Positions 1 to 25,410 of a stretch of DNA of 25,410 nt are shown here, in pieces. Made by a program: the position numbers and the translations under genes. Location of the stretch: positions 1 through 25,410 of IMG/VR virus record IMGVR_UViG_3300035156_000034. One strand, 5' to 3'. The notes under the pieces are model-generated. The model was not told where the DNA came from. It saw nothing but the letters and a program-made list of their open reading frames with translations, and ran no database searches. Positions within the stretch are counted from its first letter, which is position 1; the number at the start of each line of letters is the position of its first letter. Origin of the DNA: a virus.

Positions 1-16
1 TCCCCACGGGTCTTTC

Positions 17-33
17 CTCAATCTTCCCGAGGC
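17..33 (+). other. Small hairpin
   Basis: CCTC (17-20) pairs with GAGG (30-33). The flanking CCCCAC and GTGTGGG can partly extend it. There is no following T run, so it is a poor candidate for an intrinsic terminator of an upstream gene. Confidence 0.25.
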
Positions 34-61
34 TTTGTGTGGGATGATGATATATCGTACC

Positions 62-89
62 ATCACCCTTGCTAATGCTAATCATTCTC
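62..89 (+). repeat. Leader direct repeat A, copy 1
   Basis: An approximately 28-nt imperfect repeat whose exact core GCTAATCATTCTC (77-89) recurs at 197-209. Both copies begin with ATCAC. The spacing between copies is about 120 nt. Confidence 0.5.
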
Positions 90-138
90 AAGTTCTCCGC
101 TTGGCATAGTCCTTGCATCCTTCACGAATCGTGCCAAT

Positions 139-148
139 CATGATAGAT
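139..148 (-). repeat. ATCTATCATG motif, only minus-strand copy
   Basis: Reads CATGATAGAT on +, the exact reverse complement of the 10-mer found at + strand start codons. It is not at a recognisable gene start. Confidence 0.55.
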
Positions 149-182
149 GCGAGTCACCCGCAATAGCATGTCATGATATGTT

Positions 183-209
183 ATCACATTGATATCGCTA
201 ATCATTCTC
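183..209 (+). repeat. Leader direct repeat A, copy 2
   Basis: Second copy of the repeat with core GCTAATCATTCTC (197-209), again starting with ATCAC. Confidence 0.5.
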
Positions 210-335
210 GACTACTCAACGATTACATGTGTAGTCAATGCCTAGGCTCTTTAATATACGCGCATGGATGATACAATATAACATGACCCCATCCACTGAT
301 GTGCGGGATTCGTACCGTCACCCGAAAATAATTCG

Positions 336-343
336 ATCTATCA
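336..343 (+). repeat. ATCTATCA motif in leader
   Basis: Exact 8-mer core followed by CGG rather than TG. It lies in the non-coding leader just upstream of repeat B copy 1. Confidence 0.6.
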
Positions 344-345
344 CG

Positions 346-372
346 GAACCAAACAACGTCCCCAAGCGTCTT
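346..372 (+). repeat. Leader direct repeat B, copy 1
   Basis: An imperfect repeat starting GGAACC and ending CAAGCGTCTT (363-372). It matches 452-477 with a 1-2 nt length difference. Confidence 0.45.
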
Positions 373-451
373 GTCCTTGTAAGTTGATTGATTGAATGAC
401 TTGGTTGCTTCACTCGCTGATCCTTTTCTAGGCTCTCAGTCGAATTGTTCG

Positions 452-477
452 GAACCTAATCGCTCCTCAAGCGTCTT
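452..477 (+). repeat. Leader direct repeat B, copy 2
   Basis: Second copy, starting GGAACC and ending CAAGCGTCTT (468-477), about 105 nt downstream of copy 1. Confidence 0.45.
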
Positions 478-553
478 ACAGTTGGCAAGTCGGGGCCGAT
501 AGCTAAAGCGGTGAAACTCCGCGATGGGGATGATAACCGATTGCCTTGATAAA

Positions 554-562
554 TGTTACAAT
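554..562 (+). promoter_or_regulatory. Possible extended -10 promoter before the first gene
   Basis: TG-T-TACAAT (TG 554-555, TACAAT 557-562) fits an extended -10 element. The hexamer 17 nt upstream (TAACCG) is a poor -35, so this is weak. Confidence 0.25.
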
Positions 563-606
563 CCTTCGGTTAGCTAACGCTGACCCTAGCGTAAGGAATT
601 AATACA

Positions 607-897
607 ATGACACGTCACCAACGGCGAAAGCTGGCGGCTGAACGCAAAGAAACCAAGCTGGTATCCTTAGCGGATGCAGAGCGGGCAAGGCGGAACGCGG
701 CCATCATCGCAGCTAACGTAGGTCAGTTGCGTAACGGTGTTAAATTCGAGACTAGCGGTGCGCTTGCGCCCAAGGCTTATCGAGAGTTCGGACGCCATAG
801 CGGGACTGCACACGTAATGGGGACTGCACCTAAGGCGGCAACGCCATTTGTATCCTCGCTGCATCCTACTCGTAAGGATGCGTTGGTACGGCCTTAA
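607..897 (+). CDS. Small basic phage protein, unknown function
   Basis: 96 residues, starting at ATG after the Shine-Dalgarno AAGGA (593-597). The N-terminus (MTRHQRRKLAAERK) is strongly basic and helical, and the rest is Ala/Arg-rich with no transmembrane segment. From memory, small proteins opening with MTRHQRRK occur near the start of early regions in phages of alphaproteobacteria; their role is unknown. Its position directly after the long leader makes it the first gene of the early block. The basic character would suit nucleic-acid binding, but no domain is recognisable. Confidence 0.7.
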   Translation: MTRHQRRKLAAERKETKLVSLADAERARRNAAIIAANVGQLRNGVKFETSGALAPKAYREFGRHSGTAHVMGTAPKAATPFVSSLHPTRKDALVRP

Positions 898-1127
898 AGG
901 ATTGCCTCGCAGTCGCTGTATAGCGTAAGTCTCGTGGAACCTTTCGCCCGGTGTGAGCGTTATCACACAATAGGTAGCCATCGGTCGGCGGCCACTGCAT
1001 CTTGACACGATGCGGGACAGTAGGGAGTAGCATGTGGCTACAACTGAAACCTCGGCGGACACACGCCTAGGGTAGCGCATAAAGGCACCAGCAATGGCAC
1101 CTTACCGCGTGAGCCTTAGGAGGACCA

Positions 1128-1169
1128 GTGTGTCTATCTAAGCCGAGACGTGTACCTAACGCAAGTTAG
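1128..1169 (+). CDS. Possible 13-residue leader peptide
   Basis: GTG start preceded by AGGAGG (1118-1123). The predicted peptide is MCLSKPRRVPNAS. Its stop codon falls inside the GNRA-capped hairpin 1154-1171, just before the ribosome site of the next gene, an arrangement that resembles translational attenuation. The length is so short that chance is a real alternative. Confidence 0.2.
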   Translation: MCLSKPRRVPNAS

Positions 1170-1171
1170 GT
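1154..1171 (+). other. GNRA-capped hairpin upstream of 1194 gene
   Basis: Perfect 7-bp stem ACCTAAC/GTTAGGT closed by GCAA. There is no T run after it, so it is more likely an RNA structural element than an intrinsic terminator. Confidence 0.45.
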
Positions 1172-1193
1172 GAGTAGTGTGACAGGAGGTCAT

Positions 1194-1406
1194 ATGCCTG
1201 CGGTCAGCGGCGGCAACGCCAAGGCTTCACACTATTCTCTTAACATGCGCGGAGACAACGATATGAAAGCCCTTCTGCTTTTGCTCTGTCTAGTAGCAGA
1301 CACATCACCTCGTCTTATCGGCACATGCAACGGAGCCGTGATGCGAGCCGACGAGGAAGACTACTTCCCTATATGTGAGGAGATACGCCCCTATAATCTA
1401 TCATAG
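1194..1406 (+). CDS. Small protein with hydrophobic segment, unknown
   Basis: 70 residues from ATG 1194, which follows AGGAGGT (1184-1190) at a rather short spacing. A second in-frame ATG at 1263 follows GGAG (1251-1254) at an ideal 8-nt spacing. That start would give a 47-residue protein beginning MKALLLLLCLVA, which looks like a signal peptide or membrane anchor, so the shorter form may be the real one. The C-terminal part is acidic and has two Cys. Its TAG stop is formed by the recurrent ATCTATCA motif (1396-1403). I do not recognise the family. Confidence 0.5.
   Translation: MPAVSGGNAKASHYSLNMRGDNDMKALLLLLCLVADTSPRLIGTCNGAVMRADEEDYFPICEEIRPYNLS
1396..1403 (+). repeat. ATCTATCA motif overlapping a stop codon
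   Basis: Reads TAATCTATCATAG here. The TAG stop of the preceding gene (1404-1406) directly follows the core, where other copies have ATG. Confidence 0.6.
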
Positions 1407-1427
1407 ACCCTTCTTCACCATAGACCT

Positions 1428-1480
1428 AAGCACATGGAGGTGTGTGCTTCAGCCTGTTGTGATGGTCACACGGGAGCACA
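1428..1480 (+). promoter_or_regulatory. Leader RNA with two mutually exclusive stems
   Basis: TGTGCT (1443-1448) can pair with upstream AGCACA (1429-1434, a 7-bp stem if A1428 and T1449 join) or with downstream AGCACA (1475-1480). The downstream option encloses a second stem (CCTG/CGGG plus TGTGA/TCACA, 1453-1474) and ends just before the Shine-Dalgarno TAGGAG (1486-1491) of the next gene. This is the geometry of a conformational switch, but no riboswitch class is recognised. Confidence 0.35.
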
Positions 1481-1500
1481 GAAAGTAGGAGACTATTATC

Positions 1501-1992
1501 ATGACACTCGCGGTCATCAATGCAAACATCAAGCGCGTAGCCAAGAACAGCGCAGCACTCAACCAACTCATTCAGGACACAGCTGTCCTCGTCATTCAGC
1601 ACGTCGAAGAACACCGTGACGCAAACCCAGCAATGCGTCTGGTAGCGGCTATCCCTAACACGATGCGTCGTGGGGCGTTGGTCCGTTGGTTTGAGACGTA
1701 CAGCCCCATTGCTATCAGCAAGAAGGGCGCTGACTTGACGTGTCGGCTCCATAAGGAGGACAGCAAAGCATACAACCCATTCAACGTCGATGGTGCTCGT
1801 GCTAACAACTGGTTCGATGCACAGGAGTTGCAGAACGAGGATATCCCTATGACGTTGGACGACCTTGAAGATGGCTTCGAGCGTCTCATCAAGCGTATGG
1901 AGAAGAAGCTCGACGACGGTAAGGTACTGGAAGCAGACCGTGGTGCGTTCGTCGCTCGTCTCGAAGCGTTCAAGGCTCTTGCTAGCGCTTGA
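1501..1992 (+). CDS. Conserved hypothetical phage protein (163 aa)
   Basis: 163 residues, ATG preceded by TAGGAG (1486-1491). The start context CTATTATCATG is a near match to the start-associated motif of other genes. The protein is soluble, mixed alpha/beta and rich in Lys/Glu/Asp. A recognisable stretch, MRRGALVRWFETYSPI (about residues 55-70), resembles a widespread phage hypothetical family, recalled from memory, of similar length and layout (helical N-terminus, MRR..LV.WFE.Y.PI, acidic C-terminal helices). Its function is unknown. Good codon use and good start spacing make it a confident gene. Confidence 0.8.
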   Translation: MTLAVINANIKRVAKNSAALNQLIQDTAVLVIQHVEEHRDANPAMRLVAAIPNTMRRGALVRWFETYSPIAISKKGADLTCRLHKEDSKAYNPFNVDGARANNWFDAQELQNEDIPMTLDDLEDGFERLIKRMEKKLDDGKVLEADRGAFVARLEAFKALASA

Positions 1993-2003
1993 GCCGTAAC
2001 AGT

Positions 2004-2097
2004 TAGACACACATCGGGCGCTGTCGTGCGTTGTCAGATGTTATCGCGGATAAACCAATCGAGGGTTGGACTCCCTTGGGTGTTCGGTGTGTGTCTA
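2004..2097 (+). ncRNA. Cloverleaf-like structured RNA element
   Basis: The segment 2004-2020 can pair continuously with 2081-2097. The outer 10 bp (TAGACACACA/TGTGTGTCTA) are perfect Watson-Crick, and the inner 7 bp include four G-T wobbles. The enclosed loop holds three small stems: 2021-2037 (weak, CTG/CAG), 2041-2053 (TTATC/GATAA, loop GCG) and 2061-2077 (GAGGG/CCCTT, loop TTGGACT). The last looks like a tRNA T-arm with G instead of C at the conserved third loop position. The whole is not a canonical tRNA: the closing stem is too long and the middle arm has a 3-nt loop. It sits directly upstream of the 2118 gene, so it could be a 5' leader structure or a processed RNA. Confidence 0.45.
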
Positions 2098-2110
2098 TAC
2101 ATGTGGGATA

Positions 2111-2120
2111 ATCTATCATG
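2111..2120 (+). repeat. ATCTATCATG motif on a start codon
   Basis: Extended context GGATAATCTATCATG. The final ATG is the start of the 2118 gene, and the GGGATAA before it supplies only a weak Shine-Dalgarno. Confidence 0.75.
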
Positions 2121-2342
2121 AAACCCGAACATATGGCTGTTGCTGTTAACTCCGAAGACTACGTAGAGGGCAGCGCAGAGCTGTCCATCGGTGGGCGTAG
2201 CGAACATGCGTCGATGCACGATATCATTCGCGTTGCTGCATGTCGCGGTATGCTGCATGGTACGGTGATGTCGCCTGTCATGTATGAGACGGCTGTGCTT
2301 ACTCGTCCTGCGAAATACGCTCACGGCGGGAGGCCCTGCTAG
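2118..2342 (+). CDS. Hypothetical protein (74 aa)
   Basis: 74 residues. The ATG is the last three bases of an ATCTATCATG motif. The sequence is Met/His/Ala-rich, with two Cys and no membrane segment or known domain. Its TAG stop overlaps the GTG of the next gene by one base (TAGTG), so the two are probably translationally coupled. I do not recognise it. Confidence 0.6.
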   Translation: MKPEHMAVAVNSEDYVEGSAELSIGGRSEHASMHDIIRVAACRGMLHGTVMSPVMYETAVLTRPAKYAHGGRPC

Positions 2343-2722
2343 TGCGCTATCGTATTCTTGATGTGACTCTTGAGCGCAAGTTCAAAGAGAACGTCGTCGC
2401 GCTTGTCGCTCAGCGTCGCAACTGGTGGGGCAACTGGATCGACATCGAGAAGCCTCTAACGGCTGAGGTGCCGACTCGTCGTCCTTCCTATTACGGTGAT
2501 TACCAAAATAGGGAAGCTTACAAACGGCACGAAGAACTTTATAGAGATTGGTCACATTCTGCTGAGAAAGCAAGGTGGCTAAAGACCCTCGAAGATCAGT
2601 GCGCCGCCTCTATCCTTCGTCACGCATCTCTTGGTGCTGGTGTAATCAAAGAATATAGCTTCACTCGTGAGAGTCTTGAAGCTGAACTAAGGGAGCAAAG
2701 ATTAAAAGATGTGGCAGCATAA
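2342..2722 (+). CDS. Hypothetical protein (126 aa)
   Basis: 126 residues, GTG start overlapping the previous stop (TAGTG). The protein is highly charged, with a Trp-rich N-terminal stretch (RRNWWGNWIDIEKP, about residues 25-38) followed by long amphipathic helices rich in Arg and Glu. No catalytic motif is visible. It opens with a beta-like MRYRILDVTLERKF. Function unknown; the gene call rests on coupling and length. Confidence 0.65.
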   Translation: MRYRILDVTLERKFKENVVALVAQRRNWWGNWIDIEKPLTAEVPTRRPSYYGDYQNREAYKRHEELYRDWSHSAEKARWLKTLEDQCAASILRHASLGAGVIKEYSFTRESLEAELREQRLKDVAA

Positions 2723-2804
2723 TCTTGTCGTGTTAGTGGCGTTAGCAGTCGTGCTCGCTATAATCCTTTGGCCTCCGAAAGGACCACCTGATGCAAGTAT
2801 TTAA
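2709..2804 (+). CDS. Possible 31-residue single-span membrane protein
   Basis: The open frame overlaps both neighbours. Residues about 6-21 (LVVLVALAVVLAIILW) form one transmembrane helix followed by a short PPKGPP tail. The nearest Shine-Dalgarno GGGAG (2691-2695) is 13 nt away, which is long. The hydrophobic profile is unlikely for a random frame, but there is no independent support. Confidence 0.4.
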   Translation: MWQHNLVVLVALAVVLAIILWPPKGPPDASI

Positions 2805-3009
2805 AGATGACCAATTCGTCCCTGCTGTAGCTTGGACAGGTCGTGATGCGTTCAGCCTGCGGGCTAAGATCGTATCGTCTGGCATCACGGATGAAGCGTC
2901 TATTCGCTATCATCTGAAGCGTGCTCACGACATCCTTACGCACATTCCCGGCATCAACCTTCGTCGATACAATCCGAGGGTTCCTATGTCCGGCGTTGTA
3001 AGCGGCTAA
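2791..3009 (+). CDS. Hypothetical protein (72 aa)
   Basis: 72 residues, ATG preceded by AAAGGA (2777-2782) at 8 nt. A soluble small basic protein with a central helix-rich part (TDEASIRYHLKRAHDILTHI). No recognised domain. It is followed by a 40-nt gap that ends in a motif-bearing start. Confidence 0.6.
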   Translation: MQVFKDDQFVPAVAWTGRDAFSLRAKIVSSGITDEASIRYHLKRAHDILTHIPGINLRRYNPRVPMSGVVSG

Positions 3010-3042
3010 CATTCATCATTAACCCTCTGAATTAGAAGGATA

Positions 3043-3052
3043 ATCTATCATG
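3043..3052 (+). repeat. ATCTATCATG motif on a start codon
   Basis: Extended context AAGGATAATCTATCATG; the ATG at 3050 starts a 47-codon gene. The Shine-Dalgarno AAGGA lies directly before the motif. Confidence 0.8.
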
Positions 3053-3193
3053 ACCACCACTGCATACTTCGCTCGTCCGACCACGATGTCGGCTGCTCTG
3101 TCGCCTGTTACGGGCCGCGCTGCTGTCTTCAAGATGGAACCCAAGGCCATGCTCGTTCGTAAAGACGGCAAGCGTCAGGTGTTGGCTGCTTAA
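3050..3193 (+). CDS. Hypothetical protein (47 aa)
   Basis: 47 residues, start decided by AAGGA plus the motif ATCTATCATG. It is rich in Thr/Ala at the N-terminus and basic at the C-terminus (MLVRKDGKRQVLAA), with no Cys and no membrane helix. It opens the block that contains the six-gene paralogous array. Not recognised. Confidence 0.65.
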   Translation: MTTTAYFARPTTMSAALSPVTGRAAVFKMEPKAMLVRKDGKRQVLAA

Positions 3194-3210
3194 GCTTAAG
3201 GACATGTTCA

Positions 3211-3459
3211 ATGATCGACTGGCACTCCCCTTTACAGACGGAGGACGGCGAACCCGTTACTCTTGAGCGCGTTCACGATAATGGTCTTTACGCTCTTGTC
3301 ATCCATGAAAATGGAGCAATGACGTGGCAAAAGACAGGCATGGGCGGCTTTCATCAAGTGTCGATGTACAACAAGATTCCCAACTTCACGGTGCCAAGGA
3401 AAACTGTTGTTAACGCGAACATTTCTGTTGACAGCGAACTCGATGAGGTGTTCTTGTGA
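3211..3459 (+). CDS. Tandem paralogue 1 of 6 (82 aa)
   Basis: 82 residues, ATG after AAGGA (3197-3201). It shares with the next five proteins an N-terminal PLQTEDGEPV segment and a C-terminal tail ending SELDEVFL. The N-terminal pattern resembles small phage and bacterial proteins of the 'DLTKPvQTRDGr.v' kind, which have no known function. A likely compact beta-rich domain. The codons for the Glu-Val of the tail (GAGGTG, 3445-3450) act as Shine-Dalgarno for the next gene, 5 nt before its GTG, and the genes overlap by GTGA. Confidence 0.75.
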   Translation: MIDWHSPLQTEDGEPVTLERVHDNGLYALVIHENGAMTWQKTGMGGFHQVSMYNKIPNFTVPRKTVVNANISVDSELDEVFL

Positions 3460-3710
3460 TCGACGTAACACAGCCGTTGGAGTTCGAAGACGGCACACCT
3501 GTTGAATACGTTAAAATAGAAGGTGATGCATTTGCAGTTCGCATTGCTTCAGGAGCAAGTCACAGACGATGCGGCACTCCTTTGCGAGGAACCACGACAT
3601 TCTACTATAATCTGTCTGACGGCACGTTTGTAGGTGGCGGTGCTCGTCATCTTGTCATCCGCAACGTTGATGTTGCAGCGGATAGCGAAATGGACGAGGT
3701 GTTCAGATGA
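3456..3710 (+). CDS. Tandem paralogue 2 of 6 (84 aa)
   Basis: 84 residues, GTG start overlapping the previous stop by 4 nt. Begins MIDVTQPLEFEDGTPVEYV and ends with RNVDVAADSEMDEVFR, the clearest forms of the two shared blocks. The middle (about residues 20-65) is divergent, with aromatic Tyr-Tyr and Gly-rich segments consistent with a beta sheet. GAGGTG (3696-3701) inside the tail serves the next start. Function unknown. Confidence 0.75.
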   Translation: MIDVTQPLEFEDGTPVEYVKIEGDAFAVRIASGASHRRCGTPLRGTTTFYYNLSDGTFVGGGARHLVIRNVDVAADSEMDEVFR

Positions 3711-3949
3711 ACGATCCTATTGATCCTGCTATCCCTATCGAATGGGAGGACGGTACGCCACTAATCCTTAAAGATGGCAGTATTCGCCGTGTAGACGGTG
3801 GAATTATGCGTTGGCCTGATCGACCTTCTGGGTATTACGTGATTTACATCTCTACCACTATGCCTTGTCTTGGATGGGGCAATCATCGCCCTCCTATTCG
3901 CAACACTAACGTTGCAGCAGACAATCAACTCGATGAGGTATTCTTGTGA
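3707..3949 (+). CDS. Tandem paralogue 3 of 6 (80 aa)
   Basis: 80 residues, ATGA overlap with the previous gene. N-terminal block PIEWEDGTPLILKDG, C-terminal block RNTNVAADNQLDEVFL. The embedded ribosome site reads GAGGTA (3935-3940), 5 nt before the next GTG. The middle is Trp/Arg/Pro-rich and unlike its siblings, so the paralogues have diverged mostly in the centre. Confidence 0.75.
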   Translation: MNDPIDPAIPIEWEDGTPLILKDGSIRRVDGGIMRWPDRPSGYYVIYISTTMPCLGWGNHRPPIRNTNVAADNQLDEVFL

Positions 3950-4242
3950 CAAAGCGTAAAATCCCACTTGATCTATCATTGCCGCTCATGCTCGATGACC
4001 CTGCTGGTACGCCAGTTGAGTTGAAGGGTAAACCATACGGCAGCTTCTTCACTGCGTTCATACCTCGTGGTATGTATCGTGATGAGTGGACAGGCCGCCG
4101 TGATGAATACTACGAGACGCCTAATCATGCGTGGCAGTTCAAAAATAACGGCATCTTCTACGGTGGTACTGCTAAGAGCATGTATCGCATCGTCAACGCT
4201 GATACGTCGGCGGACGATAAACTTGATGAGGTGTTCGAATGA
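3946..4242 (+). CDS. Tandem paralogue 4 of 6 (98 aa)
   Basis: 98 residues, the longest of the array, GTGA overlap. It has an 8-10 residue N-terminal extension before the shared PLMLDDPAGTPVEL block and a C-terminal VNADTSADDKLDEVFE. An ATCTATCA motif copy (3971-3978) lies in its early codons. GAGGTG (4228-4233) in the tail precedes the next ATG by 5 nt. The middle is rich in Tyr, Arg and Gly. Function unknown. Confidence 0.75.
   Translation: MTKRKIPLDLSLPLMLDDPAGTPVELKGKPYGSFFTAFIPRGMYRDEWTGRRDEYYETPNHAWQFKNNGIFYGGTAKSMYRIVNADTSADDKLDEVFE
3971..3978 (+). repeat. ATCTATCA motif inside a gene
   Basis: Exact 8-mer 25 nt downstream of the 3946 start codon, followed by TT rather than TG. Confidence 0.55.
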
Positions 4243-4517
4243 TCGACATTACTCTCCCTCTTGAGCTAGAGGATGGCACACCTGTTGAATTCATGCGAAC
4301 AACAGGCAAACTAGGCACTTCTGGCCCTCCGTATTACGTGCGTGTTAGGATACCGACAGGTAGTCGCATTCGTGGCGCTAAGTTGCCTGTTTCTTCTGGC
4401 GCGGGGGAATGGTGGTATCGTATTAATACGGGTGAGAACAACGATTACCCTAAAGCGCAGAAGCTGCGCAACGTTGATCTTGCTGCGGACAACGCACTCG
4501 ACGAGGTGTTCCAATGA
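4239..4517 (+). CDS. Tandem paralogue 5 of 6 (92 aa)
   Basis: 92 residues, ATGA overlap. N-terminal PLELEDGTPVEF and C-terminal LRNVDLAADNALDEVFQ match paralogue 2 closely. The central region carries YYVRVRIPTGS and WWYRINTG, the same order of aromatic strands as in paralogue 6. Ribosome site GAGGTG (4503-4508) for the next gene. Function unknown. Confidence 0.75.
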   Translation: MIDITLPLELEDGTPVEFMRTTGKLGTSGPPYYVRVRIPTGSRIRGAKLPVSSGAGEWWYRINTGENNDYPKAQKLRNVDLAADNALDEVFQ

Positions 4518-4780
4518 AAAGACTCATGAAAACTGATGAGCTTGAGCTGGACGATGGTACTCCTGTGGAGTTTGCGGGACTTGAAGAAGGTTCAATTTGT
4601 GTGCGTCTTCCCGCTGGCTCTTCCCATCGTACTGATAGCCCGCCTCGCACTACATCATACACGATGTGGTACTACCGAAGGAGCGGAAATTGTGAAGGGG
4701 CAAGCGGTGATACCTTTAAGAAGCTGCGCGTAGTTGGCAGCGGTGTTGACGAAACAAAACTCGATGACGTTTTCCTCTAA
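4514..4780 (+). CDS. Tandem paralogue 6 of 6, last of array (88 aa)
   Basis: 88 residues, ATGA overlap. N-terminal ELELDDGTPVEF, middle VRLPAGSSHRTD and MWYYRRSG, C-terminal ETKLDDVFL. Here the tail codons read GACGTT (4765-4770) instead of GAGGTG. No coupled gene follows, so the embedded ribosome site is absent while the peptide tail is nearly kept. This supports a double role of the tail DNA in the other five genes. Confidence 0.75.
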   Translation: MKRLMKTDELELDDGTPVEFAGLEEGSICVRLPAGSSHRTDSPPRTTSYTMWYYRRSGNCEGASGDTFKKLRVVGSGVDETKLDDVFL

Positions 4781-4792
4781 GGTGCAAGGATA

Positions 4793-4802
4793 ATCTATCA
4801 TG
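4793..4802 (+). repeat. ATCTATCATG motif on a start codon
   Basis: Extended context AAGGATAATCTATCATG, identical over 17 nt to the copy at 3043. The ATG at 4800 starts the 244-codon gene. Confidence 0.8.
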
Positions 4803-5534
4803 GATATGGTTGAACACGGTGGTCAGTGCTGCGGCATTCGCACAATCTTTGGCTTCGATCACGGTACGGTCGCTGAACTAGACGCACACATAGCCCGCCT
4901 AGACGACATGACTAACATCGGTGGTGTTGGTGCGACGCGGATGGTCGAGGTTGTCCTCTCTGAGCGTCAGGTAACGCCGGGTGTTTGGCCTCGTCATCTT
5001 GCAGAGCGTGGCTTCCGTCTTGTCTCTCGCTTCCTTAACGCTAATAGCGGACGTAAGTGCTACGTCTTCCATCGCGCTAACTTCCTTCCTCTCAACGATC
5101 TTCCGTTTACGTGGGATGTGAACGCACGTGCAACTGACAACGGTGTGCGACCAGCAGCAACTCCTATCGCCCCTCCTGTTCGCTTTGCTATAGGTCAGCG
5201 TGTTCGGTACAGTAACCAAGGCTTCGCTCACATCCCTACTGGAACTGAAGGTGAAGTAATTGCTGTTGCCGGCACAGGAAATCCTGTTGTTCGTTGGGAT
5301 AACGGTCATACTTCTAGTGACAGGGGTCATAGCCAACATTACGTTGAGATTCTTGCTCCTGCACCAGTTGTTCGCACTGTCATTAGCACGTATCACAACG
5401 TACTTCGTGCAGGTCGTTCGGATGCTGGCTGGTCAACTCGTGCGGCAGCAGCAGGGGCAGCACCTCGTGCAGTGCGTATTGATCGTCGTGACGTTCGGTC
5501 GGACGGTAACATTGTTTGGACAGAAGGAGTTTGA
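4800..5534 (+). CDS. CCG-motif protein with C-terminal SH3/KOW-like segment
   Basis: 244 residues. The N-terminal half (about 8-100) carries GGQCCGIRTIFGF and a later ...LAERGFRLVSRFLN... pattern that also occurs in the next protein, so the two appear to be paralogues. Residues about 125-185 (RFAIGQRVRY, then GEVIAV and VVRWDNGH) look like a small SH3/KOW-type barrel. The tail is Ala/Arg-rich. No catalytic signature is recognised. Start set by AAGGA plus motif. It follows the six-gene array and precedes the amidotransferase cassette; function unknown. Confidence 0.75.
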   Translation: MDMVEHGGQCCGIRTIFGFDHGTVAELDAHIARLDDMTNIGGVGATRMVEVVLSERQVTPGVWPRHLAERGFRLVSRFLNANSGRKCYVFHRANFLPLNDLPFTWDVNARATDNGVRPAATPIAPPVRFAIGQRVRYSNQGFAHIPTGTEGEVIAVAGTGNPVVRWDNGHTSSDRGHSQHYVEILAPAPVVRTVISTYHNVLRAGRSDAGWSTRAAAAGAAPRAVRIDRRDVRSDGNIVWTEGV

Positions 5535-5543
5535 TCTATCATG
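5534..5543 (+). repeat. ATCTATCATG motif on a start codon
   Basis: Context AGGAGTTTGATCTATCATG; the ATG at 5541 is the start of the next gene, and AGGAG is its Shine-Dalgarno. Confidence 0.8.
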
Positions 5544-5999
5544 AACGTTACTAGCTTTCCTAACTGCTGCGGTGCATCGGTCATCATAAACTTCTCGGAG
5601 ATTGATGAAACTGCTCGTAATCGCCTTATCGAACTCGTCCACGGTGAAGACGGCAAGAAGTACAACAACCATGCATTGTTTATCATCCTCAACGACAGCC
5701 AAGCGACTTCTTCGCCTAAGCTGCTCGCTACGATGTCAGCACTTGGTTTCGTCTACGTCGGTCGTTCGAACAACAAGCTGCACGACTCGTGGATTAACAC
5801 GTTCATGCGTATCGACATTGGTCGTGCGAAGTACAAGGAAGCGCCGTTCAAGTATCCCGGCATTGATCGGGCTGACTGGACTGTCGAAGCGTCGCAGCTT
5901 CCACCACTGAAGCGAATTGACATTCCGAAGAAGGCTGTTCCTGATCCGTTCGCTAAGGCCAACGCTCCTACCTATCGTTACGACATTGAGGTGGCATGA
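5541..5999 (+). CDS. CCG-motif protein (152 aa), paralogue of upstream protein
   Basis: 152 residues. It shares with the protein before it an N-terminal CCG followed by a beta strand (NCCGASVIINF against QCCGIRTIFGF), then a Leu-rich helix, then L...GF.YVGRSNN and a terminal strand with Arg. It lacks the SH3-like extension. The C-terminal part is Pro/Lys-rich. Start placed by AGGAG and the ATCTATCATG motif. The ATGA overlap with the amidotransferase gene suggests it belongs to that operon. Function unknown. Confidence 0.75.
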   Translation: MNVTSFPNCCGASVIINFSEIDETARNRLIELVHGEDGKKYNNHALFIILNDSQATSSPKLLATMSALGFVYVGRSNNKLHDSWINTFMRIDIGRAKYKEAPFKYPGIDRADWTVEASQLPPLKRIDIPKKAVPDPFAKANAPTYRYDIEVA

Positions 6000-6769
6000 T
6001 GCATGGATTGAATGAATTGCTAATCCCCACGAATACATCGAAGACAACACGACGGCACAGCGATGATGAGTATCCTCAGCTTGACCTGAAGATTTTCATC
6101 GTTGGTACGTGCTTCATCGGTGGCGTCATCGAGATGTTCACCAAGGCGGGCTGTAAGCGCGCTGATAGTGTGAAGGATTGCGATCTGCTCGTGTTTACGG
6201 GTGGTGAAGATGTGGACCCAGCGCTGTATGGTGAGAAGGCGCTCCGTTATACGCATTTCAACGAGGCACGAGACGCTCGGGAAATCGACATATACACGGA
6301 AGCGGTTGCTCTCGGTAAACCTATGTTTGGCATCTGTCGTGGGATGCAGCTTCTCCATGTGCTGAACGGCGGTAAGCTATATCAGGATGTTGAGAATCAT
6401 ACGTCCACACACAACATCATTGACATGGAAGGCAACATCATTCGTGCGTCTTCTATGCATCATCAGATGGTGATCGAAGATGACTCGATGTTCCCTATCG
6501 CTTATGCTCAGACTAAGGGGCACGGTCGCTCGTACTCTTCGTTTGGTAAAATCCTTAATGATCCAGCACATCTGGATTGTGAAGCAGCGATCTATCCAAA
6601 CATCAACGCTGTCTGCGTTCAAGGTCATCCGGAAGTCGGTGGCTACGTAGACTATACGATCTGGTGTCTCAATCAGATCGACATCTTCCTCAACGACAAG
6701 TACGTCATGGGGCAGAACACGAAGCCTATTACGGAAGTCCCGTTCCTTAACCCGAGAGGTAGTGAATAA
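5996..6769 (+). CDS. Class I glutamine amidotransferase / gamma-glutamyl-hydrolase-like (peptidase C26)
   Basis: 257 residues. The class I glutamine amidotransferase fold is clear: TGGEDVDPALYGE (residues 68-80, typical of the C26 gamma-Glu-gamma-aminobutyrate/gamma-glutamyl hydrolase branch), nucleophile elbow GICRGMQ with Cys114, and VQGHPEVGG with His211 and Glu213. Family members hydrolyse gamma-glutamyl amides or release ammonia from glutamine. In this cassette it could trim a gamma-glutamyl product or feed ammonia to an amidoligase. ATG at 5996 overlaps the previous stop (ATGATG), and the end overlaps the next start (TAATG). The N-terminal ~30 residues are extra. Confidence 0.88.
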   Translation: MMHGLNELLIPTNTSKTTRRHSDDEYPQLDLKIFIVGTCFIGGVIEMFTKAGCKRADSVKDCDLLVFTGGEDVDPALYGEKALRYTHFNEARDAREIDIYTEAVALGKPMFGICRGMQLLHVLNGGKLYQDVENHTSTHNIIDMEGNIIRASSMHHQMVIEDDSMFPIAYAQTKGHGRSYSSFGKILNDPAHLDCEAAIYPNINAVCVQGHPEVGGYVDYTIWCLNQIDIFLNDKYVMGQNTKPITEVPFLNPRGSE

Positions 6770-8058
6770 TGTGCGGCTTAGTCGGGATCGCAGGCGATCT
6801 ATCATACAACGACAAGGATATTCTCAAAACGCTTCTAACTCTCTCTATCCTCCGGGGTGAAGATAGTGCAGGCGTTGCGATTGTTCCTGAAGATGGCTCT
6901 ACTCCCGACATTATCAAGACGGTCGGTACGTCGTTCGAGCTGTTCGGCATGACGAAGTTCGAGCGCTTCAGTCCTTTCCGCAAGAAGGCGCTGATCGGCC
7001 ACACTCGTAAGGCTACCATCGGTGGTATCAACAAGTACACGGCGCATCCGTTCAACTACGAGCACATCACAGGTGTTCACAACGGTACGCTGCGTAACTG
7101 GAAAGATCTTCCGGGTGACAGCCTAGCGACTGACTCGATGACGATGTATGAGAACTTCGCTCGCGTCGGTGTTCGTGAAACTATCGAAGCTCTCGATGGT
7201 GCGTACGCTGCTGTGTGGTGGGACGAGGAAAAGGGTACGCTGAACATCCTTCGTAACAAGGAACGTTCGTTGTACTATGCGTTTTGCGATGGCTTCAAGA
7301 AGATCGTCTGGGCTTCAGAAGCTTGGATGATTAACGTTGCTATCAATCGTTCGCCGTACAACCTCGACAACATGGCTAAAGAGGGCGAGGAGCCTTTGTA
7401 TGTCTGTGACGTTGATGTGGATACTTGGTTCGTCTTGAAAATCGACCGGGAAAATAAGGAAAAGCGTGTTATTTCCTTTCTGTCCGAGGAAGATTTGAAA
7501 GGGGGGGTCAACAAGCCTAAGACTTATCAAGCCCCTTTTCGCGGAGGGACTTATCAAAGCAGTTACCGCAGTCCTTTCGATTGGGAAAAAGAAAAGGTAG
7601 AAAGATTAAAGACAGAGGAGGCACAGAGGCTAAGCCTCCCGGGTCCTTCGCGCACTCCGGTCGCACCAGTAGTTACGCCGAAGCAAGAGGTAAACTCCCA
7701 GACACAACAGCATCAGACTTCCCAACAACCGCGGCCTATGCTCAGTATAGTGCCAACAAGCAAAAGCGATGGCTCCGAGTCGTCCTCCGCTGTGCAGCAA
7801 GATTTAGCCAAGAGGAGGCAGGAAGCCAAGCAACGGGTGTTAGCTAGTCGAGACTCTCTTAATGATCCCATTCCTGCTTTTGGGAATGAAGTTATAGGGT
7901 ACAAGGGTTCATTTCTAAACAAAGCTGACTACGAGAAGACATCGCAGCAATGCGCTTTCTGCGATACTACTGTAACTTTCGAAGACGCTCTCGAAGGTAA
8001 TATCGAATGCTGGGTCAACGAGACTCAGCTCCTTTGCACTACTTGCCACAACGTTTAA
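6769..8058 (+). CDS. Class II glutamine amidotransferase with C-terminal zinc ribbon
   Basis: 429 residues. The Ntn-hydrolase glutaminase starts with Cys2 (MCGLVGIAGD), needing removal of Met1. Further family marks are LRGEDSAG (28-35), GHTRKAT (77-83), GVHNGTL (102-108) and TDSMTM (121-126). The domain ends near residue 250. A Gln/Ser/Pro-rich linker (about 280-360) leads to a C-terminal CxxC...CxxC (395/398, 423/426), likely a zinc ribbon. No Asn-synthetase or PRTase domain is attached, so it must deliver ammonia to, or act with, a separate synthetase, plausibly the amidoligases or ATP-grasp downstream. A G7 run (7501-7507) stays in frame. Confidence 0.88.
   Translation: MCGLVGIAGDLSYNDKDILKTLLTLSILRGEDSAGVAIVPEDGSTPDIIKTVGTSFELFGMTKFERFSPFRKKALIGHTRKATIGGINKYTAHPFNYEHITGVHNGTLRNWKDLPGDSLATDSMTMYENFARVGVRETIEALDGAYAAVWWDEEKGTLNILRNKERSLYYAFCDGFKKIVWASEAWMINVAINRSPYNLDNMAKEGEEPLYVCDVDVDTWFVLKIDRENKEKRVISFLSEEDLKGGVNKPKTYQAPFRGGTYQSSYRSPFDWEKEKVERLKTEEAQRLSLPGPSRTPVAPVVTPKQEVNSQTQQHQTSQQPRPMLSIVPTSKSDGSESSSAVQQDLAKRRQEAKQRVLASRDSLNDPIPAFGNEVIGYKGSFLNKADYEKTSQQCAFCDTTVTFEDALEGNIECWVNETQLLCTTCHNV
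6797..6804 (+). repeat. ATCTATCA motif inside a gene
   Basis: Exact 8-mer 28 nt after the start codon of the class II amidotransferase gene. Confidence 0.55.
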
Positions 8059-8075
8059 CTGAGAAAGAAAGAGAC

Positions 8076-8085
8076 ATCTATCATG
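8076..8085 (+). repeat. ATCTATCATG motif on a start codon
   Basis: Context GAAAGAGACATCTATCATG; the ATG at 8083 starts the first amidoligase gene, after a 24-nt gap from the previous gene. Confidence 0.8.
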
Positions 8086-8931
8086 GCTACTAAGTTCACC
8101 ATTGGTTGCGATCCTGAAATCTTCGTGCGTGATGCTTCGGGCGTTGCTGTTACCGCACATGGCATGGTCGAAGGAGACAAGAAGGCTCCTAAGAAGGTCA
8201 ACAAGGGCGCGTATCAAGTCGATGGCATGGCGCTTGAGTTTAACACTGATCCGGTGGATATCGGTAACTTCGAGGCGTTCAACGACAACATCATCACGGT
8301 GTTGGGTCAGATGAAGGCAGCGATTCCTGAAGGCTTTGGGTTCATCGCTCAGCCTTCGATCACGTTTGCTCCTGAGTACTACGCAGGCGTTCCTGCTGAA
8401 GCTAAGGTGCTCGGCTGTGATCCGGACTACTGTGCGTACAGCATCGACATCTTCGAGCCTAATCCTCGTCCAGATGGCGACAGCGGTCTTCGTTCGGCGG
8501 CAGGCCACATCCACATCGGTTGGGGTTCTGACATTCCTACGGACCACCCTGACCACATCGACATCTGCCGTAACATCATTAAGCAGCTCGACTGGACTGT
8601 TGGTCTCGGTATGTGCGCTATCGACAGCGATACAGAGCGTCGCAAGATTTACGGCAAGGCTGGTGCCTATCGTCCGAAGTCTTACGGTGTCGAGTATCGT
8701 ACTCCAAGCAATGTGTGGATTTTCTCGAAGTCGTATCGCCGCTTCATCCATCGCCTCGTGAACCGCGCGATCACGGATATGTCGGCAGGTCGTATCTACG
8801 ATCAGCTTTACACGAGCTATGGTAATCCACAGACGATCATCAACGAAGGTGATCAGGGTGCAGCAGCAGCGTTGCTGAAGCAGCTCTTTGGTATTTCCAT
8901 TCCGGCAGCACCCACTCCTAAGGAGTCCTAA
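8083..8931 (+). CDS. PhiEco32-like COOH-NH2 ligase type 2 (amidoligase)
   Basis: 282 residues of the phage COOH-NH2 ligase family, a distant glutamine-synthetase-fold group predicted to join a carboxylate and an amine using ATP. Visible family marks: GCDPEIF (8-14, with Asp10 and Glu12 for metal), KAPKKV near 34, YQVDGMALEFN (44-54, Glu52), a central SAAGHIHIGWG (138-148, His142/His144) and YGVEYRTPSN (201-210, Glu204/Arg206). The start is fixed by the ATCTATCATG motif. Its neighbours are two glutamine amidotransferases upstream and a second amidoligase plus an ATP-grasp downstream. The substrate is unknown. Confidence 0.85.
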   Translation: MATKFTIGCDPEIFVRDASGVAVTAHGMVEGDKKAPKKVNKGAYQVDGMALEFNTDPVDIGNFEAFNDNIITVLGQMKAAIPEGFGFIAQPSITFAPEYYAGVPAEAKVLGCDPDYCAYSIDIFEPNPRPDGDSGLRSAAGHIHIGWGSDIPTDHPDHIDICRNIIKQLDWTVGLGMCAIDSDTERRKIYGKAGAYRPKSYGVEYRTPSNVWIFSKSYRRFIHRLVNRAITDMSAGRIYDQLYTSYGNPQTIINEGDQGAAAALLKQLFGISIPAAPTPKES

Positions 8932-8932
8932 G

Positions 8933-9553
8933 TTGTATACCACCCGTGAAGATGTATCTCGTCGGTTAGCTGACACCATTGTTGCTCTCAACAACGAGCC
9001 TGTTCACATCTATGACGTGGGTGGGCGTGGACCTAATGCGTTGACTGTTCGTTATCGGATGTTTCCTTTTGACGGCAGTGAAGTTGGCGAGTCTAGGGTA
9101 GATAATCCTGAGTTCAACAAGTTCAAGCCAATTCCTCTTGGCTTCATCAACGCATTCGAGTTGGGATCGCAGACGTACTTCGCACAGCGTATTCCGATGC
9201 GTCAGTCGAGGCAAGGTCTATCATCGCAATCATTCACTGCTACGGCGTTGGATGGTAGCAATCGTCTTGGGTTGGATCATCTGAGGATATCTGAAGGCTT
9301 TCGTGAGATGGTCGCAGGTGTGTATCCAACGTTCGACGAAGCGGTGACTATGCTTATTCCCGGCTCATCCATTGCGGTGAGTCGTGAGTTCGCGTTGGCT
9401 AAGTCAAATGGCGGCTACGTTACACTGTACTACAAGAAGGAAGAAGTTGGTTTCGTATTCCGGGATCAGCTTTACCTACAAGCGGACAAGCAGTTTCTCC
9501 TTGAGATGATCATTGAGAATCCGAACCTGCCAAACAACGTGGAGATTATGTAG
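8933..9553 (+). CDS. Unknown protein within the amidoligase cassette (206 aa)
   Basis: TTG start one base after the previous stop, preceded by AAGGAG (8920-8925); the frame is open further upstream, but that part lies inside the amidoligase gene. 206 residues, mixed alpha/beta, no Cys and no membrane segment. Notable stretches are VHIYDVGGRGPNALTVRYR near residues 24-42 and a C-terminal YYKKEEVGFVFRDQLYLQAD. I recognise no family. Its tight placement between the two amidoligases (TAGTG to the next gene) implies a role in the same pathway. Confidence 0.75.
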   Translation: MYTTREDVSRRLADTIVALNNEPVHIYDVGGRGPNALTVRYRMFPFDGSEVGESRVDNPEFNKFKPIPLGFINAFELGSQTYFAQRIPMRQSRQGLSSQSFTATALDGSNRLGLDHLRISEGFREMVAGVYPTFDEAVTMLIPGSSIAVSREFALAKSNGGYVTLYYKKEEVGFVFRDQLYLQADKQFLLEMIIENPNLPNNVEIM

Positions 9554-9684
9554 TGTTTCTTCTTTACTATCCGGATGAAGATCAAGTATTCATCTACGAT
9601 ACATTCGAAAAAGCAAAGAAATCGTACGATCACTATACTAATCAGGGTCTTGAGGTCGTGATCTATGGAAGGACGGGAGAATGA
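9553..9684 (+). CDS. Very small protein (43 aa) between the amidoligase genes
   Basis: GTG start overlapping the previous stop by one base, with GGAG (9541-9544) at an ideal 8 nt. Its TGA overlaps the ATG of the next gene by 4 nt. The protein opens MFLLYYPDEDQVFIYDTFEKA and ends EVVIYGRTGE, a beta-alpha-beta-like mini domain. Coupling at both ends makes it a credible gene despite its length. No known family. Confidence 0.65.
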   Translation: MFLLYYPDEDQVFIYDTFEKAKKSYDHYTNQGLEVVIYGRTGE

Positions 9685-10712
9685 AGAGTCTCGGAAAGTT
9701 TCCGAAAGCTATTTCGAAGACTTTTGATACGTCGAAGTATTACCATGATGTGCGTATGCCGGTGGCAGAGCAGAGCAAGTACACAGGCATGTTCGGTGTC
9801 GAGATTGAGGTAGAAGGCAACGCTCTTCCTCGTGCTATCGGTACTCGGGTAGGGTCTGTGTCTTGGGTGACACACGATGAAGGCTCTCTGCGGGCACCTA
9901 ACGGTGTTGATCGTGGTGGTGCAGAGTATGTGTTCTCTCAGCCGTGTGACCTCGAAGAATCGCGTGAGATGTTGACTAAGTTGTTTGAAGAAATTCAGAC
10001 GCAGGGTGGCGAGATTGTTAACAGCTATCGCACGTCCACTCACGTTCACATCAACATGCGTGACTTCAAGCTTAACAATCTCGCATCGTTCGTCGTCCTT
10101 TGGGGTATGTTCGAAGATGTTCTGGCTGAATACAGCGGTGAAGGGCGCGCGGGTAATCTGTTTGCTCTTCGTCTATCAGATAGTGACTTCGCAGTCACCG
10201 CATGGATCGACGCATTCAAGTCAGGTGACTTTGCATTCAACAGGGATTATCGTTATCTGGCTCTTAACGGAGCGTGTCTCGGTACGTTCGGTTCGCTGGA
10301 AGTACGTACGTTCAGGGGTATCAGTTCTGTTGATGAGGTTATGCCTTGGCTTGAAGCTCTTAAGCGCCTACGTGAGGTTGCAGATGAGTATGCTGATCCG
10401 TTTAGTATTGCTACTGATTTCAGTGCGTACGGCGCTCGTGGTATGATCGAACGATTGTTTGCAGGGTTGCCTATCCTCAGCGATTTGCTGGCTATCGAAG
10501 ACGCTAATCCTTCCACATCGGCAGGCTTTCGTCGCGTTCAACCTATCATCTACTGTCTCCCTTGGCAGGATGTTCTGCCTGAGATTGCTAAGGTGTACGT
10601 ACCTAATCCGTTCGACACGGGGCCTAAGAAAAAGCCTGCTGCTGCTCGTCGTACTGCTGAAATGCGTTTCAATCCAGCCCCTGCTATGCCCGTTCCTGAA
10701 GGACTCCGCTAA
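9681..10712 (+). CDS. Amidoligase (COOH-NH2 ligase, glutamine-synthetase-like fold)
   Basis: 343 residues. Pattern of the amidoligase family: FGVEIEVEG (38-46, Glu41 and Glu43), WVTHDEGSLR (62-71, Asp66), GGAEYVF (79-85, Glu82), TSTHVHINM (118-126, His121/His123) and a C-terminal GSLEVRTFRG (204-213, Glu207/Arg209). These acidic and His positions would form the metal/ATP site. Family members are predicted or shown to form isopeptide or amide bonds on amino acids or peptides. The sequence differs clearly from the 8083 ligase, so the cassette has two distinct ligases. Translational coupling on both sides (ATGA and TAATG). The C-terminal tail is Pro/Ala/Arg-rich. Confidence 0.85.
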   Translation: MKSLGKFPKAISKTFDTSKYYHDVRMPVAEQSKYTGMFGVEIEVEGNALPRAIGTRVGSVSWVTHDEGSLRAPNGVDRGGAEYVFSQPCDLEESREMLTKLFEEIQTQGGEIVNSYRTSTHVHINMRDFKLNNLASFVVLWGMFEDVLAEYSGEGRAGNLFALRLSDSDFAVTAWIDAFKSGDFAFNRDYRYLALNGACLGTFGSLEVRTFRGISSVDEVMPWLEALKRLREVADEYADPFSIATDFSAYGARGMIERLFAGLPILSDLLAIEDANPSTSAGFRRVQPIIYCLPWQDVLPEIAKVYVPNPFDTGPKKKPAAARRTAEMRFNPAPAMPVPEGLR

Positions 10713-11449
10713 TGCGTCTTCGTATCTTCCCGTACAAGCAAGGCTCTAAGTCTGCTAAGGCCCTCGCAGATGCGTCGGGGGCCCGTGTGCTTAAGCTTAC
10801 AGGCTCACGGTTCGTTCCCCGCCGTGACGATGTAATCGTTAATTGGGGTTCATCAGGTGAGGTGCCACGCAATGCCCGTATCCTTAATAACCCGCGCGCT
10901 ATTGGTCTCGCTGCTTGTAAGCTTCGTTCGTTTGAAGCTTTCCGTGCGGCAGGGGTTTCAATCCCGCGTTACTGGACCTCTCGTGCGGAGATACCGGCTG
11001 ACGCATATCCGATTGTCTGTCGGACTGTGCTTAATGGTCACAGCGGTCGTGGTATTGTTGTGGCTGCTACGCCAGATGGCCTCGTACAGGCCCCGCTTTA
11101 CGTAGAGTACGTGCCTAAGCAAGATGAATATCGCATCCATGTGTTTAATAATGAGGTTATCGCCACTCAACGGAAGGCTCGACGACATGATGTTGAAAAC
11201 CCAAATTGGAAGATTCGCAACCATGCTAATGGCTTCGTCTTTGCTCGGGATGGAGTCGTGGCTCCTCCTCTGGTACTAGAACAATCTATCATGGCTGTCG
11301 CTGCTTTGGGTCTTGACTTTGGAGGTGTGGATGTGGTATTCAATCGAAACCGAAACATGGCTTACGTACTGGAAGTGAACAGCGCCTGTGGATTAGAGGG
11401 GCAGACTGTTAACGATTACGCTAACGCGCTGCAAAGGATTGCACGATGA
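10712..11449 (+). CDS. ATP-grasp ligase
   Basis: 245 residues. Features of ATP-grasp: VIVNWGSS (41-48) closing the N-terminal domain, a nucleotide-binding glycine loop in CRTVLNGHSGRGIV (103-116), VEYVPKQDEYRIHVF (131-145) and metal-binding LDFGGVDVV (201-209, Asp207) with VLEVNSACGLEG (219-230, Glu221, Asn223). Such enzymes activate a carboxylate as acylphosphate and join it to an amine or thiol. It overlaps the amidoligase stop by one base, so the pathway contains at least three ATP-dependent ligases. A copy of the ATCTATCATG motif falls inside it at 11284. Confidence 0.85.
   Translation: MRLRIFPYKQGSKSAKALADASGARVLKLTGSRFVPRRDDVIVNWGSSGEVPRNARILNNPRAIGLAACKLRSFEAFRAAGVSIPRYWTSRAEIPADAYPIVCRTVLNGHSGRGIVVAATPDGLVQAPLYVEYVPKQDEYRIHVFNNEVIATQRKARRHDVENPNWKIRNHANGFVFARDGVVAPPLVLEQSIMAVAALGLDFGGVDVVFNRNRNMAYVLEVNSACGLEGQTVNDYANALQRIAR
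11284..11293 (+). repeat. ATCTATCATG motif inside the ATP-grasp gene
   Basis: Full 10-mer. The ATG (11291) is in frame with the ATP-grasp gene (Met194), but there is no good Shine-Dalgarno, so it is not clearly a start. Confidence 0.6.
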
Positions 11450-11712
11450 TTTACGATATTATCTTCTGGGTTACGATGTATATCGCCGTTGGTCTTATTA
11501 CTCGTGGAATAGTAATATTCTACGAAGGGACTCAAAATGATCGAGGATTTACGGAAGAACGAGACCAAGCCGTCTATTGGTTTATCCTCGTTGGCTGTTG
11601 GCCTATTGCATGGATTGCAGCACTTTGCTACGGTTTCACAAAGGTCTGGAAAAACATTGATCGTGTAATCTGGCAAACTGGTTGGAAGCTTCGTAATAGG
11701 AAGAAAGCATGA
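11446..11712 (+). CDS. Small two-span membrane protein
   Basis: 88 residues, ATGA overlap with the ATP-grasp gene. There are two hydrophobic helices, about residues 5-26 and 43-65, joined by a charged loop (EGTQNDRGFTEERD), with a basic tail (WKLRNRKKA) that should stay in the cytoplasm. No family recognised. Coupling places it at the end of the amidoligase cassette, where it might anchor or export something, but this is only context. Confidence 0.65.
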   Translation: MIYDIIFWVTMYIAVGLITRGIVIFYEGTQNDRGFTEERDQAVYWFILVGCWPIAWIAALCYGFTKVWKNIDRVIWQTGWKLRNRKKA

Positions 11713-11879
11713 ACGAATACGAACACCTGAAAGACCTTATCTATAACCTACACACACTGGACTTGTCTAAGAGTGAGAAGGAACGTATCCTACGAGAAAT
11801 TCGAGTGCTTGAGCGAAAGCTGAAGGTCGAAGGCATCGGAGACTACAACGGAACTGATAAGTACAACACCCTACCATGA
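11709..11879 (+). CDS. Small helical protein (56 aa)
   Basis: ATGA overlap with the membrane protein gene. Residues 1-42 form a charged amphipathic helix pair (LSKSEKERILREIRVLERKL), probably coiled coil, followed by a Gly/Asn-rich tail. AGGAAG lies shortly upstream as ribosome site. Unknown function. Confidence 0.6.
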   Translation: MNEYEHLKDLIYNLHTLDLSKSEKERILREIRVLERKLKVEGIGDYNGTDKYNTLP

Positions 11880-12037
11880 TGTATCGTGTAGAACTTGAAG
11901 GCTTTAATGACGGAGTTCCTTATGAGAAATTTCGTTGTGACAGTTTTCCAATGGCCGTAGAATACGCAGAAAGAATGCGAAAACAACATCCAAGAGTTCG
12001 TTTCCGTGTTATTTCTGTATTAGAAGATTATAAATAA
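11876..12037 (+). CDS. Hypothetical protein (53 aa)
   Basis: ATG 11876 overlaps the preceding stop (ATGATG, so either Met may be used). The sequence suggests beta-alpha-beta: MYRVELEGFNDG, then FPMAVEYAERMRKQH, then RVRFRVISVLEDYK. No ribosome site of its own, so it depends on coupling. Unknown function. Confidence 0.55.
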   Translation: MMYRVELEGFNDGVPYEKFRCDSFPMAVEYAERMRKQHPRVRFRVISVLEDYK

Positions 12038-12063
12038 ACAATAACGAGAAGAGGATAACCTCC

Positions 12064-12273
12064 ATGCGCTGTCACATCTGTAACGCTGACCTCCCAAAGC
12101 CCTCCTTCAACCGTGATCATGAGGATTTCGATCCTTGTGGTACGTGTCTTGAGGTCATCAACAACGTCTTTCACGACGAGCCTCTTACTGAAGAGGAAAT
12201 GATTGAAGTTGAGGCAACCCCCGAAGAACTGATGGAAGTCGTTGAAGACGAGTATTATGGAGCAAGGGAATGA
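12064..12273 (+). CDS. Small zinc-ribbon protein with acidic tail
   Basis: 69 residues, ATG after GAGGA (12051-12055). N-terminal MRCHICNADL and DPCGTCLEV give CxxC...CxxC at residues 3/6 and 25/28, a probable zinc ribbon, followed by an acidic helical tail (PLTEEEMIEVEATPEELMEVVEDE). From memory, proteins with this layout recur in podovirus-like phages, with no known role. Confidence 0.75.
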   Translation: MRCHICNADLPKPSFNRDHEDFDPCGTCLEVINNVFHDEPLTEEEMIEVEATPEELMEVVEDEYYGARE

Positions 12274-12371
12274 GCGATAAAGACGATGGGCAGCCTGTGT
12301 GGCTTAGCTTTTTCACAGGCTACTTGCTAGGGGTAGCGACGTTCCCTCTCCTCGGTGCATTCTTCACATGA
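12270..12371 (+). CDS. Possible 33-residue single-span membrane protein
   Basis: ATGA overlap upstream and ATGA overlap downstream. A charged N-terminus (MSDKDDGQP) is followed by one hydrophobic helix (WLSFFTGYLLGVATFPLLGAF). Coupling on both sides and a clear membrane profile support it despite its size. Confidence 0.55.
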   Translation: MSDKDDGQPVWLSFFTGYLLGVATFPLLGAFFT

Positions 12372-12541
12372 ACGAAAAGAGAGCTTTTGACATCCTGCGA
12401 GCAGCTAAGTTTCGACGGGATATGTTCGGTAAAATTTATCCACCCTGCAACGAGCATGTGGAGACGGCTGAGGAAACCGAAGCCATCAATTACCTATGTG
12501 ACGAGTGGGATTACCAGTATTTTTGGTATATCGAAAAATAG
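12368..12541 (+). CDS. Hypothetical protein (57 aa)
   Basis: ATGA overlap with the mini membrane protein gene. The N-terminus is helical and basic (EKRAFDILRAAKFRRDMFGK), the C-terminus acidic and aromatic (EWDYQYFWYIEK). It is the last gene before the strong promoter at 12545. Unknown function. Confidence 0.55.
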   Translation: MNEKRAFDILRAAKFRRDMFGKIYPPCNEHVETAEETEAINYLCDEWDYQYFWYIEK

Positions 12542-12544
12542 GGC

Positions 12545-12573
12545 TTGACACCGATCTGAAACTCTGGTATAAT
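12545..12573 (+). promoter_or_regulatory. Consensus sigma-70 promoter
   Basis: TTGACA (12545-12550), 17-nt spacer, TATAAT (12568-12573), with TG immediately before the base preceding the -10 (extended -10). Both hexamers are perfect. Expected start of transcription is near 12580, about 100 nt upstream of the nucleotidyltransferase start, so it should drive the replication operon with host RNA polymerase. Confidence 0.85.
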
Positions 12574-12581
12574 TATCTTAG

Positions 12582-12599
12582 AGGTTCTGTTAAAAACCT
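12582..12599 (+). other. Hairpin at the 5' end of the replication transcript
   Basis: AGGTT (12582-12586) pairs with AACCT (12595-12599), immediately after the expected transcription start. Such a 5' stem can stabilise mRNA; a regulatory role is unproven. Confidence 0.35.
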
Positions 12600-12682
12600 G
12601 TTTGAAGCAAAAGATAAAGAAAATATCTGTTAACTGTTAGCTCCTAAGAGACATCTAAGAGGGGCTGTTGGAGAAATTAGTT

Positions 12683-13597
12683 ATGAATGGACCTAAGGTA
12701 TGGGAACCTCTGCTAGCTGCTGTCAGGCCCTTATGGCCGGATGCTATCATCGCAGGAGGAAGCCCCCGTGACTGGGTAATGGATGAGTCCATCAAACCCA
12801 AAGATATCGACATCTTCGTCACTGATGAGGATGAGCTGACGTTTAACCTCAAGCTGCTGAAGCTCGGTGAAAGTGAGCGGTTTGGCAGGCTGTCGATTAT
12901 GGACCCTGAAACAGCAGGCTACACAATTGAACGCTTGACAGATATCAAAGGTAATGATATAATCTGTGTAGGTGATGGAGGCTTCTCACTGGTACGAGGG
13001 CAAGCCATCAAGATCAACATCATCGTCAAAACATTCAAGGAGATGACGATTGATCGTTTGATTGACAGCTTCGATCACAGCCTGTGTCAGTGTTGGGTCA
13101 ACCCCGATACGATGCAAGTCGACAGCGTAGGCAACTTCAAGCAGACGCTCATCAGTAAGAAGGTTTTGCTGCTTCGTAAGGAAATGCAGGGGCGGACCCT
13201 TGAGAGGTTGCAAGCCCTCGCCCAGCGTCATAAGGCGTACGACGCCTTCTCGTGGGAGGGTAAGAATAAGACGTACAACAACGAGTTCTATCTTGTTCCT
13301 TCTAGTGATGTAGACAGGTACTCAAAGCTGTACGAAGGACTGCTTAACGCTGGCTATCAGTTGACGGAGTACATCTCAGATAGACAGGTGTATCGTATGG
13401 AAAAGCCAAAGGCAAAGAGAACCGTTGACCACCTCATCACCGATTTTGCTCGTATATATGCTGATGCACCAATTGCTCGGTTTAACGACGTACAGTTTGT
13501 CAATAACGCAGCCGCCCAATGGGTAGTAAATAATCGAGGAGGATTCGATTTTGAACCTATTCCTCATCACGATGAAAGGCTAAGAGATAACTTCTAA
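12683..13597 (+). CDS. Nucleotidyltransferase-fold protein
   Basis: 304 residues from ATG 12683, chosen because GGAG (12670-12673) lies 9 nt before it; a TTG at 12668 would add five residues. The N-terminal AIIAGGSPRDWVM followed by KPKDIDIFVTDED (Asp41, Asp43) is the nucleotidyltransferase pattern GG..RD...(K)DIDI seen in polyA polymerase/CCA-adding relatives. FDHSLCQCWV near residue 135 may supply a third acidic residue. Families like this are common next to phage primase genes, but the substrate is unknown. Downstream, it overlaps the likely start of the primase-helicase gene. Confidence 0.75.
   Translation: MNGPKVWEPLLAAVRPLWPDAIIAGGSPRDWVMDESIKPKDIDIFVTDEDELTFNLKLLKLGESERFGRLSIMDPETAGYTIERLTDIKGNDIICVGDGGFSLVRGQAIKINIIVKTFKEMTIDRLIDSFDHSLCQCWVNPDTMQVDSVGNFKQTLISKKVLLLRKEMQGRTLERLQALAQRHKAYDAFSWEGKNKTYNNEFYLVPSSDVDRYSKLYEGLLNAGYQLTEYISDRQVYRMEKPKAKRTVDHLITDFARIYADAPIARFNDVQFVNNAAAQWVVNNRGGFDFEPIPHHDERLRDNF
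12935..12963 (+). promoter_or_regulatory. Perfect sigma-70-like promoter inside the nucleotidyltransferase gene
   Basis: TTGACA (12935-12940), 17-nt spacer, TATAAT (12958-12963) preceded by TGA (extended -10). It has the same architecture as the promoter 390 nt upstream, but lies within coding sequence. It could give a second transcript into the primase gene. Confidence 0.6.
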
Positions 13598-15233
13598 CTT
13601 AGTTGAGCATACATCCTGTCCAGCCTGTCCTTCATCGGATGGGTTGGCAGTTTACGACGACGGACATACACACTGTTTTGTCTGTGGTCATCACACCAAT
13701 GGCGATGGAGGCACATCCCACATAAGCACTGAAAAGATTTCGGATAACTTTAGTCCGCTAACGAACATCTATCATGACCTGCGCGTTCGCTCTATCTCTA
13801 AAGATTCGGTGAAGCGTTATGGTGTAGACGTAAATATGGACCGCGACTCTGATGTCATCGCTAAGTACCCTGTCTTTAAGAAGGGTGAACACGTTGGCAA
13901 TAAGATTCGCAAGAAAGGAAAGGTATTTTTCTATGAAGGGGACGCAAAAGAACTCGACCTCTTCGGACAACACGCATTTCCGGAGGGAAGCGCTAAGGCA
14001 ATTACAATCGTTGAGGGTCAAGATGACGCCCTCGCAGCGTATGAGCTTACCGGCTCACAATTTCCTTGTGTGTCTGTCCACGGCTCGTCTTCAGCAGTTG
14101 CTGACTGCAAACGAAACTACGAGTACCTAAACAGCTTTAACGAAATCGTTATCTGCTTCGATAGGGACGAAGCCAAAGTTAACCCTAAGACTGGTGAAAA
14201 AGTATTCCCGGGTCAAGACGCTGCAATTAAAGTTGCAGGACTATTCAAACCCGGCAAGGTTCGATTGCTCACTCTCCGTGAATTCAAAGACCCTAACGAA
14301 TATCTAGAAGCTGGTCGTGCAAAGCAGTTCGTCAAGGAATGGTGGGGAGCACCAACGTACAAGCCTGACGGCCTTAAGCTAGGCACTCAAATGTGGGACG
14401 AGATTATCAATCGTCCTAATCACTTCACTGTACCGTGGCCGTTTGAAGCCTTGCAGAAGGTAACGTACGGTATTCGTCTATCGGAGTTCATTCTTGTTCA
14501 CGCTCCTACGGGGGTTGGCAAGACCTCCATCATTAAGGAAGTAGAGTATGCCCTCCTCACAAACAAGGAGCTTCAGGAAAAAGATTACGGAGTGGGTTTC
14601 CTCCATTTGGAAGAGCCTAACCACGACACCGCTCTTGGGCTTATGTCTGTTCACAACAGCAAGCCTTATCATCTACCTGATACAGAGCGTAACACCGACG
14701 AACTCAGAGCTGCGTACGATTCTGTCATTAACACAGATCGCGTTGTCATTTGGGATCATTTCGGAAGTAATTCTGTGGATGCCGTTCTTGAAAAAGTACG
14801 TCACATGCACGCTCTTGGTTGTAAGTACATTGTTGTTGATCACCTCAGCATTATCGTTAGTGATCAATCTGGAGATGAGCGTAAGCAGCTAGATGAGATT
14901 TCAACCAAACTCAAGACGCTATGCATGGAGCTTAACATTGCCCTCATTTGCGTCATTCACCAAAACCGAGCAGGACTCGTACGTGGAACTGCTGGTGTGG
15001 AACAAGTTGCTAACATTGTCATCAGGCTCGAACGAGACAAGACAGCAGTAAACGACTGGCGTCGTAACATCACTAAGACAACGGTTGAGAAGAATCGTTT
15101 CAGTGGTACTACAGGGCCTGCGTCGTATCTGCACTACAACCCTAAGACAGGGAGACTAGAAGAACTAGATCAAGAGGAGATAATCGAATATGAAGCAGGA
15201 AACGAACGACAAGACGATCAAGTTCCTTTCTGA
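13587..15233 (+). CDS. T7 gp4-like DNA primase-helicase
   Basis: Bifunctional primase and replicative helicase. The N-terminal zinc motif begins with CPAC (codons 13617 and 13626) and continues SSDGLAVYDDGHTHCFVC, which resembles T7 gp4. The first pair lies upstream of the first in-frame ATG/GTG/TTG (TTG 13644), so the start must be earlier. ATA 13587, 7 nt after AAAGG, is the only candidate and is unusual. Counting from 13644: Toprim Glu124 (IVEGQDDA), Asp173/Asp175 (CFDRDEA), Walker A APTGVGKTS (287-295), Walker B VVDH (Asp399), then IHQNRAGLVRG. About 548 residues, against 566 in T7. Confidence 0.9.
   Translation: MTSNLVEHTSCPACPSSDGLAVYDDGHTHCFVCGHHTNGDGGTSHISTEKISDNFSPLTNIYHDLRVRSISKDSVKRYGVDVNMDRDSDVIAKYPVFKKGEHVGNKIRKKGKVFFYEGDAKELDLFGQHAFPEGSAKAITIVEGQDDALAAYELTGSQFPCVSVHGSSSAVADCKRNYEYLNSFNEIVICFDRDEAKVNPKTGEKVFPGQDAAIKVAGLFKPGKVRLLTLREFKDPNEYLEAGRAKQFVKEWWGAPTYKPDGLKLGTQMWDEIINRPNHFTVPWPFEALQKVTYGIRLSEFILVHAPTGVGKTSIIKEVEYALLTNKELQEKDYGVGFLHLEEPNHDTALGLMSVHNSKPYHLPDTERNTDELRAAYDSVINTDRVVIWDHFGSNSVDAVLEKVRHMHALGCKYIVVDHLSIIVSDQSGDERKQLDEISTKLKTLCMELNIALICVIHQNRAGLVRGTAGVEQVANIVIRLERDKTAVNDWRRNITKTTVEKNRFSGTTGPASYLHYNPKTGRLEELDQEEIIEYEAGNERQDDQVPF
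13767..13776 (+). repeat. ATCTATCATG motif inside the primase gene
   Basis: Full 10-mer, context GAACATCTATCATGACC. The ATG is in another frame than the primase and has no evident gene. Confidence 0.6.
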
Positions 15234-15360
15234 TGATGATAAGATGTATGATCTTTTTCGAAGAGCTTACGAACTAATGATAACCTACCCGAAAGACTCT
15301 GAACAATACGCAACTGCTGTAAAGTTTAAAAAAGATTTTGGAGATAAATGGAGGCGCTAA
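15190..15360 (+). CDS. Small protein between primase and polymerase (56 aa)
   Basis: ATG 15190 after GAGGAG (15175-15180), overlapping the end of the primase gene by 44 nt in another frame. A charged helical protein (KMYDLFRRAYELMITYPKDSEQYATAVKFKKDFGDKW). The strong ribosome site and the fit up to the polymerase start support it. Unknown function. Confidence 0.65.
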   Translation: MKQETNDKTIKFLSDDDKMYDLFRRAYELMITYPKDSEQYATAVKFKKDFGDKWRR

Positions 15361-15363
15361 CTT

Positions 15364-17190
15364 TTGTACTTAGATAAACCCAACTCGAAGCAATGGTTGC
15401 TGGACATCGAGACCGATGGATTAAACCCCACGGTTGTTTGGGTTATGTGTGCAATCAACCTTGGTACAGGTGAAGAAAAAACCTTCACCGACTACCCAAA
15501 AATAAGAGAATTCATCAATGAATCGCTTAACACCGGATGCATATTCGTTGGGCATAACGTGCTCGCGTTCGACATCCCTGTTCTCAATCGTCTTGTTAAT
15601 ACCCGTATTCCTGTGTCTGCTTGTGTGGATACCTTTCTACTTTCTATGCTGTACTCTCCCGGCCTTGCTGGTGGGCATAGTCTCGAAGCGTGGGGTAAAA
15701 GGCTCGGCTACCCTAAAACGGATTTCAACGACTGGTCCCGATTAAGTGACGCAATGGTCACATATTGCCTTAACGACTGTCGCGTTAACGTTCGCGTTTA
15801 TGAGCGTCTGTCTGCTAGGATGCGTGAGGTGGGGTTCAGTAATCGCGCGTGTGAAATCGAGCACAAGGCGTGGAGCATCATTCGCAAGCAACGAAATAAC
15901 GGCTTTGCATTCGATGTCCCCAAGGCTCACGAGCTTTACGCTGAGATACGACAACTCGAACGAGAGATACGAGATGAAATCTACAAACGATGGCCCCCCG
16001 AGCTTCTTGCCGTTAAGCGATTTGTTAAGGCGGCTCGACTCGATGGAAGTCCTTCTGCGAACTATGAGAAACACTGTGCCCAGTATCCTAGAATCGACAT
16101 TAACGAAGACGGAAGCTACACAGCGTTTGATTACGTGGAATTCAATCTTGGAAGCCCAAAGCAAAGAGTTGAAAAGCTTCTTGAACTCGGTTGGAAACCC
16201 CGAGAGTTTACCCCCAAAGGAAGTCCTCAACCAACACGAAAGGGAAATCTATCACCGTCGCTATTAGAGTTTGTAGAGTCTACTGATAACGAGCCTGTCA
16301 AGCTTCTCGCTGAATGGATCGCGATTAACGCTCGCGGTAACATGATCAGTGGTTGGCTAGACATTCACAAGGATGGATTGATACATGGAAACCTTTGGTT
16401 GGCTGGCAGCCTTAGGTATCGTCACGATAAACCTAATACTGCTAACATTCCTGCTGTCCGAGTTGCTAAAGATAAGTCACCAATTATGGGACGTGCAGGT
16501 CAGTTCACGTATGAGGCTCGTGATCTTTGGATTACTCGTGATCGCACCAAACGTCGTCTTGTTGGTGTGGATGCTAAAGGAATTCAGTTACGCATTCTCG
16601 CACACTACCTAAATGATGCGAAGTTTACTGAGGCTATTCTCTCTGAAGATCCTCACGAAGCTAACCAAAAGAACATGGGCCTAGCAACCCGTGCGCTAAC
16701 TAAGACGATCACGTACGCAACTCTGATGGGTGCTGGTGACGCTAAGATTGCGGGAGAGGCTAAGGTGTCGTTAAAGGAAGCGCAAGCCGCTAAAGCACTG
16801 TTCTTCGAGCAGGTGCCGACACTCCCGAAGCTCATCAGACGGCTTAAGTCTGAGCTACGACAATCAGGACGTATCACACTGTGCGATGGTGCGAAGGTTC
16901 TGGTTCCCTCTGACCACATGGTTATCCCGTACCTGCTTCAAGGTGACGAGAGCCGCATTATGAAACAGGCGATGATTTATGTCGACCAAGGAATTAGACG
17001 TGAAAGGATCGACGCCCTTAAAGTTGGTGACATCCATGACGAATGGCAAAGTGACGTACTCACAGACCATTTGGACGTATATGTCGCACTATGTAACGAA
17101 AGCTTTCCTCGATCCGGACGTAGCTTCGATTACCGTGTCCCGATTGAATGTGACGCCAAAATCGGACTTACGTGGGCAGAAACACACTAA
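15364..17190 (+). CDS. Family A (T7-type) DNA polymerase
   Basis: 608 residues, TTG start 9 nt after GGAGG (15350-15354). 3'-5' exonuclease motifs: DIETDGL (Asp14, Glu16), GHNVLAFD (Asp70) and YCLND (Tyr134, Asp138). Polymerase motif A is VGVDAKGIQLRILAHY (Asp403, Arg410), motif B RALTKTITYATLMGAG (Arg443, Lys447, Tyr451) and motif C HDE (558-560). All catalytic residues are present, so it should be an active proofreading replicase. It is about 100 residues shorter than T7 gp5 (704), and I do not see a thioredoxin-binding loop of the T7 kind, so processivity may rely on another factor. Confidence 0.93.
   Translation: MYLDKPNSKQWLLDIETDGLNPTVVWVMCAINLGTGEEKTFTDYPKIREFINESLNTGCIFVGHNVLAFDIPVLNRLVNTRIPVSACVDTFLLSMLYSPGLAGGHSLEAWGKRLGYPKTDFNDWSRLSDAMVTYCLNDCRVNVRVYERLSARMREVGFSNRACEIEHKAWSIIRKQRNNGFAFDVPKAHELYAEIRQLEREIRDEIYKRWPPELLAVKRFVKAARLDGSPSANYEKHCAQYPRIDINEDGSYTAFDYVEFNLGSPKQRVEKLLELGWKPREFTPKGSPQPTRKGNLSPSLLEFVESTDNEPVKLLAEWIAINARGNMISGWLDIHKDGLIHGNLWLAGSLRYRHDKPNTANIPAVRVAKDKSPIMGRAGQFTYEARDLWITRDRTKRRLVGVDAKGIQLRILAHYLNDAKFTEAILSEDPHEANQKNMGLATRALTKTITYATLMGAGDAKIAGEAKVSLKEAQAAKALFFEQVPTLPKLIRRLKSELRQSGRITLCDGAKVLVPSDHMVIPYLLQGDESRIMKQAMIYVDQGIRRERIDALKVGDIHDEWQSDVLTDHLDVYVALCNESFPRSGRSFDYRVPIECDAKIGLTWAETH
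16247..16254 (+). repeat. ATCTATCA motif inside the polymerase gene
   Basis: Exact 8-mer followed by CCG; not linked to a start codon. Confidence 0.5.
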
Positions 17191-17234
17191 GTTTGATAAA
17201 ATTGTAGATGACATTAGACAAGGATTAGGATAAT

Positions 17235-17396
17235 ATGTATCGAGTTATGCAAGCCCGTAGTGGGTGGTACTATGCACAGAAGCGCAATCACTGGGATCAG
17301 TGGCGGATGGTAGGTCCTTTCTTCCGCACTAAGATGGGAGTTAGGGACTATGTATACCGCTGTCAGCCTCAGGATCGAGTTATTGAATACCTCTGA
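17235..17396 (+). CDS. Small Trp/Tyr-rich basic protein (53 aa)
   Basis: ATG after AGGA (17227-17230), 44 nt past the polymerase stop. Rich in aromatic and basic residues (SGWYYAQKRNHWDQWRMVGPFFRT), it looks like a compact beta protein or a nucleic-acid binder. No known family. Confidence 0.6.
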   Translation: MYRVMQARSGWYYAQKRNHWDQWRMVGPFFRTKMGVRDYVYRCQPQDRVIEYL

Positions 17397-17514
17397 CATT
17401 GAACGTATCATTCGAGATACGATTGATGAGACCCTCGTCTATTGGGACGGCTATTATATCGAGCATCATATTATCGAAGATATCGTAAAATTAGTGCTTG
17501 ACAAACACCTCTAA
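17350..17514 (+). CDS. Small acidic protein (54 aa) overlapping the previous gene
   Basis: ATG preceded by GGGAG (17336-17340) at 9 nt, sharing 47 nt with the gene before it in another frame. The composition is helical and acidic (SDIERIIRDTIDETLVYWDG). Its end overlaps the -35 of the 17498 promoter. Unknown function. Confidence 0.5.
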   Translation: MYTAVSLRIELLNTSDIERIIRDTIDETLVYWDGYYIEHHIIEDIVKLVLDKHL

Positions 17515-17526
17515 GTTTGGTATACT
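17498..17526 (+). promoter_or_regulatory. Sigma-70 promoter before the ssDNA-binding protein gene
   Basis: TTGACA (17498-17503), 17-nt spacer, TATACT (17521-17526) with TGG before it (extended -10). Architecture matches the 12545 promoter, including CTTGACA and a TTTGG or TCTGG just before the -10. Expected transcript start is near 17533, giving a roughly 40-nt leader with a small TCTAG/CTAGA stem (17545-17557). Confidence 0.8.
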
Positions 17527-17572
17527 GTCTATCTAGGGTGATGCTCTAGGTTCTAGAAACGAAGGATAGAAA

Positions 17573-18118
17573 TTGGCTAAAGACAAAGAAATCATTTATC
17601 TCCGTGGTAAGCTGTTCTGGACGAAGGTCCTTGGTGAGCCTGTTTTGAATTACAACAAGGACGGTCACATCTGGACGTTTGATCTGGCCCTCGACAAGGA
17701 CGGCCTGAAGCAGGCTAAGCAGCACAAGGAGCTGAACATCAAGGATAAGGACGATGAGCGTGGTTCGTTCATCACTGTCAAGCAGAAGTACGAGCGTACA
17801 GATAAAGACGGCAACGTCAAGTACAACGACCCTATCAAGGTCCTCGATGCCGCTGGTAAGAAGTGGGATGGAGAGACGAAGATCGGTAACGAGACGCTAG
17901 CAGATGTCAAGCTAGAGATTCGTAACTGGGGTCCCGGCAAGTACCCGTCTGTGTATCCTCGTGCTATTCGCATTCTTGACCACAAGGAATATCAGGCTCA
18001 GGAGTTTGCTCCTCTAGCTGAAGACGATGAATACTACAAGCAGACTGCCGCAGAAGATGAGCAGTTTCAGAAGGACTTCGGTAGTCGCGAAGATATTGAC
18101 GACGACTTTCCCGAGTAA
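17573..18118 (+). CDS. T7 gp2.5-like single-stranded DNA-binding protein
   Basis: 181 residues, TTG start after AAGGA (17562-17566). It binds exposed single strands at the fork and recruits polymerase and helicase. The body (about 5-140) is a beta-rich, Lys-rich OB-fold-like domain with PIKVLDAAGKKWDG and DVKLEIRNWGPGKYPSVYPRAI, matching the order of strands in gp2.5. The C-terminus is strongly acidic and ends DIDDDFPE, the tail type that contacts replication partners. Overall identity to T7 gp2.5 seems low, so the call rests on layout, tail and gene order. Its own promoter fits a need for high expression. Confidence 0.8.
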   Translation: MAKDKEIIYLRGKLFWTKVLGEPVLNYNKDGHIWTFDLALDKDGLKQAKQHKELNIKDKDDERGSFITVKQKYERTDKDGNVKYNDPIKVLDAAGKKWDGETKIGNETLADVKLEIRNWGPGKYPSVYPRAIRILDHKEYQAQEFAPLAEDDEYYKQTAAEDEQFQKDFGSREDIDDDFPE

Positions 18119-18266
18119 GCTGTCTATGGATGGCTGAGTTAGCCGAGACTCTGCACTAGGGGTAGTCCTATGTGTTTGTCGGCAGAGACAATTCGCCGCG
18201 AATAGCAGGCGTACCGCTAGCATGTCCCGGTGGGTGGAAGGCCCACATCTTATTCAAGGAACGCCA
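18119..18266. other. Intergenic region with hairpins
   Basis: No clear gene. GCCGA (18142-18146) can pair with TCGGC (18179-18183) around an inner TAGG/CCTA stem, and GTGGG/CCCAC (18230-18246) forms a second hairpin. An 11-codon frame (ATG 18170, MCLSAETIRRE) follows AGGGG. This may be an mRNA leader or spacer between the abundant SSB transcript and the next genes. Confidence 0.35.
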
Positions 18267-18491
18267 ATGCAGCGCTATACCTTTCGCGTCGTTCGCGAAG
18301 TCTCTTATGTTGAAGATGTTGATATTACAATTGCTACAGATGAGGGCTTCGAAGTCGCTAAGGCATACGCTGCCTCTTGGGGTGACGGACACCTGAACGT
18401 CGACTGGCCCGTAATCGAAAGGATTACTATCGAAAACCGAGACCCACAAGAATTCCTAACGATTGATGTTGAAGCCCATGCCCAAGATTAA
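18267..18491 (+). CDS. Hypothetical protein (74 aa)
   Basis: ATG 18267 chosen because AAGGA (18256-18260) lies 6 nt upstream; the frame is open to an ATG at 18222 without a ribosome site. The protein starts MQRYTFRVVREVSYVEDVDI and is beta-rich and acidic (VDWPVIERITIENRD). No known domain. Its end overlaps the next start. Confidence 0.6.
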   Translation: MQRYTFRVVREVSYVEDVDITIATDEGFEVAKAYAASWGDGHLNVDWPVIERITIENRDPQEFLTIDVEAHAQD

Positions 18492-18618
18492 AGACACAAT
18501 TAAGAAATTGCAAGATTCCTGTAAACATAAGTGGGTAGGCCGAGGTCGAGAAGGTCTTGGTGGATGGAGCGCTTGGGAATGTTCTGAATGTGGAAAAAAA
18601 GAAGGACATGCTCGATAA
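18478..18618 (+). CDS. Small zinc-finger-like protein (46 aa)
   Basis: ATG overlaps the end of the previous gene by 14 nt; TAATG joins it to the nuclease gene. A basic helix (MPKIKDTIKKLQ) is followed by CKHKW and WECSECGKKEGHAR, i.e. Cys15-x-His17 and Cys35-x-x-Cys38, enough for one zinc site. Probably nucleic-acid binding. Its first four residues (MPKI) are the same as those of the next protein. Confidence 0.6.
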   Translation: MPKIKDTIKKLQDSCKHKWVGRGREGLGGWSAWECSECGKKEGHAR

Positions 18619-19475
18619 TGCCCAAGATTAATACCATACCAGAGGATATTTATGCGCTCTTTGATCCGTCAAGCCATCACGAGGTCAGCGAGGAGAACCT
18701 CGACAGCTTCTGCAATGGACTTAAAGACCTCATCAGAACCCGCCTTGCCAAGCAAGACAGAGACGGTGCGACGCTTAGATTTAGCAGTCTCGGGCGACCA
18801 GATCGGCAACTCTGGTATATGGAAAACACCAAGAAAGAAGATAAAGAAGTCCTAGAAGGCAAGACGCTACTGAAGTTTCTTTACGGGGACGTCATCGAGC
18901 AGCTAATGCTTTTGCTCGTTAAAGAGAGTGGACACGAAGTTCGAGACGAACAGTTGGAGATTGAGGTTGACGGAGTCAAAGGACATATTGACGCAATTAT
19001 TGACGGAGTTACCGTCGATGTCAAATCGGCAAGTCCTCAGTCTTTCACGAAGTTTGAGAGAGGAACTCTATTCGAGAACGATTCGTTTGGATACATCGGT
19101 CAAATCAGCGGATACGCCTCAGTTCTCACCCCCGAAACAGGAGGCGCTTTCTTAGCGTTCGATAAGGTTCATGGAGATATTTGCGTACTGCCTGTTGGCA
19201 CTTCTATTACCAATGGCTTTGGTGTTAGAGATAGAGTGGCGCACCTCAAGGAAGTTATTGCGTCGCCTGAGAAGCCTCCAAGATGCTACAGCGACGTTGA
19301 AGACGGCAAGAGCGGAAATCGGAAGCTCTCTGTCCAATGCTCGTATTGCGCATTCAAGAACGCTAAAGATGACCCCTGCTGGCCGGGACTACGAACCTTC
19401 TTGTACTCATCTGGTCCTCGACACCTCACTCATGTGGCGAAGCTGCCCGATGTGCCTGAGGTCCCTACACGATGA
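18618..19475 (+). CDS. PD-(D/E)XK exonuclease with Cys cluster (Cas4/RecB-like)
   Basis: 285 residues from ATG 18618 (TAATG overlap). RecB-type nuclease marks: Glu94 in GDVIEQL, Asp124 in GHIDAIID, DVKSAS with Asp134/Lys136, and the QISGYAS motif with Gln162. Four C-terminal Cys (223, 241, 244, 254; CSYC...CW) may bind iron-sulfur or zinc, as in Cas4/AddB-like nucleases. In this gene position phages use a 5'-3' exonuclease for host DNA breakdown and recombination, analogous to T7 gp6, though the fold differs. Followed by endonuclease I with a 4-nt overlap. Confidence 0.8.
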   Translation: MPKINTIPEDIYALFDPSSHHEVSEENLDSFCNGLKDLIRTRLAKQDRDGATLRFSSLGRPDRQLWYMENTKKEDKEVLEGKTLLKFLYGDVIEQLMLLLVKESGHEVRDEQLEIEVDGVKGHIDAIIDGVTVDVKSASPQSFTKFERGTLFENDSFGYIGQISGYASVLTPETGGAFLAFDKVHGDICVLPVGTSITNGFGVRDRVAHLKEVIASPEKPPRCYSDVEDGKSGNRKLSVQCSYCAFKNAKDDPCWPGLRTFLYSSGPRHLTHVAKLPDVPEVPTR

Positions 19476-19867
19476 CAGGCAAGCGATCCGTAAGGGTCAA
19501 GACAAAGGACAACCATTTCCGTTCAAAGTTTGAGGCATCTCTTTTCGGTCTTGCAAAGGCTAGTAAAAAAGAGCTTGACTTTGAGCCGAAAGATGCTATA
19601 ATAGACTATAGCATACACTTCCGCTACCAACCAGATTTCAGACTGTCAAACGGGATACTTGTAGAAGCCAAAGGACAGCTCGACGTTTGGGATAGACGGA
19701 AGATGGCAGCTGTAAAAGCTGCACGACCAGAACTTGATATCCGCTTCGTGTTTCAGAACGCCCGAACAAAGTTAAGTAGGAACGGCAAGACGTACGCACA
19801 GTGGGCAGAAGGCGCTGGTTTCCCTTGGGCCGAAGGCTCGATACCTATCGAATGGTGGACTGAATAA
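19472..19867 (+). CDS. T7-like endonuclease I (Holliday junction resolvase)
   Basis: 131 residues. It cuts branched DNA and helps break down host DNA. It aligns by eye with T7 gp3: FRSKFEASL (Glu21), YQPDFRLSNGILVEAKG (Asp55, Glu65, Lys67), DRRKMAAVKAARPELDIRFVFQ and a C-terminal SIPIEWW. The catalytic set sits at almost the same positions as in T7 (20, 55, 65, 67). ATGA overlap with the exonuclease gene suggests joint expression. Confidence 0.92.
   Translation: MTGKRSVRVKTKDNHFRSKFEASLFGLAKASKKELDFEPKDAIIDYSIHFRYQPDFRLSNGILVEAKGQLDVWDRRKMAAVKAARPELDIRFVFQNARTKLSRNGKTYAQWAEGAGFPWAEGSIPIEWWTE
19575..19602 (+). promoter_or_regulatory. Possible promoter inside the endonuclease I gene
   Basis: TTGACT (19575-19580), 16-nt spacer, TATAAT (19597-19602) with TGC before the -10. 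It is close to consensus and shares the extended -10 of the 12545 and 17498 promoters, but it is intragenic. Confidence 0.4.
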
Positions 19868-20052
19868 TGAAGAACCCCTTTACAAAGGAGAATACAGAAG
19901 TGGCTACATCTAAGGAACTCGTTAATCGAGACGAACTACTCGAACTCTTGAGCTACGTATACGGACAGCCTCAGCGCATCCGTGATGATCGTTACCGCGA
20001 ATTGCGGGCTAAGTACGACGAACAGGTAGCAGCTACTTCCTCAAATGGATAA
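19867..20052 (+). CDS. Hypothetical protein (61 aa)
   Basis: TAATG overlap with the endonuclease gene. Charged and helical (NRDELLELLSYVYG and YRELRAKYDEQVAA), no Cys. It may begin instead at a GTG within the first 14 codons, after AAAGGAG (19884-19890). Unknown function. Confidence 0.6.
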   Translation: MKNPFTKENTEVATSKELVNRDELLELLSYVYGQPQRIRDDRYRELRAKYDEQVAATSSNG

Positions 20053-20176
20053 AGCGACTATCGAAGAATTGAACAGGCTCTTTAGTCAGACTGTTCCTCT
20101 GATCCCAACAAATCCTTTCGAAGCTCTCGTAAGGAATAGGTGGCCGGAGATTTACAAAGCGCTTGTTAACAATTAA
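20045..20176 (+). CDS. Hypothetical protein (43 aa)
   Basis: ATG overlaps the previous gene's end by 8 nt. A short helical protein (MDKATIEELNRLFSQ ... FEALVRNRWPEIYKALVNN). No own ribosome site, so it would depend on coupling. Unknown. Confidence 0.5.
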   Translation: MDKATIEELNRLFSQTVPLIPTNPFEALVRNRWPEIYKALVNN

Positions 20177-20187
20177 AGGTATTCTGG

Positions 20188-20937
20188 ATGGGCACACGCC
20201 ATCTAATCATCCCGGATAGTCATGCTCATCCAGATTACAACAACGACAGGTTTACGTGGGTAGGGAAACTTATCCACGATACCCGTCCTGATGTTGTCGT
20301 AAACATCGGTGATCTTGCAGACATGGCTTCCCTCTGCTTCCACTCTAAACCAATCGAGTTGGAAGGCGCACGTTACAAAGCTGACTGTGAGGTCGCGATT
20401 GACGCACAAGAACGTATATTTCACGAGGTACGGAAGCATAAGAAAAAGCTACCCCGCTTCGTGTGGACTTTGGGTAACCACGACATACGGCCCGCTAGGT
20501 TCGTCGAAGCTAATCCCGTCTTCCAAGGACACGTCAAGAATGAAGACATCGGCTATAAGGATTTTCCTTGGGAAGTATATCCGTTTCTTGACACTGTTCG
20601 TATTGACGGTATCGCTTATAGCCATTATTTTACAAGTGGTGTCATGGGTCGCCCAATTGGTGGTCAGCACCCTGCTTGGACTATCATAAAGAAAACAAAC
20701 GAAAGCAGCACCTGTGGACACTCACACGTCACTGACTATAAGATTGACAGGACACCCGGACGCTCACTTATGGGACTCGTTGTGGGCTCTTATATCGACT
20801 ATCAGGCCGGATATGCAGGTCGAGCAAACGACATGTGGAGTCGAGGGGTCGCGATCTGTGACAATGTGGAGGACGGTCTCTACGACTTCCAGTGGATCAG
20901 CTTGAACCAGATAGCAAAGGAATACGGCAATGGTTGA
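20188..20937 (+). CDS. Calcineurin-like metallophosphoesterase
   Basis: 249 residues, ATG after AAAGG. Metal-binding signature in order: PDSHAH (Asp10, His12), NIGDLADM (Asp42), LGNHD (Asn97, His98), YSHYF (His146) and CGHSH (His178, His180). These enzymes hydrolyse phosphomono- or diesters; in replication clusters they may act on DNA ends or nucleotides. The motifs are complete, so it should be active, but the substrate cannot be read from the sequence. It follows the two nucleases and precedes the zinc-ribbon pair. Confidence 0.88.
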   Translation: MGTRHLIIPDSHAHPDYNNDRFTWVGKLIHDTRPDVVVNIGDLADMASLCFHSKPIELEGARYKADCEVAIDAQERIFHEVRKHKKKLPRFVWTLGNHDIRPARFVEANPVFQGHVKNEDIGYKDFPWEVYPFLDTVRIDGIAYSHYFTSGVMGRPIGGQHPAWTIIKKTNESSTCGHSHVTDYKIDRTPGRSLMGLVVGSYIDYQAGYAGRANDMWSRGVAICDNVEDGLYDFQWISLNQIAKEYGNG

Positions 20938-21082
20938 AGAGTATAGCAATTGCCAAACGTGCGGTGTCGAGATTAGCAAAGACACGTACTACATGAATGC
21001 TGGTCAATGCACGATCTGTGTAGTCAAAGAGCAGTACATTCCCGGTACATACGAAAGTCAAGAACCTAATGACGGAGACTGA
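20930..21082 (+). CDS. Small zinc-ribbon protein A (50 aa)
   Basis: ATG 20930 after AAAGGA, 8-nt overlap with the phosphoesterase gene. Pattern NCQTCGVEISKDTYY then GQCTIC: Cys8/11 and Cys27/30, a treble-clef or ribbon-like zinc site. The next gene encodes a close relative in the same layout, pointing to tandem duplication. Role unknown. Confidence 0.7.
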   Translation: MVEEYSNCQTCGVEISKDTYYMNAGQCTICVVKEQYIPGTYESQEPNDGD

Positions 21083-21206
21083 AACACCTTGGTGTGGAAC
21101 ATGCGGTAAAGACATTACAGAAGAAGAGTACTATCGCTTTGAAGGTGATTGCTTTCGCTGTCATGAGTGGTGGGAACAAAATAAAGAAGCGATAAGCGAT
21201 GGTTGA
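21069..21206 (+). CDS. Small zinc-ribbon protein B (45 aa), paralogue of A
   Basis: ATG inside the end of the previous gene (14-nt overlap). WCGTCGKDITEEEYY then GDCFRC reproduces the spacing of protein A (Cys9/12 and Cys28/31) with the same I..(E/D).YY core. The C-terminus is aromatic and acidic. Role unknown. Confidence 0.65.
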   Translation: MTETETPWCGTCGKDITEEEYYRFEGDCFRCHEWWEQNKEAISDG

Positions 21207-21396
21207 CAAAGAGTTTAAGCGTACGCTAGCAGATCGGTTTGAATCGTGGGAGTTAGCAGAGTTTCTTCAAATCTCGACGGAGGATTTCATCGAGATGTTT
21301 GAAGATGATATTGAAGTAGCATATGAAGACCTAGCAGAATATTGCGGGCTTAGAGGGACAAACGATGAAGACAGTGACGATAGTCGATCCGAATGA
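21199..21396 (+). CDS. Small acidic helical protein (65 aa)
   Basis: 8-nt overlap with the zinc-ribbon B gene. LADRFESWELAEFLQISTEDFIEMFEDDIE resembles the short acidic phage proteins with an 'LADRFE..EL..LL.I..ED....FED' layout (from memory). A Ser/Asp/Glu-rich tail follows. Likely a protein-protein interaction module; function unknown. Confidence 0.65.
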   Translation: MVDKEFKRTLADRFESWELAEFLQISTEDFIEMFEDDIEVAYEDLAEYCGLRGTNDEDSDDSRSE

Positions 21397-21553
21397 AGCA
21401 CCTTATCGAACGCCTGATGGTCAGGCTGGGGATTTCTCGTTCTGGCTCGGTGACTACGGAGCAGACGAAGAAGGTGCAGACGAAGACCCGTATTCCTACT
21501 TGGGGGATGTGGACGACGGCGACGAACACGGCGACGGAGGAGTCCGCGCTTGA
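21365..21553 (+). CDS. Very acidic small protein (62 aa)
   Basis: ATG after GAGGG, 32-nt overlap with the previous gene in another frame. The second half is dominated by Asp, Glu and Gly (DYGADEEGADEDPYSYLGDVDDGDEHGDGG). Such composition suits a DNA mimic or disordered linker, but there is no direct evidence. TTGA overlap with the next gene. Confidence 0.55.
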   Translation: MKTVTIVDPNEAPYRTPDGQAGDFSFWLGDYGADEEGADEDPYSYLGDVDDGDEHGDGGVRA

Positions 21554-21900
21554 GCGCTCTTGATAGGCAAGTTGGGGAGGATCGCTACGGTTCTCCCTAC
21601 CGTTCGTTTGCTATTCAACCTGCTGAGTTCTGTCAGCGTAACCAGCTCGACTGGTGCCAAGCGAACATAGTCAAGTACATCTGTCGTTTCCGCCTCAAGA
21701 ATGGAAAGGAGGACTTGGCTAAGGCTAGGCACTACCTCGACATGCTAGAGGAATTTGAATATGGCAAAGAGACGGAAGCCCCCGAAGTCGCGGAATCCGA
21801 TAGCCCGAAGCCTTGGGTCAACTTTATTCCGACACAGGGTTTGGCAGACAACCTCTCGCAAATTATTAAGAAGTCAACCCCAAATAAAGGAATGGGATGA
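21550..21900 (+). CDS. DUF3310-family protein
   Basis: 116 residues, TTG start overlapping the previous stop by 4 nt, with GGAGG (21536-21540) upstream. FAIQPAEFCQRNQLDWCQANIVKYICRF followed by KNGKEDLAKARHYLDML is the typical pattern of DUF3310, a helical phage family often found beside nucleotide-metabolism genes and sometimes described as nucleotide-kinase-like. Coupled by ATGA to the ribonucleotide reductase gene, so a nucleotide-pool role is a fair inference. Confidence 0.82.
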   Translation: MSALDRQVGEDRYGSPYRSFAIQPAEFCQRNQLDWCQANIVKYICRFRLKNGKEDLAKARHYLDMLEEFEYGKETEAPEVAESDSPKPWVNFIPTQGLADNLSQIIKKSTPNKGMG

Positions 21901-23831
21901 AGAATAGTACACCGTTCGACAACTACTATCAAGAGTTTATCGGCGTTAGTCGGTACGCTCGCTGGCGTGAGGAGGATAAGCGACGAGAGAATTGGGGTGA
22001 GACGGTTGATCGTCTTGTAGAATATTATTGGAATAAAGCTGCACCGCCCGCTCAAGACCATGTAAATATGATGGAAGGTTGGGAAAACGTTCGTGAGGCT
22101 ATCTACAATCTCGAAGTAATGCCTTCGATGCGCGCGTTGATGACCGCTGGCACAGCTCTTGATCGCTGTAACGTAGCGGGTTACAACTGTGCTTACCTGC
22201 CTGTCGAAAGTCCTCGTTCGTTTGACGAGGCGATGTACATTCTTATGTGTGGAACCGGAGTAGGCTACAGTGTCGAAGACAAGTACGTCAGTAAGCTCCC
22301 GACCATCGCTGAAGAATTTACCGACAGTGACTCTACAGTCCGGGTCGGAGATAGTAAGGAGGGATGGGCCAAGGCTTTTCGGGAGTTGCTGGGTCTTCTC
22401 TACGTTGGTCAAGTCCCCAAATGGGACGTATCAGCAGTACGACCTTCGGGTGCCCGACTCAAAACGTTCGGGGGCCGAGCATCTGGTCCAGAGCCTCTCG
22501 AAGACCTCTTCCGGTTCGTTATTGCTATCTTTAAGCGAGCAAGTGGACGTCGTCTAACGAGCCTTGAATGTCACGATATCATGTGTAAGATCGGTGACAT
22601 TGTGGTTGTTGGTGGCGTACGTCGCTCTGCTATGATCAGCTTGTCTGACGTGATTGACGACCGTATGCGCGTTGCTAAGACTGGCGAGTGGTGGGTCCGT
22701 AACGGCCATCGTCGACTAGCTAACAACAGTGCGGTTTACGAGCGTCGCCGTCCTGAAATGCCGCTCTTTATGTCAGAATGGAAAGCACTACATGACAGCC
22801 AATCAGGAGAGCGCGGACTATTCAGCCGCTATGCTTGTCAGCGAATTGCTGGACGAAATGGACGCCGAGACGCATCGCATGAATTTGGTACAAATCCTTG
22901 CAGCGAAATTATCCTCCGTCCCTACCAGTTCTGCAACCTCACTGAAATCGTTGTCCGATCAGACGATACTATGGATTCACTCTCTCGAAAGGCGAGGATT
23001 GCGAGTATCCTTGGTACTATCCAAAGCACCTTCACCGACTTCAAATACCTGAGGAAAATATGGGCTGACAACTGCAACGAAGAGCGTCTACTTGGCGTCT
23101 CACTAACCGGAGTTTGCGACAATGTGGAGCTACTTACGGCGGAAAATCTCCGCGCCCTTCGCGACATTGTCGTGGAAACCAACGTCGAATGGGCAGGAAG
23201 GTTGGGCATTAGTCCATCTACTGCTACTACTTGTGTTAAGCCTTCTGGTACTGTTTCACAGCTTGTTGGCTCCGCTTCTGGTCTGCACCCTAGCTTTGCA
23301 CGTCGTTATATTCGCACGGTTCGGGCGGACAACAAAGACCCCCTAACGCAGTTCCTACGGGAAGCAGGTATCCCCTGTGAAGATGACAACATGGCTGTAG
23401 GGTCTACGTCGATCTTCTCGTTCCCGATTGAAGTGCCTGAGAAGTCTGTTCGTCGTGATCAGATGACGGCAATTGATCAGTTGGAGTTGTGGAAGCTACT
23501 ACAAGATAACTGGTGTGAGCATAAGCCGTCGTGTACGGTCTACGTGCGTGATGAAGAATGGATGGCTGTAGGAGCTTGGGTCTATGAACATTTTGACGAG
23601 CTTTCCGGGGTCAGCTTCTTGCCATACGATAATGGCACGTATAAGCAAGCACCGTACACCGAAATCACCGAGGAAGAGTATATCGCAGCTAAAGCTAAAA
23701 TGCCTGAAACTATTGAGTGGTCTGATCTTCGCTTCTATGAAACCGAAGACACTACCTCGGGAAGTCAAGAACTCGCTTGCACCGCAGGCGTATGTGAAGT
23801 CGTATCAATTGGAGCAGTAAGTGATGGATGA
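21897..23831 (+). CDS. Adenosylcobalamin-dependent (class II) ribonucleotide reductase, monomeric RTPR type
   Basis: 644 residues; reduces ribonucleotides to deoxyribonucleotides for phage DNA synthesis, needing coenzyme B12 but no oxygen and no small subunit. Active-site marks: NCAYLPV (Cys98), GTNPCSE (thiyl Cys335, Glu337) with Cys346 eleven residues later, CVKPSGT in the phosphate-binding loop, and a C-terminal CTAGVCE (Cys628/Cys633). The 11- and 5-residue spacings equal those of Lactobacillus RTPR (408/419 and 731/736). Shorter than that enzyme (about 740). ATGA overlap with the DUF3310 gene. Confidence 0.9.
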   Translation: MKNSTPFDNYYQEFIGVSRYARWREEDKRRENWGETVDRLVEYYWNKAAPPAQDHVNMMEGWENVREAIYNLEVMPSMRALMTAGTALDRCNVAGYNCAYLPVESPRSFDEAMYILMCGTGVGYSVEDKYVSKLPTIAEEFTDSDSTVRVGDSKEGWAKAFRELLGLLYVGQVPKWDVSAVRPSGARLKTFGGRASGPEPLEDLFRFVIAIFKRASGRRLTSLECHDIMCKIGDIVVVGGVRRSAMISLSDVIDDRMRVAKTGEWWVRNGHRRLANNSAVYERRRPEMPLFMSEWKALHDSQSGERGLFSRYACQRIAGRNGRRDASHEFGTNPCSEIILRPYQFCNLTEIVVRSDDTMDSLSRKARIASILGTIQSTFTDFKYLRKIWADNCNEERLLGVSLTGVCDNVELLTAENLRALRDIVVETNVEWAGRLGISPSTATTCVKPSGTVSQLVGSASGLHPSFARRYIRTVRADNKDPLTQFLREAGIPCEDDNMAVGSTSIFSFPIEVPEKSVRRDQMTAIDQLELWKLLQDNWCEHKPSCTVYVRDEEWMAVGAWVYEHFDELSGVSFLPYDNGTYKQAPYTEITEEEYIAAKAKMPETIEWSDLRFYETEDTTSGSQELACTAGVCEVVSIGAVSDG

Positions 23832-24096
23832 AGACAACGAAAAGAAGATTCTGCGACTCGTGCCACCTAAGGCAGATGCAGTACCTTCAGACAACGTAGC
23901 AGAGATGGCAGAGCAGCTTGCTACGGACATTACTATGGGTAAGTACGAAGGCGTTACTGGCGCTGCCGTAGTAATGATGACGGAGCACGGGATCGAGTTG
24001 TTTGGTTGGGGTCCAGCCGTTCAGACAAATTACGACGCTATCGTCATGTTCTCACTGGCTAAGCACAAGATGCTAGAGGAAATGCGCAGTGATTGA
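23824..24096 (+). CDS. Hypothetical protein (90 aa)
   Basis: ATG 23824 after GGAG (23811-23814) at 9 nt; a GTG one codon earlier is an alternative. It overlaps the end of the RNR gene. Begins with a charged segment (MDEDNEKKILRLVPP) and continues with a helix-strand layout (NVAEMAEQLATDITMG, then GAAVVMMTEHGIELFGWG). A similar small protein is common in phages from memory; no function is known. Confidence 0.65.
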   Translation: MDEDNEKKILRLVPPKADAVPSDNVAEMAEQLATDITMGKYEGVTGAAVVMMTEHGIELFGWGPAVQTNYDAIVMFSLAKHKMLEEMRSD

Positions 24097-24319
24097 AGAT
24101 AAAAAGGTGACGCAGGTTGGACTGTATAGCACATCAGCTAACGAGGTTAAAACTCTAGCAGAGCGTGTTGCGAAGTTCAACCAGCGTCGTATGAGTAACA
24201 TTCACCTCGATGTCGAACCACACGAAAAGGGGGACGCCCAGTATCCCGGAGGCCCCCACTTTAAGTTACGTTTGATCTTCCCGAACCACGATGTTCAGGA
24301 AGCGTTCTGGATCGAGTGA
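24089..24319 (+). CDS. Hypothetical protein (76 aa)
   Basis: GTG start overlapping the previous gene by 8 nt. Soluble, basic, His-containing (NIHLDVEPHEKGDAQYPGG) with a C-terminal strand FKLRLIFPNHDVQEAFWIE. No recognised domain. The GTGA overlap links it to the next gene. Confidence 0.6.
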   Translation: MIEDKKVTQVGLYSTSANEVKTLAERVAKFNQRRMSNIHLDVEPHEKGDAQYPGGPHFKLRLIFPNHDVQEAFWIE

Positions 24320-24504
24320 TGGCTGCTGTACTCGAACTAGCGAAAAAAGCCGTTGTACTTGAAGCCCGTGTCTATAAGCTAGAGACATTAATTGCGACGC
24401 TTTGGCCGGCTATCCAACACGGCAGCGATGAGCATAAGAAGTGGCTCAGGCAAGCTATTGAAAATCATTTCAAAGGTTTGCCTGTTCCACCTGCTCATGG
24501 TTAG
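24316..24504 (+). CDS. Small helical protein (62 aa), last gene of the + strand block
   Basis: Starts at GTG 24316 (GTGA overlap) or ATG 24319. The N-terminus is an amphipathic or coiled-coil helix (VLELAKKAVVLEARVYKLETLIATLW), with a Pro-rich end. Its TAG overlaps the TAA of the holin gene on the other strand. Unknown function. Confidence 0.6.
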   Translation: MMAAVLELAKKAVVLEARVYKLETLIATLWPAIQHGSDEHKKWLRQAIENHFKGLPVPPAHG

Positions 24505-25079
24505 AAGATTTTAAACTTTTTCTTTTTCTTCTGAACTACAGGAGTTGCGATAGGAGTCGGGGAGATTGGCGTGGTATTAGTTGCTACGTTGACCTCCCCT
24601 TCTTTCGTCACATCGACAGTCGTCTGGTTAGCCCCTGCAATAGGGGGCTGTACAGCGTAGTTGTCAGTTGCAACTCCTTTGTACTTCTCAAACGAACGCA
24701 TACCACCGATACCTAGGATGCCGCTTAGTGCAACCCACAACAACTCTGTGTCGAGGATCGGGAAGCCGCCTTTGTATTCAAACACAACAGCAGCTGTCCA
24801 CGAAGCAAGTGGCTGAAAGATAGTAGCATATGCCAAACCAGCAGCACCAACCCAACCAACAGCCGGACGCCAGCCTGCAACGAATACAGAGTTACTGGCT
24901 GCCTCAACTTTGTTCACTTCAATCTGACTTGAAACTTGTGCGTCGAGACGCGCCGTTGCTTGGTCTTCAAGTTTCTTTAGTTCTAGATTTACTTGATCGC
25001 GTTTGTCTTTATCTACGACGACTTCCGACACGATGTCCTTAACGCCGTCAATTAAGTCTCCAATGAAAGGTAGTCCCAT
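24501..25079 (-). CDS. 3TM-type holin (GTA holin family)
   Basis: 192 residues on the minus strand. The holin would form inner-membrane holes that time lysis and let the endolysin out. A charged helical N-terminus (about 1-60) leads to VEAASNSVFVAGWRPAVGWVGAAG, the mark of the 3TM/GTA holin family. Hydrophobic spans lie near 74-96 and 112-128. The C-terminal part is Thr/Pro/Val-rich and ends with a Lys run (KKKKKFKIF). Its ATG overlaps the endolysin stop (TAATG), so the two lysis genes are coupled. It faces the replication block head to head at its 3' end. Confidence 0.85.
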   Translation of the reverse strand: MGLPFIGDLIDGVKDIVSEVVVDKDKRDQVNLELKKLEDQATARLDAQVSSQIEVNKVEAASNSVFVAGWRPAVGWVGAAGLAYATIFQPLASWTAAVVFEYKGGFPILDTELLWVALSGILGIGGMRSFEKYKGVATDNYAVQPPIAGANQTTVDVTKEGEVNVATNTTPISPTPIATPVVQKKKKKFKIF

Positions 25080-25410
25080 TACTCATCCCCTGAAAGAATT
25101 GCTCGACCAAACACCCGAAGCGTCCGTCTCCACCAGCCGAGAAGAAAATCAGCTTGACTGGGTGTACGCTGCACTAATCGGGCTAGAAATTCTACACGAG
25201 CGTCCACAATTGCTAAAATCTTTGACGAATCGCCTTCTGACACTACCTTCTGAGCGGCAGCAATTGTGGCTTGACCGACTTGACCATCTTGTTTCAGACC
25301 TAGACCTGCTTGAGTCCAACGTATCCCACGGCTTACACCAGAGTTGACCGCAGCGTCAAACGTGAGATAGGAAATAGGCCACGGCAATCTATCACACCGC
25401 GTGGCCCTCC
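25079..25410 (-). CDS. Endolysin, GH108/PG-binding_3 type, C-terminal part (5' end outside window)
   Basis: The frame is open to the window edge, so only about the last 110 residues are present. The visible part starts ...TRCDRLPWPISYLTFDAAVNSG, then a helix containing WTQAGLGLKQDGQVGQATI, which is the C-terminal peptidoglycan-binding-like half of GH108 N-acetylmuramidases. The catalytic Glu of the GH108 half (near the EGG motif) should lie beyond 25410. A TTG at 25387 could be misread as a start, but the upstream residues RCDR belong to the family. Degrades host peptidoglycan after holin triggering. Confidence 0.85.
   Translation of the reverse strand, partial: RATRCDRLPWPISYLTFDAAVNSGVSRGIRWTQAGLGLKQDGQVGQATIAAAQKVVSEGDSSKILAIVDARVEFLARLVQRTPSQADFLLGWWRRTLRVFGRAILSGDE
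25387..25394 (+). repeat. ATCTATCA motif antisense to the endolysin gene
   Basis: Exact 8-mer in + orientation although the gene here is on the minus strand, so the motif keeps its orientation independently of transcription. Confidence 0.5.

Follow-up and report, generated by a model that had tools for sequence, protein, structure and literature searches.

A podophage amide-ligase cassette in a 25.4-kb virus record and the suggested removal of a gamma-glutamyl group

Introduction

A seven-gene 'peptidoglycan modification cassette' of podophages was described by Duhaime et al. in 2017 (PMC5498523). It comprises a gamma-glutamyl amidoligase, a second amidoligase, an ATP-grasp protein, a gamma-glutamyl cyclotransferase (GGCT) and a glutamine amidotransferase, and is carried by RIO-1, PSA-HP1, phiEco32, 7-11, PA11, tf, MR299-2, LUZ24, PaP3, and CW02. 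The authors hypothesized that the cassette prevents superinfection, and PMC10580990 credits the same superinfection or cell-surface idea to Iyer 2009. In PaP3, ORF32-48, which include the cassette, are middle genes whose expression peaks at 10-30 min (PMC4707531). Well-studied phages of Pseudomonas and E. coli are among the records that bear the ligase, and a putative peptidoglycan or superinfection role recurs in published annotations. No biochemical tests of the cassette enzymes were found in the literature searched, which lay largely outside subscription journals.

Here, a virus record was analyzed over its entire length of 25.4 kb (referred to as the window). An earlier note, made from the letters of this DNA, had proposed an uncharacterised pathway that forms amide or peptide bonds, with a cell-surface change against superinfection as one option. 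The bond-forming pathway was supported. On the other hand, it is not a new find: the cassette of the window is the known podophage cassette (PMC5498523), and the superinfection option already stands in the literature as a hypothesis (PMC5498523; PMC10580990). What is added here is the quantified co-inheritance of the genes, the removal of two non-members, a missing companion gene (UP310), and the view of the class I enzyme as a hydrolase, together with the pattern of C26 and GGCT genes.

Results

Gene organization of the cassette

Six cassette genes were located at 5996-11449, all on the + strand, and five of them encode enzyme families with intact putative catalytic residues. The features are as follows, with Pfam and PHROGs E-values in parentheses.

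5996..6769, + strand: GATI, C26 / PuuD-like gamma-glutamyl hydrolase-family protein, 257 aa (PF07722, 1.6e-25; phrog_7218, 1e-39)
6769..8058, + strand: GATII, class II (GlmS/PurF-type) glutaminase domain with a C-terminal four-cysteine zinc ribbon, 429 aa (PF13522, 2.8e-16; phrog_4736, 3e-63)
8083..8931, + strand: LIG, phiEco32-type COOH-NH2 ligase, 282 aa (PF14395, 1e-8; phrog_3815, 5e-69)
8933..9553, + strand: U206, 206-aa protein of the phrog_11055 family, TTG start (5e-22)
9553..9684, + strand: 43-aa ORF, GTG start, probably not a member
9681..10712, + strand: AMD2, Amidoligase_2 family enzyme, 343 aa (PF12224, 5.6e-5; phrog_7469, 3e-51)
10712..11449, + strand: ATPG, RimK-like ATP-grasp ligase, 245 aa (PF08443, 3.5e-6; phrog_2599, 2e-79)
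11446..11712, + strand: 88-aa membrane ORF (by hydropathy), probably not a conserved member
13644-15233, downstream of the cassette: primase/helicase
15364-17190, downstream of the cassette: DNA polymerase

All of the ORFs and joins that had been listed earlier were present in the sequence. ATGA overlaps were found at 5996, 9681, and 11446, TAATG joins at 6769 and 10712, and a TAGTG join at 9553; GATII and LIG are separated by a 24-bp gap, and the TTG start codon of U206 at 8933 is preceded by GGAG. A Cas4-like exonuclease, an endonuclease, a metallophosphoesterase, and a ribonucleotide reductase are also encoded downstream.

The window shares with the podophage cassette (PMC5498523) the ligase, the 206-aa-type protein, the Amidoligase_2 enzyme, the class II amidotransferase and the ATP-grasp enzyme. 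The location directly upstream of the primase and polymerase genes likewise matches the position of that cassette beside replication genes. In contrast, the window has a C26 hydrolase and neither a detectable GGCT nor UP310. The gene order GATI-GATII-LIG-U206-AMD2-ATPG is that of Zobellviridae (Pseudomonas phage Ty, Citrobacter phage CVT22, and Klebsiella phage Klyazma), from which the window differs in order by small inserted genes alone; these three isolates have ligases 40-44% identical to that of the window, and UP310 precedes GATI in them. The class II gene follows AMD2 in LUZ24- and phiEco32-like phages, whereas in the window it precedes the ligase gene, as in Zobellviridae.

Co-inheritance and distribution

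IMG/VR was scanned with alignments of LIG, AMD2, the C26 protein and the ATP-grasp enzyme, each scan returning the closest 80 relatives. After deduplication at 90% AMD2 identity, 74 non-redundant viral loci with enough flank were obtained, for which the bait sets overlap and the records may be fragments. Among the matches listed, LIG, AMD2, GATII, and ATPG occurred together in 74/74 loci, U206 in 71/74, GATI in 70/74, UP310 in 56/74, and GGCT in 30/74. The cassette genes, with GGCT left out of the count, lay on a single strand at all 74 loci, over a core span with a median of 4.8 kb (again among the matches listed), as the class II amidotransferase, LIG, AMD2, and ATPG do in the window. The same co-inheritance was seen whichever gene was used as bait. 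The recurrence on one strand over 74 non-redundant loci places this arrangement far beyond chance. Scattering of these genes among relatives, which would have spoken against the earlier proposal, was thus not seen.

The ligase was found in 314 of 50,697 phage records. The isolates that carry it belong to Zobellviridae, LUZ24-like and phiEco32-like phages, Moazamivirus, Lahexavirus, and Rhizobium phages.

Protein families and conserved residues

The six cassette proteins were supported more strongly by PHROGs (E 5e-22 to 2e-79) than by Pfam. Residue conservation was read from alignments of 15-38 relatives per protein. In GATII, R80, N105, G106, D122, C395, C398, and C423 were invariant across the aligned relatives, C2 was kept in 30/30 alignment rows reaching that position, and C426 in 33/34. 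The match of GATII to GlmS was confined to the N-terminal glutaminase (residues 1-116), with a score far under the cut-off; GATII was therefore not taken for GlmS, in which the glutaminase is joined to a sugar isomerase domain.

D10, E12, Q45, D47, E52, R137, H142, H144, K199, E204, and R206 of LIG were invariant in 15 phages, and E41, E43, E45, E82, H121, H123, R156, E207, and R209 of AMD2 in 35 sequences. From this conservation and the family assignments we infer which residues are catalytic in the two putative amidoligases. Searches with the LIG and AMD2 profiles against solved structures gave no related match, and a profile-profile comparison of the two gave no alignment by which they could be called homologous; their ligase role therefore rests on the Pfam and PHROGs assignments.

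ATPG showed seven invariant residues (K70, R104, K155, R169, D207, E221, and N223) in 36 sequences. Its profile matched the solved RimK/alpha-L-glutamate ligases 7qys (6.7e-8), 5zct, and 4iwx, with which it has the ATP-grasp signature residues in common, and the score for the Pfam RimK domain (27.2 bits) exceeded the cut-off of 21. However, ATPG is shorter than these ligases and scored 33.6 bits against the rimK_fam model TIGR00768, for which the cut-off is 143.4 bits. The families named in the earlier note, namely a class II amidotransferase with a zinc ribbon (PF13522, phrog_4736 and the conserved cysteines), a phiEco32-type ligase, a second amidoligase and an ATP-grasp enzyme, thus agree with both Pfam and PHROGs. 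Its statement that the catalytic motifs are intact also held, as the putative catalytic residues were invariant among the aligned relatives and no loss appeared on alignment.

The class I enzyme and the proposed removal of a gamma-glutamyl group

The Peptidase_C26 domain of GATI (PF07722) scored 90.6 bits against a cut-off of 20.5, and the Cys-His-Glu triad is present. C114/H211/E213, R115, Q118, and H155-H156-Q157 were invariant in 38 sequences. The nearest solved structures in the single-sequence and family-profile searches were Lin1909 (3fij), 7d4r, and PuuD (6vtv), and in the family-profile search these C26 structures ranked above carbamoyl-phosphate synthase and GMP synthase. GATI has kept the Cys/His/Glu residues and the SxHHQ-type motif of PuuD- and SpuA-type C26 gamma-glutamyl hydrolases. 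The top NCBIfam matches were gamma-glutamyl-CDP-amidate hydrolase and PuuD; however, the scores of 35 and 26 bits are far under the respective equivalog cut-offs of 250 and 266, so that no substrate can be assigned to GATI. By sequence, GATI looks closer to gamma-glutamyl hydrolases than to ammonia-donor amidotransferases. One of the two glutamine amidotransferases that had been proposed for this locus thus looks more like a gamma-glutamyl hydrolase.

GGCT was present in 9/9 fully flanked cassettes lacking GATI, a set that includes phages picked by the analyst, as compared with 26/71 cassettes bearing GATI (Fisher p = 0.0003, uncorrected for relatedness). The C26 gene changed about five times on the ligase tree, and with so few events a test of phylogenetically independent pairs cannot reach significance. 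A divergent phage-like contig (L106) carried the ligase, two C26 proteins and GGCT; AMD2, GATII, and ATPG were not detected in it. In the window, GGCT was not detected, and the gamma-glutamyl-cleaving enzyme there would be the C26 protein. The relationship of GATI to gamma-glutamyl hydrolases, the presence of GGCT in every GATI-less cassette and the gene content of L106 suggest that the cassette requires the removal of a gamma-glutamyl group.

U206, UP310, and ORFs outside the conserved set

The AlphaFold model of U206 had a mean pLDDT of 93.8. Residues 3-98 weakly resembled SH3/Tudor-type barrels (best Z 5.2 over 58 residues), and a Foldseek search against solved structures gave no match at E<=0.001; the matches in BFVD were other phage proteins, including one from Salinivibrio phage CW02. 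The model is confident, and the matches to solved structures are weak and restricted to the N-terminal barrel; U206 may thus have a known fold. No conserved stretches were seen in its alignment. We infer that U206 is a non-enzymatic partner or a substrate-binding subunit, serving as a scaffold or for acceptor binding.

UP310 usually lies directly before the C26 gene, and two of its residues, Cys56 and Arg141 as numbered in the L022 protein, are invariant. Its predicted structure had a pLDDT of 90.3 and gave no useful match. UP310 was undetectable in the window, where its slot is occupied by a 152-aa ORF (5541-5999); this ORF and the one at 4800-5534 have relatives in common.

Two proteins that the earlier note had counted in the cassette were removed from it. 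The 43-aa ORF had no credible relative in the 50,697 phage records and none in the compared loci, and the U206 and AMD2 genes were <=60 bp apart in 70/79 relatives, which leaves no room for it; it was therefore rejected as a conserved precursor peptide. A graspetide-like cluster was considered in the same scope (the 43-aa ORF and the gap between U206 and AMD2), where no conserved short precursor gene was found. The 88-aa two-span membrane ORF, in which hydropathy marks hydrophobic segments and which weakly matched phrog_4955 (0.008), had no relative in the compared loci and was likewise rejected as a cassette part.

Discussion

Possible function of the cassette

We consider, with a probability of roughly 60%, that this known podophage cassette uses its ligases on one cytosolic acceptor and forms a gamma-glutamyl amide that is later cleaved. 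The class II glutaminase would supply a partner ligase with ammonia released from glutamine. Using ATP to activate carboxylates, the two amidoligases and the ATP-grasp enzyme would build amide bonds one after another on the acceptor; the SH3-like U206 may hold this acceptor or scaffold the enzymes. At least one of these bonds would be a gamma-glutamyl amide that is afterwards removed by the C26 (PuuD-like) hydrolase; many relatives carry GGCT in addition to this hydrolase or in its place. If the amide is formed and later removed, the gamma-glutamyl group would work as a carrier or protecting group, by analogy with the Puu putrescine route. No transmembrane-like segments were found in LIG, AMD2, U206, or GATII, and GATI and ATPG contained borderline stretches; the cassette therefore probably works in the cytosol. 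The acceptor may, tentatively, be a peptidoglycan precursor or, with equal reserve, a free metabolite or small peptide; a protein is a somewhat weaker candidate, and DNA is highly improbable. As a speculative extension, the cassette may be an assembly line that works with gamma-glutamyl protecting groups and makes a new small molecule or tags a host protein in mid-infection, U206 and, in most relatives, UP310 being dedicated acceptor carriers. To our knowledge, such a phage-encoded protecting-group pathway has been shown in no phage. The hints at a compulsory removal of the gamma-glutamyl group and at the improbability of base modification narrow which experiments matter.

Gamma-glutamyl linkages are normal in peptidoglycan, and the named hosts among the sampled ligase matches are Gram-negative. 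The published hypothesis, in which side chains of cell-wall precursor peptides are altered so that a second phage is blocked, has been proposed for phiEco32- and RIO-1-type phages (PMC5498523; PMC10580990), and the amidation of peptidoglycan glutamate by MurT/GatD offers a precedent (PMC3267633). However, the cassette contains no conserved membrane or exported protein, and its middle-phase expression with the replication genes leaves little time for rebuilding the wall; we regard blocking of a second phage in this manner as rather unlikely. Another role, put forward for Poriferisphaera phage ZRK32, is the scavenging of amino acids and nitrogen by auxiliary metabolic genes, which would recycle glutamine and ammonia as well as gamma-glutamyl compounds to feed phage growth. 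ZRK32 promotes growth on nitrate or ammonium; the excerpt of PMC10945688 states no tie of this effect to the cassette genes. The ligase relative of ZRK32 is 67% identical to that of BroderSalsa. Scavenging is nevertheless improbable, since two dedicated amidoligases and an ATP-grasp enzyme would spend ATP on building bonds, and the strict co-inheritance of all of these enzymes suggests one product. Hypermodification of phage DNA bases would fit the location directly upstream of the primase and polymerase genes, and other phages are known to contain amide- or amino-acid-linked bases; however, we give it hardly any weight. Phage Rembedalsseter has the cassette, and when its native DNA was compared with amplified DNA by Nanopore, a nick motif was all that emerged (PMC11780129), which disfavours base modification.

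Gene content around the cassette

Five of the compared loci (L045, L046, L047, L048 and L065) carried two ATP-grasp genes per cassette, placed one on each side of the block encoding the class II amidotransferase, COOH-NH2 ligase, 206-aa protein and second amidoligase. This flanking arrangement suggests a duplication or a second ligation step.

UP310, a conserved companion of the cassette in relatives, was present in 56 of the 74 non-redundant loci (250-660 aa), with an invariant Cys and Arg. Its structure was predicted confidently (pLDDT 90.3), and comparison of the model with solved structures gave no useful match. Two adjacent ORFs upstream of the C26 gene of the window had common relatives, sharing their protein matches in L019, L021 and L023.

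L022:6851-7810 (and other loci), UP310, directly upstream of the C26 gene
Window 4800-5534, ORF with CCG motif and DUF4314-like C-terminal stretch
Window 5541-5999, ORF with CCG motif, in the UP310 slot of relatives

In L106, a phage-like contig that encodes RNA-polymerase-like domains and lies within a Stahlbacteria MAG, the ligase, two C26 proteins and a gamma-glutamyl cyclotransferase were found (5174-10066), and the remaining cassette genes were not detected beside them. A 467-aa protein with no assigned function was encoded among these genes.

Phosphoribosyl-pyrophosphate synthetase and nicotinamide or nicotinate phosphoribosyltransferase genes were located near the cassette in three different phages. 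A nucleotidyltransferase-like gene was found in the window and a nucleotidyltransferase gene in Bas90.

L002:12989-16127, phosphoribosyl gene region
L013:3986-6549, phosphoribosyl gene region
L014:2187-4468, phosphoribosyl gene region
Window 12668-13597, nucleotidyltransferase-like gene with a phrog_1614 match at 3e-17, separating the cassette from the primase gene
L011:21758-23071 (Bas90), nucleotidyltransferase, near replication genes
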